The notes under the pieces: model-generated
The model's database searches: none
Told to the model about the DNA's origin: nothing
The model's input: only the letters and a program-made list of their open reading frames with translations
NCBI RefSeq assembly: GCF_000174435.1
Contig: NZ_ACJN02000001.1
Location: 1,167,658-1,231,657 of the forward strand
From: Desulfonatronospira thiodismutans ASO3-1
GTDB lineage: Bacteria > Desulfobacterota > Desulfovibrionia > Desulfovibrionales > Desulfonatronovibrionaceae
DNA: 64,000 bases
Direction: 5' to 3'
Made by a program: the position numbers and the translations under genes
Shown here: positions 1-64,000 of the stretch, one piece after another
How positions within the stretch are numbered: the first letter of the stretch is position 1
Layout: every line of letters starts with the position of its first letter

Positions 1-2
1 TC

Positions 3-611
3 GGCCTGATCCTGACTGTGGCTTTGCTGGCCGGTTGCGCCAGCAGATACCCCCTGGACATACCGGAAGAACAGTGGGAAGCCATGACCCCGCAGGAGCA
101 GCTTGAGGCCAGACAGGAGCAGGCAAAGCTGGACAGGGCCGCTGAAGAACGCAGGGCTGCCGAGGCCAGGGCCAGAGAAGCCGAAGCAAAAAAATGGCTC
201 AAAGACCTGGAAGCCAGCAGAGAAGATGCCCGCTACGGAGAAAGGCTGCAGTGCGTATTGTCCCCGGCCCAGGCCTATATCGGACGCAGCTGGAGAGAAA
301 TCGAGCCCCTGGCCCTGGATGTGGTCAAGGGCATGGTTTTAAAACTTGATCTAAAAGAGGCTGACGACGGCGTCTTTCGTTACAGCACTGAGGCTTATGC
401 CGGATTTGACGGACAGACCCTGAGCATTTGCCCTGAAGAGGATTATGTGCAGAAAAATGACCCAAAGTGCGCCAGAGTACTCGCAACCTTTGAGCAGTAC
501 AGGAAAGGCGTTGAAACCACCATCAAGGCATCGGATTTTCTAAGGGGCAAAATAGTTTGCGACCTCGTACCCGGCGAAGGTATGCCCAAACGCCTTATCC
601 TGGAAAAATAA
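3..611 (+). CDS. Lipoprotein of unknown function (5' partial)
   Basis: The reading frame is open from the first bases of the window, so the true start lies upstream; a GTG at 18 is in frame but would cut the signal peptide. The visible start is a hydrophobic run ending in the lipobox LAGC, which predicts signal peptidase II cleavage and a lipidated cysteine. A highly charged, Ala/Glu/Arg-rich helical stretch follows (about residues 25-70, likely coiled coil). The C-terminal half is globular with four cysteines, which could form disulfides in the periplasm. I do not recognise a family. A rho-independent terminator follows at once, so it ends its transcription unit. Confidence 0.7.
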   Translation, partial: GLILTVALLAGCASRYPLDIPEEQWEAMTPQEQLEARQEQAKLDRAAEERRAAEARAREAEAKKWLKDLEASREDARYGERLQCVLSPAQAYIGRSWREIEPLALDVVKGMVLKLDLKEADDGVFRYSTEAYAGFDGQTLSICPEEDYVQKNDPKCARVLATFEQYRKGVETTIKASDFLRGKIVCDLVPGEGMPKRLILEK

Positions 612-628
612 CTCCAGGGCCTTTTTTT
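599..628 (+). terminator. Rho-independent terminator after the lipoprotein gene
   Basis: A 6-bp perfect stem (CCTGGA / TCCAGG) overlaps the stop codon of the lipoprotein gene and is followed by GCC and a run of seven T. The 8-nt loop includes the TAA stop. Confidence 0.65.
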
Positions 629-1020
629 GCTAAGCCACAATAAAACCAGCAGGCTTGAGCATTGAGACTGGCCTGTCCATGAATAAAATTACCGCCCTAA
701 ATGTGGTTTTTTACTCCAAAAAGGTTTGACGCAAAATGGGTAAAAAATCACATCCGCCTCTGGTGGGGGCTGAGGCTCGGTGGCTGGAGAAGGATTTTGG
801 AATCGGTGTCTGCAGTTCTGCTGAAGATGTGACTTTGCATAGGCGCTTGGCCGAAATTTCAAACCAACATGTTGGTAACTTTATCTGACATCCTGACCCG
901 CTGGATAAGTGCACGGTGTCAATTCCCCTCCCATGGAAGAAAGTATGGGGTATGAGGGTATCCATGTGTGGGTGTAAAGATGTTTTGACTACCATACGCC
1001 CTTACTCCCATACTTCTTAA
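629..1020. other. Gene-free stretch
   Basis: No convincing coding region is visible on either strand in these 392 bases. The only structure I see is a short palindrome ACCAACATGTTGGT near 866-879. The 58-bp tandem repeat begins immediately after. Confidence 0.5.
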
Positions 1021-1230
1021 GGCCGGGGGTGGTTGTAACCGATCCTTTCATTATCTCTACCCTCCTTAGCCAAGGAGGGGCCGGGGGTGGTTATAACCGA
1101 TCCCTTCATTATCTCACCCCGCCTTAGCCAAGGAGGGGCCGGGGGTGGTTGTAACCGATCCCTTCATTATCTCTCCCCTCCTTAGCCAAGGAGGGGCCGG
1201 GGGTGGTTGTAACCGATCCCTTCATTTTTC
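1021..1230. repeat. 58-bp tandem repeat, about 3.6 copies
   Basis: Near-identical units start at 1021, 1079, 1137 and 1195. Each contains GGCCGGGGGTGG, then AACCGATCC(C/T)TTCATT, then the near-palindrome CCTCCTTAGCCAAGGAGG. Copies differ by single substitutions and the last is cut short. The inverted part could fold into a hairpin once per unit. It lies about 95 bp upstream of the next gene, so an effect on its expression is possible but unproven. Confidence 0.9.
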
Positions 1231-1324
1231 TGATGGTGCCCCGCAGAAGCCTCTTTTCCCGCGCAGGGACGCGGAAAATGCCTAAAATGCTTAAAAATAA
1301 CTTCAAAACAACAAGATCAGCACT

Positions 1325-1897
1325 ATGAAAAAATATCTCTGGTTAACATTCATTCCGGTCATTTTATTCATGGCCGGTTTGTCCCAGGCCAGCTACCGTA
1401 TCGAGCTTGAAAGCGGAAAAAGTGTCATTACCCGCCATTACTGGGAAGAGGACGACTGGGTCATGTTCTACCAGTATGACGGGGTGGTGGGGTATCCTGC
1501 TCATCTGGTGCGTGACATTAGAGAGTCGGACCGACTTCCGCCAGATGAGGCTATGGAAAAGGCTGTAGGGGGAGAGCAAAGAGAGGATCTGGAAACGACT
1601 GATGTTGATCTTATCGAAGAAGCAGATGAAGCTAAAACCGATATGGATCCGGAAGAATTTGAAAGGAAGGTGGAGCAGTATCAGGAGGAGTTGAGAGATA
1701 TATATCGTAGGCTTGTAGTAAAATCACAAGAATATTATTCTGCAATGCGTGAAAACCGTCCCAACCTTAAAAAAGAAGCTCGTAACAGCCATCAAAAGTT
1801 GATGGACCAAAAAAAACAATTAAAACAAAAAGTAATAGAGGCTTATAAAGGAGAAAAACCTGACTGGTGGGATAAAATAATCAGCCAAGAAAACTAA
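1325..1897 (+). CDS. Secreted coiled-coil protein of unknown function
   Basis: The 190-residue product starts MKKYLWLTF with a typical Sec signal peptide; cleavage is likely after SQA near residue 22. The mature N-terminal part (about 23-70) looks like a small beta domain of the kind found in proteins reacting to a peptide or peptidoglycan (pattern YRIELESGKSV...W). The C-terminal 110 residues are charged, lysine- and glutamate-rich and helical. It is AT-richer toward its 3' end than the core genes. No neighbour gives a functional clue, and it converges on the pilX-like gene 237 bp downstream. Function unknown. Confidence 0.65.
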   Translation: MKKYLWLTFIPVILFMAGLSQASYRIELESGKSVITRHYWEEDDWVMFYQYDGVVGYPAHLVRDIRESDRLPPDEAMEKAVGGEQREDLETTDVDLIEEADEAKTDMDPEEFERKVEQYQEELRDIYRRLVVKSQEYYSAMRENRPNLKKEARNSHQKLMDQKKQLKQKVIEAYKGEKPDWWDKIISQEN

Positions 1898-2134
1898 GAC
1901 ACGATTGCAAAAATCAGCTTTGCAAACGAAGAAGTCAGATAAAATAAGAAAAAAGTTACAAATATTATTTATCAAATTAATCCATCTTGATGTGACTACA
2001 AAAATTATTTTTTGCAGTCACAGACGTTAGTGACCAGACATCAAAATTCAGTAAGAACAAAGATTTATGTACATTATTGATTTCTCGACTTTTTGCAAGT
2101 GAATCCTACTTGCAGACCTATTGTCGTATACAAT

Positions 2135-3442
2135 TTAACTTAATTCAGTCCAACTAACTTGGTCTATGCAAATCTGATTTGGTAAAAAAGCATTATCGAT
2201 GTTTTCAGAATGTTCAAACTCAAAGGTCCCATGGAGTTCAACATCTGGATTTTGAATCTTATCAGCAGCCACTATCGACCCTTTGATTTTTGCACTTCCA
2301 TTATGCGTAAAGCTACCATTAGACCAGAAAATTGCATGTTTTTCTCCACTACCAGCAAATGTAATATCTCCTCCAGCAATGACAGAAGTTGTTACTGTAT
2401 CATAGTCATCTTCAGCATCATCCCACTTAGGACTACCTCTAAAATCAATATCACCACTCGCTATTACAGTTATATCACGTGGCATATCAGCTTGACTAGA
2501 AATCACTAAATCGCCATCAACAAATATAAATTCCTCATCATTTGAAATATTATCAAGAGTAACATCTTCTGAATAGTATTGACCGTGATCTTGTGCATAT
2601 TCTCTCCAAAAAATTAAGTCATCTTCCTCAATTTTTCGAATTTGTTTACGAAATCCTTCTCCATAATTTTTTTTACCTATTATTTCTGCTCCAACTTTCT
2701 CAAATGAATCGTCATCTTCATTGTATATGCCATGTTCTTCTTTAACAATTGTTACATCCCCCAAGATTTTACCTCCTCCTCCACCACCAGTCTGAATCAC
2801 TTCTCCATTAGCATGCATGCTACCTTTAAAGTCTTCATCCAGTGCTCCATTAATTGTAATATCACTTTCTGAAACAATCCCAACATTAAATGAACTATGT
2901 ATAGCCTTTTGTGCTATCATCGTGCTTTTAATAATAGCTTCAGCTCTATTTTCTTCATTGATATTAACAGCTAGAAGTTTTACTCCTTTTTTGTAATTTG
3001 GATTATCATAAAAAACACTTAAGTCGACTACAGATATAAGATCGTCCTTATCATTATCTTCAGTATAATATAATCTTAAGTTCACAGAATCTCCCTGACT
3101 TAAATCACATATATCACCAAAGCTAGAATTGGCAGTCAGTCTATATTTAGGTGAGAAATCAAAAAAGTCTTCAGGCACCTCATCAGCCCCATCACCTTCC
3201 CAGCAAGTAGATACGGTATGTCTTAAAGCCTCAGTAGCAAGAGCAATCCCCGTTTCAGCATTATTAAACGCCTCATTTTTCAACTGCAGGTTACGAGAAA
3301 TCTTCAGATCTAGATCTGAGTCTGTGGCCATGCCCATGACCACGATGCTCATGACAAGTAGTATCAGAAGTGCCATGATCAAGGCGCTTCCTTTCTGGGC
3401 GTTACCAAATGAACCTTCCATTTGGTATATATTTGTAAACAT
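2135..3442 (-). CDS. pilX: PilX-like type IV pilus assembly protein (first pilin operon)
   Basis: The 435-residue product has the PilX N-terminal signature near residues 17-40, KGSALIMALLILLVM, a class of minor pilin that keeps a hydrophobic N-terminal helix but lacks the GFTLIE leader of ordinary prepilins. It is followed by LKNEAFNNAETGI, the conserved segment that packs in the pilus-tip complex. The C-terminal region is beta-rich and acidic, with many Asp/Glu. The start at 3442 has a Shine-Dalgarno-like TAAGGTGGGG. It is the last gene of a minus-strand operon after pilV. The role in priming pilus assembly at the tip is inferred from the family. Confidence 0.85.
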   Translation of the reverse strand: MFTNIYQMEGSFGNAQKGSALIMALLILLVMSIVVMGMATDSDLDLKISRNLQLKNEAFNNAETGIALATEALRHTVSTCWEGDGADEVPEDFFDFSPKYRLTANSSFGDICDLSQGDSVNLRLYYTEDNDKDDLISVVDLSVFYDNPNYKKGVKLLAVNINEENRAEAIIKSTMIAQKAIHSSFNVGIVSESDITINGALDEDFKGSMHANGEVIQTGGGGGGKILGDVTIVKEEHGIYNEDDDSFEKVGAEIIGKKNYGEGFRKQIRKIEEDDLIFWREYAQDHGQYYSEDVTLDNISNDEEFIFVDGDLVISSQADMPRDITVIASGDIDFRGSPKWDDAEDDYDTVTTSVIAGGDITFAGSGEKHAIFWSNGSFTHNGSAKIKGSIVAADKIQNPDVELHGTFEFEHSENIDNAFLPNQICIDQVSWTELS

Positions 3443-3486
3443 AGCCCCACCTTAAGCAATCAACATGAGCGTTGATGTAAAAGCTA

Positions 3487-3930
3487 TTAGCAACCTTCTT
3501 CTTTTTCGCCACCTACAACGCGTCTAACATTTCTAGTCTTTTTCCCTCGGTACTCCCAACTGGCCTTTACCTTTATCACCCACATAGGGTTCGCATCTGC
3601 CAAGATGCTCCCACACTCATTAATTTTTTCCATGTCCCATTCAATCTCATATTTTAAACCACCTATTGCTATCTCCTCATTTTCACTGCATAAACTACTG
3701 TTACAATATGCTTCTGGATTCCCTGCCAACTCCTCAATCTTGGACTGGACCAGTTCCGTGGCCACAGTCATGGTCCTACTGAGGCCGCGGTTGGATACCG
3801 AAGCATCCTGCGCCGCCATCCAGCCCACAATACCCACCACCAGAATGAGCATGGCAATGAGTGCTTCCACCAGGGTAAAGCCGGTCTGCCTCTCCTGTGG
3901 AACCTTTTGTAATGGTAGCATGTTGTGCAT
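3487..3930 (-). CDS. pilV: Type IV pilus minor pilin PilV
   Basis: The 147-residue product carries a prepilin leader ending in QTG, followed by FTLVEALIAMLILVVGIVG, with Glu5 of the mature protein present. The sequence after the helix (WMAAQDASVSN...ATELVQSKIEEL) matches the PilV family. Cysteines in the C-terminal half suggest a disulfide loop. Start 3930 (or the next Met at 3921) leaves a leader of about 17 residues. It lies 44 bp upstream of pilX but is separated from pilW by 1.6 kb of unrelated genes. Confidence 0.88.
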   Translation of the reverse strand: MHNMLPLQKVPQERQTGFTLVEALIAMLILVVGIVGWMAAQDASVSNRGLSRTMTVATELVQSKIEELAGNPEAYCNSSLCSENEEIAIGGLKYEIEWDMEKINECGSILADANPMWVIKVKASWEYRGKKTRNVRRVVGGEKEEGC

Positions 3931-4009
3931 ATCTATTGTTCGCCTGCCATAAATGTTGCCAGATTTATTATCTCCTCAGACAGCCAGTAGCCTTTAACTC
4001 TTATATACT

Positions 4010-4651
4010 TTAAACTCCCGACATCTCCCTGAGCATGACCGGATAATCCTGCTTAAAAACATTGATTATGTTTTTGTCCAGAACATGCAAAGATTCCACA
4101 AGCTCAACTGGAAAGGAATCAAGTCGAAAAGCCAGGGTCTCCCGATCAAGAACACACTTTTTTCCGGCTTCCTCCATGACCACGGCCCAGTCTTGAGGAT
4201 CATGCCTGTAAACTGTATACAGGTCGAATACATCCTTCGGTTCATCACGTCCAAGAATGGCACAGACCTTGTTAGCACATAAGTTGAGCAAATTATCCAG
4301 GACCAGGCCTTTTTTTGTACGGACATTCTTTCCGGACCGGTATACCCTGTCACAGATCAGATCCACTCTTAATTTTTTTTCCACCATGATCCGGACAAAG
4401 TCGCGAAAATCAGTGACGGGTTCATACTGGATACTTTTCTGATCCAGCCTGTTTAGCAGATCCCTTACATCTTCCCGAAATAATGCAGTGTCATTGGTAA
4501 AAAAATCCAGATCTACAGAGTAGCGCTCCGAGAAATAAAAACGGTGCAGACAGGTTCCTCCTGTAAGGTAAAATGTCGTGTCCACTAAAAAAACCGCTTC
4601 CAGAACCTGATCCTGCAATTCATATAACTGCTTGAAATCTATCTCTTCCAT
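4010..4651 (-). CDS. AbiEii/AbiGii-type nucleotidyltransferase (toxin-like)
   Basis: This 213-residue protein has the AbiEii core: FYLTGGTCLHRFYF (family pattern LxGGTxL) followed by the acidic motif YSVDLDFF, which supplies the nucleotidyltransferase metal ligands, and later DLICDRV. Proteins of this family are the toxin half of AbiE abortive-infection and type IV toxin-antitoxin modules, where they transfer nucleotides, in some members to tRNA. The gene upstream overlaps it by 13 bp and may be its antitoxin partner, though it does not resemble the usual AbiEi winged-helix antitoxin. The pair is inserted between pilW and pilV. Confidence 0.8.
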   Translation of the reverse strand: MEEIDFKQLYELQDQVLEAVFLVDTTFYLTGGTCLHRFYFSERYSVDLDFFTNDTALFREDVRDLLNRLDQKSIQYEPVTDFRDFVRIMVEKKLRVDLICDRVYRSGKNVRTKKGLVLDNLLNLCANKVCAILGRDEPKDVFDLYTVYRHDPQDWAVVMEEAGKKCVLDRETLAFRLDSFPVELVESLHVLDKNIINVFKQDYPVMLREMSGV

Positions 4652-4953
4652 TGCAACTCCGGGACAAGACTGTGATCGCCGGTGATATTGGCTGCCACGA
4701 GACGCACCCTTTTTTTACCGCCCGACATGGACAAATACCTGTCCAGCATTGGCAGCAGATCTTCCATGGGAAAAAGCACCTTCAGGTGTTTTGAGGGATG
4801 CCTGCTGTTCTCAATTATTTTTGAGAACAGAAAACGCCCGAATGCAGCATCCTTTTTCTCCAGCCTTTCAAGTATATCCTGGGGGGTAACAAGATAATCA
4901 CCCCAGAAACATTCCTGTACCACCTGGGTGGCTGAATGCAGTTTATCGTCCAT
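4639..4953 (-). CDS. Small protein coupled to the AbiEii-like gene
   Basis: The 104-residue product is soluble, rich in charged residues, and ends GDHSLVPELQW, a tail I associate with small genes found directly before AbiEii-like nucleotidyltransferases. Its 3' end overlaps the AbiEii start by 13 bp, so the two are translationally coupled. The arrangement suggests an antitoxin or accessory role, but no helix-turn-helix is obvious. The start is ATG at 4953; no strong ribosome-binding site is visible. Confidence 0.6.
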   Translation of the reverse strand: MDDKLHSATQVVQECFWGDYLVTPQDILERLEKKDAAFGRFLFSKIIENSRHPSKHLKVLFPMEDLLPMLDRYLSMSGGKKRVRLVAANITGDHSLVPELQWKR

Positions 4954-4983
4954 GAGGTTTTTTATCCATTATCGATACCGGTT

Positions 4984-5052
4984 TCATCTTGCCGATCCAC
5001 CTGGGGAATATCCCAGGACCTTCAGCTTTTCCTCGTTGATGCTGGAACTCAT
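4984..5052 (-). CDS. 22-codon reading frame after the MNT gene (possible remnant)
   Basis: The ATG overlaps the TGA of the MNT nucleotidyltransferase gene in an ATGA arrangement, the usual sign of translational coupling. It encodes only 22 residues, MSSSINEEKLKVLG..., before TGA. The HEPN toxin partner of an MNT gene would normally begin at this spot, so this may be a coupled leftover of a deleted partner. It could also be chance. Confidence 0.25.
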   Translation of the reverse strand: MSSSINEEKLKVLGYSPGGSAR

Positions 5053-5480
5053 GATACAATCTCTTCCAGGGATTGTCTGGACACTCCTTCATTGGCCAGC
5101 ATATCCAGTGAACACTGTTCAATGCAAGAACTCAACAATTCATCATCCTTACAAAAAAGCCTTACACCATCACTGAATACTGAACAAAGAAAGGGAGCAG
5201 GAGCATGATTGACGATAACCACGTGAAAAACCTGCCTGAAGACATTGCTCAGAATTTCAGCATATTCTTCTTCAATACTGCGAACGTTCCCAAGGTGTTC
5301 CAGATCCACATACAAAGCAAGGTCAATGTCCTGAAAAGGCATGCCGGAAACAAAAGAACCGTAGACATAGGCAAAGACCAGCTCAGGCCTGGGCTCCAGG
5401 TATGTGCTCAGATCACGCAGCAGGACATCTCTTTCCCTGGATGCAAGATTTTTACGATATGGGCAGGTTATTTCTTCCAT
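5049..5480 (-). CDS. MNT-family nucleotidyltransferase (MntA-like)
   Basis: The product (about 143 residues from MEEITCPY) shows the minimal nucleotidyltransferase motif VYGSFVSGMPFQDIDLALYV: GS plus the D-x-D pair in DIDLAL. Such MntA-like proteins act as antitoxins of HEPN RNases, in characterised cases by AMPylating the toxin. An in-frame upstream extension to 5561 would overlap pilW and lacks conserved sequence, so I chose the internal Met. No DUF86/HEPN gene follows; the next genes are a 22-codon frame and the AbiEii pair. The module interrupts the pilin operon. Confidence 0.75.
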   Translation of the reverse strand: MEEITCPYRKNLASRERDVLLRDLSTYLEPRPELVFAYVYGSFVSGMPFQDIDLALYVDLEHLGNVRSIEEEYAEILSNVFRQVFHVVIVNHAPAPFLCSVFSDGVRLFCKDDELLSSCIEQCSLDMLANEGVSRQSLEEIVS

Positions 5481-5550
5481 ATATGCTCCGGAACATGGAA
5501 TAAAGATAAATCCCCATAGAGGGCTTTCCACCAGCAAACCCCGACGAGAT

Positions 5551-6447
5551 CTAAAACACATTACGCAGGGTCACCTCGCCATGGCTTTCCATGCGAACAT
5601 ATTCCCCGTTCACTTTCTCCTTGCTTCTCCCTTGCAAGGAAAATCTGATTTTGCGTATGTTGTTCATGTCACCTATAGTGCTGTCATCATCATGCCATGT
5701 ACCATTTTCATAGTACTGAAAGCTTATGTCCTCTATGTTTTCAGCTACAATCCAATGCTGTTCTCGGTCAACAGCTGTCCTCTGGTATGCAAAAATCTGA
5801 ACTTGGAGATTGTTGTCTTTTATAAAAATACGAGCCGGAGATACCATATACACTTCTACATCATGATGTTGCAGATCTTCTTCGCTAATAGGTAGATCAG
5901 AGGTAAATGTTATATCTTTATCGCTGACGTTATAGACTTCATAAAAACTATTGCCTGCCAAACCAGGAAAAAATGATAGATATTGCTTAAAGTCATTTTG
6001 TGTGGTTATTGATGGACTTGGTTTTTTATTAAGATTTATTTCATCATCATTCAAAACTTCTGCCACTTTTCCCAAAACCTTAAATCCATAAACTATAATT
6101 ACGGAATCACTTTCAAATTGATTGCTCTTAGTATCATCATCAATAAAAGTTGAAATATTTATCGTATCACCTTCGGGATCATCGCCAGACATGACAAGAC
6201 CTTGTGCAAATGAAGCATAACACCCAAATCCTGCATGGCGTAAAACATGTTTCAGCCTATCTACAGATACCCTCATGTTCTGCTGAACTTCCATCCGGGC
6301 TGCTTCAGCAGCTGATATCCTGCTGTGAGAAATAAAAGTAGAAACCAGCCCCCCCATAATTAGAGACATAACCACTAAAACAATTAAGAGCTCAATTAAA
6401 GTCAATCCATTTGAATGCCATCTAAATATATTTTTATCTATTTTCAT
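5551..6447 (-). CDS. pilW: Type IV pilus minor pilin PilW
   Basis: The prepilin signature is HSNG followed by LTLIELLIVLVVMSLIMGG, so Leu rather than Phe occupies mature position 1, with Glu5 kept. The middle matches PilW in size (298 residues) and pattern: EVQQNMRVSVDRLKHVLRHAGFG and, near the end, IRKIRFSLQGRS. The start at ATG 6447 follows the stop of fimT by 4 bp; a TTG at 6468 would overlap fimT. It is the second gene of the sigma-54-type operon. Its natural downstream partner pilV now lies 1.6 kb away behind a nucleotidyltransferase insert. Confidence 0.85.
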   Translation of the reverse strand: MKIDKNIFRWHSNGLTLIELLIVLVVMSLIMGGLVSTFISHSRISAAEAARMEVQQNMRVSVDRLKHVLRHAGFGCYASFAQGLVMSGDDPEGDTINISTFIDDDTKSNQFESDSVIIVYGFKVLGKVAEVLNDDEINLNKKPSPSITTQNDFKQYLSFFPGLAGNSFYEVYNVSDKDITFTSDLPISEEDLQHHDVEVYMVSPARIFIKDNNLQVQIFAYQRTAVDREQHWIVAENIEDISFQYYENGTWHDDDSTIGDMNNIRKIRFSLQGRSKEKVNGEYVRMESHGEVTLRNVF

Positions 6448-6451
6448 TATC

Positions 6452-6898
6452 TTACATTGGTCCTTCAATAAAAATACGTCCTGCGGTACGAACTTTTAAA
6501 CTATAGTGTTGTTTATTATTTTTTATCACAACTTCATAGTTGCCAGATGTACCTAAGGGCTGGAATGATATAGGATTGCGATTAAACTCTAATTCTAATT
6601 CATTGGGAAGCTTTACGCTTGCTAACACCTTGTCATACTGATCAGGCAGACTAATTGTGTACATATCAACATATAAATTAATATAAGCTCTGGTATTCCT
6701 CTTCACCGCCTCCATCCGCGCTTCCTGCAGGGTGGATTTGAGGTTGTTGGCTTCTGCTCTGAGGCGGTAGCCGTCGGTATTAATATAAACCAAGGCAGTG
6801 CCGGCGAGGATGGCTATGATGGCCAGGACCACCAGCAGTTCTATCAGGCTGAGGCCTGCGGACCCCTGGCGTAAGGTTTTTTTCTGGTCCGAATTCAT
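6452..6898 (-). CDS. fimT: FimT/GspH-family pseudopilin, first gene of pilin operon 1
   Basis: The leader MNSDQKKTLRQGSAG is followed by LSLIELLVVLAIIAILAGTA, with Glu5 present; the downstream segment YRLRAEANNLKSTLQEARMEAVKRN is typical of FimT/GspH. A TTG at 6928 in the same frame has a better Shine-Dalgarno (AGGA) and would add ten residues to the leader; either start is possible. Minor pilins of this group prime pilus assembly and, in some bacteria, bind DNA during uptake. A -24/-12 promoter match lies about 80 bp upstream. Confidence 0.85.
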   Translation of the reverse strand: MNSDQKKTLRQGSAGLSLIELLVVLAIIAILAGTALVYINTDGYRLRAEANNLKSTLQEARMEAVKRNTRAYINLYVDMYTISLPDQYDKVLASVKLPNELELEFNRNPISFQPLGTSGNYEVVIKNNKQHYSLKVRTAGRIFIEGPM

Positions 6899-6975
6899 GA
6901 TTTTTTGATACCAGTTTAGCTTTGGCAAGGCAATATGATCCTGGGTGTAATTTTAAACCGCCTTGTTAATTTTCA

Positions 6976-6992
6976 TGCAAGTAAAAGACCAG
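6976..6992 (-). promoter_or_regulatory. Sigma-54 (-24/-12) promoter for pilin operon 1
   Basis: On the minus strand the sequence reads CTGGTCTTTTACTTGCA: GG and GC are exactly 10 nt apart, with the -12 TTGCA intact. It sits about 80 bp before the fimT ATG in otherwise gene-free DNA. Two more matches of the same geometry precede the other pilin genes here. Confidence 0.65.
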
Positions 6993-7199
6993 TTGCTCCT
7001 TGAAAGCAAAAGGGCACAGATGATGGTTGCTGATACGGAGAGTGCCTGCGCCGACTTGAACATGAACCTGAAAGGTGCTTGAAGTATTTTTACTTCTCGG
7101 GTAAGTTTTAGAGGACAGGCACCCTGGTTGATTTCCCTGTTTTAGAGGGCCTGATTCGATGATCAGCAACCCTCCAGGGCGGAGATATGCCGATTTACC

Positions 7200-7770
7200 T
7201 GTCTGCCAGTCGGGTAATGCCTTGCTGGGGATATTTATTCTTCAAAACCGTGTGTGCGGAGCACCCGTGCGAAGCCTGAAGGCTTCCCGTGCCTAATAAG
7301 ATTTTTTTGGCACGGGCAACTTCGTTGCACACCCCGGTGAAACCCGCTACGCGGACCCAGCACTCACTTTTCCATTTGTTTGCTTGTGATGAAACCGAAA
7401 TTATTAAAGTGAGTGCTGGGTGTTTCACGGGGCGAGCGGGCGGCTCTGCCGCTCACGGCTGGGGAGTACGCCTCAGGCCTATTCCCGGTGGCGATTGCTG
7501 GCACCCCTTGAATGGTTACCAAGCCCATTCAGACCGGAAAATTTTGAACTCGACAATCCCATTGGTTCACGAAATCAGCACCTCTGGCATTGAAATAAGA
7601 ACTGAATAGCTCGAAGAGCTAGCCCAAAGTTTACCCGGTGAAACCTTCTTTTGTTTAACCAGGGGCATTCAACCGGGGCTAGGACAAAAATATTTACTCT
7701 TATCAGACTGTTAATCCTGTAAATCCTGCCTGCCCCGTGTATATGCTTCCAATACACTGGGGTCAAAAAA
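7200..7770. repeat. Mosaic of short palindromic repeat modules
   Basis: This gene-free stretch before the GxxExxY gene is built from modules that recur at 8.2-8.7, 10.3-10.8, 11.2, 12.6-13.1 and 40.7-40.9 kb. They include GCAACTTCGTTGC, the GTGAAACCC / GTTTCAC pair, a CGGCTCTGCCGCTC hairpin, GAATAGCTCGAAGAGCTAGC and a TTAATCCTGTAAATCCTG tail. Within it, positions 7356-7370 and 7406-7420 form a perfect 15-bp inverted repeat (CCCAGCACTCACTTT) that appears to have landed inside the GTGAAAC...GTTTCAC hairpin. No gene is credible here although frames are open by chance. Confidence 0.8.
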
Positions 7771-7786
7771 ATCTTTGGCTTTTATC

Positions 7787-8170
7787 ATGAAACACGAGGA
7801 TCTAACCAGAAAAATCATTGCCTGCGCATACAATGTACATAACAAGCTTGGCTTTGGTTTCCTCGAGAGCGTATACAGGCGGGCGATGATGATTGAACTG
7901 GCCAGAATGGGGCTGAAAGCTGAAGAAGAAAAGCCCCTGAAAGTTCATTATGATGAGCATATTGTCGGTGACTTTTCAGCGGACATCTTGGTGGAGGATG
8001 AAGTCATAGTTGAATTGAAATCAGTTCAGCAGTTCGCCATAGGCCATGAATTACAGCTTGTAAATTACTTGAACGGGATAAAGCTTGATGTCGGTTTACT
8101 GCTCAATTTTGGCCCCAGAAATGTTGATGTGAAGAGGAAATACAGAAAAAAAGAAATTGAAGAGGGTTAG
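7787..8170 (+). CDS. GxxExxY-family protein
   Basis: The 127-residue product starts MKHEDLTRKIIACAYNVHNKLG and contains GFLESVY, the family's defining motif, then the core DFSADILVEDEVIVELKSV, which has the D...E-x-K arrangement of a PD-(D/E)xK nuclease fold. The function of this family is not established; members are often found near repeats and mobile DNA, as here. ATG at 7787 is preferred over TTG at 7775 because family members begin close to this Met. It is flanked by repeat mosaics on both sides. Confidence 0.85.
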   Translation: MKHEDLTRKIIACAYNVHNKLGFGFLESVYRRAMMIELARMGLKAEEEKPLKVHYDEHIVGDFSADILVEDEVIVELKSVQQFAIGHELQLVNYLNGIKLDVGLLLNFGPRNVDVKRKYRKKEIEEG

Positions 8171-8171
8171 A

Positions 8172-8721
8172 CAGGATTAACAGGATGGATAGGATAATCA
8201 GCCACCGGCCTGATGCCGCTGACTGAATTTACCATCCAGCACTCACTTTCTTCCGAGATTCATGAGTGCCGGAAAAAAGTGAGTGCTGGAGTGATTACCT
8301 TTTGGCCTGGCTTCCGGCTTGTCCTGTTGAATAGCTCGAAGAGCTAGCCCGCAGGGCATTCAACCGGGGCCAGGACAAAAATGTTTACTCTTATCAGACT
8401 CTTAATCCTGTAAATCCTGTCAAAAAACTCTTTTCTTTATTGGGTTCAGGATTAACAGGATGGATAGGATAATCAGCCACCAGCCTGATGCCGCTGACTG
8501 AATTTACCATCCAGCACTCACTTTCTTCCGACATTCATGAGTGCCGGAAAAAAGTGAGTGCTGGAGTGATAACCTTTTGGCCTGGCTTCCGGCTTGTCCT
8601 GTTGAATAGCTCGAAGAGCTAGCCCGCAGGGCATTCAACCGGGGCCAGGACAAAAATGTTTACTCTTATCAGACTCTTAATCCTGTAAATCCTGTCAAAA
8701 AAGTTCTTTTCTTTATTGGGT
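8172..8721. repeat. 275-bp direct tandem duplication with internal inverted repeats
   Basis: Copy 1 (8172-8446) and copy 2 (8447 to about 8721) are almost identical. Each starts CAGGATTAACAGGATGGATA, carries the inverted pair CCAGCACTCACTTT / AAAGTGAGTGCTGG (8236-8289 and again about 275 bp on), then the AATAGCTCGAAGAGCTAG module and ends in TTTCTTTATTGGGTT. Parts of the unit recur singly at 7.6, 11.2 and 40.8 kb. There is no gene inside. Confidence 0.9.
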
Positions 8722-8754
8722 TGCAGGCAAAGCCCGCCTTAGAGGATATATAAC

Positions 8755-9009
8755 ATGAGAGACGAACTGTTCTGGGATTGCCATGACCCGACTCCTGAAC
8801 TGGAAATCCAGCGAGCTATCAATTTTGGTGGTTTTGATTATATTGACTACATTCAAAAAAAATATGGCATGGACAGGTTCAGGCAAACCCTGATAAACAA
8901 TCGCAATCTCAGTCGAAAAGCGGTAAACTACTGGTGCATGGTGCTGGGTATAGACCGTAATCAAACACGCTCATATCAGACAGAGAACATCTGGCTGCCT
9001 GTAAGATGA
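8755..9009 (+). CDS. DUF6922-like small protein
   Basis: The 84-residue product begins MRDELFWD and ends with the pattern RNLSRKAVNYWCMVLGI, which resembles the DUF6922 family (LFWD near the N-terminus, later LSxKTxNFW). Such genes commonly precede nucleotidyltransferase toxin-like genes, and an MNT gene follows 39 bp downstream, so the pair is probably one module. A helical DNA- or partner-binding role is plausible, but no biochemistry is known to me. It starts right after a duplicated repeat unit. Confidence 0.65.
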   Translation: MRDELFWDCHDPTPELEIQRAINFGGFDYIDYIQKKYGMDRFRQTLINNRNLSRKAVNYWCMVLGIDRNQTRSYQTENIWLPVR

Positions 9010-9047
9010 GGTCTCACCATTTCAAGCAGGTTAATACGAGAGGAATA

Positions 9048-9446
9048 ATGAACAACCTGATTACAGCCACCAAGCAATTTTTTGATGCAAGCAGCGAAGA
9101 CATCCTTCTAATATTCGTCTTCGGCTCCGCCGCAGTCAACAGGTTGACCAGTGAAAGCGATGTGGACGTGGCCCTGTTGTTCAGCTGCACGCCGGAGTAT
9201 TTCCAGATCCTGAAAATCAAAGCCGAACTTGCCGCAGCAGTAGGCAGAGAGGTTGACCTCGTGATCCTGAACGACTCCTCTCCCATAATCAGGATGCAGG
9301 TCCTGAAGAACGGTATACTGCTCAAAAAATTCAGCAGTGCGGCATACAGCGAATTTGTGGTCAGGACAGTCAAGGAATACGACGACCTCAAAAGGAAAAG
9401 AAAAGAAGCGGAAGACAGGCTCCTGCAGGGAAGAATATATGCCTGA
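9048..9446 (+). CDS. MNT-family nucleotidyltransferase (MntA-like)
   Basis: The 132-residue product contains FVFGSAAVNRLTSESDVDVALLF: the GS motif and the D-x-D pair of minimal nucleotidyltransferases, then EVDLVIL with a third acidic residue. The C-terminal EYDDLKRKRKEAEDRLLQG is the tail usual in MntA antitoxins. ATG 9048 is chosen because AGAGGAATA precedes it; an upstream frame to 9006 is not conserved. MntA normally neutralises a DUF86/HEPN toxin, but no HEPN gene is next to it: an unrelated cyclase gene starts 30 bp later. The DUF6922-like gene upstream may be its true partner. Confidence 0.8.
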   Translation: MNNLITATKQFFDASSEDILLIFVFGSAAVNRLTSESDVDVALLFSCTPEYFQILKIKAELAAAVGREVDLVILNDSSPIIRMQVLKNGILLKKFSSAAYSEFVVRTVKEYDDLKRKRKEAEDRLLQGRIYA

Positions 9447-9476
9447 CCTGGACATCATTTATTTTAAGAAGGCCTT

Positions 9477-10154
9477 ATGAATAACTGGATATTTTTATCA
9501 TACCCTCTGAATCCCCAAGCCCCGGCTTACGGTGGTGGACACGGCTTTGCCGAGAAAAAAGTCAAGCAGATGGACCATGGAGATTCCTGCGACACCAAGA
9601 GCTGGTCCATGTCCAATCACATAGGCACTCATATTGATTTCCCCAGGCATTTCTCAACCAGGGGTAAGGATATTGATGATTACGACCCTGAATTTTTCAT
9701 CTTTTTTCAGGTCTTCATTGCAGACATATCCCCGGCTGAACCAGAGCTGATCATTACCCCTGACCACTTAGACATATCACAGGCTCCAGCAGACACAGAC
9801 CTGTTGCTTATCAAAACAGGATTCGGCGGGTTAAGAGGGCAGGACATTTACTCGCAGGACAACCCGGGCTTCCACCCCGACCTGGCGGATTATCTGCGGG
9901 AAAGGCTGCCTGCACTGCGAGTGTTCGGATTTGACAGCATCTCCCTGTCTTCCTATGCCCACCGGGACCTGGGACGAGAAGCCCACAGGGCTTTTCTTCT
10001 GGACAACAACCACCCCATACTGCCCTTAGAGGATATGCACCTGGAGCAGATTGACGGCCACACAGAGATTAAGCAGGCGATCATCGCCCCCCTGCGCGTC
10101 ACCGGGGCAGACGGCGCACCATGTACAGTCCTGGCGAAAGTAAAAAGGCAGTAA
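9477..10154 (+). CDS. Cyclase-family metal-dependent hydrolase (kynurenine formamidase-like)
   Basis: The 225-residue protein carries the metal site of the cyclase/KynB family, NHIGTHIDFPRH (HxGTHxDxPxH), near residue 46, and a further His/Glu set in the C-terminal half. Members hydrolyse amide or lactam bonds, for example N-formylkynurenine; the substrate here cannot be told from sequence. No kynurenine pathway genes are nearby. The start is supported by AAGAAGG before ATG. It may be co-transcribed with the upstream MNT gene, 30 bp away. The 3' side opens into repeat DNA. Confidence 0.85.
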   Translation: MNNWIFLSYPLNPQAPAYGGGHGFAEKKVKQMDHGDSCDTKSWSMSNHIGTHIDFPRHFSTRGKDIDDYDPEFFIFFQVFIADISPAEPELIITPDHLDISQAPADTDLLLIKTGFGGLRGQDIYSQDNPGFHPDLADYLRERLPALRVFGFDSISLSSYAHRDLGREAHRAFLLDNNHPILPLEDMHLEQIDGHTEIKQAIIAPLRVTGADGAPCTVLAKVKRQ

Positions 10155-10264
10155 TTTCCTTGCCCGGCCTTAAAGATCACAATCAAATAACAGCTGCATT
10201 GTGACGGAGCCAATTCAAAGATTAAAGATAAAAGAACCTGTCCACGAATCAACGCAAATTTACA

Positions 10265-10810
10265 CGTAACCATTCAGGGGGTGCCAGCAATCGCCACCCT
10301 GAATAGACTTGAGGCGTACTCCCCAACAGTGAGCGGCAAAGCCGCTCGCCTGTCACGCCCCTGGCGTGATGAAACAAACGTAGTTTCAGCGTAGCTGGTT
10401 TCACTGGGATGTGCAACGAAGTTGCCCGTGCCAAAATAATCTTCTCCGGCACGGGAAGCCATCAGGCTTCACACAGGTGCTCCGCACACACAGCTTTAAA
10501 GCATAAAGAACCCAAGCACACCGTCAGGCAAGACACTCTGCAGGCCAGCCACCACTCTTCAACCGTGAGCGGCAAAGCCGCCCGCCTGTCACGCCCCTGG
10601 CGTGATGAAACAAACGTAGTTTCAGCGTAGCTGGTTTCACTGGGATGTGCAACGAAGTTGCCCGTGCCAAAAAAAATCTTCTCTGGCACGGGAAGCTTGC
10701 AGGCTTCCCGTGCCAGTGTTGTTGCGGGGACTGTCCCAATTGGGATAAATGCACGTCTTTATCTTAACAAATAACAGATAACAGATAACTGGGTTGCGGG
10801 CGTAGCCCGC
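10265..10810. repeat. Mini-hairpin repeat mosaic, two direct copies
   Basis: A module of about 140 bp starts at 10329 and again at 10565 (offset 236). It strings together short stems: GCGGCAAAGCCGC, CACGCCCCTGGCGTG, GAAAC...GTTTC, GCAACGAAGTTGC and a GGCACGGGAAGC...GGCTTCCCGTGCC end. Earlier, from 10265, lies half of the GTAACCATTCAG element. The frames that are open across it (starting MPEKI...) come from the repeat and are not genes. Confidence 0.8.
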
Positions 10811-10811
10811 G

Positions 10812-11027
10812 TTAGTCATCATCATTTTCCAGATAGTGCATTAGATCTTGGACTGATCCACTCTTTATGCTGCCCGTGGCATATTCCTGCTCAACAGTTC
10901 GACATTCCTCAGCGATCCTGATACGCTCCTCTTCCATTGTCCTTTTCTGGATGATCCTGATTAAATCAAGCCTGGTTTCATAAGGCAGAGCCATTGCCTG
11001 GTCCAGAATGGTATCAATATTTTGCAT
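10812..11027 (-). CDS. Orphan antitoxin-like protein, copy 1
   Basis: This 71-residue protein (MQNIDTILDQAMALPYETR...) resembles small addiction-module antitoxin components: a helical N-terminal dimer region followed by an acidic, probably disordered tail ending ENDDD. No RelE-like toxin gene adjoins it. A second copy at 13139-13354 differs at only five residues, and the flanking non-coding DNA is duplicated too, so one copy arose from the other recently. The gene abuts the repeat mosaic at its 3' end. Confidence 0.65.
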   Translation of the reverse strand: MQNIDTILDQAMALPYETRLDLIRIIQKRTMEEERIRIAEECRTVEQEYATGSIKSGSVQDLMHYLENDDD

Positions 11028-11159
11028 GACTTATCTCCAAAAGTTGAGAAAGATAGTGATCAAAACCCCTCTGTGGATAATTCAAATCCAAATAGTATGT
11101 TACAAAAATATAAAATGTGCTTAGCGGTTATGTCAATGTGCTGATGGAGACGATCATGA

Positions 11160-11345
11160 GCAATAGACAGGATTAACAGGATTAACAATTGACAGGATTA
11201 CCTTTTGGCCTGGCTTCCGCCTGTCCCGTTTTACCCGGTTAAACACGGCTATGCCGTAGACCAGAGGTCTGTTTAACTGGGTGAATTGCTCGCAGAGCAA
11301 GCCCGAAGGGCATTAAACTGGGAGCCAGGACAAAAATGATTTTCT
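11160..11345. repeat. Partial copy of the AGGATTAACAGG / pseudo-palindrome repeat
   Basis: It contains CAGGATTAACAGGATTAACA, the TTTTGGCCTGGCTTCCG segment and a GAATTGCTCGCAGAGCAAGC variant of the AATAGCTCGAAGAGCTAG hairpin, in the same order as in the 8.2-kb duplication but diverged. It lies in the gene-free 11.03-11.70 kb interval. Confidence 0.65.
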
Positions 11346-11492
11346 CTTCATCAGGTCTTGCCGCTACCTGCACTGGCAGTAATAATATGAATACCAGACA
11401 TCTATTCCTCCACTGTGGATATGGATCAAAAAGCCTACTTGAATCGGAAATCAAAATGAATTACTATATATAAAGATGCACCTGTAAAAGTC

Positions 11493-11562
11493 GTAACCAT
11501 TCAGGGGATGCCTCAATCGGCCTGGGGACAGTAATCGTCACCGAGGACCACTGAATGGTTAC
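11493..11562. repeat. 70-bp MITE-like element with GTAACCATTCAG ends
   Basis: GTAACCATTCAG at the left end is matched by CTGAATGGTTAC at the right (12 of 12). Related elements are at 24691-24752 and 25250-25413, and half-copies occur at about 7507 and 10266. Confidence 0.75.
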
Positions 11563-11704
11563 TAAAATCCGATAAAATGAATAATTCAGAAATAAACAAT
11601 CTGCATAACTATTTGTTTTTACTGACATCTGACGTCTGATATCTGACATCTCTGACTGCAAAAGTGACTTTTTGCAGTCACATCATAAAAGGAGGTGATT
11701 GATT

Positions 11705-11947
11705 ATGGAAACAACCAGGGTAATCCAGACCGAACATTCACAGGCTATTGAATTGCCTCAAGAATATCAGATTGATGCTGACCGGGTTAAAATCCGACGT
11801 TACAAAAACACCCTTATCATTGAACCTTTACCCGAGAACTGGGACTGGCTTGATGAGGTAATTGGACCGTTAGACACGGATTTCGAACAGGCCGTAGCTG
11901 AACAACCTGCTGTCCAGAGCAGAGCTGAACTGGATTTTTTTGAATGA
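11705..11947 (+). CDS. vapB: VapB-type antitoxin
   Basis: The 80-residue product shows an AbrB/SpoVT-like N-terminal fold (TRVIQTEHSQAIELPQEYQID...VKIRRYKNTLIIEP), the DNA-binding half of VapB antitoxins, then an acidic tail that would cover the PIN toxin. A strong AAAGGAGG stands 9 nt before ATG 11705. Its TGA overlaps the vapC start (ATGA), the standard toxin-antitoxin coupling. Autoregulation of its own promoter is expected from the family. Confidence 0.85.
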   Translation: METTRVIQTEHSQAIELPQEYQIDADRVKIRRYKNTLIIEPLPENWDWLDEVIGPLDTDFEQAVAEQPAVQSRAELDFFE

Positions 11948-12336
11948 AGTATTTGCTGGATACAAATACCATTATCGCCTTGTTCAAAGGTAACAAGTTG
12001 TTTGTGGATCGCCTACGCTCCCATCATGTCCGGGATTTTGGAATATCTTCGATTGTGGTCCATGAATTATTGTATGGTGCTTATAAAAGTCAGCGGCAGT
12101 CAGAAAATCTGGAACGTGTCGCCAAACTGCAATTTGAAGTTGTTAACTTCACTTTGAATGATGCTCGCTGGGCTGGCAGCTTAAGAGCTCAGTTGGCTAA
12201 GAATGGGCTTCTTATCGGGCCATATGATATACTTATAGCTGGTCAAGCAGTATCCCGGAACTTGACCCTGCTTTCAAACAATATTCGAGAGTTCCAAAGG
12301 ATTGAAGAACTCAAAATTGAGGGCTGGACGGTTTGA
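11944..12336 (+). CDS. vapC: VapC-type PIN-domain RNase toxin
   Basis: The 130-residue PIN protein has Asp6 in MKYLLDTNT, the acidic ELLYG at Glu41 and the late GPYDILIAGQA aspartate, the usual acidic catalytic set for metal-dependent RNA cleavage. VapC toxins typically cut tRNA or rRNA loops; the target here is unknown. It is coupled to vapB by a 4-bp overlap and looks intact. The pair sits between the two copies of a 376-bp duplication (10.7-11.05 and 13.0-13.4 kb). Confidence 0.88.
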   Translation: MKYLLDTNTIIALFKGNKLFVDRLRSHHVRDFGISSIVVHELLYGAYKSQRQSENLERVAKLQFEVVNFTLNDARWAGSLRAQLAKNGLLIGPYDILIAGQAVSRNLTLLSNNIREFQRIEELKIEGWTV

Positions 12337-12473
12337 AAATATAAAGCAAGCACACTGTTTTCTTGGAAAGTCAAAATTTCCGGTGTAACACCTCAAATTT
12401 ATTGCATTTTTCTTAGTTCCAGCTGTGCAGATGCATTCAGGATATAACTATCTGAAACTACAAGTCTTTTTTC

Positions 12474-12578
12474 TCAACCTATTATGCTTACTCCATATTC
12501 TTTAAATACTGGATCCTGAGTTACGACAGGCATTGCATAAAAAAAAGCACTGGCAATAATCATCCGGTCAAACGGGTG
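12474..12578 (-). pseudogene. C-terminal fragment of a PIN (VapC-like) toxin gene
   Basis: The 34 residues HPFDRMIIASAFFYAMPVVT... followed by DPVFKEYGVSIIG match the end of VapC-type PIN domains, where (H)PFDR carries a catalytic Asp and T.DP..Y the last strand. The frame runs straight on into the mini-hairpin repeat at 12579, which replaces the N-terminal two-thirds of the domain. The junction falls within KHP, which the repeat itself could encode (GCACCCG). The toxin is inactive as it stands. Confidence 0.7.
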
Positions 12579-13138
12579 CTTTGCACACACGGTTTTGAAG
12601 AATAAAGAGACCAAACAGCCTGCCAGGCATGACGCCCTGTAGGACAGGCACCACTCTTCAACAGTGAGCGGCAAAGCCGCCCGTGTGCAACGAAGTTGCC
12701 CGTGCCAAAAAAAAATCTTCTCTGGCACGGGAAGCCTTCAGGCTTCACACGGGTGCTTTGCACACACGGTTTTGAAGAATAAAGAGACCTGAAAGGGGTT
12801 GCCTGCTTGGCTGGTCATGACAGACGTTACTCCCCAACCGTGAGCGGCAAAGCCGCCCGCTCGCCCCGTGAAACAGACTTTTGTCTCCGCGTAGCGGGTT
12901 TCACCGGGGTGTGCAACGAAGTTGCCAGCCTGTCACGCCTATGGCGTGATTGAATAGCTCAAAGAGCTAGCCCGCAGGGCATTCAACTGGGGTGCCAAAA
13001 AAATCTTCTCTGGCACGGGAAGCTTGCAGGCTTCCCGAGCCAGTGTTGTTGCGGGGACTGTCCCAATTGGGATATATGCACGTCTTTATCTTAACAAACA
13101 ACAGATAACAGATAACTGGGTTGCGGGCGTAGCCCGCG
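12579..13138. repeat. Mini-hairpin repeat mosaic
   Basis: It repeats the 10.3-10.8 kb modules (GCGGCAAAGCCGC, GCAACGAAGTTGC, the GGCACGGGAAGC end) plus AATAGCTCAAAGAGCTAG. Its right part, from about 13002, is a colinear copy of 10675-10811 at an offset of exactly 2327 bp that continues through the neighbouring antitoxin-like gene. There is no credible gene inside. Confidence 0.75.
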
Positions 13139-13354
13139 TTAGTCATCATCATTTTCCAGGTAGTACATCAGATCTTGGACTGATCCACTCTTTATACTGC
13201 CCACGGCATATTCCTGTTCAACATTTCGACATTCCTCAGCTATCCTGATACGCTCCTCTTCCATTGTCCTTTTCTTGATGATCCTGATTAAATCAAGCCT
13301 GGTTTCATAAGGCAGAGCCATTGCCTGGTCCAGAATAGTATCAATGTTTTGCAT
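13139..13354 (-). CDS. Orphan antitoxin-like protein, copy 2
   Basis: Near-identical to the protein at 10812-11027 (five differences in 71 residues: Q/K, T/N, T/V, H/Y and similar), with flanking DNA conserved without gaps at the same 2327-bp offset. As with copy 1, no toxin gene is adjacent. The reading frame has been kept intact in both copies, which suggests either selection or recent duplication. Confidence 0.65.
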   Translation of the reverse strand: MQNIDTILDQAMALPYETRLDLIRIIKKRTMEEERIRIAEECRNVEQEYAVGSIKSGSVQDLMYYLENDDD

Positions 13355-13495
13355 AACTGATCTCCAAGAGTTGAAAAAAATTTTAAATTTGAACTTTAAA
13401 AAATCTATAGGTAATCACGATTACATCCAATTACATTATTGTAATCAAAAACACTTCTCAAGCTGGCAACACCTTGCAATTACAAGACATAATAT

Positions 13496-13512
13496 ATGGC
13501 ACTATATTTGCA
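13496..13512 (+). promoter_or_regulatory. Sigma-54 (-24/-12) promoter for pilin operon 2
   Basis: The sequence ATGGCACTATATTTGCA has GG and GC 10 nt apart and matches TGGCAC-N5-TTGCA. It stands 77 bp before the fimT ATG. A second near-match 26 bp upstream (CTGGCAACACCTTGCA) has a spacing one base too short. Confidence 0.7.
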
Positions 13513-13588
13513 CATCTTGCATCAGCAGAACCTAACCTTTCACAAATTTTTAGGGCGTGCCTTTTTTAGACAGACCCTTGAGGGCCTA

Positions 13589-14074
13589 ATGCCATCTTAC
13601 AATTATTTTCCTGAAAGTAAAAGTTCCTGCCAGGGCCTTACACTGATTGAACTGCTTGTTATCCTGGCCATACTTGGAATAATCATTTCCATTATGGGCA
13701 TGAACCTGCGTCCCTTTGGCAATGACCTGGAGAACGCCACCCAGGAGACAGCAGGCTTCTTCAAGCAGACCCGGGTAAAGGCCATAAGCAGTACTTCTGC
13801 ATATCGGGTGATTTTCAATACAGACAATCACCTCATTGTTGAGCATGCTATATTCTGCAAAGACGAGGAGGGCTGGCAGAGGGATGCCAAGCTGGATCTC
13901 GAACTTCGGGAAGGAGTTGTTTTTAATAGTAAAGACTTTACAAATGAAGAGGTCCTGCTGTGCTTCAACAGCAGGGGGTTCAGCACAGAAAACATTGAAC
14001 TAGAAATCGTGGATGCTAAAAACAACTCCAAAGCCCTGGAAGTCTATCTGGGCGGCGCAGTGGTGATTAAATGA
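13589..14074 (+). CDS. fimT: FimT/GspH-family pseudopilin, first gene of pilin operon 2
   Basis: From ATG 13589 the leader MPSYNYFPESKSSCQG ends before LTLIELLVILAILGIIISIM, giving Leu1 and Glu5. The C-terminal part has FKQTRVKAISSTSAYRVIF and a beta-rich end, as in FimT/GspH. An upstream in-frame extension to 13496 would overlap the promoter and is rejected. The stop overlaps the pilV start by 4 bp (ATGA). The first gene of a four-gene minor-pilin operon. Confidence 0.85.
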   Translation: MPSYNYFPESKSSCQGLTLIELLVILAILGIIISIMGMNLRPFGNDLENATQETAGFFKQTRVKAISSTSAYRVIFNTDNHLIVEHAIFCKDEEGWQRDAKLDLELREGVVFNSKDFTNEEVLLCFNSRGFSTENIELEIVDAKNNSKALEVYLGGAVVIK

Positions 14075-14448
14075 AGCAGAGCGGTTTTACCATAATTGAA
14101 GCCCTTATGGCAGTAGCTGTCCTGGGGATTATTGTTGCCGGCATTTTGCCTGCATATTCGCATTATTCCCAGCTGAACACCAGAAGCGAACTGAAGTCAT
14201 CGGCAGCAGCCATGGCCCAGGAACAAATGGAAAAAATGCGACGCCTGGATTTTTCCATGTGGGAGGCTTCAGGCCACACGGAGACGAAATCCATGGGCGG
14301 AAGAGAATTCACAATGGAAGTCACCCATTCACAGTATAAACCTGATGAGGGCACCACTATAAGCGGAGCCAGAAAAATTCATACAAAAATTTCCAGCGGA
14401 GACAGGCTGATCTATGAAGTCACCACCATATACACCCAGCTCGACTAA
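14071..14448 (+). CDS. pilV: PilV-like minor pilin
   Basis: A very short leader, MKQSG, precedes FTIIEALMAVAVLGIIVAG with Glu5. The segment SAAAMAQEQMEKMRRLDF is the PilV-like amphipathic helix after the membrane part. At 125 residues it is on the short side for PilV, and I cannot exclude a GspI-like assignment. It overlaps fimT by 4 bp and the next pilin gene by 35 bp, indicating tight co-translation. Confidence 0.8.
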   Translation: MKQSGFTIIEALMAVAVLGIIVAGILPAYSHYSQLNTRSELKSSAAAMAQEQMEKMRRLDFSMWEASGHTETKSMGGREFTMEVTHSQYKPDEGTTISGARKIHTKISSGDRLIYEVTTIYTQLD

Positions 14449-15370
14449 GGGTCTCACCCTGATAGAGCTACTGGTAGCACTGGCTATTTCCAGTATTGTC
14501 ATAGCTCTTGTCCTGCCTTTGCTTTTGAGCAACCAGCGCCTGGTAAAAGTTGATCAGTCCAGGACAGCAGTTTTCCAGAACCTTAGAAGCGCTATGGAAA
14601 TGGTGGGAACCGACGTCCGTATCGCCGGGGAAAGGCTGGAGCAAAGGGGTGGACCGAATATTATGCCTATAGAAATTGTAAAAGGTGAAAACGGCGATCC
14701 GGATGAACTGATTCTTCGGCGTAACCTGTTAGATTACACACTGCCTGTTTGTGATACTCTCAATGCCGACAACGCTGAACATAATATAAATGTCCGCCAG
14801 GTTGGCAACAATCCTCCTTGGAATAATTATCCTGAATGTCAGGGACATCCGGGAGAAGTGCCGCATGAACTGGAAATCTGGAGAGAATACCGCGATAATC
14901 AGGGAGGCGATGTGCGTATTTATATCTATGATCCAATTATTAAGATTGGTGAATTTTTCATATATGACCATGATGATAGTTCTGATATTCAAGTGCATAG
15001 AAAAGCTGGCAAGTGGAAAAACAGTTATGGAAATGATGTAGGAAACAGCGGCGCATCAGAAAAGTTGCCAAAGCTTTATGTCTTGGAAGAAAGACGTTAC
15101 AGACTAAATACCGAAAACAATATACTTGAGCTTGTCATCAATGGAAATGACGAGGAAGTTAAAAATATTGCAGGCGAAATATTTGATTTCAGGGTTCAGG
15201 CCGTAATGATCGATGGCAGCACCGTTGACGAAATATCTACCACCTCTCACTGGCGCAACCTGAAAGCTATAAAAGTGACTCTCGAATCCAAATCCAGTGT
15301 ACAGGATGAAACAGTCCAGCGAACCATAAGTTCAAGGTTTTTCCCCAGAAACGTCATGTCCGAAATGTGA
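14414..15370 (+). CDS. pilW: PilW-like minor pilin
   Basis: The leader MKSPPYTPSSTKG is followed by LTLIELLVALAISSIVIAL, then LLSNQRLVKVDQSRTAVFQNLRSAMEMVGTDVRIAGERL, the PilW pattern; the same RxxIxxFDxRVQ-type module (IFDFRVQAVM) occurs near the end. It has 318 residues, as expected. The coding start lies 35 bp inside pilV, the largest overlap in the operon. It corresponds to pilW of operon 1, but the pilV/pilW order is reversed relative to that operon. Confidence 0.82.
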   Translation: MKSPPYTPSSTKGLTLIELLVALAISSIVIALVLPLLLSNQRLVKVDQSRTAVFQNLRSAMEMVGTDVRIAGERLEQRGGPNIMPIEIVKGENGDPDELILRRNLLDYTLPVCDTLNADNAEHNINVRQVGNNPPWNNYPECQGHPGEVPHELEIWREYRDNQGGDVRIYIYDPIIKIGEFFIYDHDDSSDIQVHRKAGKWKNSYGNDVGNSGASEKLPKLYVLEERRYRLNTENNILELVINGNDEEVKNIAGEIFDFRVQAVMIDGSTVDEISTTSHWRNLKAIKVTLESKSSVQDETVQRTISSRFFPRNVMSEM

Positions 15371-15377
15371 GGACGAT

Positions 15378-17483
15378 ATGAACAGGCATAAAAGCTCCCA
15401 GGGGGGCTTTGTCATGATGACTGTGATCTCCCTGTTGGCGACCATAATGGTTTTGCTCAGTGCATACTTTTTTACCACCAACATTGAAACCAGGTCCGTC
15501 CAGTCTTCCCTTGGAAGCGTCACTGGATTCTACTCTGCAGAGGCAGGTCTCAACATTAGGGGTGAAGAAATCAGGCAGCTTTTTATCGGCTTTCAAAGAC
15601 CCTCGGGCACCAGCCCGGACGAAAACAACCCCTGTCAGAATAATAACCAGGGATCTGGCGACTTTGAATGCAAAACATATTCTTATAATGATCGAGATAT
15701 TATCACCTATGTCGTTGAGGATGAAGACAATCAGAATGACAATGTCATTAGAATTCCCCAGGGAGAGCTTTTTGCCGGCCTTAATGCAGTGGAATATCGT
15801 TATACTGTTCTCTCTGAAGCTGCTCCAAAAAAAGATGACCGGCCCGAAGCCATTCTGGAAATGGTCTTTCGCAGCAGGCTGGTGCCTCTTTTTCAGTTTG
15901 CTGCGTTTTATGACAAGGACCTGGAACTCCTTCCCGGAGAAGACATGGAACTGTTCGGACCCATACACGCCAACGGTGATATTTATACAGGAGCAGACGG
16001 AGCCAATCTCAATATCGATGGCCAGATCACTGCTTCATTCAACCCTGAAGACCAGCATTCAGAAGGCGGCGGACGATTCCATATCCAGCGCAAAGATAAT
16101 ACAAGTACGCAATTCGAAGATACAGTTCACGTTAATGACGGTACCGGGAACTTTGAAACCATCCCTGGAGGGGGAATGATTGAACAGGAAGTGCTGGACG
16201 ACTGGAACGGGCTTATAGAAACCGAGCTGGACGCCCTGACAGTGCCGGAGGCTCATGATTTTGAGCCAGGCGGGGAATACTGGCAAAAGGCAGACCTGAT
16301 TGTGGCTCTGGATATGACGGATGTCAATGATCCTGCTATTGTAGTTCCGGAAAGAAAAAATAAAGACTCCATTGAAAATCAAATGACTCAGACATTAAAC
16401 ATGCCTTTATGCATTGACAGTGTAGACTGCGATCTCGAAGAAGTAGAAGACCAGGATGACGCTCCCCGCAATGATCCAGATCTGTTTTCGGTTGCATATG
16501 ATGATGATTTTCTTGATGAAATAAAAGGCGAAGAGCTTATGATAAGCCGCTACCCGGTCGAAGCTTCCGACAGTTTCCACGACAGCAGGGAAGGAGGAAA
16601 TATAACCATGCTGGAGGTTGATCTCCCCTTTCTCTTGTCCCGAATACATGAAAGTTCTGAAAAACATGGCGATTGTACTGGGGATATAACAATAAGAAAC
16701 CTGCTATCAGACAGCCCGCATTATAATTTCAATGAACTAAACATAGATACTTCCGGAGATGGAGGACTGGTCATCTATTTTACTGTAATTAAAGACTATG
16801 ATCCAGGACAGGACAAGGGAGAATACGGAGTAAGGATAAGAAATGGCGCTCACTTGGGAGCATGTGATGACACCCTGGAAGAAATGGGACTTACACCCGG
16901 CGAAGCTCCAAAAATACAGGGACTGACCCTGGTAAGCGACATCCCATTTTATATTCAGGGGCATTACAACCTGAATGACCCAAGCGATCACTCAGCCTCC
17001 AGGGATCCTAATCAGGCTGAAGGAAGCGTTCTGCCGGAAGAAGGACTGGAATACGAAAACTGGCGTCCAGCAGCAATCATTGGCGACACGATTAATATCC
17101 TTTCGCAAGGATGGGACAATGACAGTGACAGCACAACAGGTGGCGATGGACCTGTCACAAATGCTGAAACCCGGGTAAACGCAGCTTTTCTGGCAGGGAC
17201 CGACAGCACTCAAGAGCTTAACGCAGCATATTCCGGGGGCCTGGAAAACTTTCCCCGTTTTCATGAAAACTGGGGCACAACCAGATTTTACTACCAGGGC
17301 TCATTTGTAAGTCTAAATGAATCCAGGCATGCAAGCGGCGACTGGGGCGATGCAAGCTACAACCCGCCGGCAAGGCCATGGACTTACGACGAGCGCTTCA
17401 ACTACATGGAAAACCTGCCTCCCCTGACTCCCAGGTTTGTTTACCTGAAGCAGGAACGATTCATCAGGGATTTCGACAGATAA
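15378..17483 (+). CDS. Large PilX-like pilus protein
   Basis: The N-terminus MNRHKSSQGGFVMMTVISLLATIMVLLSAYF with later FYSAEAGLNIRGEEIR is the PilX-type non-classical pilin start. At 701 residues it is far longer than the usual PilX (about 150-200) and than its 435-residue counterpart at 2.1 kb. The extension is acidic and beta-rich, with MELFGPIHANGDIYTGADGANLNIDGQI-like segments also seen as 'GSMHANGEVIQTGGG' in operon 1. It may be a tip-exposed adhesin fused to the PilX scaffold; that is inference. Last gene before the pilA promoter. Confidence 0.75.
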   Translation: MNRHKSSQGGFVMMTVISLLATIMVLLSAYFFTTNIETRSVQSSLGSVTGFYSAEAGLNIRGEEIRQLFIGFQRPSGTSPDENNPCQNNNQGSGDFECKTYSYNDRDIITYVVEDEDNQNDNVIRIPQGELFAGLNAVEYRYTVLSEAAPKKDDRPEAILEMVFRSRLVPLFQFAAFYDKDLELLPGEDMELFGPIHANGDIYTGADGANLNIDGQITASFNPEDQHSEGGGRFHIQRKDNTSTQFEDTVHVNDGTGNFETIPGGGMIEQEVLDDWNGLIETELDALTVPEAHDFEPGGEYWQKADLIVALDMTDVNDPAIVVPERKNKDSIENQMTQTLNMPLCIDSVDCDLEEVEDQDDAPRNDPDLFSVAYDDDFLDEIKGEELMISRYPVEASDSFHDSREGGNITMLEVDLPFLLSRIHESSEKHGDCTGDITIRNLLSDSPHYNFNELNIDTSGDGGLVIYFTVIKDYDPGQDKGEYGVRIRNGAHLGACDDTLEEMGLTPGEAPKIQGLTLVSDIPFYIQGHYNLNDPSDHSASRDPNQAEGSVLPEEGLEYENWRPAAIIGDTINILSQGWDNDSDSTTGGDGPVTNAETRVNAAFLAGTDSTQELNAAYSGGLENFPRFHENWGTTRFYYQGSFVSLNESRHASGDWGDASYNPPARPWTYDERFNYMENLPPLTPRFVYLKQERFIRDFDR

Positions 17484-17695
17484 GAGCAATTTTCAGCTCG
17501 CTCATAAGGGGAACACGGCAATGAAGCCGCCTTGTAATAAAAATTACACTCTTGTAATTATATTTACACCGATTACACCAAGCAGACAGTCAAAAGCACC
17601 CATGCGACTCTCAGTTTCATTATTTTTTATTAGCAATCAACTGAAAACTTAATGCTCCCAAGGATGGATAACCCCATAAACCAGCACCCTAAAAG

Positions 17696-17712
17696 TTGGC
17701 CCCTTACTTGCA
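17696..17712 (+). promoter_or_regulatory. Sigma-54 (-24/-12) promoter for pilA
   Basis: TTGGCCCCTTACTTGCA fits the YTGGCACG-N4-TTGCW consensus with GG and GC 10 nt apart. The start of transcription would be near 17723, giving a leader of about 200 nt before pilA. Sigma-54/PilR control of pilA is established in several Gram-negative bacteria. The rest of 17484-17923 shows no gene. Confidence 0.75.
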
Positions 17713-17923
17713 TAAACCTATATTAAAATATGGTTATCAGGGGGCAAAAAATTAGTGACAATTTTTGAAGATTGTTCTAAATGAGGAGATATCTGATAAT
17801 TAAGGCTAACAAAGCGTACAGGTTACGCCAGTATAGTCAGGGTAGCAACCTGAAATGCTGAAAATCTGAATTACGAACTTAAATTCAAAACCAATCATTT
17901 AATCAAAAACGGAGGTATTCAAA

Positions 17924-18340
17924 ATGAATTTACCAAAACCAGCAGAACGGTCCAGGGAACAGGGTTTCACCCTCATCGAACTTTTAATCGTGGTGGCCAT
18001 CATCGGGATACTAGCGGCTATTGCTATTCCTCAATTCTCTGCTTATCAAGACAGAGCAAAGCTAGGAGTTATCACGTCTGACCTGAGAGCGTGTCTCAGC
18101 GAAAGCGTTGCGGCGGACGCTGTGGGCGAAGATCTCGAAGAGCATTGTTACATTGATGGCGATGACACCACAGTTGAAAATCCATTTAGAGATGACACTG
18201 GTGGTTTAGAAAATCTCGAAGAAATTGGCGGCGATGATGGCACATTGACTGTTGATACAGGTGCACATGATGACATTGAAAATGATGTGGAATGCGATTT
18301 CGATGGTAGGAGCCTGCGGGATTGTGTTTATGCAGATTGA
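17924..18340 (+). CDS. pilA: Major type IV pilin PilA
   Basis: The 14-residue leader MNLPKPAERSREQG is cleaved before FTLIELLIVVAIIGILAAIA, the classical type IVa N-methylphenylalanine start with Glu5; IPQFSAYQDRAKLGV follows as in deltaproteobacterial pilins. The globular part is short and strikingly acidic (EDLEE, DGDDTT, GGDDG, GAHDDIENDVE), which would suit a saline or alkaline habitat. Three cysteines could form a D-loop disulfide. The start has GGAGG ten bases upstream. It has its own sigma-54 promoter match and is probably the main pilus subunit. Confidence 0.88.
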   Translation: MNLPKPAERSREQGFTLIELLIVVAIIGILAAIAIPQFSAYQDRAKLGVITSDLRACLSESVAADAVGEDLEEHCYIDGDDTTVENPFRDDTGGLENLEEIGGDDGTLTVDTGAHDDIENDVECDFDGRSLRDCVYAD

Positions 18341-18366
18341 TAGTAATGATGATTAACAAGCCCCAG

Positions 18367-18514
18367 TATCTGTTTAGCGCTTTGCATGTGGCATGGGGAC
18401 TGGCTCTTCCGGGACCCACTTGTCCCAAAAAATGAGATATTTTAAGCACAAAATGATGCTCAAGTGGGTCCCGGAGTGCCTGTCCCCTGCTTTCCTTAAA
18501 AGCGCTAAACAGAT
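18367..18514. repeat. 148-bp MITE-like element with 10-11-bp flanking duplication
   Basis: The ends are inverted repeats of 17 bp (TATCTGTTTAGCGCTTT / AAAGCGCTAAACAGATA). Farther in, a second inverted pair is built on GGGACCCACTTG. The direct repeat ACAAGCCCCAG stands on both sides (18356-18366 and 18515-18525), as expected of a target-site duplication. It lies 26 bp after pilA and may act as a transcript-end hairpin. Confidence 0.75.
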
Positions 18515-18759
18515 ACAAGCCCCAGAAAAATATACTTGCAAAATCTTGGTTTTACAATTTTAAGAAAACATTAAAAAAGTAATACTATAGCAAGCTCCCA
18601 GCCACATTATAAGTAGGTGGGGGCTTGCACTTAAATATTGACAGGTAAATTGACCTAAACAAAACCATACAAAAAAATATTGAAGAATAAAAAAAGCGAG
18701 ATTTGAATATTTTTCTACCTCAATATCAATGACATCGACCGTACAAGTAACAACGCAAC

Positions 18760-19119
18760 ATGCATGAAAGTCCCATGTATTCGCCAAATCACAACCAAAA
18801 TGCCTTCACACTCATTGAAATTCTCTTAATAATTACCATTATAGGCCTTCTAACAGCTATCGCCATTCCCTGGTATGCAAGTTACCGTGATTCTACTAGA
18901 AAAGCAACAATCATACACGACCTGCGCATCTGCCTTTCAGAAACAGCTGTGGACATTCATAACGGTGATGCTCCCTCACCATGTCATATAGGGGCTAATG
19001 CGAATTACGATAAAAACCCCTTTGCAGATGAAGCCGGAATGCTATCACCCAGCCCGGATTTTGAAGTGGCCGGGTACTTCTTTGAGTTTGACGGCAGAAG
19101 AATCCACACCCTTGAATAG
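18760..19119 (+). CDS. Second type IV pilin-like protein
   Basis: It has 119 residues. The prepilin start is PNHNQNA followed by FTLIEILLIITIIGLLTAIAIPWYASYRD. Position -1 is Ala instead of the usual Gly, which peptidases of the PilD family tolerate less well. The mature part includes KATIIHDLRICLSETAVDIHNGD, closely similar to a broken pilin at 31.0-31.3 kb and to the DLRACLSESVA part of PilA, so all three are paralogues. The start could be the second Met at 18775. IS66 element 1 is inserted 75 bp downstream. Confidence 0.78.
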   Translation: MHESPMYSPNHNQNAFTLIEILLIITIIGLLTAIAIPWYASYRDSTRKATIIHDLRICLSETAVDIHNGDAPSPCHIGANANYDKNPFADEAGMLSPSPDFEVAGYFFEFDGRRIHTLE

Positions 19120-19381
19120 GAATCATCTCACTTTGAGTTTGCCACCGGCAACCCCCTGCAGTTCTTGCCTCCATTCTTATCTTCCAAAAAAACCGTGTGC
19201 TTTCGGCAGACGTGCGTAAGCAGAAAAAATTTCACGGCAGCTGGCGTAGGCTTTGCTTGGAGGGCCAGTTCAGGGGCTGGTCAATTTTCGGTTATCACAG
19301 CACAAGTTGAGACACCTCCTCCATGACTCAAGGTCCAGGAGGAGGGTCTGTTGATATTGCGCTGGCTTGGCGTGGAGGAGA

Positions 19382-20974
19382 TTATTCGTTGGGGAGGTTT
19401 TCTCGATAGTTCCAGGGCATCCATTTTTGTGGAGCCGCGAGGGCCTCTTCTATGTTTTTCTGAAGCTGGGTCAGGTAGTCAAAGGAGTTCACTTTGTTAA
19501 GCTGACAGGTATGAATGAAGCTCATGAACAGATCGCCGATCCTGGCCCCGCGCAGGGTGCGGTAAAATAAAGAATTCTTCCGGTGCTGGATGGCTTTTTT
19601 CAGGGCACGTTCGCAGATATTGTTGTCCAGGGGAGCACCTGGTTCTCTCAAAAAAAGAGTCAGAGGATCCCAGTGTTTTTGCATGTAAGCCAGGGCTTTG
19701 CCCAATCCTGAATTGGGCTCTACTTTTTTCTCCTCCAGCTGGGCCCAGGCCCAGGACTTGAGTTCGCTCATAACCGGTGCGCTTTCCTGTTGATGCCATA
19801 CAAGCCGTTCTTGAGCAGACATCTCCTGCTTTTTGGCCATGTCATCATTTTTATAGACAATAGCCAGCTGTTCAATGACATACCGGCACTCATCAGGGAA
19901 ATTGTCCAGGATATCGACAAAGTTGCGTCTGCCATGGGTCAGGCAATTGGCTAAAATGATCTGTAAGCCCTTGGGAATGTTTCGGGCCAGGGCATCACAC
20001 ATGTGTATTGGCGGGGGCAGGTTGTGGTCTCTTTTTTTGAGAATCTCCTCCAGATTCTCCCCCGCATGCTGTCTGCCGGTGGCAAAGAGAGCAATATGGC
20101 GTCCCTGAAGTACAGAGACAATCCCGGTGGTGAACATGCCTTTTCTTTTCGGCCCGGCTTCCTTGTTCTCCTTGATAAGCTGCTGGATTTTCATGTTGGT
20201 GTCGTCGTTATGCACGACCTCACCTTGAGCCGCTTGGCGGATGAGTTCATCATACACAGGAAGAAGCTGTGTTCCAGTTTGTTCGACCAGATCCCATTGT
20301 GTTGCGGCCGGCAGGGGTATGCCCAGAGATTCCTGGAGCTTTTCCAAGCGATGAAAAGGAAACCCGCTCCCGTACTTCAAGATGGCGATCATGCTCCGGG
20401 CAGGTTCGTCGTATTTTTTTTCTCCAATGTCTTCTGGAGGATCTGCGGTGAACACCTCGAGACAGCAGTTACAGCGAAGGCTCTTAAGCTCATGGATCTT
20501 GGCTGTAAGTGGAGCTGTGGCTGTAATCCGAATGCGGAACTTCGGTTTTATGGGATAGACTTTTCCTTGACCGCACAAGGGGCAGATATCGCCCGGCTTC
20601 AGGGTTTGGTGAGGGTATATGCATTTTGCAGCCCCGGTATAGTCGTCTTTTCCGTTTCGGCCGTGTCCCTTGGGTGGTTTTTCATCAGGAGGCTTTTGCA
20701 AAGGATCTTGACTACCCTTCTGGTCCTTGTTTTGCTGGTCATCCTCCTGGAACAGTTTCTTTTTTGTCTCTGAAGAAGCGCCAAAGATCGTGCGCAGGAG
20801 ACGCTTGATGGAGGCAGCTTTATCGTCCACAGCCTGATGCAAAAGCTGGATGGCTTGGACCAAGGCTTTGATGATATCCAGATCTGTCTCTTCCAGCTCG
20901 TTTTTTGATGCGCGCTGTAAAAGGGCGTCGATCTGCTCTTGGTCCAGATCGATGGATTGGACTTTCTTTTTCAC
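19382..20974 (-). CDS. tnpC: IS66 transposase TnpC
   Basis: The 530-residue protein has the IS66 order: N-terminal coiled region (LDQEQIDALLQRASKNELEE...), a zinc-finger-like CPLCGQGKV...CNCC segment near residues 135-172, the first catalytic Asp in EVVHNDDTNMKI, and the last Glu in NNICERALKKAIQHRKNSLF. It starts with GTG overlapping the TGA of the DruA-like gene by 4 bp, so translation is coupled. It appears full length and intact, so the element may still be active. Confidence 0.9.
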   Translation of the reverse strand: MKKKVQSIDLDQEQIDALLQRASKNELEETDLDIIKALVQAIQLLHQAVDDKAASIKRLLRTIFGASSETKKKLFQEDDQQNKDQKGSQDPLQKPPDEKPPKGHGRNGKDDYTGAAKCIYPHQTLKPGDICPLCGQGKVYPIKPKFRIRITATAPLTAKIHELKSLRCNCCLEVFTADPPEDIGEKKYDEPARSMIAILKYGSGFPFHRLEKLQESLGIPLPAATQWDLVEQTGTQLLPVYDELIRQAAQGEVVHNDDTNMKIQQLIKENKEAGPKRKGMFTTGIVSVLQGRHIALFATGRQHAGENLEEILKKRDHNLPPPIHMCDALARNIPKGLQIILANCLTHGRRNFVDILDNFPDECRYVIEQLAIVYKNDDMAKKQEMSAQERLVWHQQESAPVMSELKSWAWAQLEEKKVEPNSGLGKALAYMQKHWDPLTLFLREPGAPLDNNICERALKKAIQHRKNSLFYRTLRGARIGDLFMSFIHTCQLNKVNSFDYLTQLQKNIEEALAAPQKWMPWNYRENLPNE

Positions 20975-21885
20975 CGGTTGAGCCCCCGCAATCGCTTCCG
21001 AAAGTCTCGGGTCAGGGGATAGCCCAGGACAGCCTTGAGTGAACGGTTTGCTTTGCCTGTGTGGTCGTTTTTGCCCCGGCCTGTAGTCTGCCCGAGATAG
21101 AGCCAGTTGGCTGCAAAATAACAGGTTCCTTTGAAGCGCTCTTGATCAACAAAGGTTTCCAGGTAATATATCGGATGCTTGTAGATGCTCTCCCAGTCCC
21201 TTTGCAAAATCTTGGTCATTTGGGCCAGGATATGGGAGGCCAAGCAGGAGACCTGGATCCAGGGCAGGATGAGGAACCTGCTGTTGTAGGCAATAAGAAA
21301 GAGATTCTTTTCCCTGTCTTTTTGGGTCCAGCCGATGAAATTGTCCCGGACGCCGATATGCCTTGGAGCTGAAGACCAGGAAAGACAGGCTATGGGCTGC
21401 TTGTTTGCAAAGACCAGGTACTTGAGGTGCTCGCCCACAGGCTGGGTGTAGCCCAGATAATGATGCTCCTTGAGGAGGCTGGAAAACAGGCTCTCAAAAG
21501 GTGTCTTGCGCACCTGTCGAAACTCAAGAGGGGTGATGTCCTTGAGTGAAGATGTAAGTGGGGTTTGATCCACCTGAACCGAGACTGGTTCTTTGCGATT
21601 GTACCCAGTGGCAGTTACTTTTTGTGCCGGCGGAAGAATTATGTGCCCCTGTCTGTGCAGGGCCAGCATGAGCCCCCTGCAGACCATGTCCTTGAGTTGG
21701 CCGTTTTGCTGGACCCAGTTCCATGCTGTGCAGAGCTTTTTGGACAAGGCCCACCGGCTGTCTCCAGGATGCTCGAAAATGAGCTGTCTGATGAACCGGA
21801 CATCTTCTTCTGTGATGTCCCTGCCCCTGTATCTCAGTATCGTTTGCATGGGAGGGAATATAGAGGAAAACGGATAGGAACGCAA
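20971..21885 (-). CDS. DruA/DUF4338-family protein inside the IS66 element
   Basis: The 304-residue product carries the DruA (DUF4338) signature in its last 200 residues: HHYLGYTQPVGEHLKYLVF, RDNFIGW, NSRFLILPWIQVSCLASHIL, YYLETFVD and FKGTCYFAANWLYLGQTTGRG. This family was named from the Druantia anti-phage system, but here none of the other Druantia genes is present and the gene is embedded between tnpB and tnpC within element ends. A role in transposition or target choice is more likely. Start TTG 21885 has AGGGG upstream; an internal ATG at 21849 is the alternative. Confidence 0.82.
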   Translation of the reverse strand: MRSYPFSSIFPPMQTILRYRGRDITEEDVRFIRQLIFEHPGDSRWALSKKLCTAWNWVQQNGQLKDMVCRGLMLALHRQGHIILPPAQKVTATGYNRKEPVSVQVDQTPLTSSLKDITPLEFRQVRKTPFESLFSSLLKEHHYLGYTQPVGEHLKYLVFANKQPIACLSWSSAPRHIGVRDNFIGWTQKDREKNLFLIAYNSRFLILPWIQVSCLASHILAQMTKILQRDWESIYKHPIYYLETFVDQERFKGTCYFAANWLYLGQTTGRGKNDHTGKANRSLKAVLGYPLTRDFRKRLRGLNR

Positions 21886-21894
21886 GCCCCTAAG

Positions 21895-22257
21895 TTAAAA
21901 TTCCGTGAGAATTTTTCTCCATTGTGGTGCAACCTGCGCATTTTGAGGATTGCCGTTCCAGATCAAAAGCTGCAGCTCATGGACTGCCAGAGGACAAATG
22001 CCGCTCTGGCTTTTATCAGGCCACCACTGAAACGTGCCTTGGGATAATCGCTTCTGGCACAGCCAGAAGCCTTGACCATCGTAGGTGATTATCTTGATGG
22101 CTGTTTTCTTTTTGTTGCAAAAGACAAAGACACAGCCTGAAAAGGGATCTGATTTGATCCTCTGCCGGCAGATTTTTGTCAGCCCGTCGATCCCTTTTCT
22201 GAAATCAACAGGCTCCACAGCTACAAGGATGCGCATCTGGGGAGTGAGCTGAATCAT
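21895..22257 (-). CDS. tnpB: IS66 accessory protein TnpB
   Basis: The 120-residue product shows the TnpB hallmark VDFRKGIDGLTKICRQRI and DPFSGCVFVFCNKKKTAIKII, followed by GQGFWLCQKRLSQGTFQWWP. TnpB is needed for IS66 transposition, with its biochemical role unclear. It starts with ATG overlapping the tnpA stop (ATGA). Confidence 0.9.
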   Translation of the reverse strand: MIQLTPQMRILVAVEPVDFRKGIDGLTKICRQRIKSDPFSGCVFVFCNKKKTAIKIITYDGQGFWLCQKRLSQGTFQWWPDKSQSGICPLAVHELQLLIWNGNPQNAQVAPQWRKILTEF

Positions 22258-22655
22258 GTCCCTTTGCTCCAGAAAGCCGAGAGGATCTCAAGGGGATTAG
22301 GCAGGTCTGGACCTTTAAGCTGCATTTTGAGCTTTGATCCATCTCGAGCTTCGGTCTCCAGGTGATATTCGGTGCAAGGCAAAGATGACGTGAGTTCAAA
22401 TTCAACAAAGGAAGGACCTGGCTGTAGGGACTCTTGAGCCTGCACGGCCAGGACCCGCTTTTTGAGGTGGCTGTGATTGAGGTGCAAGACCTTTGCTATT
22501 TTGCAGATGGAATAATCCTGAGCAAGGCTGACTGCACTGGCCCATAGGTGGTTGGGAATCGGAGATCGTGTGTGTCTGGTTTCCCGCCAGTGCTCGAACT
22601 GTCTCTTGACTTCTTCAAGGCCTGGCCGGGTGGCTGGGGCTGATTGCTGTAGCAT
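22254..22655 (-). CDS. tnpA: IS66 accessory protein TnpA
   Basis: The 133-residue product is a small helix-turn-helix protein: FEHWRETRHTRSPIPNHLW, then AQDYSICKIAKVLHLNHSHLKKRV as the putative HTH, then a less conserved tail. Such proteins open IS66 operons. A GGAGG lies before ATG, and the leader resembles that of IS66 element 2 (CTAT.GGT..CC..A..CCA.AAGGAGG). First gene of the element, 79 bp from its right end. Confidence 0.85.
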   Translation of the reverse strand: MLQQSAPATRPGLEEVKRQFEHWRETRHTRSPIPNHLWASAVSLAQDYSICKIAKVLHLNHSHLKKRVLAVQAQESLQPGPSFVEFELTSSLPCTEYHLETEARDGSKLKMQLKGPDLPNPLEILSAFWSKGT

Positions 22656-23150
22656 CGGTTGTCCTCCTTATGGTTTGGTCACCGATAGTACCCCAGGCCC
22701 TCAAATTTTTCACGCAGGCTTGCCGGAAAGACACAAAAAACCTGCTAATTGCGCTTTAACAATGCTTTGGCCACTATAATTCTATGACCTTGCAGGCTGG
22801 GCAATCGTCACCCAGGTACTTTTGTCCCTGGGGCTGGAAATTTATATTTTCCCTTTGTTCTCCACAATAATCCGGCGGACTATATTCCCCCCATGCTGGT
22901 ACTGCCCTCCCTGGTGGTATAGACGTATCTTCACACTCCGCGCTTGACGCGATATGTGAAGATGATGTTTACATTTCGCGTTTGACGCGATGTGTGAAGA
23001 TGATCGTCGTCTCTTTTTGCGGCCAATGACACCAACGCCATGACCCTGCCCCACTCGGAAGGCCGGAAATTATCTATATGGATAATTTACCAAACAACCC
23101 AGCGCAGCAGGCCGTATGCTCAGGAGCGTAAGGACTTCTGATAATCAGGT

Positions 23151-23345
23151 TTATGCTGGAAATTTGTCCAGGCCAAGAGCAATGGGCCTGATCAAGTTTA
23201 TTCATCTGCGCAGGGCTCAGCGTCCCGATAAAATCGCCGAGCATGCTTTTGGGAATGCTGACCAGCTCATCACAATGGATGCTGCAGCCATGTTTTAGTC
23301 CATTGTCTATTCATGCAGGTACTTGTGTGGAAAGCCCATGGTACG
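23151..23345 (-). pseudogene. mazF/pemK 3'-fragment, copy 1 (frameshifted)
   Basis: Homologous to the fragment at 24859-25077 but with a short deletion near 23180, where CGATGGACAGTG has become CAATGGG, which breaks the frame near the C-terminus. The N-terminal half of the toxin is missing. Confidence 0.6.
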
Positions 23346-23966
23346 CAGAATAAACAGGAGCCCAGATTGCGGTGGAAAAACGGGAGTCCAGGAGTGCCTA
23401 ATAAAGAGACATCTTCACACTCCGCGCTTGACGCGATATGTAAAGATGATGTTTACATTTCGCGCTTGACGCGATGTGTAAAGATCCTCGTCGTCTCTTT
23501 TTGCGGTCAACGACACCAACGTCATGAACATGCTCCTTATTGAATCTGACAGCAGCCATACCCATAAATATCGCGCTTAAGGCTTAGATTGGGTTTTGGC
23601 CTCCCAGTTTTCTGACCATGCAGACAAGCAATCCTCCCACGAGCGCCTTTGTCCTTGAGGCTGGAGATTCCATCTTTCCCAGTTCTTAATAAAAATATCC
23701 AGCGCCCCATGCCGCCTTGTCCACCCACAGTAATAAAGAGACATCTTCACACTCCGCGCTTGACGCGATATGTAAAGATGATGTTTACATTTCGCGCTTG
23801 ACGCGATGTGTGAAAATCATCGTTGTCTCTTTTTGCGGCCAATGACACCAACGCCATGACCACGCCCCACTCGGAAGGCCGGCCAGTATCTATATGGATA
23901 TTTTACCGAACAACCCAGCGCAGCCGGCCGTATGCTCAGGAGCGTAAGGACTGCTGATAATCAGGT

Positions 23967-24160
23967 TTATGCTGGATATTTGTCCAGGCCAAGAGCGATT
24001 AACAGTGCCTGATCAAGTTTATTAATCTGCGCAGGGCTCAGCGTCCCGATAAAATCGCTGAGCATGCGTTTGGGAATACTGACCAGCTCATCACAATGGA
24101 TGCTGCGGTCATGTTTTAGTCCATTGTCTATTCCTGCAGGTACTTGTGTGGAAAGCCCAT
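23967..24160 (-). pseudogene. mazF/pemK 3'-fragment, copy 2
   Basis: The frame reads [19 protein letters not shown]...[24 protein letters not shown] and stops normally, so the C-terminal 55-60 residues of a MazF-like toxin are intact. No start or N-terminal barrel is present. Confidence 0.6.
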
Positions 24161-24690
24161 GGTACGCTGAATAAACAGGAGCGTAGATTGCTGTGGAAAA
24201 AATGGGAGTTCAGGAGTGCCTAATAAAGAGACATCTTCACACTCCGCGCTTGACGCGATGTGTAAAGATGATGTTTACATTTCGCGCTTGACGCAATGTG
24301 TAAAGATCCTCGTCGTCTCTTTTTGCGGCCAATGACACCAACGTCATGAACATGCTCCTTATAGAATCTGACAGCAGCCATACCCATAAATATCGCGCTT
24401 AAGGCTTAGATTGGGTTTTGGCCTCCCAGTTTTCTGACCATGCAGACAAGCTTCATCCTCCCACGAACGCCTTTGTCCTTGAGGCTGGAGATTTCATCTT
24501 TCCCAGTTCTTAATAAAAATATCCAGCGCCCCATGCCGCCTTGTCCACCATGGTAATAAAGAGACATCTTCACACTCCGCGCTTGACGCGATATGTAAAG
24601 ATGATGTTTACATTTCGCGCTTGACGCAAAGTGTGAAGATCATCATCGTCTCTTTTTGCGGCCAATGACACCAACGCCATGACCCTGCCC

Positions 24691-24752
24691 GTAACCATTC
24701 AGGGGGCAGATAACGGCCATCAGCCACCACCGAGGTCCCCCTGAATGGTTAC
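24691..24752. repeat. 62-bp MITE-like element with 7-bp target duplication
   Basis: GTAACCATTCAGGGG at the left mirrors CCCCTGAATGGTTAC at the right (15 of 15). CCTGCCC flanks it on both sides. The same site in the other array copies is empty, which proves insertion. Confidence 0.8.
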
Positions 24753-24858
24753 CCTGCCCCACTCGGAAGGCCGGGATTTATCTATATGGATATTTTACAG
24801 AACAACCCAGCGCAGCAGGCCGTATGCTAAGGAGCGTAAGGACTTCTGATAATCAGGT

Positions 24859-25077
24859 TTATGCTGGAAATTTGTCCAGGCCAAGAGCGATGGACAGTGC
24901 CTGATCAAGTTTATTCATCTGCGCAGGTCTCAGCGTCCCGATAAAATCGCTGAGCATGCTTTTGGGAATACTGACCAGCTCATCACAATGGATGCTACAG
25001 TCATATTTTAGTCCATTGTCTATTCCTGCAGGTACTTGTGTGGAAAGCCCAAGGTACGCAGTAACAAACAGGAGCAC
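24859..25077 (-). pseudogene. mazF/pemK 3'-fragment, copy 3
   Basis: The C-terminal part, [20 protein letters not shown] then [15 protein letters not shown], is the second half of a MazF/PemK endoribonuclease: the conserved VP....NGL and (N/H)CDE.....K segments. The N-terminal residues that carry the catalytic GDI/V and the RNA site are absent, and only about ten unrelated residues precede the match. It would not be a functional toxin. A fourth copy (25521-25570) is broken off near IS66 element 2. Confidence 0.65.
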
Positions 25078-25249
25078 AGAATGCGGTGGAAAAACGGGAG
25101 TCCAGGAGTGCCTAATATAGAGACATCTTTACACTCCGCGCTTGACGCGATATGTAAAGATGATGTTTACATTTCGCGCTTGACGCGATGTGTAAAGATC
25201 CTCGTCGTCTCTTTTTGCGGCCAACGACACCAACGCCATGATCCTGCCC

Positions 25250-25413
25250 GTAACCATTCAGAACGGCCAGGGGGACAGTCCCCGCGACACTTTTACTGCA
25301 CAACTGAAAAGTACAGACGCAAAATTTTGTGAAGCATCATAATCATCACTTAGCGGGGACAGTCCCCTGGCCTTGTGCCATCAGCCACCACCGAGGTCCC
25401 CCTGAATGGTTAC
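25250..25413. repeat. Same MITE with a second element nested inside
   Basis: The ends GTAACCATTCAG / CTGAATGGTTAC sit at the same array position as the copy at 24691. Inside it, a further inverted repeat (GGCCAGGGGGACAGTCCCCGC / GCGGGGACAGTCCCCTGGCC, about 110 bp) has been added, with loss of about nine bases of the host element. Confidence 0.75.
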
Positions 25414-25678
25414 CCTGCCCCACTCGGAAGGCCGGGAATACATCTATATGGATAATTTACCAAACAACACAGCGCATCCGGCCGTCTGCTCAGGAGCGTG
25501 AGAACTTCTGATAATCAAGTTTATGCTGGATATTTGTCCAGGCCAAGAGCGATGGACAGTGCCTGATCAAATTTTATTGTAAGCGTCCAAACGGGTACAC
25601 CTATCCATGGGCGGGTATCGTTGGTAGTATTCCCTGGCCCACTGGATATGCAGCAGGCCAGGGGTATGATGGTTGGGA

Positions 25679-27235
25679 TCAGCAGGCAGTGGGGGAAGGC
25701 AGGACTTCCGGATCTATGTACTGAGGCATAAGGGCCTTCAGATCCTGCTCGGTCTTGGCCAGGGGCAAGTTTTCAAACAGGTGGCGTAAGTATGCGTAAG
25801 GCTCCAGGCCGTTCTTTTTGGCTGTCTCCACCAGGGAGAAGTACATAGCGCCTGCCTTGGCTCCATTGGGATGTCCGGCAAAAAGCCAGTTCTTGCGTCC
25901 CAGGGCGAAGGGTCTGATGGCGTTTTCCACCAGATTATTGTCAGGCCGCAGCCGGCCATCCAGTGTATAGCGCACCACTCTGTCCCACTGGTTCAGGGCA
26001 TAATTTATGGCCGTGCCCAGTTTGCTTTTGTCCGGGGTGGTTTTACTTCTTTCGTCCAGCAGAGTTTTTATCTGGTTTAGTATGGGTATACTTTTTTCCT
26101 GACGTTCTTCCTGTATCCGGTCGGGCTTTAGCTTTCTGGTTTCAAAGGACTGTTCCAGGATATATAGCTTGGCGATAAGGTTCAGGATTTCCTGGGCGGT
26201 TCCGCCCTTGTGCTTTTGTTTCTTGGAGAGTTTGACCACATCCATAAACTTGCGCCGGACATGGGCCAGGCATCCTACATGGAATATGCCCGGCTTGTCG
26301 CCCAGGTCGTTGTAGACTGCATAGCCGTCACTTTGAATATAACCTTGATAGTCCTGGAGGAAATCCAGGGCCAGACCGCTTCGCGTGGGATGATAATCAT
26401 AAAGGACAGTGGGATTTTCAGGATGGCCGCCAAGGAAAACCCACATATATGACTTGGAAGTGTTGGACCGGCCCGGTTCATCAAGTACCTGTACCGGGGT
26501 CTCGTCTATGCCCACCTGGAATCCGAGCATGATCTCCTTTTTGAACAGATCCAGGAAAGGCTCGCAGACCCTGGCCGCATGCATGGCCCAGGAGACCATG
26601 GTGGAACGGGAGATATCAATGCCCAGCCTTAAAAGCTGCTTGCACTGGCGATAAAAGGGTAGGCCGTCCACAAACTTGGCTGTGATGATATGAGCCATAA
26701 GACCTGGAGTCACTATGCCCTGGGGGATCAGCTGTTCCGGCATGGGAGCTATTTTGACTGCACCCTGATCATCTTCGGCTCCCTCGCAGTTTTTGCAGGC
26801 GTATTTGAGACGGATGTAGCGATTAACAATCAGCCTGGCAGGGATATAATCCAGTTTTTCGCTTACTTCCTGACCTATCGGGCTTAGCTCGACTCCGCAG
26901 GGGCATATCTTTTCCTCCCCAGAGAGGTCATGGATTATATCCTTTCTGGGAAGATCCTTGGGGATGGGCTTGCGGCCACGTTTCTTACGGGAATGTTCAG
27001 GTATGGTGATGGTTTTTTCCTGGGGCGTTTCCACCTCGGTTTCCATCTCAACAAGGCCAGGCATCATGGGCCAGGTCTCTTTAGAGCCGCATTTGGGTTT
27101 TTTATCGGATTTGGACCCATAGATGGCTTTTTGCAGGAAGTTCAGTTTCTCCTGCAGGTAGATAAGTTGCTGGTGGTAGTCAGCAACGATATCTTTGAGC
27201 GCATCTTTATCATCTGGCAAGTTGTTGATGTCCAT
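25679..27235 (-). CDS. tnpC: IS66 transposase TnpC
   Basis: From MDINNLPDDKDALKDIV the product is 518 residues: an N-terminal leucine-zipper-like helix (QQLIYLQEKLNFLQKAIYGSKSDKK), a zinc finger (CPCGVEL...YACKNCEG), the first catalytic Asp in GIDETPVQVLDEPG, then CLAHVRRKF and the Glu in LVENAIRPFALGRKNWLFAG. It looks full length and active. An upstream in-frame extension to 27367 overlaps the tnpB region and is not conserved. Confidence 0.9.
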   Translation of the reverse strand: MDINNLPDDKDALKDIVADYHQQLIYLQEKLNFLQKAIYGSKSDKKPKCGSKETWPMMPGLVEMETEVETPQEKTITIPEHSRKKRGRKPIPKDLPRKDIIHDLSGEEKICPCGVELSPIGQEVSEKLDYIPARLIVNRYIRLKYACKNCEGAEDDQGAVKIAPMPEQLIPQGIVTPGLMAHIITAKFVDGLPFYRQCKQLLRLGIDISRSTMVSWAMHAARVCEPFLDLFKKEIMLGFQVGIDETPVQVLDEPGRSNTSKSYMWVFLGGHPENPTVLYDYHPTRSGLALDFLQDYQGYIQSDGYAVYNDLGDKPGIFHVGCLAHVRRKFMDVVKLSKKQKHKGGTAQEILNLIAKLYILEQSFETRKLKPDRIQEERQEKSIPILNQIKTLLDERSKTTPDKSKLGTAINYALNQWDRVVRYTLDGRLRPDNNLVENAIRPFALGRKNWLFAGHPNGAKAGAMYFSLVETAKKNGLEPYAYLRHLFENLPLAKTEQDLKALMPQYIDPEVLPSPTAC

Positions 27236-27294
27236 AACTGAGTATTCATATACACACAAACATTTGGAATTGCAAGCTTTTTTTGCAAAAAAAT

Positions 27295-27645
27295 CTAAAA
27301 TAATGTGGAAAATTTTAACTCTTTGTGCCCCCTGACCTGCACAGGGTCCAGACCGTCTAAAAGCCAAACAAGCTGCCTCGCATCAAGCTCCATAACTTCC
27401 TGCTTTGATGCAGGCCACTTGAAGCTTTGCTTCTCCAGGCGCTTTTGCCACAGGCAAAAACCGTTTGTGTCCCAGTACAGGATCTTGATGATGGTTCGCT
27501 GCCTGTTGCAGAAGACAAACAGATGACCGGAAAAGGGGTCATGCTCCAGCTGAGCCTGGACCATGATGGACAACCCGTCTATGGCCTTGCGCATGTCGGT
27601 ATGTCCGGTGACCAGATACACCTTGGCCTGACTTACCGCGATCAC
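27295..27645 (-). CDS. tnpB: IS66 accessory protein TnpB
   Basis: The 116-residue product carries TDMRKAIDGLSIMVQAQLEHDPFSGHLFVFCNRQRTIIKIL and GFCLWQKRLEKQSFKWP, the TnpB pattern. It starts with GTG overlapping the tnpA stop by 4 bp (GTGA). Confidence 0.9.
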   Translation of the reverse strand: MIAVSQAKVYLVTGHTDMRKAIDGLSIMVQAQLEHDPFSGHLFVFCNRQRTIIKILYWDTNGFCLWQKRLEKQSFKWPASKQEVMELDARQLVWLLDGLDPVQVRGHKELKFSTLF

Positions 27646-27983
27646 GTGATCTCCTCCAGAGTACGGACAAGCTTGGCCAGTACTTCCTGCTGGAAATCAC
27701 CCGGGATATCCACTTGGTAACTATTGACCATCAGGCGCAGAGGCGTATGGGTTTTCTCCTGGACAACCTTCAGGGGCACCGGCACGATGGCATTTTCCTC
27801 CTGGGTTTTCCTGGAATTGGTGTGCCCAAGCTTTTTGCACCAGTAATAGAAGGCATGCTTGGACAGTTCTGCCCTGCGGCAGTATTCGGCCTTGGTCAGG
27901 CTGCCCTGCCTCCACTTGTTGATATGCGCGGACCAGAACCCGGCCCGCTCCTCAGGCGTGTACTTCTGTGACTTGGTTTGCAT
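27642..27983 (-). CDS. tnpA: IS66 accessory protein TnpA
   Basis: The 113-residue product has the IS66 TnpA start, FWSAHINKWRQGSLTKAEYCRRAELSKHAFYYWCKKLG, a helix-turn-helix region thought to bind DNA. A GGAGG sits before ATG. It is the first gene of the element, 78 bp inside its right terminal repeat. Confidence 0.88.
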   Translation of the reverse strand: MQTKSQKYTPEERAGFWSAHINKWRQGSLTKAEYCRRAELSKHAFYYWCKKLGHTNSRKTQEENAIVPVPLKVVQEKTHTPLRLMVNSYQVDIPGDFQQEVLAKLVRTLEEIT

Positions 27984-28354
27984 AACGGTCCCTCCTTGGT
28001 ATTTGGGAGACCATTAGCACATCAGGCGGAGAAAAAAAGATGGGGTTAAATGGACGCTTACATTTTATTGGTTCCTCGACACAGTGAGTGGGTTTGAACA
28101 ATAATTCAGCTGGTTTTTTTCTTGCGTTAAGAGACTCCCATCTGCGTAGATCTGCGAGATCTACGGTTAAATTCTTCTGGCTTCAATCTTCAAGCATCAG
28201 GGCAAAGATAAAGAGTTTTTTGCCGTCCCAGTTAAATCCTCTTCGAGGTGCTTGCGCATTTTACTGGGATGCTCTTCATGTCCTTCATGGTTAAATCAAT
28301 TTTTATTGATGCCTGCATTTATACCCGCCAGATGATTACACGTGCTGATCAACC

Positions 28355-28387
28355 TTGAAAATTCAGTTGACGTAACAGAATTTTCAA
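28355..28387. promoter_or_regulatory. Inverted repeat upstream of a DUF4143 ATPase
   Basis: TTGAAAATTC and GAATTTTCAA form a perfect 10-bp inverted repeat with a 13-bp spacer, ending 15 bp before the start of the downstream gene. It could be an operator or a 5'-UTR hairpin. The rest of 28070-28354 has no gene; it holds the degenerate phrase CTTCATGTCCTTCATGGTTA (28276-28295). Confidence 0.45.
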
Positions 28388-28402
28388 GTTATTTGTTCGT
28401 TC

Positions 28403-29563
28403 ATGATCGCAAGAAATAATGAAATCAACCTGTTACTTGAGGCGTTGGCCACTTATCCGGCTGTGGGGATAATTGGGGCCAGGCAGGTGGGCAAGACCAC
28501 TCTGGCTGCAATGCTCACCCGGAAATGGTCCGGTCCGGTGCATCACTTTGACCTGGAAAACAGTGAAGATATGGCCAGGCTTTTTGATCCCATGCTGACC
28601 CTTAAGGAACTACGCGGTCTGGTGATCCTAGATGAGATCCAGAGAATGCCGGAAATATTCCCCGCCCTGCGAGTCTTGATCGACAAAAAACTGGATGACC
28701 TTAGATTCCTGATCCTGGGCAGCGCATCACCCCAAATGCTGCGGCAATCTTCAGAATCTTTGGCCGGCAGGATCAGATACCACCGGCTGAGCGGACTTGG
28801 ACTGGATGAAATACCATCAGGCCAGTCTGAACAGCTCTGGTTGAGGGGAGGTTTTCCCCTGTCCTTTTTAGCTCAAGACGACGCAAAAAGCTTTGAATGG
28901 AGGAAGGCTTTCGTTTCCACGTTCCTGGAAAGAGATCTGCCTCAGCTTGGAATCAATGTCAGTTCAACCACGCTGCGCAGATTCTGGAACATGCTGGCCC
29001 ATTATCATGGCCAGATATGGAACGCCTCTGAGTTTGCCAGGTCATTCGGGGTTGCGGATACAACCGTCAGACAATATCTTGACCGGCTTACGGATGCCCT
29101 TGTGGTCAGACAGGTCCAGCCATGGCATGAAAATATCTCTAAACGCCAGGTCAAGTCACCAAAAGTATTCATCTGCGACAGCGGACTGACGCACGCCCTG
29201 CTCAATCTGCCTGCAAAGCACGATGTGCTGGGGCATCCCAAATCCGGCGCAACCTGGGAAGGTTTTGTCATTGAACAGATCATCAGACTCTTAAGGGCGG
29301 ATGAATCCGAATGTTTCCACTGGGCGACCCATTCAGGGGCTAAACTGGATTTTCTCCATGTCAGAGGATCAACCAGGACAGGATTTGAAATAAAAAGAAC
29401 CTCGTCTCCCAGGCTGACCAGGTCTATGCGCATTGCAATGCATGATCTAAAGTTAAAACATCTTTTCGTGATTCATGCAGGTGAGCATATTTTTCCATTA
29501 GCAGAGAATATCAAGGCAGTGCCGATATCCAGGTTATCAGAAACACTGATGGGATATCTATGA
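28403..29563 (+). CDS. AAA-type ATPase with DUF4143 C-terminal domain
   Basis: The 386-residue protein begins with a P-loop ATPase: Walker A GARQVGKTT (residues 25-33), Walker B LVILDEIQRMPE, sensor GSASPQM. The middle is a winged-helix segment (SEFARSFGVADTTVRQYLDRL) and the C-terminal part has ...GAKLDFLHVRG...GFEIKRT, a PD-(D/E)xK-like DUF4143 domain. Function of the family is not established; it is abundant in genomes with many mobile elements. A paralogue in the same architecture lies at 34977-36215 on the far side of the RAYT island. No Shine-Dalgarno is evident. Confidence 0.88.
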   Translation: MIARNNEINLLLEALATYPAVGIIGARQVGKTTLAAMLTRKWSGPVHHFDLENSEDMARLFDPMLTLKELRGLVILDEIQRMPEIFPALRVLIDKKLDDLRFLILGSASPQMLRQSSESLAGRIRYHRLSGLGLDEIPSGQSEQLWLRGGFPLSFLAQDDAKSFEWRKAFVSTFLERDLPQLGINVSSTTLRRFWNMLAHYHGQIWNASEFARSFGVADTTVRQYLDRLTDALVVRQVQPWHENISKRQVKSPKVFICDSGLTHALLNLPAKHDVLGHPKSGATWEGFVIEQIIRLLRADESECFHWATHSGAKLDFLHVRGSTRTGFEIKRTSSPRLTRSMRIAMHDLKLKHLFVIHAGEHIFPLAENIKAVPISRLSETLMGYL

Positions 29564-29794
29564 AGAGCATGGAGTTAAGAAAAATTCTTCTCTCATAAAA
29601 ACCTTATCACCATGGTAAAACCGTGCTGTTTTGGCATGTTCCAGCCCAATAAAAAACCTTGCCTGTGCCTGTTGATTTATTTTATTGCAGTAATGAATGA
29701 GCATGATAATCCTTTTGGCTTGATTTCATAATTGCAGCAGGGGTATGTCAGTGATGGCTTCGGATCAAGAACAAACTAGTAGTTCGTTTCATTA

Positions 29795-31004
29795 AAAAGT
29801 TTACGCTTAAGAACATTCAAGATCAAATTTTTTCCAACGGAAGATTACCGGAGCAGAGTTCATCTCTGCTATGCCCTTAAGGATTCGCTCCTTGAGTTCC
29901 TCCTTGGATGAAACCCGAATGTGTCGCAAAAAAGTACGGGCCATCTTTGAAAATGCAGACTCAATCAGGTTTAACCAAGAGCCGTGCTTTGGAGTATGGA
30001 CATACTCAAATCTGTTGGGCAGGGAAGCAAGGTATTTCATGGTTTCCTTTGAAATATGGGACGAATGATTATCCAAAACAAGACGGATAGTGTTCTCTTT
30101 CGGATACCTGGAGTCTATTTCCTTCAAAAGCTCAATAAATTCTCTGCTGCGATGTCGATCATGAACTTGAGCAATAATTTCTCCAGTATGCAGATCAAGG
30201 CCAGCAAGGATAGAGACTGTGCCATGCCTCTTATATTCATAATCCCGGCCAGTGCACTGATGTCGTCCAGGTGCAGGCGATAGATCCGGCGCAATGGTTT
30301 CCAAGGCTTGCACGCCCGGTTTTTCGTCCACTGAAACTGTTATTGTTTTAGAAGGCACAGCAATATCGCCTTGATCATTTTGCATGTTAACTTCTTGGTA
30401 AACAACCAGGACATCATTCATTTTTTGCTCGAAATCAGGATCTCTCTTTTCAAGATAGTACTTGATTTTATGCGGTTTTATATCGTGTTCATTGAGAATA
30501 CGCCAAATGGTGGCTTTTGCAGCGTTTGCCAGGCAATGGTGTCCTTCCTTGGGAGCATGCTCACGTGTGTATCTGGCAAGCTCCTGATAGGTCCAAAGCT
30601 CAGCAGCAAAGCCGTAATCTTTGGGTTTAGTACAGGCCAGATTAACAACCCAGGCTTTTGCTGCATCATCTATAACAGGATCAAATGGCCTGTGATAATA
30701 ATCCTTGAGACCAGCTTCCGGGCCTGCTGCCAAGGCTTTCTCTATGCACTTATAAATAGACGGTCTGCTCAGGCCTGCCTGCTTTTGAATATGCGTGATT
30801 GGTTTTCCGTCTGCATAAAGCAAAAGGACTTTGGCCCGTTGAACATCTCGCAATGAAGCTGCTCGCGCATTGCTTATAGTCTCAAGCTTTATGCGTTGCT
30901 CAGGCGTTAAAACGAGTTTTGGGAGTTTGGTCTTCTTACTCATGACTACCTCCTTCAATTGTTTGAAGATATGGTAGCCAAAAATAAATTACATGTAAAG
31001 CTTT
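29795..31004 (-). mobile_element. IS630-family element
   Basis: TA dinucleotides at 29793-29794 and 31005-31006 bracket the transposase gene. The inner ends AAAAGTTTACGCTTAA and, inverted, AAAGCTTTACATGTAA agree at 11 of 16 positions. IS630 elements duplicate TA and are about 1.1-1.2 kb, which fits the 1210 bp. The ends are inferred and less certain than for the IS66 copies. A pilin gene remnant begins at the right edge. Confidence 0.6.
29807..30943 (-). CDS. IS630-family transposase
   Basis: From MSKKTKLPKLVLTPEQ the product is 378 residues. The N-terminal helix-turn-helix (ASLRDVQRAKVLLLYADGKPITHIQKQAGLS) is followed by the DDE catalytic domain: VSVDEKPGVQAL, LVLDNHSSH and HGSWLNLIESAFSKM, with D, D and E all present. 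An in-frame extension upstream (MKEVV) has a GGAGG only for the internal start. Intact as far as can be read. Confidence 0.9.
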   Translation of the reverse strand: MSKKTKLPKLVLTPEQRIKLETISNARAASLRDVQRAKVLLLYADGKPITHIQKQAGLSRPSIYKCIEKALAAGPEAGLKDYYHRPFDPVIDDAAKAWVVNLACTKPKDYGFAAELWTYQELARYTREHAPKEGHHCLANAAKATIWRILNEHDIKPHKIKYYLEKRDPDFEQKMNDVLVVYQEVNMQNDQGDIAVPSKTITVSVDEKPGVQALETIAPDLSPAPGRHQCTGRDYEYKRHGTVSILAGLDLHTGEIIAQVHDRHRSREFIELLKEIDSRYPKENTIRLVLDNHSSHISKETMKYLASLPNRFEYVHTPKHGSWLNLIESAFSKMARTFLRHIRVSSKEELKERILKGIAEMNSAPVIFRWKKFDLECS

Positions 31005-31006
31005 TA

Positions 31007-31380
31007 TTGAAACTTAGTACTAGGCCAGGCCCGGTCTCTTCCCAGACCGCCAGGGAGGCCCGCCTTGCACACTCCCGTTACCACTTCTCAGATGCTGACT
31101 TTTTTTCCGACAGTCCCGGACCAAACCATAAAAATAACAGTTACGGCTTTACCCTTATTGAAATCCTCAGTGTGATAGCCATCCTTGGTATTCTTGCAGC
31201 CATTTCTCTTCCAAGGTTAGGGGAATACCGCGACATAGCCAGGCAAACCTCTGTCCTTCACGACCTGCGGGTTTGTCTGGCAGAAACCGCCATTGATATC
31301 CATGAAGGCAGTTGATACCGATGCAGGGCTCATACATGTGCTCCCGGCCTGGAAATGGGCCCTTGGAGAGCAACCGGGGA
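31007..31380 (+). pseudogene. Broken type IV pilin gene next to IS630
   Basis: The frame contains NSYG followed by FTLIEILSVIAILGILAAIS, then PRLGEYRDIARQTSVLHDLR and VCLAETAIDIHEGS before a stop at 31313-31315. It matches the second pilin at 18760-19119 up to DIHNGD, after which that protein goes on for 45 residues; here a +2 frame continues for a while (QGSYMCSRPGNG), so a frameshift or deletion ended it. The codons before the leader partly derive from the IS630 edge and no good start remains. Third pilin paralogue of the window. Confidence 0.65.
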
Positions 31381-31523
31381 AACTGGTGTGAACGACGAAC
31401 GGTTCTTGGTTCTTCGTTCTGCGTTAAAAACAAAAACAGTTCCTTGTTCCTCGTTCTTCGTTCTTCGTTAAAACCAAGAACCAGGAACCAAGAACGGCGG
31501 CAGAGCCGCCGAACCAAGAACCC

Positions 31524-31706
31524 CCTGAACTCAAGGCTGTATATGATTTCCTGCGAAATAACGGGGAGCAGGCCAGCAGTCAGATTACCACCGGTTTGGA
31601 CATCCACCAGAATACAGCTTTGAAAAGGCTGAACAAGCTGATGCATGCTGGTCTGGTTGTTAAAAAAGGAAAGGGTGCGGATGTGAAGTATGCAGTACGG
31701 ATGTGA
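31524..31706 (+). pseudogene. Winged-helix domain fragment
   Basis: The frame reads PELKAVYDFLRNNGEQASSQ..., then TGLDIHQNTALKRLNKLMHAG and VVKKGKGADVKYAV, a winged helix-turn-helix of about 60 residues of the kind found at the C-terminus of Fic- and AlbA-type proteins. There is no start and no upstream domain, only degenerate TTCTTCGTT repeats. Probably a gene remnant. Confidence 0.5.
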
Positions 31707-31771
31707 GAGCAGGTGAGGGTGTGAGGGTGAGTGTGAGGTTCTTCGTCCTCGTTTTTCGTTCTTCGTTAGCC

Positions 31772-31839
31772 TACACTCCGCGCTTGACGCGATATGTAAA
31801 GATGATGTTTACATTTCGCGCTTGACGCGAAGTGTAAAG
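31772..31839. repeat. REP doublet
   Basis: Two CGCG-CTTGA-CGCG hairpins in the same orientation, 38 bp apart, with the right arm of the first (TGTAAA) complementary to the left arm of the second (TTTACA). Confidence 0.85.
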
Positions 31840-31881
31840 GAATTCATCAATCATGTTCAATAAGACTATCTCTGCCCATTG

Positions 31882-32060
31882 GGCGATGTGGATGCCTTTG
31901 CCGATAAGATCAACCACTTGGCCGAAAGCCCGCAACTGTGAAGAGAAATGGGCGAATACAACCGGGCCAAACTGGAGCGGATGTTTACCCCTGAGCAGAT
32001 GGTCCGGGAATATGAGGATTTGTTCCAAGAGGCGCTGAAAAAGAAAAGACAAGATAAAAC
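31882..32060 (+). pseudogene. C-terminal fragment of a group 1 (GT4) glycosyltransferase
   Basis: The frame GDVDAFADKINHLAESPQL, a TGA, then REMGEYNRAKLERMFTPEQM and VREYEDLFQEALKKK is the end of a GT4 glycosyltransferase, where (D)VDAxAxxI and MFTPExMVxxYExL are standard. An in-frame TGA replaces a residue, and nothing upstream codes for the rest. A REP doublet begins about 10 bp later. Confidence 0.65.
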
Positions 32061-32069
32061 AGGTGAATC

Positions 32070-32144
32070 ATCTTCACACATCGCGTTTGTCGCAATATGT
32101 AAAGATGATGTTTACATTTGGCGCTTGACGCGATGTGTAAAGAT
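32070..32144. repeat. REP doublet after a glycosyltransferase fragment
   Basis: Two hairpin units of the family; the first has the variant loop TTTGT and the second the standard CTTGA. Confidence 0.85.
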
Positions 32145-32225
32145 GATCGTCGTTTTTTTCTGCAGCCAATGACATAAACTCCATTGTCCAGATTTTTGTA
32201 AGATTGCCCCGCCGTGGATCGTAGT

Positions 32226-32735
32226 AGTCTGGCGGTTGGCCCCGGTCAAGGGCCTGGATGTGCTCCTGGAAGCCTTCCGGCAGATCGCGGGCAAGACCGC
32301 AGCGCACTTAGTCCTGCTGGGCTACGGTCCGCTCAGGCCGAGGCTGAAATCCATGACCCGGGAGCTGGGGCTGGCCGGGCGGGTGCATTTTCCCGGGTTC
32401 CAGGACACCCCCTAACCTGGATGCGCGAGGCAACGCTGCTGGCCCTGCCTTCCCGGCATGAAGGGCTGCCCACTGTACTCATCGAGGCCCTGGACTGCGG
32501 CACCCAGATCGTGGCCACGGACTGCCCTGGCGGCTTGGCGGAAATCCAGGAAGATGGCAAATACGGTCACATTCGTGCCTGTGGAAGACCCCACAACCCT
32601 GGCCCAGACCATGCTTAGCAACCTTAACGGCACTTTCCATGTGCCCTCCGAAACCATCACAAGGCCCGGGCCGAAGATTTCACCGTTGAAAATGCCGAAA
32701 AGCAGTATATGGAAACATTGCTTGGCAAAATATAG
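32226..32735 (+). pseudogene. Frameshifted GT4 glycosyltransferase fragment
   Basis: Three frames together give a glycosyltransferase half: RLAPVKGLDVLLEAFRQIAG with LGYGPLRPRL and VHFPGFQDTP, then after a stop ATLLALPSRHEGLPTVLIEA and GTQIVATDCPGG, then after a shift VPVEDPTTLAQTML and finally EDFTVENAEKQYMETLLGKI with a natural TAG. The conserved nucleotide-sugar segments (E-x7-E region EGLPTVLIEA) are visible. Multiple frame breaks make it a pseudogene. A REP starts 6 bp after the stop. Confidence 0.75.
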
Positions 32736-32740
32736 CCCTC

Positions 32741-32786
32741 ATCTTTACACCTCGCGCTTGACGCGATATGCGCGATATGTGAAGAT
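32741..32786. repeat. Single REP unit after the glycosyltransferase stop codon
   Basis: One hairpin with an internal repeat of CGCGATATG that lengthens its right arm. It begins 6 bp past the TAG. Confidence 0.8.
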
Positions 32787-32809
32787 GTTCTTCTTCTCCG
32801 CGGCTAAAA

Positions 32810-32915
32810 CAGCACTTTCCGCGTCGCCCCCGAAATACTCAAGACCCGAACCGAGGATTTCACTGTAGAAAAGGCCACAAAGCAGTATAGGGGCACCCTG
32901 CCTGGCAAAATATGA
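32810..32915 (+). pseudogene. Duplicate of the glycosyltransferase 3' end
   Basis: This 106-bp stretch is a diverged copy of the last 106 bp of the glycosyltransferase pseudogene at an offset of 180 bp: TEDFTVEKATKQYRGTLPGK against AEDFTVENAEKQYMETLLGK, again ending in a stop and again followed within 7 bp by a REP. Confidence 0.7.
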
Positions 32916-32921
32916 CCCATC

Positions 32922-32958
32922 ATCTTCACACCTCGCGCTTGACGCGATGTGTAAAGAT
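32922..32958. repeat. REP unit directly upstream of the RAYT gene
   Basis: A well-formed palindrome: outer arms ATCTTCACA / TGTAAAGAT, inner CGCG / CGCG, loop CTTGA. It ends 17 bp before the transposase start. Confidence 0.9.
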
Positions 32959-32975
32959 GTGGCAGTTATTTTGAT

Positions 32976-33908
32976 GTGAAGTACAGCGACAAAAGGTTCT
33001 GCGGAAATGAACAGCGGATTTTCAGGGCCAGGTACAAGATCACTGAGCCCGGGGTTATCTCCCATGTCACCCAGCGTGCAGCAGGCAAAGAGCCGCTGTT
33101 TATTGATGATACTGATTATCTGACCATGCTGATGCTGCTAAAGGAAAGCGTGGAAAAGTTTGATCTGCGCTATTATGCCTTGAGTCTTATGTCTAATCAC
33201 ATACATATTTTGCTGGAACCCCGGGAAAATAATCTGCCTGAAGCAATGCGCTCCATATTTTCAAGGTATGCAGCCAAATTCAATACAAAGTACCAGCGAA
33301 AGGGTCATCTTTTCGGTGGACCTTACCGTCAGTCAGTATGCCTGGACAATACTTATCTGCTCACAGCTTCACTATACATCCACCTGAATCCTGTCCGCGC
33401 CGGTATAGTGGATAAGACGGATGCATACAGATGGTCCTCGGCATCATTGTATTGTAATGAATCCGATGTGGAATCCTTTGTTGACCCCGGGGTTGTATTG
33501 CGCCTGGTTCATGACCAGGAACCCGAAGCCCGAAAGAATTACTGCCGAATGCTTGAGCAGGCCCACGGGCATGAGCCGGAAAACGCTCTTGAGCATGAGG
33601 GGGCTATTGAAAAATTCTGTATCCGCCTGTCTCAAATTTTTCCAAGGTTGTTTAAAAAGCTGGGCAAAAAAACCGAAAATACAGAAAAGTACCTTGGATG
33701 CAATGCATCTATGCTGGATCTGACCCGGCTTGATCAGGCCATTGAAAATACCGACTTCAGCCGTTCCTGGTCCATGGAAAGCAGGAAGGCCAAGAAGTAT
33801 ATAGTGGAACAATTATTGGCCAGGGGATTTAAGAAGACCGAGATAGCCGGGCGGTTGGGGATTTCACGCATGTCAGTATACAATATTCTCAATTCTCATT
33901 GTGATTAA
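32976..33908 (+). CDS. REP-associated tyrosine transposase (RAYT, Y1/HUH type)
   Basis: The 310-residue protein has the Y1_Tnp core: ITEPGVISHVTQRAAGKEPLF, the metal-binding SNHIHILLEP motif (HUH-like) near residue 75, then KGHLFGGPYRQSVC and SLYIHLNPVRAGIV with the presumed catalytic tyrosine. The C-terminal 60 residues carry an added helix-turn-helix (GFKKTEIAGRLGISRMSVYNIL). RAYTs are single-strand nucleases that act on REP hairpins. GTG 32976 is the start because the frame closes upstream at 32954. REP units lie 17 bp before and 9 bp after it, so this is the likely source of the REP family here. Intact. Confidence 0.9.
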   Translation: MKYSDKRFCGNEQRIFRARYKITEPGVISHVTQRAAGKEPLFIDDTDYLTMLMLLKESVEKFDLRYYALSLMSNHIHILLEPRENNLPEAMRSIFSRYAAKFNTKYQRKGHLFGGPYRQSVCLDNTYLLTASLYIHLNPVRAGIVDKTDAYRWSSASLYCNESDVESFVDPGVVLRLVHDQEPEARKNYCRMLEQAHGHEPENALEHEGAIEKFCIRLSQIFPRLFKKLGKKTENTEKYLGCNASMLDLTRLDQAIENTDFSRSWSMESRKAKKYIVEQLLARGFKKTEIAGRLGISRMSVYNILNSHCD

Positions 33909-33917
33909 CAGACAAAC

Positions 33918-33992
33918 ATCTTTACACTTCGCGCTTGACGCAATTTGTAAAGATGATGTTTACATTTCGCGCTTGACGCAAAGTGTGAAGAT
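33918..33992. repeat. REP doublet directly downstream of the RAYT gene
   Basis: Two same-orientation units 38 bp apart, starting 9 bp after the transposase stop. The palindromes are slightly degenerate (CGCAATTTG and CGCAAAGTG right arms). Confidence 0.9.
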
Positions 33993-34044
33993 ATCATGAG
34001 TATAAAAAGTTGGTTTACAATGTTAGTCCACAGGAGTACATGCC

Positions 34045-34275
34045 ATGATGGTCAATGTTCATGAAGCAAAAACCAATTTTTCGAACCTGTTGGAAATGGC
34101 TCACGCAGGACAGGAAATCATCCTGGCCAAGTCTGGAAAACCCTATGCCCTTTTGACTCCTCTTCCTTCAGGTGGGGTGGCTCAGCGCAAGCCCGGACGG
34201 CTGCCTGGCAAGGTTACGGAATCCTTTTTTGAACCTTTGCCAGAAGAAGAAATTGCCGCCTGGGAGAGGACGTGA
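34045..34275 (+). CDS. Phd/YefM-type antitoxin
   Basis: The 76-residue product starts MMVNVHEAKTNFSNLLEMAH and contains the GQEIILAKSGKPYALLTP loop, the Phd/YefM fold, then a proline/acidic tail that would bind a toxin. Its TGA overlaps a GTG start of a vapC gene, but that toxin gene is broken. If expressed it is an antitoxin without a functional partner here. Confidence 0.85.
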   Translation: MMVNVHEAKTNFSNLLEMAHAGQEIILAKSGKPYALLTPLPSGGVAQRKPGRLPGKVTESFFEPLPEEEIAAWERT

Positions 34276-34560
34276 AGCTCTTGCTGGACACCCACGCCCT
34301 GTTGTGATGGTTTACTGATGACCTTAGCAATGTTTTAAAAAAGTCCATATCAGGCAGTCTGTTCAAAAATTCCAAGTGCAAGGAGCAAAAAAAGTTCAAG
34401 GTCGCAGCGTATTAATCCATACGTAAGAGTTTGAACTTTTTTTAGCGACGCAGCAATTGGGAGATTTTCAACAGACTGCTAGACTTTCAGTGCAGGCCAG
34501 GGAGGTCACTGCTGATCAAAATAACTCGATTTTTGTCAGCGCAGCCAACGCACATGGGGG
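34272..34560 (+). pseudogene. vapC toxin gene broken by a stop codon and a MITE
   Basis: The start VKLLLDTHALL (PIN Asp present) is followed by TGA where VapC has Trp, then WFTDDLSNVLKK. A 126-bp palindromic element interrupts the frame at 34354; after it the reading resumes as LSVQAREVTADQNNSIFVSAANAH, the next VapC strand. Nothing recognisable follows. The gene is dead twice over. Confidence 0.75.
34354..34479. repeat. 126-bp palindromic MITE inside vapC
   Basis: The ends GCAGTCTGTT / AACAGACTGC are inverted, and a second inverted pair (AAAAAAAGTTCAA / TTGAACTTTTTTT-like) lies inside, so nearly the whole element can fold as one hairpin. No clear target duplication is seen. Confidence 0.75.
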
Positions 34561-34976
34561 TCACTAAAAAACGGGGTGAAAAAATCATTGACAGGCGGGG
34601 CAGTGCTGTAACTTATTTACATCTGCACAATAAATGGCCCAGGGTACTATCTCCGAATCAGGAAATAAAAAGGACTGCGTATGACCTACCCTTCAGGTCA
34701 AAGACTTGAAAAAAACGGGAACTGTGGGGATGATTGTGTTGCCTACCTGTGAGCAGGCTTGCCGGAAGGGAAATATTCCTCGTTCTTCGTTAACCAGGGA
34801 CCAAGGGAAGAGGGTTCAGGTGAGCAGCCCATGCCTGATCAGCGGATTGCTCTTGACAACGCAATTGCATTTATCATAATAGTTATGTTGCATTTATTAA
34901 TATAAATACATTGCAAGTACTTATCCAAGATAATTGCAATCGTTGATCTTAATGTTTCTGACTTTATGAGGCTGGT
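34561..34976. other. Gene-free stretch before the second DUF4143 gene
   Basis: No gene is supported in these 416 bases. They include a short TTCTTCGTT-type repeat (about 34780-34795) and an AT-rich segment (34855-34940) that may hold the promoter of the next gene. Confidence 0.45.
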
Positions 34977-36215
34977 ATGCGCTATCACTCAAGAGTGGTG
35001 GACTGCGAATTGCGGCAGCGTCTGTCATCCACTGGCGCCGTGGTCATTGAAGGGCCGAAAGCCTGCGGAAAAACGGCTACTGGCCGTAACCTGGCCGCCA
35101 GTGAAGTATTGCTTGATGTCGATGAAAATGCCCGTCAGGCTGTAGCCATTGACCCTCGCCTGGTGTTGGCGGGCGATACCCCGCGTCTTATTGATGAATG
35201 GCAGATTGAACCAGCCATCTGGAATCATATCCGGCGTGCGGTTGACGAGCGTGGCCAGCCTGGCCAGTTCATCCTGACCGGTTCCGCCGTACCTGTAGAT
35301 GATATCACCCGACATACCGGGGCCGGGCGCTTGACGCGGCTGCGACTCCGTCCCATGACGCTGTTTGAGCTTGGACAAAGCACAGGAGCCCTGTCACTGG
35401 CGGACTTGTTGAATGGTAATCGATCTGCCTGCCGCGACTCCGGATTGACAATTCAGGATTTGGTTGAATTGCTAGCCGTGGGTGGTTGGCCGGGACATCT
35501 GCGTCTGACCTCAAGGCAAGCCCTGCGGGCCAACCGGGACTACCTGGAGGAAATCAGACGGGTAGACATCAGCCATGTGGACGGGGTTCGCCGTGATCCG
35601 GATAAAGTCGGCCGACTGCTGCGCTCCCTGGCCCGCAATATCGGAACCTATGCGTCCGCAACCGGCATGGCCGAGGATATCGGCGGCATTACTGTACAGA
35701 CTGTGCTTGAGTATCTGGCCAGTCTGGAACGTCTGATGATCATGGAGGATCAGCCGGCCTGGACGCCGCATTTACGTTCACGGTCACGGCTGAGAAGCAT
35801 GCCCAGACGCCAATTCGTGGATCCTTCCCTGGCGGTGGCGGCATTGCGGACATCCCCGGAAGGATTGCTGAAGGATATGAACTTGCTGGGCTTTCTGTTT
35901 GAATCGCTGGTTGTACGTGATCTGCGGGTTTACGCCCAGGCCATGGATGCCCAGGTATTGCAATACCGTGACAATACGGGACTGGAAGTGGATGCCGTGA
36001 TTCATTGCGCTGATGGTCGCTGGGGTGCTTTTGAAATAAAACTCGGGCCAGGAATGGCAGAGCAGGGAGCCACCTCTTTATTGAAGTTTGCTGAGCGCGT
36101 GGATACCGAAAAGTGCGGCTCGCCATCCTTACTGGCGGTAATCACTGGTACTGGTTATGGATATTTTCGCGACGACGGTGTAGCGGTGATCCCTATCACC
36201 GCCTTAAAACCGTAA
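34977..36215 (+). CDS. AAA-type ATPase with DUF4143 C-terminal domain
   Basis: The 412-residue product has Walker A EGPKACGKTA (residues 24-33), a Walker B PRLIDEWQIEPAIW, sensor FILTGSAVP and, toward the C-terminus, LGFLFESLVVRDLRVYAQ with TGLEVDAVIHCADGRWGAFEIKL, the DUF4143 PD-(D/E)xK-like part. It belongs to a different branch from the paralogue at 28403 (about the same layout, little identity). Function unknown. It marks the boundary of the mobile island: core genes follow from 36.4 kb. Confidence 0.88.
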   Translation: MRYHSRVVDCELRQRLSSTGAVVIEGPKACGKTATGRNLAASEVLLDVDENARQAVAIDPRLVLAGDTPRLIDEWQIEPAIWNHIRRAVDERGQPGQFILTGSAVPVDDITRHTGAGRLTRLRLRPMTLFELGQSTGALSLADLLNGNRSACRDSGLTIQDLVELLAVGGWPGHLRLTSRQALRANRDYLEEIRRVDISHVDGVRRDPDKVGRLLRSLARNIGTYASATGMAEDIGGITVQTVLEYLASLERLMIMEDQPAWTPHLRSRSRLRSMPRRQFVDPSLAVAALRTSPEGLLKDMNLLGFLFESLVVRDLRVYAQAMDAQVLQYRDNTGLEVDAVIHCADGRWGAFEIKLGPGMAEQGATSLLKFAERVDTEKCGSPSLLAVITGTGYGYFRDDGVAVIPITALKP

Positions 36216-36439
36216 TAATGGCACGTCAGGCTGACGAAAAAAACGGATGCAGCTTTTTTCTCAGCCAATACCGGCCATTCCAAACAAAAATCCTCCAAGC
36301 AACTTTTTCTTCCCTGAATCACCGCTACGGTGGAATCCATACTGGATATCTGAACTCCGGCTTAGTTTTTATTGATGTTTTTGTTTTCTACAGATAGTCT
36401 GGTTGGTGATTTTTGTAATGAACAACCTACCGGAGCAAT

Positions 36440-37348
36440 ATGAGCAGGCAGCATACAGATATCATCCAGAGCATTCTTGATACCATAAACCAGGGTCTTC
36501 TGGACAAACCCTTTGAAATCCGGCTGGCCCTGGCCTCATTTCTTGCCGGCGGGCATCTGCTCATCCAGGATATACCTGGGGTGGGCAAAACCACCCTGGC
36601 TCTGAGCATGGCCAGGACCCTTGGCTTAGATTTCGCCCGCATCCAGATGACCAGCGACATGCTCCCCGGAGACGTCCTGGGTGTATCCATGTTTGACCCC
36701 CGGACAAACGAATTTTGCTTCCACCCGGGTCCCATATTTCACTCCATTGTCCTGGCCGACGAGATCAACCGCTCCTCCCCCCGCACCCAGTCGGCCCTGC
36801 TGGAAGCCATGGCTGAAAAACAGGTCTCAGCAGACGGCCGCACCTATCCCCTGCCGGAGGCCTTTCTGGTCATAGCCACCCAGAATCCCCTGGAGGAACA
36901 CGGCGTAAACCCTCTTCCCAACAGCCAGATGGACCGGTTCATGATGAGCATCACCCTGGGCTACCCCGGTCCCGGCTCGGAAAAGGACATGCTCACCAAG
37001 GGGGCAACAGTCCCGGACTTTGAGGCCGTGGTCAGCCAGGAGGAGCTTTTGTCCCTGAGGCAGTCCTGCAAAGACGTTTTCTTAAGCGATGAAATCGCCC
37101 GGATGATTTTGGAGCTGACCCATGCCACCCGGGACCATGCGGAAGTGAAAACAGGTCTTTCCCCCAGGGGCATGCTGGCCCTGAAGTCCTCGGCCCAGGC
37201 CTGGGCCATGCTGGAACAAAGAGACTACATCATCCCGCAGGACCTGTTCAATACCGCCTACAGCGTCATGATCCACAGGCTGAGCCTGGACCCGGGCAAG
37301 GACAGGGACCTGCTGGTAAGAAAGATAATCCATGAAACATGGGGATAA
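36440..37348 (+). CDS. MoxR-family AAA+ ATPase
   Basis: The 302-residue protein shows the MoxR signature: Walker A PGVGKTT (46-52), LADEINRSSPRTQSALLEAM as Walker B and beyond, ATQNPLEEHGVNPLPNSQMDRF as the sensor loop, and TGLSPRGMLALKSSAQAWA in the C-terminal lid. MoxR ATPases act as chaperone-like partners of vWA/DUF58 proteins, and here the DUF58 gene overlaps it by 17 bp. A GGAG precedes the ATG. Possible -35/-10 (TTGATG, 17 bp, TAGTCT) lie just upstream. Confidence 0.92.
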   Translation: MSRQHTDIIQSILDTINQGLLDKPFEIRLALASFLAGGHLLIQDIPGVGKTTLALSMARTLGLDFARIQMTSDMLPGDVLGVSMFDPRTNEFCFHPGPIFHSIVLADEINRSSPRTQSALLEAMAEKQVSADGRTYPLPEAFLVIATQNPLEEHGVNPLPNSQMDRFMMSITLGYPGPGSEKDMLTKGATVPDFEAVVSQEELLSLRQSCKDVFLSDEIARMILELTHATRDHAEVKTGLSPRGMLALKSSAQAWAMLEQRDYIIPQDLFNTAYSVMIHRLSLDPGKDRDLLVRKIIHETWG

Positions 37349-38273
37349 CCGCAGAAAAAAAAGGATCAGGTCCAGGCTCAGCTTTTCAGGCTGGATGTAT
37401 GTGCTTCTCTGCCTCCTGGTGGGCATGGCCGCTGTAAACAGCAACAACAACGTCCTCTTTCTCATTACCTCTTTGCTCTTGAGCCTGCTGTTTCTGTCGG
37501 GACTCATCGCCCTGTACAATGTTTCCGGCCTGCGGGTACAGGCCGTGGGCAGGGACATCCTCACCTCAAACGAGCCGGGCACCATAATGCTGCGGATCCA
37601 GAACACAAAGCGTTTTCCCGCCCTGGTCCTGCAGGCGGGACTGGAAGACCAGCGCGCCCTGCTGCCGGTGATCGGACCCGGCCGGCACAAAGATATCTTC
37701 ATCTCCTGGACTCCCCCTTTCCGGGGACAGCCGCCGCTGCCTCCGGTGAGGCTGGCCTCCTCCTTTCCCTTTGGTTTCGTCCTGCGCGGCGGCCTGTTTG
37801 ATCCGGGAAAAGGCCCTGTTGTGGCCCCGGGACCCCTGGGCGCTTCAGCCCGGAGCCTCATGGCCCGGGAGCAGCCCCGCAGCCATACTTTCCGCACTCA
37901 GGGCAGCGCGGAGTGGCAGGGCATAAGAAGGTACCGCCCGGGCGAGTCCAGGGCGGCCATTGTCTGGCGGCGTCTGGACTGGAGCATGCCGGCCATGGGC
38001 ATGGATATCTCCCGCTGGCCGGCTCACAGCTTTTCGTCAGAGCACGCAGCATCACTGGTCATGGACTGGGAGGACCCGGCCTATGCCCACCTGGACACGG
38101 AAAAAAGACTGGCCCTTTTCAGAAGCATCCTGGACCGTGCCCTGCAGGAGTACAGCCCCTGGGAGCTCAGGCTGCCAGGCCGGCAAATTTCCGGACACCC
38201 CGGGGCCGACCCCTTTTACGCCCTGCAGGCCCTGGCCCTGATGGAGCCTTTGCCGGGGCAGGAGGCAGGCTGA
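37332..38273 (+). CDS. DUF58-domain membrane protein
   Basis: The 313-residue product has two N-terminal transmembrane helices (about residues 15-62, YVLLCLLVGMAAVNSNNN then FLITSLLLSLLFLSGLIAL) and a DUF58 region with the marker GSAEWQGIRRYRPGESRAAIVWRRLDWS. DUF58 proteins work with MoxR ATPases and a transglutaminase partner, in a membrane complex of uncertain function. The gene overlaps moxR by 17 bp and is 1 bp from tgpA, a standard three-gene operon. Confidence 0.9.
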   Translation: MKHGDNRRKKRIRSRLSFSGWMYVLLCLLVGMAAVNSNNNVLFLITSLLLSLLFLSGLIALYNVSGLRVQAVGRDILTSNEPGTIMLRIQNTKRFPALVLQAGLEDQRALLPVIGPGRHKDIFISWTPPFRGQPPLPPVRLASSFPFGFVLRGGLFDPGKGPVVAPGPLGASARSLMAREQPRSHTFRTQGSAEWQGIRRYRPGESRAAIVWRRLDWSMPAMGMDISRWPAHSFSSEHAASLVMDWEDPAYAHLDTEKRLALFRSILDRALQEYSPWELRLPGRQISGHPGADPFYALQALALMEPLPGQEAG

Positions 38274-38274
38274 A

Positions 38275-40359
38275 ATGTCCTCAGAGCATACAGGATTCAG
38301 GCTCAGACTTCTCTCTCCCCTGCTTGGCATCAGCGCCGGCTCCTACGTTGTGCTTTCCCTGAATACCATACTGGCCCCCTGGGTGGCCCTTTTCTGGACT
38401 GTATCCTGCGTCCTGGCCTTTGCCGCCTATTACCGGGGAAGAAAAGAGGTCTTTTCCTACCGCTTCAGGCTCATCACCGTCCTTCTTTTGGTATGCTTGG
38501 CTGTTGCCGCCCACTGGCCCCAGGGATGGCAGTATGTCCTGGCCCAGGCCCTGGTGGTCATGCTGGGCATCAAGCTCATGGAACTTAGAACCCAGCGCGA
38601 CGCATTTCAGTTCTGCGGGCTGGGGGTCCTGGGCCTGGCAGCAGCCTCCCTGGTCAGATTCGACCTGGGTTTCGGAGGGCTTATCCTGCTTTTTTTCTTC
38701 CTGGGCCTGGTGTTGATCCTGTGGCAGCATGTCCTGGACCATACCCCGGACAGGGCCTACCGTGACTCCCCTGGCTGGGGCTTTGCCTCCGGACTGGTTG
38801 TTTTCGCCCTTTTTCTGACGGTTTTGACCATTATCCTGGGTCTTGTGGTTTTTTTCGCCTTCCCCAGAAACATAAGCCCCGCCCTGAACCTGGGAGAAGG
38901 AATGCAGACCCACCTTACAGGATTCAGCCAAGAGATGAGCCCGGGAAGCGTAAGTGAGATCGTTGCTTCCAACCGCATCGCCTTTCGAGCCGTCATCGAG
39001 GACCCTGTAGACCCCAGCCGCCTTTACTGGCGCGGGGCTGTTCTGTGGGAAACCGACGGGGAGAAATGGACCCGGGGTACTCCCCACGACTTCCAGACCA
39101 ACCCGGTAACGGCCTCGTCTCTGGATCACGGCCTCATCAGGCAGTCCATCACTTTAAATCCCGGCACAACTGAGCACCTTTTCGGGCTTTATTTTCCCCA
39201 GAGGGTTCTGGATGTCTCGCCGGTCAACTACAACCGGGACGGTACAATAAAAAAAGATGAACCCGTTGAGACGGCCATAAGGTACCGGGTCCTGTCCAGG
39301 GCAGGCGACTCAGGCCCCCTCACCACCCGGGAGTCCAAGAGCGCCCTGGCCGTGCCCGAGGACCTGGACCAGGAAGTAGTAAGCCTGGGAAAAATGTTTC
39401 AGGACCGGGATCAGGACGTCTGGGAAACCGCCCAGGAAATCATGTTTTATTTTGGAACCCAGGGATTCGAGTACAGTCTGAGCGCCCCGGAAGAATTTGA
39501 ACAGGGACAGAGCCTCAAGGATTTTCTGCTGCGCACCAGGACCGGATACTGCGAGCTTTATGCCTCTGCTGCCGCAGTTCTCATGCGCATAAATGATATT
39601 CCGGCCAGAGTGGTGGTGGGATTCTGGGGCGGAGAATTCAACCCGGTGGGGGAATACTGGGTGGTGCGGGACAGCATGGCCCATGCCTGGGTGGAGGCCT
39701 GGTTCCAGGGGCGTGGATGGGTGCTTCTGGACCCCACCAGGATGCTTGAGCACACCGGCATGGAGGAACCAGGGGATGATGCAGCTGCGGCCCGGGAAGA
39801 GGACGGCCCGCAACAGGTCATGAGCCCGGGGCCTGCAACGCTGGACTGGCTGAGATGGCAGTGGACCAATGCCATAATCGACCTGACCCTGGCCCGGCAG
39901 GTGCGCATGTGGAGGTCTGTCAGCTCCGGCATCCAGGATACCTGGTCTGGACTCAGCTTGCCGGACCTGCCCCGGTCCTGGAGCAGGCCGGACAATGGTA
40001 AGCTTCTCCTGGCCGCTGCAGCCGCGATTGCCGGACTGGCCCTGCTGCTCCTGCGCATATATTATCCAGCCGGAGACCAGGCAAAGCGTCTCAGGCAAAA
40101 GGCCTGGAAAAGGCTCGCCCGCAAGACCCCTGGACGTCACCATCTGCAAAGACCGGGCAGCGAACAGCAGGTATGGCGGTGGTGGGAAGAAAACCGCCCG
40201 GACATGGCCGCAGAGTTAAAAAGCCTTTATCATGCTCAGAGATACGGGCCTTCCCCAGACCTGGAAAAAGACCGCCGGCTCAAGACCCTGCTGGCCGGGC
40301 GCTTACCATGTGCTTACAAACAAAAAAAGGGCTATGGAACTAAATCCATAACCCCTTGA
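38275..40359 (+). CDS. tgpA: TgpA-like transglutaminase with membrane domain
   Basis: The 694-residue protein has about six N-terminal transmembrane helices (DUF3488, residues 15-200), a periplasmic transglutaminase-like domain with Cys in RTGYCELYASAAAVL, His in MAHAWVEAWF and Asp in WVLLDPT (the Cys-His-Asp triad), one more helix near residue 575, and a short cytoplasmic DUF4129-like tail. TgpA homologues are periplasmic and essential in Pseudomonas aeruginosa. The last 39 bp of the gene also form the terminator of the opposite tRNA gene. Confidence 0.9.
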   Translation: MSSEHTGFRLRLLSPLLGISAGSYVVLSLNTILAPWVALFWTVSCVLAFAAYYRGRKEVFSYRFRLITVLLLVCLAVAAHWPQGWQYVLAQALVVMLGIKLMELRTQRDAFQFCGLGVLGLAAASLVRFDLGFGGLILLFFFLGLVLILWQHVLDHTPDRAYRDSPGWGFASGLVVFALFLTVLTIILGLVVFFAFPRNISPALNLGEGMQTHLTGFSQEMSPGSVSEIVASNRIAFRAVIEDPVDPSRLYWRGAVLWETDGEKWTRGTPHDFQTNPVTASSLDHGLIRQSITLNPGTTEHLFGLYFPQRVLDVSPVNYNRDGTIKKDEPVETAIRYRVLSRAGDSGPLTTRESKSALAVPEDLDQEVVSLGKMFQDRDQDVWETAQEIMFYFGTQGFEYSLSAPEEFEQGQSLKDFLLRTRTGYCELYASAAAVLMRINDIPARVVVGFWGGEFNPVGEYWVVRDSMAHAWVEAWFQGRGWVLLDPTRMLEHTGMEEPGDDAAAAREEDGPQQVMSPGPATLDWLRWQWTNAIIDLTLARQVRMWRSVSSGIQDTWSGLSLPDLPRSWSRPDNGKLLLAAAAAIAGLALLLLRIYYPAGDQAKRLRQKAWKRLARKTPGRHHLQRPGSEQQVWRWWEENRPDMAAELKSLYHAQRYGPSPDLEKDRRLKTLLAGRLPCAYKQKKGYGTKSITP
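40321..40356 (-). terminator. Terminator of tRNA-Arg, within the end of tgpA
   Basis: On the minus strand GGGGTTATGGA / TCCATAGCCC form a stem with a 6-nt loop, followed by seven T. The sequence is at the same time the last codons of tgpA on the plus strand. Confidence 0.75.
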
Positions 40360-40364
40360 AATCA

Positions 40365-40442
40365 TGGTGCCCCCGCCAAGATTCGAACTTGGGCTAACCA
40401 GGATTAGGAATCCTGTGCTCTATCCTGCTGAGCTACGGGGGC
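40365..40442 (-). tRNA. tRNA-Arg (anticodon CCU)
   Basis: On the minus strand the acceptor GCCCCCG pairs with CGGGGGC, the D arm is GCTC...GAGC, the anticodon stem-loop CAGGA-TTCCTAA-TCCTG gives anticodon CCU (codon AGG), the T arm is CCAAG-TTCGAAT-CTTGG, and CCA is encoded. The gene is 78 nt and reads toward tgpA. Confidence 0.95.
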
Positions 40443-41127
40443 GGGTATTTGCGGCAGGCAGATGTGGTGGGGACTTTTTTGGTAATGCAACACCTTTGAT
40501 GCAGTCAAAAAATCATATTGATCAACTGGCCAAAAACCCGTCTGCCTGAAGAAAGAAAATTATCTCAAATTCAAAAAATGTCAACCGTGCCTTTCATGTA
40601 ACTGCAAAAACCTTCTGGCTCAACCTTCATGCTCTTGGTGTCCTTCCACGGTTAAATATCTTCTGGCTGAAAAAAACCATGGCAACAGTTCAGCACACTT
40701 TGTGTCCGCTCTTATCCCAAAGCGGGCTACGCCCGCAACCCAATAAAGAAAAGAGCTATTTGACAGGATTAACAGGATTAAGAGATTGATTAAGAGAAAA
40801 CCATTTTTGTCCTGGCCGGAAGCCAGACCAAAAGGTAATCACTCGCCTTTGGCGATGGCTAATGCAATCTGCGGCTTCCGGCCGCTGATTGCTTATCCTG
40901 TCAATCCTGTTAATCCTGTCTAAGTTTCTTGTTTTTTATGACAGGGTTTCAGGAGTAAGTCTAAAAATCATCCGGGCTGATAAAAAACCTTCATCCCCCC
41001 TCTTGCCTAGTGAATTACCGAGATGTAGTAGAGGGATGTTCTATTTGCCGTTTAATGAAGGTCTGCCTGATAAGCATTTCTTCCCGGTCGGCAGATGGGC
41101 GAAATTTTTATCACAGGTAATAAACAA
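40443..41127. repeat. Intergenic repeats, inverted copy of the 8.2-kb family
   Basis: There is no gene. Between about 40716 and 40925 the minus-strand version of the GACAGGATTAACAGGATTAA / TTTTTGTCCTGGCC...GGCTTCCGG family occurs, starting with the GCGGGCTACGCCCGC hairpin (40722-40736). A short TTCATGCTCTTGGTGTCCTT phrase lies at about 40627. The promoter of the potassium channel must be in 40.93-41.12 kb but is not obvious. Confidence 0.6.
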
Positions 41128-42831
41128 ATGAAGCTTATACCATCCATACTGGAATATTTTTTTGAGGACAAAACCGCCAAGAACAACATCCTGGCTCTTC
41201 TGAAGTTTTTACTTGTTCTGGTTGTGATGATGGTCCTGTACACCCTGCTTTTTCACTGGATCATGGTCATAGAGGGCCAGGAACACACCATCCTTGATGG
41301 TCTGTACTGGACCGCGGTGACCATGAGTACCCTGGGATACGGGGACATCACCTTTCACACGGACCTGGGAAGGATGTTTTCCGTTCTGGTTCTGCTTTCC
41401 GGAGTTATTTTTCTGCTGGTCATGCTCCCGTTTACCTTCATCCGCTTTTTTTACGCCCCCTGGCTGGAGGCGCACAACAAGGCCAGGACCCCCAGGGAGC
41501 TGCCGGAAAAGACAGCCGGACATGTACTCTTAAGCAACTTCGACCCCATGATCACCAACCTGGTGGAAAAGCTGAAACAGTACAATTACAACTACTGCAT
41601 CCTGGTGCCGGAACAGCAAAGGACCCTGGAACTGCATGACCAGGGCTACAAGGTAATGCTGGGAGAACTAGACGACCTGAAAACCTACCGAAAATCCCGC
41701 GCAGACAAGGCCGAGCTGGTCCTGCTCAACAACGACGACCACACCAACACCAACGCCGTGTTCACCCTGCGCGAGCTGAGTTCAAACACCCAGGTCATTG
41801 CCACCGCGGAAACCCTGGAATCCGTGGACATCCTGCAGATGGCCGGGGCCAGCCAGGTGCACCAGTTCCCTGTTATGCTGGGCCAGGCCCTGGCCAGGCG
41901 GGTGCTGGGGGTAAGCATGCACGCCAATGTCATCGGCCGGTTCGGAGACCTGCTCATCGCTGAAACTCCGGTCATGCGCACCCCTCTGGAAGGCAAGAAA
42001 ATCATTGAGAGCAAACTCAGGGAAACCACCGGGGTCAACGTGGTGGGCATCTGGGAAAGGGGCAGCTTCAAGATCCCGCACCCGGACATGCGCATCGGCT
42101 CCAATACCGTGCTGGTACTGGCCGGCTCCCAGGACCAGCTGGAAAAATACGATGAGATTTACGGCATCTACAACCTCTCCTTCTCACCGGTACTCATTCT
42201 GGGCGGAGGCCGGGTGGGCAGGGCCGCTGCAGAGACATTAGCGGAAAGCGATATTGATTACCGTATAGTGGAAAAAAGCTCACGCATTGTGGCCAGCAAG
42301 GAAAAGTATGTGCACGGCAATGCCGCGGATTTTCATACCCTGAAGCGGGCCGGGATAGACAAGGCCCCTTCCATCATCATCACCACCAACAACGATGACC
42401 TGAACATATACCTGACCATCTACTGCCGCAAGCTGCGCCCCAAAATGCAGATAATCTCCAGAGCCACCAGGGACAGAAGTGTTTCCAAACTGCACCAGGC
42501 CGGGGCGGACCTGGTCATGTCCTATGCCTCCATGGGCGCAAATTCGATCATCAACCACATAAAAGGAGACAATGTACTCATGGTGGCTGAGGGGCTGGAT
42601 ATATTCAGGGAAAAAGTAACCGGAAACCTGCACAAAAAGACTCTGGGGCAAAGCGATATCCGCATGAAATCCGGGTGCAATGTAATCGCCATAGAATCGC
42701 CGGTCAGGGGGACCATCATCAATCCCGAACCGGACTCGCCTCTGGAGGAGGGAGACGAGCTTATCCTGATAGGGACATCTGAAGCGGAAAAAAAGTTCCT
42801 GTGTACCTTTAAAAACGGCAACAAAAAATGA
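41128..42831 (+). CDS. Potassium channel with two RCK (TrkA) modules
   Basis: From MKLIPSILEY (567 residues) the N-terminal part has two transmembrane helices around a pore loop with the K+ selectivity filter TLGYGD. A first RCK/TrkA-N domain (GHVLLSNFDPM, LLNNDDHTN) with TrkA-C follows, then a second Rossmann module (VLILGGGRVGRAAAETL) with TrkA-C (SGCNVIAIESPVRGTIINPEP). This is the channel-plus-double-RCK layout of MthK/GsuK-like proteins, gated by nucleotides or ions. No neighbours suggest a system. Upstream in-frame codons to 41095 are not conserved. Confidence 0.92.
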   Translation: MKLIPSILEYFFEDKTAKNNILALLKFLLVLVVMMVLYTLLFHWIMVIEGQEHTILDGLYWTAVTMSTLGYGDITFHTDLGRMFSVLVLLSGVIFLLVMLPFTFIRFFYAPWLEAHNKARTPRELPEKTAGHVLLSNFDPMITNLVEKLKQYNYNYCILVPEQQRTLELHDQGYKVMLGELDDLKTYRKSRADKAELVLLNNDDHTNTNAVFTLRELSSNTQVIATAETLESVDILQMAGASQVHQFPVMLGQALARRVLGVSMHANVIGRFGDLLIAETPVMRTPLEGKKIIESKLRETTGVNVVGIWERGSFKIPHPDMRIGSNTVLVLAGSQDQLEKYDEIYGIYNLSFSPVLILGGGRVGRAAAETLAESDIDYRIVEKSSRIVASKEKYVHGNAADFHTLKRAGIDKAPSIIITTNNDDLNIYLTIYCRKLRPKMQIISRATRDRSVSKLHQAGADLVMSYASMGANSIINHIKGDNVLMVAEGLDIFREKVTGNLHKKTLGQSDIRMKSGCNVIAIESPVRGTIINPEPDSPLEEGDELILIGTSEAEKKFLCTFKNGNKK

Positions 42832-43048
42832 GTACCTGAAACAAACCAGGAGAAATCAGACGTCAGAGGTCAGAGATCAGTAAAACAAAGGGTTATATCA
42901 CGCTAACCACGCGAAGCGCGTGGCAGGACGCGTGATTGATTCCTGAATCATTCATTTTCCGACTTTTTGCAGGTGTATCAAGAATATTTTCGCCGCTGAT
43001 GAGGCAAATCTGCGCTGATCAAGACGCGGAGTTAAACCGCTTTGTGCA

Positions 43049-44380
43049 TCACGAACCCGGTGCGCCGATATCCTTGAGCAGAACATTGTCCGGCGAGTGC
43101 TTTATTGTTTCTTCAAAGCTTTCCAGGGCGGAACTGATCCTGTCCCAGGCCAGGTTGTGCACCACAGGCACATCTGAGCTGCCGGCATCCTTGAGGGTCT
43201 TGATTACAAAGGCGATGCTCAGCCGATTTACATCCTTGCCGGGCTGATACTTGAAGGCCTCGTCTCCTGATACTTCCACCCGGACCACCAGTCCGGCCCG
43301 GTAAAGATCCTTCAAAACCTGGTTTACCAGAGTGACCGGCAGCTTCAATTCCTCGCAGACCTCTTCCCTGCTCACCCCGCCCTTGTCTGCAATGAATCTT
43401 TTTATGATCAGATGCATGACCAGAAGACTCACTTTTTCCTTGTAACCGGGGCTGATATCCTGGATCTCGGAAGAATAGATGTAGCGGCGGACGTTCTGGT
43501 AAGCATAGGAAAGCTCCGCCCCCAGCAGGACAATCATCCAGCTGAGCTGCAGCCACACCAGAAACAGCGGCAGGGCAGCAAAACTGCCGTAAATGGCGTT
43601 GTACCGGACCACTCCCACTTGAAAGTTTACGTAACCCCACTGCAGAAGCTGAAACATGGTCCCGGAAATGATGCCTGCGATGAGGGCGGCCTTGAAGTTG
43701 ACCCTGGTATTGGGCATGGCCATGAAAAGAAAGGTAAACAGCAGCCAGATGATCACGTAAGGAGTAAACTGGGCCCCCCACTGGAAAAGGTCCGCCACCA
43801 GGGCCAGCCACCCTTCCGCCAGGTACTTGTAGATCTCCGTGGTCAGAAAAACAGTCAGACTCCCGGAAAGGATCACCAGCACCGGGGCCAGGACCATGAC
43901 CGAGAGGTATTCGGTGAATTTGCGCACCCAGCTTCTGCCTTCCTGCACCCCCCAGACGGCGTTGAAGGAAAGCTCTATGTGGTCCAGCACCTTGATCACT
44001 GCCCACAACAGAAACAAAAAGCCCACCCCGGCAATTACCCCGCCCCGGGTCACCTCCAGCATGGAGTAGGAAAACTGCACCACCTCGTCAAAAATCTCCT
44101 CGTGAGCCCCGAGGTACTGTTCCAACTGGGACTGCAGCATGTCGTCCAGGCCGAACCCCTTGGCAATACCGAAAGCCAGGGCCATAACCGGCACGATGGA
44201 CAAAAGGGTATAATAAGTCAAAGAGGAGGCCCGCATGGAGCAGTCGTTGCGGCTGAATCCCTGCAGCGCCGCCAGAAAAACCCTCAGGTGGTGGGTCATG
44301 AAGGCCTTTGCCCGGGACAATTCCTGGACATCTAACCTCCAGATATCCGACTGCAGAAAAGACTTGATCTTTTTGAGCAT
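43049..44380 (-). CDS. YihY/BrkB-family membrane protein with C-terminal HTH
   Basis: The 443-residue product has the YihY/BrkB family's six transmembrane helices (about residues 30-290) and motifs RASSLTYYTLLSIVPVMALAFG and AIYGSFAALPLFLVWLQLSW. About 120 extra residues at the C-terminus include a winged-helix-like part (DKGGVSREEVCEELKLPVTLVNQVLKDLYRAGLVVRV). The family was once misnamed RNase BN; function is unclear. It follows gpmA by 6 bp and is likely co-transcribed with it. Confidence 0.88.
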   Translation of the reverse strand: MLKKIKSFLQSDIWRLDVQELSRAKAFMTHHLRVFLAALQGFSRNDCSMRASSLTYYTLLSIVPVMALAFGIAKGFGLDDMLQSQLEQYLGAHEEIFDEVVQFSYSMLEVTRGGVIAGVGFLFLLWAVIKVLDHIELSFNAVWGVQEGRSWVRKFTEYLSVMVLAPVLVILSGSLTVFLTTEIYKYLAEGWLALVADLFQWGAQFTPYVIIWLLFTFLFMAMPNTRVNFKAALIAGIISGTMFQLLQWGYVNFQVGVVRYNAIYGSFAALPLFLVWLQLSWMIVLLGAELSYAYQNVRRYIYSSEIQDISPGYKEKVSLLVMHLIIKRFIADKGGVSREEVCEELKLPVTLVNQVLKDLYRAGLVVRVEVSGDEAFKYQPGKDVNRLSIAFVIKTLKDAGSSDVPVVHNLAWDRISSALESFEETIKHSPDNVLLKDIGAPGS

Positions 44381-44386
44381 AAAAGA

Positions 44387-45133
44387 TTACCGGGCCCTGC
44401 CCTGCCCCGCAGTGGCGGCAATGGCTGCCTGTATTTCCTCGGGATCACCCAGGTATTTGCTTTCAATGGGAGTCAGGTCCTCTTTCAGGCGGTATACCAG
44501 GGGCACGCCGGTGGGGATATTGAGCTTTAATATCTCTTCATCTGAAATATGATCCAGGTACTTGACCAGGGCCCGCAGGCTGTTGCCGTGAGCAGCCACA
44601 ATGAGCCTTTTGCCGGCAAGTATCTGGGGGGCCAGGTAATCGTTCCAGTAGGGCAGGAAGCGGTTCACCGTGTCCCTTAAGCACTCAGCATCAGGCAGCA
44701 GCCTGGGATCAAGTCCCTGGTAACGAGGATCAAAACGGGGGTGGCGCTGGTCGTCATAATCCAGGGCCGGTGGAGGCAGGTCATAGCTCCTGCGCCACTT
44801 GAGCACCTGGTCATCACCGTACCTGGCCGCGGTTTCAGACTTGTCCAGCCCCTGCAGGGCCCCGTAATGACGTTCATTGAGCCTCCAGCAGCGCTGCACC
44901 GGTATCCACATGAGATCCATGCGGTCCAGTACCAGCCACAAGGTGCGAATGGCCCTTTTTAGAACCGAGGTATGAGCCAGGTCAAAAGAAAGGCCTTCCT
45001 CCTGCAGAAGCTCCCCTGCTTTTGCAGCCTGCTCCACGCCCTGGGGGGTAAGATCAACGTCCGTCCATCCGGTGAAGCGGTTCTGCAGGTTCCATTCGCT
45101 CTCTCCATGCCGAAGCAGCACCAGGGTATACAT
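44387..45133 (-). CDS. gpmA: 2,3-bisphosphoglycerate-dependent phosphoglycerate mutase
   Basis: The 248-residue enzyme opens with [12 protein letters not shown], the histidine phosphatase RHG motif (His9 as the phosphate carrier), continues [15 protein letters not shown], and includes ERHYGALQG and [15 protein letters not shown] with the second His. It interconverts 3- and 2-phosphoglycerate in glycolysis. ATG 45133 has GGAGA upstream; an 18-codon upstream extension is rejected. First gene of a two-gene unit with yihY. Confidence 0.94.
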
Positions 45134-45249
45134 AAAGTCTCCTTGTTTTTTATGTTGCAGGCACCGGCCTGCTTTTTCTTTATCCAAGTATATCTTTAAC
45201 CCCGCCAGTGGGCAAGATTAATTAATTCACCCATATTTGCTTCAACCCC

Positions 45250-45280
45250 TTGACATTTGGGCCAAGATTATCCATGTAAC
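45250..45280 (+). promoter_or_regulatory. Probable sigma-70 promoter of tRNA-Gly
   Basis: A perfect -35 TTGACA (45250-45255) lies 38 bp before the tRNA. The -10 is less clear: ATGTAA or TGTAAC with 18-19 bp spacing. Confidence 0.5.
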
Positions 45281-45292
45281 AGGGTGTATCGA

Positions 45293-45368
45293 GCGGGTGT
45301 AGCTCAGTTGGTAGAGTACAAGCTTCCCAAGCTTGGTGTCGCGGGTTCGACCCCCGTCACCCGCTCCA
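45293..45368 (+). tRNA. tRNA-Gly (anticodon CCC)
   Basis: Acceptor GCGGGTG / CACCCGC, D arm GCTC...GAGT, anticodon stem-loop CAAGC-TTCCCAA-GCTTG with anticodon CCC, T arm GCGGG-TTCGACC-CCCGT and encoded CCA (76 nt). Confidence 0.95.
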
Positions 45369-45405
45369 CTCCAGGCTTAATTCAACGTATTTGCGTTTGT
45401 ATGGG

Positions 45406-45432
45406 GTGGACCTCTTGGTCCACTTTTTTTTT
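45406..45432 (+). terminator. Rho-independent terminator after tRNA-Gly
   Basis: GTGGACC-TCTT-GGTCCAC is a perfect 7-bp stem followed by nine T. Confidence 0.85.
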
Positions 45433-45484
45433 GAGTTGTGCATTCAGTTTTCATCCGGAGTAAAAATTCAGCATACTTTATGCC

Positions 45485-45506
45485 TGCTTTTGCTCCGGCA
45501 AAAGCA
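45485..45506 (+). promoter_or_regulatory. Leader hairpin of the rimP-nusA operon
   Basis: TGCTTTTGC and GCAAAAGCA form a 9-bp perfect stem with loop TCCG, 27 bp before the rimP start. nusA operons are often controlled in their leaders by NusA or cold shock; whether this hairpin takes part is inference. Confidence 0.4.
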
Positions 45507-45533
45507 TTATCATGAGTAAAAACTTTTTCTGCT

Positions 45534-45998
45534 ATGGACTATCAGGAAATAAAAAAACAGGTTGAAGAGCTGGTACAGACCAACTGCAGGCTCATGGGCC
45601 TGGAACCGTGGGGCATGGATTTTGTTCCGGGCACTGGGAAACAAAGAGGCGTGCTCAGGGTTTTTGTGGATTCCCCGGAAGGAGTGAGCATCGATCAGTG
45701 TGCAGACCTCAGCCGGCAGTTGAGCGTGGCCCTGGACGTGGAGGACCTTGTTCCGGGATCCTACAACCTGGAAGTCTCTTCTCCCGGGCTTAACCGCAGG
45801 TTTTTCCGCCCGGAGCAGATGAGTGGATATACCGGACATAAGGTAAAGATAACCCTGAAAGAGCCCAGAGACGGTCGCAAAAACTTCACCGGCACCCTGC
45901 AGGAGGCGGAAAACGAAACCATCAGCATCCAGACCTCTCCGGACTGCACCTGGAGTTTTCAATGGGACGAGATAGACAGGGCCAGGCTGGTGGAATAG
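45534..45998 (+). CDS. rimP: Ribosome maturation factor RimP
   Basis: The 154-residue protein has the RimP pattern: LMGLEPWGMDFVPGTGKQRGVLRVFVDSPEGVSIDQCADLSRQLSVALDVED and YNLEVSSPGLNRRFFRPEQ, then the SH3-like C-terminal domain. It helps assemble the 30S subunit. First gene of the conserved rimP-nusA-ylxR-infB operon. Confidence 0.95.
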   Translation: MDYQEIKKQVEELVQTNCRLMGLEPWGMDFVPGTGKQRGVLRVFVDSPEGVSIDQCADLSRQLSVALDVEDLVPGSYNLEVSSPGLNRRFFRPEQMSGYTGHKVKITLKEPRDGRKNFTGTLQEAENETISIQTSPDCTWSFQWDEIDRARLVE

Positions 45999-46049
45999 TT
46001 TATACTTGATTGTTATTTTTGGATATTTATTATAATGGAGGAAGGCCGT

Positions 46050-47348
46050 ATGAGCCTGGAACTTAAAAAAATCATAGACCAGATCAGCAAGGACAAAGGC
46101 ATTGACAGGGATATGCTGGTGGATACCCTGGAAGAGGCCGTACGCTCGTCGGTCTACAAGAAGTACGGAAGCAACCTGGATATCGAGGTCAACTTCAACG
46201 AGGACAACGGGGAGATAGAGGTTTACCAGTTCAAGGTGGTGGTGGACGAGATTGGAGACCCCAACAACGAGATACTGCTGGAAGACGCCAAAGAACATGA
46301 TCCCAATGTCCAGCTCGAGGACGAACTGGGCTTTACCCTTGATGTCAAGGACTTGGGCCGCATCGCTGCCCAGTCCGCCAAGCAGGTCCTCATGCAGAAG
46401 ATGCGCGATGCCGAACAGGAAATCATCTACGAGGAATACAAGGACCGCATAGGCGAGATCATAAGCGGCATCATCCAGCGCCGGGACCGGGCCGGCTGGA
46501 TTATAAACCTGGGCCGAACCGAGGCCCTGCTTCCCAGGGATGAGCAGATCCCCAAGGAAAGATTCCACCGGGGAGACCGGGTGGAGGCCTATATCATCGA
46601 CGTTCGCCGCGAAAGCAGGACTCCACAGATTATCGTCTCCAGATCCCACCCGGAATATCTCATCAGCCTTTTCAAGCGGGAGGTCCCGGAAATATCCGAT
46701 GGAACCATCAAAATCATGAACGTGGTCCGGGACCCCGGCAAGAGGGCCAAGGTGGGGGTAATGACCAAGGATATGGACGTGGACCCGGTGGGCGCATGCG
46801 TGGGAGTCAAGGGCTCGCGCATCCACAACATAGTCCAGGAACTCAAGGGCGAGCGCATAGACATCGTCATCTGGAGCCCGGACATCGCCACTTACGCGGC
46901 CAACGCCCTGTCACCGGCCCGGATCACCAGGATCACCGTGGACGAGGATGAAAAATCCCTGGAGGTGGTTGTCCCTGACGATCAGCTTACCCCGGCCATC
47001 GGGCAGAAGGGCCAGAACGTCAAGCTAGCCTCCAGCCTGCTGGGATGGAAAATCGACGTGTACACAGAATCCAGGTACAATGAAGTTTATGAGCACCACC
47101 AGGTGATGGAGCAGCTGGCCAGTGCCGCCGGCATCTCCATAAGCGAATTCAACCGGGAGGGCTTCGACAGCCTGGACAGCCTGGTCCAGTCCACGGACGA
47201 GGAATTAAAACAGAAGCTGGACTTAAGCGATGAAAACCTGGAAAGCCTGAAAGGAGCCATAAACTTCCTTGGCCCTCAAAAATTGAATTTGACAGGAGAA
47301 GAACCCCTTCTCCAGGAAAAGAAACCGGAGCAAAATGATCAAGAATAA
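46050..47348 (+). CDS. nusA: Transcription termination/antitermination factor NusA
   Basis: The product is 432 residues from MSLELKKIIDQISKD (GGAGGAAGG upstream). It contains the N-terminal RNA polymerase-binding domain (1-130), the S1 domain (EIISGIIQRRDRAGWIINLGRTEALLPRDEQ), and two KH domains (VGACVGVKGSRIHNIVQEL; LTPAIGQKGQNVKLASSLLGWKIDVYTE). A helix-hairpin-like tail follows. It ends inside ylxR by 14 bp. Confidence 0.95.
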   Translation: MSLELKKIIDQISKDKGIDRDMLVDTLEEAVRSSVYKKYGSNLDIEVNFNEDNGEIEVYQFKVVVDEIGDPNNEILLEDAKEHDPNVQLEDELGFTLDVKDLGRIAAQSAKQVLMQKMRDAEQEIIYEEYKDRIGEIISGIIQRRDRAGWIINLGRTEALLPRDEQIPKERFHRGDRVEAYIIDVRRESRTPQIIVSRSHPEYLISLFKREVPEISDGTIKIMNVVRDPGKRAKVGVMTKDMDVDPVGACVGVKGSRIHNIVQELKGERIDIVIWSPDIATYAANALSPARITRITVDEDEKSLEVVVPDDQLTPAIGQKGQNVKLASSLLGWKIDVYTESRYNEVYEHHQVMEQLASAAGISISEFNREGFDSLDSLVQSTDEELKQKLDLSDENLESLKGAINFLGPQKLNLTGEEPLLQEKKPEQNDQE

Positions 47349-47610
47349 CCCCCTGCCGGACCAGGACATGGCCGGGACAAAGCATGTTCCAGTGCGTACC
47401 TGCGTTGTCTGCCGCGATAGAAAACCCAAGGCAGACCTTGAGCGTTATGTCTGCCCCGCCAATCCGGAACAGGGACTTCAGCCGGATCCAGGAAAGAAAA
47501 GGCCTGGACGGGGATTTTACACCTGCAAGAGCCCGGAATGCGCAGGCAAATTAGCCAGATTCAGGGGCTGGAGGCATAAGTGCAAGAGAGGGAAGGACAA
47601 TGACCACTAA
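47335..47610 (+). CDS. YlxR-family RNA-binding protein (DUF448)
   Basis: The 91-residue product has the YlxR core [22 protein letters not shown] and [20 protein letters not shown]. It lies in the usual position between nusA and infB and overlaps both. It likely binds nucleic acid; the role is uncertain. Confidence 0.92.
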
Positions 47611-50269
47611 AATGAGAGTAAGAGATGTATCCCAGGAACTGGGGATTTCCAACAAGGAACTGATCGGGCTCCTGCGAGAGCTGAACATCCCTGTCAAAAG
47701 CCATATGAGCGGGCTTACAGAAGAACAGGTGGATCTTGTGCGTGATCGCCACAAGAGCGCAGCCCAGGAGGGTGTCTCCCAGAGCAGGGCCAAGAGCGGA
47801 GTCATTGTCAGAAGAAGGAAAAAGCCTGCACCTGAGCCTGCACCTGAACCAGAAGCAGAGGAAGCAGAGGAAGCAGAAGCAGTTACACAGGATACTGTTG
47901 CCGCACCTGAAAAACCTGTGGATGCAAAAGCTCCAGAGGAACACCTGCAGGAAACCCCGGCCCGGGAACCGGCCGCAGAAGACGGGGATCAGGCCCAGAA
48001 ACAGGAGGTCACGCAGGAACCTGATGCAGCTGACCAGCATAAGCAGGAGGCAGCACCTGAGGAAGCCCGGGACAAAGAAGCCAGACGTGACCGGCCGCCC
48101 AGAAAAGGGGCCAGAAAAAAGAAAGCCCCCCCGGAAGAACCCAAGGTAAAGGTCATTTCCAGGCCCGAGCCTGAAGCCGAGCCCAGGACAACGGTAACTC
48201 CCGAACCTGCAAAGCCTGAAGTCACGGAACCTGCACCGGATAAGGCTGCCCCCCCCGCAGCCCCTGCAGCTGATGACGACTCCAAGGACGGCAAGAAGAA
48301 ACGCAGGAAGAAAAAGGACAAAAAAGACAAGCGGGTTGTGGAATTTGACAGCCTGCAGCAGGAAGGTATCGATCAAAAACAGGCCAAAACCGGATTCAAA
48401 AAGCAAAAAACTTCTCCAGTAGCAGACAGGACCGGCGGCAAGGCAAGGCCCGGCCGCGGCAGAAAACCCAGGCCCGAGCCCAAAGTCCAGGAGACGGTGC
48501 AGCCCACCAGGGCGGCCAAGAAGAAAATCCGCATCGACGAGGCCATCAGGGTCTCGGACCTGGCCAAGCAGATGGGCATCAAGGCCCAGGATCTCATAAA
48601 GACCCTGCTGGGACTGGGCATTATGGCCACCATCAACCAGTCCATAGACCTGGAGACGGCCTCAATTGTCGCTGCAGAACACGGCTACGAGGTGGAGAAA
48701 ACCGGTTTTTCCGAAGATGAATTCATTATCCCCAGAGAAGCGGACAAGCCCGAGGATCTCCTGCCCAGGCCCCCGGTGGTGACCATCATGGGCCACGTGG
48801 ACCACGGCAAAACCTCGCTTCTGGACTCCATACGCAAATCCAAGATTACTTCCGGAGAAGCCGGAGGGATCACTCAGCATATCGGGGCCTACTACGTGGG
48901 GTCCGACCGGGGAGACATTGTCTTTCTGGACACTCCCGGACACGAGGCCTTTACTGCCATGCGGGCCAGAGGAGCCCAGGTCACGGACATAGTCATCCTG
49001 GTGGTGGCGGCAGATGACGGGGTCATGGACCAGACCCGGGAAGCTGTGAACCACTCCAAGGCCGCCGGGGTCCCCATCGTGGTTGCGGTAAACAAGATAG
49101 ACAAGGAAGGCGCTGATCCGGACCGGGTCAAAAGAGAACTGTCCGAACTGGGCCTTGTTCCCGAAGACTGGGGGGGAGACACCATCTATACCCATGTCTC
49201 GGCCAAGCAGGGCACCGGCATAGATGAGATCCTGGAAATGGTCCTTCTTCAGGCTGAAGTCCTGGAGCTGCATGCCAACCCCAACAAGTATGCAGTGGGT
49301 CATATCGTGGAGGCCAGACTGGACAAGGGCCGCGGCGCAGTTGGTACAGTGCTGGTACAGGGCGGCACCCTGAAACACGGAGACGCCTTTGTCTGCGGCC
49401 TGTATCATGGCAAAGTCAGGGCCATGTTTAATGACAAGGGCAAGAAAATCGACCAGGCCGGCCCGGCGGTACCTGTGGAAATCCAGGGCCTGGAAGGGGT
49501 ACCCGAAGCCGGGGACGAATTCGTAGTGGTCCAGGACGAAAAGGTGGCCAGACGCATCGCCGATGCCAGGCAGACCAAGCAGAGGGACAAGGACCTGGCC
49601 AAAGAATCCAAGATAACCCTGGAGAGCTTTCTGGCTTCCAAGGCGGAAGGCGAGACGCATCAGCTCAACCTGGTGGTCAAGGCGGACGTGCAGGGCTCTC
49701 TGGAAGCCATTACCGAAGCCCTGAACAAGCAGTCCACCAGCGTTGTGAAGATCAACATCATCCACGGCGGCGCAGGGTCCATCTCCGAGTCGGACATCAT
49801 GCTGGCTTCGGCCTCCTCGGCCATCGTCATCGGTTTCAATGTCCGCCCGACTCCCAGGGTCAAGGAAGTAGCCGAAAGGGAAAGCGTGGAAATACGCTTT
49901 TACGATATCATCTACAACCTGGTAAACGACATCAGGGACGCCATGGCCGGCATGCTGGACCCCATCATCAAGGAGGAATATCTGGGCCAGGCCCAGGTGC
50001 TGCAGACCTTCAGCGTGCCCAGAGTGGGCATGGTAGCCGGATGCATGGTCATGGACGGCAAGCTCATACGCAACGGCAAGGCCCGCCTGGTGCGCGACGG
50101 CGTGGTGGTCTACACCGGCAACTTAAGTTCCCTCAAAAGATTCAAGGAAGACGTCAAGGATGTGACCAAGGGCTACGAGTGCGGAGTTGGCCTGGAGAAA
50201 TTCAATGACATCAAAGTTGGGGATATCATCGAGGCCTACCAGGAGCGTGAGGAAAAGGCCACGCTTTGA
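47600..50269 (+). CDS. infB: Translation initiation factor IF-2
   Basis: The 889-residue protein starts with an IF2_N domain ([25 protein letters not shown]), a low-complexity Pro/Glu/Ala/Lys linker of about 240 residues, a second IF2_N-type domain ([21 protein letters not shown]), then the G domain with G1 GHVDHGKTS near residue 396, G3 DTPGH, G4 NKID, and domains II, III and IV. The linker is the strongly repetitive part ([20 protein letters not shown]-like). Standard place after ylxR. Confidence 0.96.
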
Positions 50270-50327
50270 GTCATAGAACGGAAGTCAGAGGTCAGCGGGC
50301 AGAAGTCAGTGGGCAGGGGGCAGTATA

Positions 50328-50609
50328 ATGATGGTTGGAACACTTTATATAAATATCCGCCTGCACGGAATAACTTCGCTCAAGGCCAAACGCAAAATCA
50401 GCAGCAGCCTGAAGCAGAAACTCAAAAACAAGTTCAACCTGGCCGTGGCTGAAATAGGCTCGGAAAACAGCCTGGACCACCTGGAAATAGCCATGGTCAC
50501 CCTGGCCAACGACAAGCTCCGGGTTGAGGAAATACTGAACAAGGCCCTGCAGATGGTGGAAGCAATGTCCACTGACGATCTGCAGGAAGTGAAAATAGAG
50601 GTTTTTTAA
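50328..50609 (+). CDS. DUF503-family protein
   Basis: The 93-residue product has the DUF503 pattern VGTLYINIRLHGITSLKAKRKISSSLKQKLKNKFNLAVAEIGSENSLDHLEIAMVTLANDK. It is typically found between infB and rbfA, as here; function unknown. The 58-bp gap after infB holds a small GTCAGAGGTCAG-type repeat. Confidence 0.92.
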   Translation: MMVGTLYINIRLHGITSLKAKRKISSSLKQKLKNKFNLAVAEIGSENSLDHLEIAMVTLANDKLRVEEILNKALQMVEAMSTDDLQEVKIEVF

Positions 50610-50615
50610 ATAGCT

Positions 50616-50945
50616 ATGCAGCCTGCAACATCAAGACGGGCCACACGGATGGCCGACAGCATCATGCGCGAACTGGGCAGGATCATTGTGGAGGAAGCCC
50701 GGGATCCGCGCCTGAACCTGGTGACCATCACCGGGGTGCTCATGAACAAAGACCTGAGCATTGCCCGGGTCATGTACACCCATATCCAGGGCCCCTCCCC
50801 GGAACTGGAAAAGGCCCTGGGAAGCGCCCGGGGGTTTTTAAGGTCCAGCCTGGGCCAGAATCTTAAAATGCGCTACGTCCCGGAACTCAGGTTCGAGTGG
50901 GATACATATCTGCAGGAGATGGTGTATGATTCCCGTTCCCAGTGA
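50616..50945 (+). CDS. rbfA: Ribosome-binding factor A
   Basis: The 109-residue protein shows RRATRMADSIMRELGRIIVEEARDPRLNLVTITGVLMNKDLSIARVMYT and LRMRYVPEL-like LKMRYVPELRF, the RbfA KH-like fold used in 16S rRNA maturation. It overlaps nrnA by 20 bp. Confidence 0.94.
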   Translation: MQPATSRRATRMADSIMRELGRIIVEEARDPRLNLVTITGVLMNKDLSIARVMYTHIQGPSPELEKALGSARGFLRSSLGQNLKMRYVPELRFEWDTYLQEMVYDSRSQ

Positions 50946-51888
50946 ACTCACCCGGGCACTTAAAACCGGGGACAATTTTCTTGTGACCTCGCATGTAAAG
51001 CCGGACGGTGATTCCATAGGCTCCATGTCTGCAGCCGGGCATATACTCAAAAGCCTGGGCAAAAAATTTGTTCTGTACAACGAAAGCGGTCTGCCGGGAA
51101 AATACACCTGGCTGGACCTGCCGGCAAAAATACATAACAGGCCGCCGGACAACAATTTTGACTGGATTGTGGTCCTGGACAGCGCTTCTCCGGAACGCCC
51201 TGGGGAATACATTGCCGACAGGATCAACCAAGTGCCCACTATAAATATCGACCATCACCCGGACAATCCGGACTTTGGCTCCATCAACTGGGTGGACCCG
51301 GGCTTCTCCTCTGTGGGGGAAATGATGTCCCTGGTGGCCAGGCAACTGAACCTGGAACTAAAAGGTCCCCTGGCCCACGGCATTTATCTGGCCATTGTCT
51401 CGGACACAGGATTTTTCAGCTTCGGCAACACAACACCCGGTGTCCTGGAGGTGACCGCCCAGATGGTCCGTCAGGGCCTGGATCCCGGGCAGATCAATCC
51501 CCTCATCACCAACCAGTGGTCAGTGGGCAGAATCCGTCTGCACGGCCTGGCCCTGCAGCGCTCGGAATTCGTTGACAACGGGCGTATCGGCATCATCTGC
51601 ATCACTAAGGACATGCTCAAAAACACCGGCACCGGACCAGAGGACTGCGAGGGACTAGTCAACATGCTCCTCAAGGTCAGCGGAGTAAAGATAGCCTGTA
51701 CCCTGCGCGAGGATGACGAAGGTGGTGTCAAGATGAGCCTGCGCAGTGCCGGACAAGACGATGTAAGCAGGATTGCATCGCATCTGGGTGGTGGAGGACA
51801 CAGAAACGCCTCCGGAGGCATCATCAATGCACCCTTGCAGGAGGCCCGTGAAATGGTTATCGCCGGTGCCCGCAGGTCTATACAATGA
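50926..51888 (+). CDS. nrnA: DHH-family oligoribonuclease/pAp phosphatase NrnA
   Basis: The 320-residue protein has the DHH metal motifs SHVKPDGDSIGSM, VVLDSASPERPG and NIDHHPDNPDFG and the C-terminal DHHA1 loop HLGGGGHRNASGGI. NrnA-type enzymes degrade nanoRNAs and dephosphorylate pAp. It overlaps truB by 4 bp (ATGA). Confidence 0.93.
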   Translation: MIPVPSELTRALKTGDNFLVTSHVKPDGDSIGSMSAAGHILKSLGKKFVLYNESGLPGKYTWLDLPAKIHNRPPDNNFDWIVVLDSASPERPGEYIADRINQVPTINIDHHPDNPDFGSINWVDPGFSSVGEMMSLVARQLNLELKGPLAHGIYLAIVSDTGFFSFGNTTPGVLEVTAQMVRQGLDPGQINPLITNQWSVGRIRLHGLALQRSEFVDNGRIGIICITKDMLKNTGTGPEDCEGLVNMLLKVSGVKIACTLREDDEGGVKMSLRSAGQDDVSRIASHLGGGGHRNASGGIINAPLQEAREMVIAGARRSIQ

Positions 51889-52814
51889 GCCCGGGTCCCA
51901 GGTCCTCCAAGGCCTTTCATCCAGACGGAGTCATGGTCCTGAACAAGCCGGAGGGTCCTACTTCCACTGCATGTCTGAACAAAATAAAATCGCGCTTCAA
52001 GCTGAAAAAGCTGGGCCACGCCGGCACCCTGGATCCCATGGCCAGGGGTGTACTGGTGGCTTTGCTTGGCCAGGCCACCAAACTGGCTCCCTACATCACT
52101 GAAGGCCGCAAGACGTACTGGGGGGTTATCCGCCTGGGAGTCAGCACAGATACATACGATATGCAGGGAACCGTGCTGGAGGAAAAGGACTGTTCCGAGG
52201 TTTCCCCGGAGACTATAGAGCGGGAAATAAAGTCCTGGGAAGACCTCAAAGAACAGCCTGTACCAGCGGTATCTGCAGCCAAGCACCAGGGAAAACCATT
52301 TTATGCCCTGGCCAGGGCTGGACAAGAGGTCCCCTGCAAGACTAAAGAAATAGATATTTACCAGGCCCAGGTTCTAAATATAGAACCGCCCCTGGTGGAA
52401 TTCCGGATAACCTGCTCCGCAGGCACCTATGTACGGTCCCTGGCCCACAGCCTGGGGATGCGCGTGGGATGCTGCGCGGCTCTGGCAGAGCTTGTCCGGG
52501 AAAAAAGCCATCCCTTTTCCCTGGACCAGGCCGTGGACCTGGACACCCTCATGGAAGCAAGGGATCTAAACGAACACCTGCTGCCCATCCCCCGGGCCAT
52601 GTCTCACTGGGAGCATGTCAGGCTGGACCCTGAGCAGGAAGCGTTCGTGCGCAACGGCCGCCCCATTGAAGCAAGAAATGCGCCCCGGACAGTTGATGGA
52701 CAGCATCCAAGGGCACTTCTTCTTTCCATGGACGGCTCTTCGCTGGCCCTGGCCGAGGCCCGGAAAACGGATGGCCGGTTGATGTGGTCCATAATCAGGG
52801 GATTGTGGACTTGA
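51885..52814 (+). CDS. truB: tRNA pseudouridine-55 synthase TruB
   Basis: The 309-residue enzyme has GVMVLNKPEGPTS, then KKLGHAGTLDPMARGVLV with catalytic Asp50, RKTYWGVIRLGVSTDTYDMQG, and CSAGTYVRSLAHSLG. A C-terminal PUA-like segment ends the protein. It makes pseudouridine 55 in the T-loop of tRNA. Confidence 0.95.
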   Translation: MSPGPRSSKAFHPDGVMVLNKPEGPTSTACLNKIKSRFKLKKLGHAGTLDPMARGVLVALLGQATKLAPYITEGRKTYWGVIRLGVSTDTYDMQGTVLEEKDCSEVSPETIEREIKSWEDLKEQPVPAVSAAKHQGKPFYALARAGQEVPCKTKEIDIYQAQVLNIEPPLVEFRITCSAGTYVRSLAHSLGMRVGCCAALAELVREKSHPFSLDQAVDLDTLMEARDLNEHLLPIPRAMSHWEHVRLDPEQEAFVRNGRPIEARNAPRTVDGQHPRALLLSMDGSSLALAEARKTDGRLMWSIIRGLWT

Positions 52815-52847
52815 TTCTTTATTATTCAATTCAAGGAGGATACAGCT

Positions 52848-53117
52848 GTGGTCATGGAACCCAAGGACAAATCCAAGATTATTGAGGAATTTAAACAGCA
52901 CGAAAACGACACTGGTTCGCCTGAAGTCCAGGTCGCTCTGCTTACTGAACGTATCAAGTATCTCACGGAACACTTCAAGACCCACAAGAAGGATTTTCAT
53001 TCCCGTACAGGTCTTTTGAAGCTGGTGGGCAAAAGAAGAAAGCTGCTTACTTACCTCAAGGAAAAAAATGTAGAGCGTTACCGACAGCTTATTTCCAGGC
53101 TGGGACTCAGGAAATAA
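52848..53117 (+). CDS. rpsO: 30S ribosomal protein S15
   Basis: The 89-residue protein contains [41 protein letters not shown] and [20 protein letters not shown], the S15 pattern. GTG 52848 is taken as the start: it lies 8 nt after AGGAGG and makes the length equal that of E. coli S15; the ATG two codons on is 14 nt from it. Confidence 0.95.
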
Positions 53118-53137
53118 TCCCGGCAAACCCCGGTTTT

Positions 53138-53208
53138 CGGTGCGTCAGTGTATACAGGCATCCCGGCGTATAAAATTAAAGTACCGGCAACAATACATAG
53201 ACGCACCG
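53138..53208 (+). promoter_or_regulatory. rpsO-pnp intergenic hairpin
   Basis: CGGTGCGTC and GACGCACCG are perfect inverted repeats 71 bp apart end to end, with further pairing inside (GTGTAT / ATACAT). In E. coli an RNase III-cleaved hairpin at the same place controls pnp; a similar role is plausible. Confidence 0.55.
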
Positions 53209-53292
53209 TAAACCCGACAGCCATGCTAAGGCAGAGCCGGACACGAGGCACCTGCTGAAATGCAAATACTTACATAAGGATAGATAAAAATT

Positions 53293-55512
53293 ATGCTGAA
53301 AGAATTTAATAGTACCAAGATCACCTCTGTTGCCGGCGACTGCAAGATTAATTTCGAAACCGGCAAAATGGCCAACCAGGCCCACGGCTCGGTTCTTGTG
53401 CAGAGCGGAGATACAGTGGTCCTGGTTACTGCAGTCACCCAGCCCATGGAGAACAACCCCGGATTTTTTCCGTTGACGGTCAATTACCAGGAAATGTCCT
53501 ACGCTGCCGGCAAGATACCAGGAAGCTATTTCCGCCGGGAAATCGGCAGGCCAAGCGAACGTGAGACCCTGGTTTCCAGGCTCATTGACCGCTCCATAAG
53601 GCCGCTTTTTCCGGAAACATTCAACGACGAAGTCCAGGTCATGGCCACGGTGCTTTCGGCAGACCCGGTGAATGATCCGGACATACTGGCCATCAGCGGC
53701 GCTTCGGCCGCCCTGCACATGTCCAAGATCCCGTTTATGGGCCCCCTGGCCGGAGCCCGGGTGGGTTACATAGATGACGAATTCATTTTGAACCCCAGCC
53801 TCAAGCTCCTGGACCAGAGCGATCTAAGCCTCATGGTGGCTTCCACCCGCAACGGGGTGGTCATGGTTGAGGGGGTAGCCGACTTTGTGCCCGAAGACAT
53901 CGTGGCCAGGGCCATAGACTGGGCCAGTCAGCAGGTAATACCCATTCTGGACAGCCAGGAAGAACTGCGCAGTCAGTGCGGCCGGGAAAAAATGGAAATA
54001 CCTGCAGAACCGGAAAGAGATCTGGAACTGGAAGAGATGGTCAAAGAAATGGCCGCTGGTGACCTGGCCAGGGCCCTGGAAACCCAGGGAAAAATGCATA
54101 GAAAAAACGCCAAGTCTGAAGTCAAGGAACGAGTACAGGCCTCTTTGCAGGAAAAACTCGGCCCTGAATCAGAGAGGCTGGATAAATTCGGGGGGATTTT
54201 CAAGGACCTGGAAAAAAGCATAATGCGGGAAAAGATCAGCTCGGAAAAGATCCGCATTGATGGACGGGACTTGAAGACCGTTCGCCCGCTGAGCATGGAA
54301 GTAGGCCTTTTGCCCCGCACCCACGGCTCCGCCCTGTTCACCCGGGGGGAAACCACAGCCCTGACCATTGCCACCCTGGGCAGCTCCACAGATATCCAGC
54401 ACATCGAGACCCTGTCCGGGGACAGCAGCAAAAGCTTCATGCTGCATTACAACTTTCCCCCTTACTGCGTGGGAGAGGTAAAGTTTCTGCGCGGGCCTTC
54501 CAGGCGGGAAATAGGACACGGTGTCCTGGCCGAACGGGCCATTCAGCCTGTCCTGCCCTCTTCGGAAGATTTCCCCTTCACCATTCGCCTGGTATCTGAA
54601 ATCATGGACAGCAACGGCTCATCATCCATGGCCACTGTATGCGGCGGCACCCTGGCTCTGATGGATGCCGGGATTCCTGTAAAGGAGCCTGTGGCCGGAA
54701 TCGCCATGGGGCTTATCCGGGAAAATGACGAATACCTCGTGCTCACGGATATACTGGGCGACGAGGATCACCTGGGAGACATGGATTTCAAGGTGGCCGG
54801 CTCCTATGACGGCATCACCGCTGTACAGATGGACATCAAGATCTCGGGGATTTCCGGGGAAATCATGCACCAGGCCCTGGATCAGGCCCTGGAAGCCCGC
54901 CGGCACATCCTGGACCAGATGAAGCAGGTGATAGATGAGCCCAGAAAAGAGCTGTCTCCTTTTGCTCCCAAAATGGAAGTCATCCATGTGGACACCAACA
55001 AGATAAAGGACGTCATAGGCCCGTCAGGCAAGCATATAAAGGCCATCACCGCAGAAACCGGGTCATCCATAGACATAGAGGACTCCGGCAAGATATCCAT
55101 CTTCGCCCCGTCAGAAGAAATCCTGCAGAAGACCAAGGAAATGATCCTTTTTTACAACCAGAAGCCGGAGCTGGGCAAGGATTACGAAGGTGTAGTCACC
55201 AGGCTTCTGGATTTCGGGGCAGTGGTGGAGATCCTGCCCGGACTGGACGGACTGGTGCATATCTCCCAGCTGGATACCGCAAGAGTGGAAAAGGTCTCGG
55301 ACGTGGTCAATATCGGGGACAAGATCAAGGTCAAGGTCATCGAGATCGATGACCGGGGCAAGGTGCGCCTGAGCCGCATGGCCGTACTCATGGAAGAACA
55401 GGGCAAGACCTTTGACATGTCTTCAGCTTCCAGGCCCGGACCCAAAAAAGGCGGCGGTGGCGGACGTTCCGGCGGACCTCCCAGAGGCGGAGGCGGAGGC
55501 GGACGCAGGTAA
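53293..55512 (+). CDS. pnp: Polyribonucleotide nucleotidyltransferase (PNPase)
   Basis: The 739-residue enzyme has two RNase PH domains (N-terminal AHGSVLVQSGDTVVLVTAV and FFPLTVNYQEMSYAAGKIPGSYFRRE; second LLPRTHGSALFTRGETTALTIATLG), then KH (VIGPSGKHIKAITAETGSSIDIED) and S1 (YEGVVTRLLDFGAVVEILPGLDGLVHISQL) domains. A glycine-rich, arginine-containing tail (GGGGGRSGGPPRGGGGGGRR-like) ends it. It degrades RNA from the 3' end by phosphorolysis. Last gene of the operon. Confidence 0.96.
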   Translation: MLKEFNSTKITSVAGDCKINFETGKMANQAHGSVLVQSGDTVVLVTAVTQPMENNPGFFPLTVNYQEMSYAAGKIPGSYFRREIGRPSERETLVSRLIDRSIRPLFPETFNDEVQVMATVLSADPVNDPDILAISGASAALHMSKIPFMGPLAGARVGYIDDEFILNPSLKLLDQSDLSLMVASTRNGVVMVEGVADFVPEDIVARAIDWASQQVIPILDSQEELRSQCGREKMEIPAEPERDLELEEMVKEMAAGDLARALETQGKMHRKNAKSEVKERVQASLQEKLGPESERLDKFGGIFKDLEKSIMREKISSEKIRIDGRDLKTVRPLSMEVGLLPRTHGSALFTRGETTALTIATLGSSTDIQHIETLSGDSSKSFMLHYNFPPYCVGEVKFLRGPSRREIGHGVLAERAIQPVLPSSEDFPFTIRLVSEIMDSNGSSSMATVCGGTLALMDAGIPVKEPVAGIAMGLIRENDEYLVLTDILGDEDHLGDMDFKVAGSYDGITAVQMDIKISGISGEIMHQALDQALEARRHILDQMKQVIDEPRKELSPFAPKMEVIHVDTNKIKDVIGPSGKHIKAITAETGSSIDIEDSGKISIFAPSEEILQKTKEMILFYNQKPELGKDYEGVVTRLLDFGAVVEILPGLDGLVHISQLDTARVEKVSDVVNIGDKIKVKVIEIDDRGKVRLSRMAVLMEEQGKTFDMSSASRPGPKKGGGGGRSGGPPRGGGGGGRR

Positions 55513-55616
55513 AAAGAAAGATTCAGGGCATTGGGAATTATGGGATTAAGGGATTGGGGGATTGAGGGATTGAGGTTATATACAGGATGAAAGTACACCG
55601 TTAATATAAGGCCCAG

Positions 55617-55663
55617 CAACTTTTTACCCAGAGCGAGTCAAACTCAAAATGGGTAAAAAGTTG
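55617..55663. terminator. Bidirectional terminator between pnp and the RACo-like gene
   Basis: CAACTTTTTACCCA and TGGGTAAAAAGTTG form a perfect 14-bp inverted repeat with a 19-nt loop. T-rich tracts follow on one side. It sits between two convergent genes. Just before it (55543-55575) a GGGATT(G/A)A-type degenerate tandem repeat occurs. Confidence 0.6.
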
Positions 55664-55665
55664 TT

Positions 55666-57192
55666 TTATCCCTGATTGGCAGGAGTGAACTGGAAACGCA
55701 TGTGCCTGAAAAAACCGGTATTGAAAAAATCCCGGTCCTCGGCCAGGGGCAGGCTGCGCATCTTTTGGGGCAGCTTTTGCACCCAGTTCCTGGCTTCCTG
55801 ATCTCTGGCCAGCATGAGCGCCCCTTTCAGGGAAGTGTTGCCCGCCACCCTGCACTTGTGAAAAGCCCCCCTGGGCAGAAATCCCAGTTCCTCCAGGTCC
55901 TGCAGCCTGAAATGCTCTCCCAGTGCCCCGGCCATGTAGATCCGGGGTACCTGGTCCATGGTCATGGAGGTCTTCTCCAGGAGATATTCCAGGCCCAGGG
56001 TAAATGCGGCCTTGACCTTGAGCATTTCTTCCACGTCCCTGCCCCCCAGAAAAAAGTTCTTTCCCAGGACCACCCTGTTGTTCTGCACATGCACTTTGTC
56101 CGCCACCCTGGTCTGGGGTCTTTTGAAGCTGCCCTTATCATCCATGCATCCAAGCCTGAGCAACAGGCTTGCCAGGGACAGGTATCCACTGCCCGAGACC
56201 AGGCCGTTCCAGTCTGCAATATCCGGCTGGATTCCTTTCTGGGTAAAATCAAATCCCGAGGCTACACCGTCACCGAAGGCACTGCCGAATCTGAGCCCCA
56301 CCCCTTCCAGGGCCGGGCCCAGGGCCACACTGGTGCAGAAATACTCGCCCGGGCCAAGCCCCAGTACCATTTCACCATTGGTGCCCAGATCAAAAAACAA
56401 AAAAGGAAAAGTTGCCTTTTCCTGCAGAATAAGGCAGGTAAGGCCGCTGGATATATCTGCTCCCACAAAGGGCGAGATAAGAGGTGGAATAAAAACCCTC
56501 TGCCTGATTCCCGGCAGGGCAAAAAAGTCTCCGGCCGGGCCGCCCAGGTGGTATGGATGACCGGCCAGCCCGGCAATATCCAGGCCCAGCAGCAGATGAA
56601 TCATGGCCGGATTGCCGGTAATGCAGGCCGGGATGCTCTCAGGAGAAAGCTCGAGAATTCTTTGGAGCTCTTGCAGCAGAAGGTCCTGAAGTTGCTGGAA
56701 GTGTTCCCGGCTTTCCCGGGCATAAGCCAGCCTGGACATGACTTCGCTGCCTGATCCCATCTGGGGATTTAATACAGTACCTGTGCTTGGCCCGCCTCGG
56801 TCATGGGCAAACCCCCATTTAATGCTGGTAGTGCCCAGGTCCACCCCGGCTGCAACAGGAGCGGCACGGCTCTGCCACTCGGATTTTTCCGGCTTTTGCT
56901 GCCTGGGGATTTCAAGGACCATGTCCGCATCCGGAAAATGGGCGCAAGCCAGGCGATACCCCCGGGACAGTTCTTCGGGGCTGAAAAAATCATAATCTTT
57001 GTCCGAAGGCTCAGGCGCGCCGCTGTGAAAAAGCACCCTGCACCCGCCGCACAGGCCAAGGCCCGAACAAAGTGGCACCCCGGCCAGAAACCCGTGCTGA
57101 AAAAGGTTGAGGGACAGGGGTGCTGCAGGATCAGGTTTTATTTCCCTGCGGGCATTGTTTTGTAAAACACGCATTCTCGTCACTTGCATCAT
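55666..57192 (-). CDS. RACo-like ferredoxin/ASKHA protein (DUF4445)
   Basis: The 508-residue protein joins an N-terminal [2Fe-2S] ferredoxin part with Cys42, Cys48, Cys51 and Cys83 (CSGLGLCGGCRVLF...RLAC) to an ASKHA-type ATPase part (GVDLGTTSIKWGF, FLFFDLGTNGEMVLG, MAGALGEHF). This is the reductive activator of corrinoid proteins (RACo/RamA family), which returns Co(II) to Co(I) at the cost of ATP. No corrinoid protein or methyltransferase gene adjoins it in the window, so its partner is encoded elsewhere. Confidence 0.85.
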   Translation of the reverse strand: MMQVTRMRVLQNNARREIKPDPAAPLSLNLFQHGFLAGVPLCSGLGLCGGCRVLFHSGAPEPSDKDYDFFSPEELSRGYRLACAHFPDADMVLEIPRQQKPEKSEWQSRAAPVAAGVDLGTTSIKWGFAHDRGGPSTGTVLNPQMGSGSEVMSRLAYARESREHFQQLQDLLLQELQRILELSPESIPACITGNPAMIHLLLGLDIAGLAGHPYHLGGPAGDFFALPGIRQRVFIPPLISPFVGADISSGLTCLILQEKATFPFLFFDLGTNGEMVLGLGPGEYFCTSVALGPALEGVGLRFGSAFGDGVASGFDFTQKGIQPDIADWNGLVSGSGYLSLASLLLRLGCMDDKGSFKRPQTRVADKVHVQNNRVVLGKNFFLGGRDVEEMLKVKAAFTLGLEYLLEKTSMTMDQVPRIYMAGALGEHFRLQDLEELGFLPRGAFHKCRVAGNTSLKGALMLARDQEARNWVQKLPQKMRSLPLAEDRDFFNTGFFRHMRFQFTPANQG

Positions 57193-57330
57193 CTACAGGT
57201 TAGACTTATGATATCATCTTTGATCCACGGGGCGGCCCGAAACAACCGGATACAGAAAAAACGCAAGGCCCTCAAGCAGGCTGCGGGCCTCTTGTCAACA
57301 TAATACACCCATCAGGAGCATTCACAAGAA

Positions 57331-58509
57331 ATGAGTCAGCAAAACCCGGGCAACCTGGAAAATCTGCAACAGATCCAGGCAGGCGAAAAAACCGTATACC
57401 TGCTGGGCACAGCCCACGTTTCCCAGCAGAGCGTTGATGATGTTCAGCAGGCTGTAGAGCAGATACGTCCGGACACCATCTGCGTTGAACTCTGTCCTTC
57501 CAGGTATCAGACCCTGGTGCACCCCGATGTATGGAAAAACACGGACATCTACCAGGTTATCAAGGAAAACAAGGCCCTTTTCCTGCTGGCCCAATTGGGA
57601 CTCAGCGCTTTTTACCGCAAAATCGGCCAAAAGCTCGGGGTCAAGCCCGGCGCGGAAATGCTCGAAGGTGTAAGGCAGGCTGAACGCACCGGGGCGGATC
57701 TCGTACTGGCGGACAGGGATGTGAACATAACCCTGAAAAGGGTCTGGGGTTCTTTGTCCATGTGGGGCAAATTCAAGCTCTTGATGCAGCTTCTTGCGGG
57801 AATGGTCTTTCCCGGGGACATCAAAAAAGAAGACATTGAAAAACTCAAAAAAAAGGACCAGCTCCAGGTGGTCATGGATGAGTTTTCCAGATCCTTCCCC
57901 CAGATTCAGAAATCACTCATTGACGAACGTGATCAGTACCTGGCCCACAAGATCGCCGAAAGCCCCGGAAAAACCATCCTGGTGATAGTCGGTGCGGGGC
58001 ATATTCCCGGCATAACCACCTACCTGGACCAGGATATCGACATCGGCCCACTGACTGAAATGCCCGGGAAGGCTGTCTGGCCGACCATCATCAAGTGGGG
58101 CATCCCCTTAGTCATTATCGGCCTGCTGGTGCTTGGTTTTGTGACCCAGGGGGCGCAGCATTCCGTGCAGTCCATATATATCTGGATCCTGGTCAACGGA
58201 CTGTGCTCCGCCTTAGCTGTAAGCCTGGCCCTGGCTCATCCCTACACCATTATGGCCGCATTTGTGGCCGCACCCCTGACCAGCCTCAACCCCACCATGG
58301 CCGCCGGGTGGATAGCCGGCCTGGTGCAGGCCTGGGTCAAAAAGCCGCTGGTCTCGGACCTGGAACACCTGCCCAAGGCCTTTACTTCTATCAAGGCCTT
58401 CTGGATGAACCCGGTATGCCGGATCCTCCTGGTGGTGGTCCTGGCCAACCAGGGCAGCGTCCTGGGCACCTTTGTGGCCGGCACCTGGATCTTTACCAGG
58501 GTGTTTTAG
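57331..58509 (+). CDS. TraB-family membrane protein
   Basis: The 392-residue product has the TraB/GumN-like N-terminal domain, KTVYLLGTAHVSQQSVDDVQQAVEQIRPDTICVELCPSRY with LVLADRDVNITLKRVW and later VIVGAGHIPGI, then four or so transmembrane helices in the last 130 residues (IKWGIPLVIIGLLVLGF onward). Related proteins in other organisms are thought to be membrane proteases or pheromone-shutdown factors. It ends 12 bp from the convergent UPF0182 gene. Confidence 0.88.
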   Translation: MSQQNPGNLENLQQIQAGEKTVYLLGTAHVSQQSVDDVQQAVEQIRPDTICVELCPSRYQTLVHPDVWKNTDIYQVIKENKALFLLAQLGLSAFYRKIGQKLGVKPGAEMLEGVRQAERTGADLVLADRDVNITLKRVWGSLSMWGKFKLLMQLLAGMVFPGDIKKEDIEKLKKKDQLQVVMDEFSRSFPQIQKSLIDERDQYLAHKIAESPGKTILVIVGAGHIPGITTYLDQDIDIGPLTEMPGKAVWPTIIKWGIPLVIIGLLVLGFVTQGAQHSVQSIYIWILVNGLCSALAVSLALAHPYTIMAAFVAAPLTSLNPTMAAGWIAGLVQAWVKKPLVSDLEHLPKAFTSIKAFWMNPVCRILLVVVLANQGSVLGTFVAGTWIFTRVF

Positions 58510-58521
58510 TGGACAGAAGCG

Positions 58522-61242
58522 TTACCTGAGCATCTCCTTCAGGCCGTCCAGGACTTCCTGCAGGCTGTCCACAGCCTCGCGCAGGCCTTCGCGGAACTCG
58601 GGCAGGACCCTGTCTTCGCGGTCTTCGCGTACAGGCAGTTCCTCGTCGGTCTCCACCACCGGGGCCACTGCAGGCAATTCCCCCACCAAAGCGTCAATGG
58701 AGTCGTCCAGAATCTGGTGCATGACCACCTGCTCCGAATCAGCCAGGATTATCCTTCGAAGCTCCGGAAAATCCAGGGTATCGGGCTTCAAGAACACCGG
58801 TTCGGCATAAAGCAGGGAATCTCCTACAGGTATGACCAGCAGGATGCCCCTGGAGACCTCTGAACCCACCTGCCCCCAGAGGGTGAACTGCTCCGAAATG
58901 ATGGCATCGTTGTCTATTCGGGCCTCCACCTGGTTCGGCCCGTCCACGTGTCTTCCAGATGGGAAGTTGTACAGCACCATTTCCCCCAGGTTTTCACCAT
59001 CGCTTCTGGCGGCCAGCCAGCCCACCAGATTGTGCCTGTCCACAGGGGTAAAGGGCTGTATAAGCAGAAACTCTTCTTTTTCTTCCCCTGGAAGCCTGGC
59101 AACAATATAATATGGCTGCAAAACCTCGGTTTGTCCGAAAGAATGCTGGACCGGCACTGACCACTGATCCTCCTTGTTGTAAAAGACCACCGGATCCTGC
59201 ATATGGTATTCCAGAAGTTTCTGACTCTGAACTGTAAACAGGTCCAGAGGATAGCGGACATGATCTCTCAAATACTCCGGCATTTCCTCCAGGGGCTTGA
59301 AAAGATCCGGAAAAACAGCATCATAGGTCCGCACCACTGGATCGTCCGGGTCTGATATGTAGTAATCCATGTGACCGTGATAGGCATCAGCCACAGTCTT
59401 GACGCTGTTGCGCATGTAGTTGAAAGCTCTCTGCCATGGGGCTGAGTAGGGATACCTGGAGGTAACGGTATAAGCATCCTGAATCCAGTAGACCTTGCCA
59501 TCGGCCACAACGCTGTAGGCTTCACGGTCTCTTTGCAGGAAAGGAGTCAGCACGGAAAAACGCTCCGGAATGGTTCGCCGGTACTGGATAAGGCTTTCCC
59601 GGGTCACCTCGTTGGATATCAGGATATTGATATCGCTGAATTTCCAGGCATACATGAGCCGGCGGAAAAACGAATCCAGCTTTACCCCGCCTTCTCCCTC
59701 GTAATGGGTGTATACCGGGCCTTCAGGGCCGGGATAGTTGAACTCCTGCATGCGGCTGCGAACTATAAGGTAGTCCAGGCTCTTGAGTCCATAGTATATT
59801 TCAGGCCTGTCAAGGTTTACCTTGCCGGTGGGTGGTACATCCCGGATAAAAAACCCGGGACGCCCTCCGGACTCCACTTCAGTCACCGGGGTCATGGCCA
59901 CGCCGTAGCCGTGGGTGAACTGCAGCCTGCGGTTGACCCAGCGCTGGGCTTCACTGGGCAGCTTGTCCGCGGACAGCTCCCTGGTGGCCAGCATGACCTG
60001 CCGCAGCTCGTCATCAACATTGTAGCGATCGGTGTGCACCTGCAGAAAATCATAGTAAAGCCGGAAAAACTGGATCTGGTTATAACTCTGCAGAAGCGGC
60101 CCCTCGTCCCACAGACGGACATTGCGCACCGTGCCTTCGTTGTCCTCTATGGTCTGACGATCCATTTCACCTCTGGCAGGATGGCGCTGGGAAGCAATAT
60201 TGTCCAGACCATAGGCCTGTCTGGTAAAATTAATATTGTGCTCCAGGTAATCGCGTTCCCGGGCCAGTTCACTAGGTTCCACCATAAACCGCTGCACCAG
60301 TCCGGGAGCCAGATGCACCAGCACTATATTCAGGCCGAACCAGGCTGCCAGGGCCACAACCATGAGCTGCCTGCCCCGGTAGAAGGGTGCTGCAGCCAAT
60401 ACTCCGGCTGCAGCCAGGGCCACAAAAGTCATAATCGCCAGTCCCGGGCGCAGCACCTTGTCTTCGGTAAACCCTATGCCGTAGACTGCACCCATGGTTG
60501 AATTGAGCAGGTCATAGCGGCCCAGCCAGTGTCCCAGAGCCATGATCAGAAGAACTCCTGCTCCGAGAAGGGCCAGGTGGGTCCTGACCCTGCCGGTGAA
60601 GCTGAACTGTTCTCCGCGCAGAAGGCTGTTCAGGAAATAGTATGCCGCAACGATTATCAGCACAAATATCACTGCCACCAGCAGCCAGGAACGGACAAAG
60701 TCCAGCATGGGCATGGAAAAGACATAAAAGCCCAGGTCGTTGCCGAAAATGGGATCTGACTCTTCAAAGGGCACCTGATGCATAAACAAAAGCGCCTTTT
60801 CCCATTGCGAGGCAAAGGACCTGGCCAGGACAACCGCCCCCAGACCGGCTGCGCAGAAAGCCCCCCAGAAAACCAGGGTACGGGCTTTGTAATAAAGCTG
60901 CATGGGAACATTCTGGTTTATAAGGCGCAGGCTGGTGATATTTTTGTGGGCCAGGTAGATATTGGGCAGGGCCAGAGCCAGAAAAACCGCCGCCCCCAGA
61001 AAAAACATGCCCACGCTGGTATACAGAATTTTGAGAATTATCTGCTGATAACCCAGGCTGCTGAACCACAGCCAGTCGGTGTAAAAGGACTGGGCCCAGC
61101 CGATCCCGGACAGGACAAGAATAAAGGCCACCACAGCCAGACCCACTTTGGCCAGCTTGTAGATCCTGGAAAAATCCAGGTCTTCCAGCCTGAACTGTGG
61201 ACCCTGCCACCTGGGATCATTGGGACCAAACATATTGGACAT
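58522..61242 (-). CDS. UPF0182-family large membrane protein
   Basis: The 906-residue protein has seven N-terminal transmembrane segments (about residues 28-310) and a large extracytoplasmic region with family landmarks WFSSLGYQQIILKILYTSVG, NINFTRQAYGL, ITRSRMQEFNYP-like IVRSRMQEFNYPGPE, and NYMRNSVKTVADAYHG. The C-terminus is acidic. UPF0182 proteins are widespread with unknown function. Confidence 0.92.
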   Translation of the reverse strand: MSNMFGPNDPRWQGPQFRLEDLDFSRIYKLAKVGLAVVAFILVLSGIGWAQSFYTDWLWFSSLGYQQIILKILYTSVGMFFLGAAVFLALALPNIYLAHKNITSLRLINQNVPMQLYYKARTLVFWGAFCAAGLGAVVLARSFASQWEKALLFMHQVPFEESDPIFGNDLGFYVFSMPMLDFVRSWLLVAVIFVLIIVAAYYFLNSLLRGEQFSFTGRVRTHLALLGAGVLLIMALGHWLGRYDLLNSTMGAVYGIGFTEDKVLRPGLAIMTFVALAAAGVLAAAPFYRGRQLMVVALAAWFGLNIVLVHLAPGLVQRFMVEPSELARERDYLEHNINFTRQAYGLDNIASQRHPARGEMDRQTIEDNEGTVRNVRLWDEGPLLQSYNQIQFFRLYYDFLQVHTDRYNVDDELRQVMLATRELSADKLPSEAQRWVNRRLQFTHGYGVAMTPVTEVESGGRPGFFIRDVPPTGKVNLDRPEIYYGLKSLDYLIVRSRMQEFNYPGPEGPVYTHYEGEGGVKLDSFFRRLMYAWKFSDINILISNEVTRESLIQYRRTIPERFSVLTPFLQRDREAYSVVADGKVYWIQDAYTVTSRYPYSAPWQRAFNYMRNSVKTVADAYHGHMDYYISDPDDPVVRTYDAVFPDLFKPLEEMPEYLRDHVRYPLDLFTVQSQKLLEYHMQDPVVFYNKEDQWSVPVQHSFGQTEVLQPYYIVARLPGEEKEEFLLIQPFTPVDRHNLVGWLAARSDGENLGEMVLYNFPSGRHVDGPNQVEARIDNDAIISEQFTLWGQVGSEVSRGILLVIPVGDSLLYAEPVFLKPDTLDFPELRRIILADSEQVVMHQILDDSIDALVGELPAVAPVVETDEELPVREDREDRVLPEFREGLREAVDSLQEVLDGLKEMLR

Positions 61243-61492
61243 CTGATATACCTCTACGACATCTGTTAAAAAATTAAAAAATTATTGAGCACACCTTGTG
61301 TCTGCTCTTATCCCCTCTTCCCCCATGTTTACCCCGTGAAATATACGAAGTATCAGCGCAGCGAATTTCACCGGGGCCCTATGCCCCATGCTCCATGCCC
61401 TAACTCCGGCCAAACGGAAACTCCAAACTCCCCTGCTATTCCTGAATCCCTCAATACCTCAATCCCTGAATCCCTCAATTTCATGCCTCATG
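61243..61492. other. Intergenic region with degenerate AATCCCTCAA tandem
   Basis: No gene. A GTGAAAT...ATTTCAC hairpin (about 61335-61370) belongs to the GTGAAAC repeat group, and a run of CCTCAAT/CCCTGAAT words spans about 61440-61480. The UPF0182 promoter must lie near 61243-61300. Confidence 0.4.
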
Positions 61493-62116
61493 CTAAATCA
61501 TAAAACTGTACTGATTACGTACATGCACGATTCTCTGTCCGACAGTAAAAGCGCATGCCAGCAGAAAAACGCTGATTCCGATCCAGAGCAGGGCCTCTGC
61601 CGTACCCGGCACAACCACCAGCAAAAAAGCCCAGACCAGCATATACACCACCCTGACAGACCTGGTCATGAGCCCTGTGTCGCAGTCCAGGCCTGCGGCT
61701 TCAGCCCCGGCCTTTATATAGCTTATGAGGTACATGCTCAGCAGAGCCAGGAAAAACAAAATGGTGGCTTCCAGTATCCAGCGTCCGTCCAGCCAGAAAA
61801 GCACCCAGAACCCCATGAGAAAAAAAGTGTCTCTGATGCGGTCCAGGGTTGAATCCAGAAATACCCCGAAGGAACTCTTTGGCCCGCTGTCCCTGGCCAG
61901 CAGGCCGTCGGCGCTGTCAGCTATGCCCGCCAGGGCTATGAGCAAAAGCCCCCAGAAAGCATGTGCTGAAAATCCCAAGGGTACCATAATGGCAAATACC
62001 AGCCCGGCAAAGGTAACCCTGTTGGGGGTGAAGCCTCTGTTTTTTATAAAAGGCAAGACAGCATTTTCCAGTCCTCGATAGTACAGCCTCCCAGGGCTGC
62101 TGTCTCTCAATGACAT
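61493..62116 (-). CDS. CDP-alcohol phosphatidyltransferase
   Basis: The 207-residue protein has the full CDP-alcohol motif DSADGLLAR-x8-G-x3-D-x3-D (DG, AR, G, D and D all present) near residue 70, and about six transmembrane helices. It would transfer a phosphatidyl group from CDP-diacylglycerol to an alcohol; which alcohol is unknown. ATG 62116 has GAGGAGG ahead of it; a 40-codon upstream extension is rejected. Confidence 0.87.
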   Translation of the reverse strand: MSLRDSSPGRLYYRGLENAVLPFIKNRGFTPNRVTFAGLVFAIMVPLGFSAHAFWGLLLIALAGIADSADGLLARDSGPKSSFGVFLDSTLDRIRDTFFLMGFWVLFWLDGRWILEATILFFLALLSMYLISYIKAGAEAAGLDCDTGLMTRSVRVVYMLVWAFLLVVVPGTAEALLWIGISVFLLACAFTVGQRIVHVRNQYSFMI

Positions 62117-62308
62117 CCTGACAACCTCCTCTTGTGCAAACAGTTGAACGGGCAACCAACCTGTCCGGAAACGAAGAATGAAGACTTTGTAACCTCGAGT
62201 TATTTTTTTTACAAGCTTTACATACCCGCCCGGCATGCATAGAAGTTACGGGGTTATCAACAGGATATTGTCAACTATTGCCGTGGGCAGATATAGGGGC
62301 AGGCACTT

Positions 62309-63178
62309 ATGAAAAAACAAAACGACTTTGAAAACTTTTTTCACGCCGGGATCATGGATCACCTGGAGGCCCTGATCAGACTCGCCCTTCAGGAAGATGG
62401 ACAGGATCTGACCTCCATGGCCGTATTCAGTCCAGAAGACAAATGCCTGGCTGTCATCAAGGCCAGACAGAAGACCCTGGTTGCAGGACTCCCCCTGGTC
62501 CAGATCATACTGAACAAAATAGCCGGTGAAAGCCGGCCGGAATTTATGGTCCAGGAAGGAGACCTTGTGGACCCGAACACCCCGGTGGTGAACATCAGGG
62601 GCGGCACATGCAAAATCCTTCGGGCTGAGAGAATAATTCTGAACTTCATGGCCAGACTTTCGGGGATCGCCAACCTTACCCGGGCCTATATCCAGAAAAT
62701 CCAAGATACTGATGTCAAACTCCTGGATACCAGGAAAACCACCCCCGGGCATCGCTACCTGGAAAAGTACGCCGTACGCCTGGGCGGAGGCATGAACCAT
62801 CGCATGGACCTGGAAGAAATGCTCATGCTCAAGGACAACCATATCGACCAGGCCGGGAGCATAGAAAAGGCTGTGCAGATACTCCGCAATACTTACCAGC
62901 CTTGTCCGCCTGTAGAAGTGGAATGCCGCAGTGTGGATGACGTGCGCGAGGCGGTCAGGGCTGGATCAGATAGAATCATGCTGGACAACATGGGTATGGA
63001 TGAAATAAGATTCTCACTTAAAATAACCAGGCAGGCCGGGGTGGAAAGCGAGATCAGCGGAGGCGTAAACCTGGACAATATACGGGATCTGGCCCTTCTT
63101 GGCCCAACATACATATCCGTGGGCGCCCTGACCCACTCGGCCGTTGCCGCGGATTTCAGCATGAATATGGAAATCTGA
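62309..63178 (+). CDS. nadC: Nicotinate-nucleotide pyrophosphorylase (quinolinate phosphoribosyltransferase)
   Basis: The 289-residue enzyme has LALQEDGQDLTSMAVF, the RAERIILNFMARLSGIANLTR helix, LLDTRKTTPGHRYLEKYAVRLGGGMNHRMDLEEMLMLKDNHI and VEVECRSVDDVREAVRAGSDRIMLDN, all NadC landmarks including the PRPP-binding RKTTPG. It makes nicotinate mononucleotide from quinolinate in de novo NAD synthesis. nadB follows 52 bp later. Confidence 0.95.
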   Translation: MKKQNDFENFFHAGIMDHLEALIRLALQEDGQDLTSMAVFSPEDKCLAVIKARQKTLVAGLPLVQIILNKIAGESRPEFMVQEGDLVDPNTPVVNIRGGTCKILRAERIILNFMARLSGIANLTRAYIQKIQDTDVKLLDTRKTTPGHRYLEKYAVRLGGGMNHRMDLEEMLMLKDNHIDQAGSIEKAVQILRNTYQPCPPVEVECRSVDDVREAVRAGSDRIMLDNMGMDEIRFSLKITRQAGVESEISGGVNLDNIRDLALLGPTYISVGALTHSAVAADFSMNMEI

Positions 63179-63230
63179 TTGATCATGCAGCATATCTCCC
63201 CTTACAAACAGATAAACAAGGACTGATTAT

Positions 63231-64000
63231 ATGTCGGATACCACTCTGGAAACCCGGGTACTGATCATCGGTTCCGGTATAGCCGGATGCACTGCAGCCC
63301 TTCACCTGGCACGCAAAGGGCGGGATGTCCTGCTGGTCTGCTCCGGCTTATCCATGGATGACGGCAACTCTGCACTGGCCCAGGGAGGGATAGTCTACAA
63401 GGCCCCTGAAGACACCCCTGACCTCATGGAAAACGACATTCTTACGGCTGGATGGAATTACAATCACCTCCAGGCGGTCCGCTACCTGTGTCTTAGAGGC
63501 CCGGAAGTGGTGCAAAAAATTCTCATCGAGGACCTGCAGGTGCCCTTTGACAGCCTGAACGGTTCTTTTCATCTTACCCGTGAAGGAGGGCACAGCCTGG
63601 CCAGGGTCCTTCACTGCGCCGACTATACCGGCCGGGCCATAATGGACGCCTATATCAAGGCCGTAAAAAAGGAGCCCAATATAAAGGTGCTTACCGGTCA
63701 TACCGCAGTTGACCTGCTCACCACTCATCACCACTGCACCCGCAAGGAAATCAGGTACCATCTGAACAACCGGTGCATGGGGGCTTATGTCCTGGAGCAG
63801 GCCACCGGCAATGTTCTCAAGGTCCTGGCGGACTACACCATTCTGGCCTCCGGAGGTATGGGCCAGATCTATCTCAATACCACCAACTGCAGGCTTTCCC
63901 TGGGTTCAGCCGTATCCATGGGCCACCGGGCCGGGGCCAGAATGATGAACCTGGAGTTCATCCAGTTCCACCCCACTGCCCTTTTTCACCGCGGACCTCG
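63231..64000 (+). CDS. nadB: L-aspartate oxidase (3' partial)
   Basis: The frame from ATG 63231 is open to the window end (256 codons). It starts with the FAD-binding VLIIGSGIAGCTAALHLARKG, then SMDDGNSALAQGGIVYK, HSLARVLHCADYTGRAIMDA, TILASGGMGQIYLNTTN and GARMMNLEFIQFHPTAL, the L-aspartate oxidase pattern. It oxidises aspartate to iminoaspartate, the first step to quinolinate. It forms an operon with nadC; nadA is not seen here. Confidence 0.95.
   Translation, partial: MSDTTLETRVLIIGSGIAGCTAALHLARKGRDVLLVCSGLSMDDGNSALAQGGIVYKAPEDTPDLMENDILTAGWNYNHLQAVRYLCLRGPEVVQKILIEDLQVPFDSLNGSFHLTREGGHSLARVLHCADYTGRAIMDAYIKAVKKEPNIKVLTGHTAVDLLTTHHHCTRKEIRYHLNNRCMGAYVLEQATGNVLKVLADYTILASGGMGQIYLNTTNCRLSLGSAVSMGHRAGARMMNLEFIQFHPTALFHRGP

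Follow-up and report, generated by a model that had tools for sequence, protein, structure and literature searches.

The window analysed here is a stretch of 64,000 nucleotides from the 4.1-Mb genome of Desulfonatronospira thiodismutans ASO3-1 (G000:C1:1167658-1231657). Across 31772-33993 it carries, in this order, a REP pair, the glycosyltransferase (GT) remnant GT-A, a REP pair, the remnant GT-B, a REP, a third gene tail (tail 3), a REP, a RAYT gene and a final REP pair. We compared this locus with a second one in the same genome (L010; C1, ~276.8-279.7 kb, minus strand) and with contig C130 of another genus of the family (G010). The features of the window are:

22928 to 25249, plus strand: related array of six REP pairs; behind each lie ~51-60 bp of GT-B N-domain sequence, then spacer X or Y
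31772 to 31839, plus strand: REP pair (two REPs in the same orientation, 38 bp apart), immediately 5' of GT-A
31839 to 32066, plus strand: GT-A remnant, short form, 85% identical to L010 and 82% to G010, with one internal in-frame stop and its own stop lost
32066 to 32148, plus strand: REP pair separating GT-A and GT-B
32148 to 32735, plus strand: GT-B remnant (Pfam Glycos_transf_1 / Glyco_trans_1_4) with frameshifts, ending in TAG at 32733-32735
32739 to 32790, plus strand: REP 3' of GT-B, with the internal repeat GCGATATGCGCGATATG
32791 to 32915, plus strand: tail 3, a second GT-B remnant, ending in TGA at 32913-32915 and having sites in common with the GT-B of G010, not with 32148-32735
32918 to 32958, plus strand: REP separating tail 3 and the RAYT gene
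32976 to 33908, plus strand: RAYT / TnpA-REP-like HUH transposase of 310 aa with a C-terminal HTH; GTG start, ATG in G010
33914 to 33993, plus strand: REP pair 9 bp past the RAYT stop

At ≤3 mismatches, the window has 22 copies of the REP core, TCGCGCTTGACGCGA, compared with 0.76 expected (0 of 100 shuffles reached 22), and a hairpin is predicted for a single REP (z -5.1). The copies lie mostly outside ORFs, and the elements conform to the definition of REPs as imperfect palindromes of 20-60 nt, present in many copies and intergenic; at ≤1 mismatch there are 42 copies in the 4.1-Mb genome, below the >100 usual for REPs. A listing of REPs with their flanks did not reveal a conserved GTAG/GTGG or CGTC tag at their feet, and no Rfam match was found within 22-36 kb. 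All cores at the locus run in the plus direction, which makes them direct, not inverted, repeats. We rejected an identity with REPINs, since these are inverted REPs forming one long hairpin, and the pairs here are direct and 38 bp apart. In the REP 3' of GT-B, the internal repeat (32752-32783) gives a larger loop. Another, palindromic repeat family (GTTCTTGGTTCTTCGTT...GAACCAAGAAC) adjoins several loci (31394-31510 and 31736-31770 in the window; L010:9713-9827; L093-L097; L121), and the 84 bp at 31311-31394, adjoining a truncated prepilin-like ORF, are 92% identical to L017:7454-7537.

The RAYT protein matches Pfam Y1_Tnp with 31 bits (cut-off 23), and HIH within SNHIHIL and a Tyr within YIHLNPVRAG can be read from its sequence; these traits place it among the IS200/IS605-type Y1 transposases, which carry an HUH motif and a catalytic tyrosine. 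Its match to NCBIfam REP_Tyr_transpos, 57 bits, is under that model's cut-off of 80, and the C-terminal HTH_23-like match (E 2.7e-5) is slightly under its own. TnpA-Y1 subclass 2.1 (TIRYT) has a C-terminal HTH_23/HTH_28/DnaA-like domain and no REPs nearby (PMC6006769); here REPs are nevertheless close. The gene is flanked by its own REPs (32918-32958 and 33914-33993), and the paralogues L009 and L120 have different REP feet. The inverted orientation of RAYT-flanking REPs (PMC2817692) was not found at this locus, where all cores are plus. The genome holds three full-length RAYT paralogues, 65-69% identical in DNA (32976-33908, L009:5458-6411 and L120:4041-4970), with REP variants of their own whose feet are CATCTTTACA, TGCACATTT and TGCACGAAA. 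A scan of the named genomes for this RAYT returned one distant match (L128, 69%), which has REPs past its stop and no GT tail; among named relatives, only a Desulfohalobiaceae MAG has a similar RAYT. An apparent 988-aa RAYT fusion in G010 is an artefact of an N run in the contig.

L010 carries the end of a RAYT, a REP pair, the start of GT-A (long form), Fic, an antisense GT-D remnant, GT-B (87.5% identical to that of the window), GT-C, a REP pair, GT-A and a REP. On C130 of G010 the order is intact GT-D, REP, GT-C, REP, GT-B, REP, intact RAYT, REP pair and GT-A, and this module is embedded in a cluster of polysaccharide genes. A second GT-D...RAYT-REP pair-GT-A-Fic copy, interrupted by an N run, lies on C130 ~6 kb from the first (L091:711-5694) and has its GT-A/Fic junction in common with L010. 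In the loci examined, the GT/REP/RAYT module has toxin-antitoxin/defence-like genes as neighbours (Phd, DUF6088, Fic, AbiE type; window 34045-34275; L010:5645-6666 and 8175-9344; L090:17484-18329; L092).

A preliminary description of the window had recognised three GT ends, each followed by a REP. This holds for GT-B and tail 3, whose stops are followed 4-5 bases on by REP feet (~32740 and 32919-32921). It does not hold for GT-A: the stop placed at 32060 is absent from its frame, being present in the L010 homologue and lost in the window copy, which has a 1-bp change there and an in-frame stop further upstream. GT-A also occurs in two forms; the short one is without 57 bp at the REP foot, which are retained by the long form of G010 and L010, and the deletion separating them starts at the REP foot.

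Nor are the three fragments independent cases of a tail next to a REP. At the window, L010 and G010 alike, GT-B is immediately preceded by a REP (a mere remnant of one in L010) and starts at approximately residue 83 of the intact paralogue L090:11074-12180, and in all three residues ~83-98 are fused to ~196-end by the same internal deletion. Given the common REP/GT junction and the common deletion, these units have one origin. Tail 3 consists of ~20 bp of the same unit start (TTCTTCTCCGCGGC) joined to the final 108 bp of the gene, a larger deletion than that of GT-B; a related segment is found at the start of GT-C too. Since GT-B and tail 3 each begin directly after a REP at ~residue 83, the two are deletion derivatives of one ancestral REP-GT-REP unit.

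We found that 32626-32735 and 32808-32915 are identical at 85 of 107 aligned bases (79%; offset 180-182, with a 2-bp indel), and that the gene-end repeat extends through the REP at offset 181. The 106-bp duplication at a 180-bp offset reported earlier is thus real as a repeat, but not as a recent copying of one tail from the other. With only 79% identity, the repeat is old. The tail of GT-B (tail 2) is 88% identical to L010, and tail 3 is 87% identical to G010. Among informative sites of the four sequences, 6 support the pairs tail 2/L010 and tail 3/G010, 0 pair the two tails and 1 supports the third pairing; the ratio is 8:0:0 when the congener G006 replaces G010. In a maximum-likelihood tree, the GT-B of the window joined that of L010 with support 100/99, and the short tail 3 took no firm position. 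A plain tandem duplication or slippage event, which copied one gene end together with its REP within this lineage and was unconnected to the other loci, would account for neighbouring direct copies at 180 bp. However, each copy is nearer to another locus than to its neighbour and no informative site unites them, which makes this reading very unlikely and contradicts a recent event, slippage included. An ancient tandem duplication that predates the split of the loci may have taken place and would form part of the explanation we prefer.

Over 1184 bp, positions 32808-33989 of the window share 94.4% DNA identity with G010, and the RAYT gene is 96% identical to L090:16170-17102 of G010 (94% in protein, 290/310 residues). 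In contrast, DNA identity in the moxR operon, at a distance of 2.5 kb, is 66% with G010 and 91% with the congener G006. Because the RAYT identity conflicts with kinship, the simple reading is that the block 32808-33989 was exchanged horizontally between genera.

The neighbours of a given remnant change at REPs. The REP behind GT-B is followed by the RAYT gene in G010, by GT-C in L010 (where this REP is now a remnant) and by tail 3 in the window; across loci, GT-C, GT-D or GT-A precedes the REP in front of GT-B, and GT-B or GT-A follows the REP behind GT-C. Ends of homology blocks were in or ≤5 bp from REPs in 10 of 14 cases, with REPs making up 17% of the span (binomial test, 1e-5); these ends were read from BLAST and are inexact and non-independent, so that the 10/14 figure is indicative only. 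The four ends away from REPs are at 32031, 32808 (twice) and 33831. Such clustering makes it highly improbable that the locus is a horizontally acquired island of decaying GT genes where REPs lie by chance and junctions arose by illegitimate deletion and IS activity, even if IS630- and IS66-like genes nearby, the Fic, Phd, AbiE-type and DUF6088 genes at the loci and a REP-less GT-B remnant in G006 would suit an island of this kind.

That G006 remnant (90% identical to G010 over 428 bp) has a REP on neither side. GT pieces can hence also move without REPs, which weakens the case for REP-driven copying. An intact homologue with a REP past its stop, as the earlier reading would predict, did not come to light: searches of the genome itself, of 60 relatives and, by DNA, of 348 genomes of the order found no complete donor GT whose stop is followed by a REP. 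The same genome has no intact gene close to GT-B, and the nearest intact paralogue, L090:11074-12180 of G010 (61% aa), has no REP after its stop.

In the array, the GT flank is 80-90% identical to the B units (the local alignment scored 67, where ~2000 random stretches reached at most 23), and the same 51-bp GT-derived segment stands behind REP pairs in the B units and in all six array units. This shared flank indicates that REP and GT-derived flank were multiplied together. The pieces of the array are in mixed orientation relative to the repeats. Behind the flank come spacers in place of further GT sequence. These spacers (22928-25600) alternate between X (~440-510 bp), holding an antisense PemK/MazF remnant without the N-terminal part, and Y (~282 bp), for which no match was found; no REP stands at the 3' end of the intact mazF homologue of the genome (L121).

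One could expect such a pattern if RAYT mobilised REP-bounded single strands, host gene tails between two REPs being copied or moved as passengers in a cassette-like manner. A cognate RAYT is present at the locus with a REP type distinct from those of the paralogues L009 and L120, the units run from REP to REP, the GT-derived flank recurs behind REP pairs, and in vitro a relative from E. coli cuts single-stranded REPs and joins them again (PMC8266576). However, the fragments are confined to three related loci and one array and are not scattered at empty sites, REPs elsewhere in the genome have unrelated flanks, no pair of empty and filled sites was found, and REPtrons are reported not to transpose as units (PMC6006769). 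We therefore consider this mechanism unlikely. Its more specific form, where an HTH-tailed RAYT would excise and re-insert whole REP-bounded single strands, so that tails between direct REPs become mobile passengers, gathered into arrays and traded between genera, seems quite unlikely.

Overall, we suggest that the locus is probably a decaying, REP-punctuated array of GT remnants around a RAYT gene, a module swapped between genera of one family and shaped by recombination between direct REPs together with internal deletion. Junctions are shared, unit order differs at the three loci, block ends lie at REPs and identities are incongruent; we infer both the agent, homologous recombination, and the succession of events. 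The full arrangement occurs in only three loci of two genomes, and the event order is a reconstruction. The ancestral unit of all B-type fragments would have had a REP abutting codon ~83 of a GT4-type gene and another REP past its stop. The REPs, ~40 bp each or 76 bp as pairs, form direct repeats, so that recombination from one to another could delete or repeat the intervening DNA, and it may thus have deleted, joined and tandemly repeated whole REP-to-REP units, which internal deletions would then have shortened. The window locus would be an L010-type B unit joined to a G010-type unit (tail 3-REP-RAYT-REP pair), and a single ancestral array that lost different REP-to-REP units at each locus may have yielded all three orders. 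RAYT-driven copying is not needed for the pattern, which would fit RecA-type recombination as well as RAYT strand transfer at these REPs: the earlier suggestion that RAYT copies host sequence next to a REP finds no support where direct-repeat recombination suffices. Its other suggestion, that recombination between REPs spreads gene tails, fares better, in that REPs are the points where tails swap neighbours and REP and GT flank have spread together, with recombination itself as the presumed agent.

Clusters of REPs repeated with flanking DNA are already published. In Pseudomonas fluorescens SBW25, tandem REPIN clusters include flanking sequence, and some lie beside RAYT genes (PMC3116915); clusters of GTAG/CGTC REPs are a further known case (PMC3733652). 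As in these clusters, REPs here lie within ~20 bp of gene 3' ends and the cluster adjoins a RAYT, whereas here the flank can be recognised as remnants of a single GT gene, two genera share the units and the pairs are direct (head-tail). With the REPtron (PMC2817692, PMC6006769) the locus shares an HUH Y1 protein, REPs near both gene ends and an own REP type; it differs in having REPs of the same orientation on both sides, no evident GTAG foot, ~42 copies at ≤1 mismatch and a protein with a C-terminal HTH. The likeness to integron cassettes with attC hairpins is formal only (gene pieces between hairpin-forming repeats): no integrase was seen, remnants stand in place of intact genes, and the related array has pieces in mixed orientation. 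What is new here is a cross-genus example with recognisable gene tails. Three comparable loci in two genera hold the same REP-separated gene remnants in different orders, and a role of REPs as recombination points, via RecA or via their own transposase, could be tested in one system. The locus also shows that a duplicated gene tail with its REP can be the joint of two old lineages and not a fresh copy.

Follow-up and report, generated by a model that had tools for sequence, protein, structure and literature searches.

Desulfonatronospira thiodismutans ASO3-1 carries a gene for a Y1/HUH transposase that is bracketed by imperfect palindromes of its own, and among the relatives compared, the copy number of these palindromes depends on the presence of the gene. 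Such flanking palindromes are a feature of a clade that extends across the phylum Desulfobacterota. We consider it probable that gene and palindromes together constitute a REPtron-like element belonging to a branch of the TnpA_Y1 superfamily that bears a helix-turn-helix (HTH), the HUH core of which would bind and nick the hairpins and thereby spread the palindromes and sometimes the gene. All positions given below are numbered within the window, that is, the whole stretch of 64,000 nucleotides that was analyzed.

The transposase (310 amino acids) is encoded on the plus strand by an uninterrupted open reading frame (positions 32976-33908). Its GTG start codon is supported by the counterpart in another genus (G010), which has ATG at the matching position. 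The protein matches the Pfam family Y1_Tnp (E = 3e-7) and contains both hallmark motifs, the HUH motif in the form of NHIH (residues 74-77) and a putative catalytic tyrosine, Tyr134, within YIHLNP. For an AlphaFold model built with 18 relatives (mean pLDDT 78; an earlier model with 13 sequences had a pLDDT of 55 and was not used), the top solved structure was 4er8, E. coli TnpA_REP with a REP hairpin (Foldseek E = 3.8e-5), with a Z score of 16.6 for 160 of 165 residues at 2.8 Å, while IS608 scored lower (Z 13.6). The preliminary description of an intact Y1/HUH transposase is thus borne out by reading frame, motifs, Pfam match and fold, and the C-terminal HTH that it had mentioned is confirmed by matches to HTH_23, HTH_7 and HTH_28 (residues 279-307, positions 33810-33899 on the plus strand). 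The model has helices in this region (residues 267-306). Among 13 clade members, domain profiles detected HTH_23 in 11 and HTH_28 in eight; the Bac_DnaA_C profile did not match the HTH of the clade and did match in a Legionella relative. A sequence search of the PDB with the transposase returned just weak resolvase-like HTH matches. REP_Tyr_transpos of NCBIfam was the model matched by 12 of 13 relatives, and the transposase itself reached 57 bits, which is below the equivalog cut-off of 80 bits.

The bracketing of the gene by its own palindromes, as originally proposed, is evident. Upstream lies a palindrome of 39 nt (32921-32959), which on the minus strand forms the hairpin CATCTTTACACATCGCG-TCAAG-CGCGAGGTGTGAAGATG, and downstream lies a doublet (33917-33993) of two minus-strand palindromes (33917-33955 and 33955-33993) that follow each other in the same orientation with a step of 38 nt. 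Spacings had been given as 17 and 9 bp; we measured 16 nt between the end of the upstream palindrome and the start codon and 8 nt between the stop codon and the doublet. The core originally reported as CGCG-CTTGA-CGCG needs to be corrected to GCGCTTGACGC, since the two palindromes of the doublet have CGCG-CTTGA-CGCA, with CGCA instead of CGCG on the right. Folding of the upstream hairpin yielded z scores of -6.7 for the minus and -5.5 for the plus strand. No T run is present at the downstream doublet. A short open reading frame 3' of it (34045-34275) resembles, by eye, an antitoxin of the Phd/YefM type, and at one locus in another genome (G006, L108) the doublet is followed by the same downstream sequence as in the window, with no transposase on its other side.

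In total, the window harbors 20 palindromes, i.e., nine doublets and two single copies, which goes beyond those listed earlier. Their loop orientation is identical throughout and all doublets are direct. Apart from those next to the gene, they comprise a copy with an internal insertion of 9 nt, located where a glycosyltransferase fragment ends (32740-32787), a doublet at 32069-32145, a doublet with partly lost outer arms at 31766-31842, and six doublets (22926-23002, 23410-23486, 23742-23818, 24232-24308, 24565-24641 and 25124-25200), all of them read on the minus strand. The latter six reside in tandemly duplicated segments of 330-560 bp (22926-25200). When up to two mismatches were allowed, the 13-mer core was matched 25 times in the window compared to an expectation of 0.69 and a maximum of 3 in 100 shuffles. 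Most doublets of the array are enclosed by an outer inverted repeat, AAAGAGAC...GTCTCTTT, after which comes a run of T; this arrangement could form a larger stem or a terminator. We also considered REPs tagged with CGTC, and rejected the idea: CGTC follows some doublets (in the array at 22.9-25.2 kb and at 32.1 kb), is part of the flank derived from the glycosyltransferase and is missing from other copies. The arm CTTTACACA (e.g., in 32921-32959) is one position off the DnaA box TT[AT]TNCACA and the arm TTTTGCACA from G015 matches it fully, a likeness that may be due to chance.

On the minus strand, the palindromes conform to the consensus CATCTTTACA(C/T)(A/T)TCGCG-TCAAR-CGCGAARTGTAAAGATG, and conservation fades within one to two bases outside the hairpin. 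The structure of the stem is under selection and has undergone compensatory changes: 93.8% of the cells are paired, seven of 16 pairs have changed on both sides, and the covariation score is 0.271 compared to 0.118 +/- 0.014 in shuffles. An asymmetric tip, TCAAR or TCCGG, is conserved together with a mismatch close to it. A GT[AG]G foot was found at the hairpin base in none of 33 copies and within 12 nt in two of them. A covariance model located about 40 genomic places, some of related types included, and the copies are extragenic, with only three out of 34 falling within open reading frames of at least 150 amino acids as compared to 67% of random positions. Repeated units of 281 bp with one palindrome each (L070:5395-5960 and 12463-13050 in G000; single places in G010) represent a composite repeat family. 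Several doublets in G010 and G006 (L099, L103, L106, L110 and L111) are inverted, unlike the direct doublets of the window.

How closely the palindromes are tied to the gene was assessed in 61 relatives, 11 of which contain the gene and 50 of which do not. At least eight matches to the palindrome model were present in five of the 11 gene-bearing genomes and in none of the 50 others (p = 8e-5); within the family, the respective numbers are five of six and none of 12 (p = 7e-4). These p values serve as a guide because a palindrome is scored by the model on each of its strands and because the genomes compared, being related, are not independent. Equal abundance of the palindromes in relatives lacking the transposase had been named as an observation that would speak against the proposal, and the picture is different: genomes without the gene yield zero to three matches each, and all five genomes with at least eight are gene-bearing. 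Palindrome copy number thus depends on gene presence. Gene-bearing genomes without model matches mostly have variant palindromes of their own beside the gene, such as TGCACACAACGCG-TCAAA-CGCGATATGTGCA in G015 and ATTACCCGTTTTGCG-TCAAG-CGCGATATGTGTAAT in G018.

A similar picture emerges across the Desulfobacterota. As judged by eye from flank scans, 16 of the 17 relatives whose flanks could be read have palindromes beside the gene, and in 13 of the 14 cases in which two flanks can be read they lie on both sides, the exception among the genes with full flanks being that of G027, which has no palindrome upstream. In six relatives from other families, with proteins of 45-54% identity, and also in G022, palindromes lie to either side of the gene at comparable places, examples being TTTTACCCATTTCGTGC-tat-GCAAGAAATGGGTAAAA and TTTTTACCCATTTCAGC-TCAA-AGCACTTTTGGGTAAA. 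The palindromes on the two flanks are imperfect and mostly of one orientation (inverted in L135). In control intervals of 900 bp chosen at random, flanks had repeats in common in 6 of 361 cases. Flanking palindromes are accordingly a feature of the phylum-wide clade.

The present genome (G000) encodes three paralogous transposases that are 65-67% identical, each of which is accompanied by its own type of palindrome: type A with CATCTTTACA arms, type B, which occurs in inverted pairs, with TTGCACA arms, and type C with a TCCGG tip, the last being nearly confined to the neighborhood of its own gene. Each type matches that of the sister gene in another species, with identities of 0.85-0.91 to the sister-gene palindromes versus 0.64-0.82 within the genome. 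Arms therefore vary with the lineage of the transposase, through compensatory changes around a GC-TCAA-GC center. Protein and palindrome distances for nine loci are correlated (Mantel r = 0.53, p = 0.0009), a signal that originates from sister pairs only and so might indicate that gene and flank were inherited together, not recognition; with one gene per clade, r drops to 0.01 (p = 0.51), and a deep signal of co-evolution between arm and protein beyond the sister pairs is absent.

The layout had been called that of a classic RAYT, and this does not hold. The palindromes lack the GT[AG]G foot, alignment with E. coli RayT places F-G opposite the W-Q pair of its GTAG-reading region, the score for REP_Tyr_transpos stays below the cut-off, and the protein groups beside HTH-bearing TIRYT-type relatives. 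A core-domain tree, the deep order of which is unsure owing to some long branches, shows the clade as one branch (92/95) next to TIRYT-type relatives from plasmids and apart from both E. coli RayT and the subclass 2.3-like genes, of which this genome has multiple copies. About ten of the latter, closely similar to each other (NHFH, YVDLNP, 307-312 amino acids), occur here (loci L066, L065, L062, L067, L069 and L071), an unusually high load for class 2 TnpA_Y1. By its sequence, the transposase fits TnpA_Y1 subclass 2.1, which equals RAYT group 1 and is prevalent in delta-proteobacteria (PMC6006769), given that it has Y[IV]HLNP, an NH-u-H motif, an SS motif after the core and an HTH_23/HTH_28 tail. 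In the broad sense of a RAYT/REP system or REPtron, we found an intact HUH motif and tyrosine, dispersed and flanking palindromes, and extragenic copies. An earlier survey (Quentin et al. 2018; PMC6006769) searched the surroundings of subclass 2.1 genes both automatically and manually and retrieved no REP-like sequences, whereas in the clade studied here almost all genes have palindromes at their flanks. In the literature that we searched, no REP-like partners are described for the HTH-bearing branch; the nearest precedent are the terminal inverted repeats (TIRs) of TIRYTs, some of which are described as self-complementary and as forming moderately abundant families (Di Nocera et al. 2013; PMC3733652).

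Comparison with E. coli RAYT/TnpA_REP (RAYT group 2, subclass 2.2) reveals a shared HUH/Y1 fold, a gene of low copy number, dispersed extragenic palindromes and a conserved imperfection in the stem, but the system described here has neither the GT[AG]G foot nor the W-Q pair, possesses the additional C-terminal HTH, has direct instead of inverted doublets at the locus and comprises tens instead of hundreds of copies. With TIRYTs/TIRtrons it has in common the Y1 transposase and flanking repeats other than GTAG REPs; it differs in that these are long imperfect palindromes, mostly direct, with a GC-TCAA-GC center and no GGGGWSAS. Of six relatives that belong to other groups and reside on plasmids, four (R. 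rubrum, P. aeruginosa, Pseudoalteromonas and Acetoanaerobium) had short inverted repeats, of the GGGG[AT][CG]A[CG] type or similar, in agreement with the published TIRYT layout (PMC3733652). Elements of the IS200/IS605 family (IS608, ISDra2) resemble it in fold and in flanking hairpins on the same strand, the orientation of which is closer to IS200/IS605 ends than to REPINs; unlike them, it has no adjoining tnpB, no near-identical full copies, an HTH tail and dispersed solo palindromes.

Palindromes of this family sit at recombination breakpoints. A cassette of 1,179 bp, consisting of glycosyltransferase tail, palindrome, transposase gene and doublet, is 94.7% identical to its counterpart in G010, which belongs to another genus, whereas the adjoining glycosyltransferase body is 82% identical, and the cassette has therefore probably been exchanged later. 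The tail copy joined to the cassette (32840-32918, plus strand) is the second one in the window and 78% identical to the first (32660-32738). For the type B gene, homology between G000 and G015 starts at the outer upstream palindrome with no match further upstream. Doublets join differing combinations of flanks in this genome, G010 and G006, a gene remnant of 25 codons accompanies a doublet at C1:279.6k, another remnant exists in G010, and one palindrome (L101) has its two flanks on different contigs of G007, indicating a possible breakpoint. Permuted flanks are not proof of enzyme action because homologous recombination between copies could explain them as well. Two flank searches for clean empty sites of single palindromes returned just diverged or rearranged homologues, and the repeat-family loci L105 and L070 gave no clean insertion; insertion is deduced from unrelated flanks since the genomes compared are too diverged for a clean empty site. 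L061 was considered as such a site and dismissed, as it represents loss of a palindrome through deletion at a CTTT microhomology. When L061:9780-9990 is compared with 32069-32230 of the window, a doublet is seen fused to the glycosyltransferase coding sequence exactly where the gene itself reads ATGTGAAGATGATCGTC, a match of 11-12 nt to the palindrome arm, and this junction may stem from either microhomology joining or use of the gene as source of the arm.

How, then, could gene and palindromes be functionally connected? It is unlikely that we are dealing with an IS200/IS605-like insertion sequence, the left and right ends of which are the same-orientation hairpins, which moves as a whole gene and leaves the dispersed palindromes behind as remnants of its ends. 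The hairpins at the ends of IS608 have the same orientation, as do both flanks in most relatives, and the three divergent paralogues, the gene remnants at C1:279.6k and in G010 and the end of G000-B/G015-B homology at the outer palindrome would all suit such an element; however, near-identical full copies as expected for an active IS are absent within a genome, the dispersed palindromes outnumber the gene copies about tenfold and include doublets without any gene remnant, and the flanks of L135 are inverted. Rather improbable, too, is a role of the palindromes as duplex operators at which an HTH dimer represses its own promoter and other sites, so that they would not be substrates of the HUH core. 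Dyad symmetry, compensatory changes as also expected of two half-sites, the HTH in 11 of 13 members and the position of the upstream palindrome, roughly 10-60 nt from the start codon in most relatives and in some followed by a TATAAT-like or similar sequence (L135, L133), are in line with operators, but a symmetric duplex operator would need neither the conserved asymmetric tip nor the mismatch near it, and this role would leave unexplained why tens of copies are dispersed, why doublets lie downstream and why recombination occurs at the palindromes. We deem it highly improbable that the palindromes are passive repeats or terminators that were spread by homologous recombination and came to lie near the gene by chance or common history. 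Homologous exchange between copies would account for the permuted flanks and common descent could produce the sister-pair signal, but flanking palindromes recur beside 45-54% identical relatives in other families of the phylum, high copy number tracks the gene, and the downstream doublet lacks a T run.

For the REPtron-like element that we favor, we infer hairpin binding, nicking, choice of strand and the role of the HTH as follows. The Y1/HUH core would bind the imperfect palindrome as a single-stranded hairpin, most likely on the lagging-strand template. Since there is neither a GTAG guide nor a W-Q pair, recognition probably depends on the TTTACA arm and on the tip with its conserved GC-TCAAR-GC, which would be read in place of the GTAG foot. 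By homology to TnpA_REP and IS608, the hairpin would be nicked at its base through Tyr134, and nicking and strand transfer would bring palindromes, singly or in tandem, into intergenic DNA; now and then the gene would be carried along between the two hairpins that flank it in the same orientation. For the HTH, the probable target is the palindrome in duplex form, and it is our guess that the upstream palindrome may double as its operator. We put forward only tentatively the wider notion of a distinct, hitherto undescribed class of TnpA_Y1-palindrome systems across the Desulfobacterota that manages without a GTAG guide, reads the tip and a TTTAC-type arm, keeps its HTH on the duplex palindrome close to the promoter of its gene and nicks the extruded hairpin with the HUH core, bridges TIRYTs and RAYTs and has retained mobility of the gene.

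To our knowledge, biochemical studies exist only for GTAG-type systems from groups 2 and 3. The branch with the HTH is among the largest in the superfamily and was thought to be devoid of REP-like partners; because it was reported without such repeats, repeat spread now becomes testable in a new, differently built system. The three lineage-specific palindromes within one genome provide ready-made tests of specificity for the reading of hairpins without a GTAG guide, and the clade offers a hint at the relationship between TIR-type and REP-type elements.
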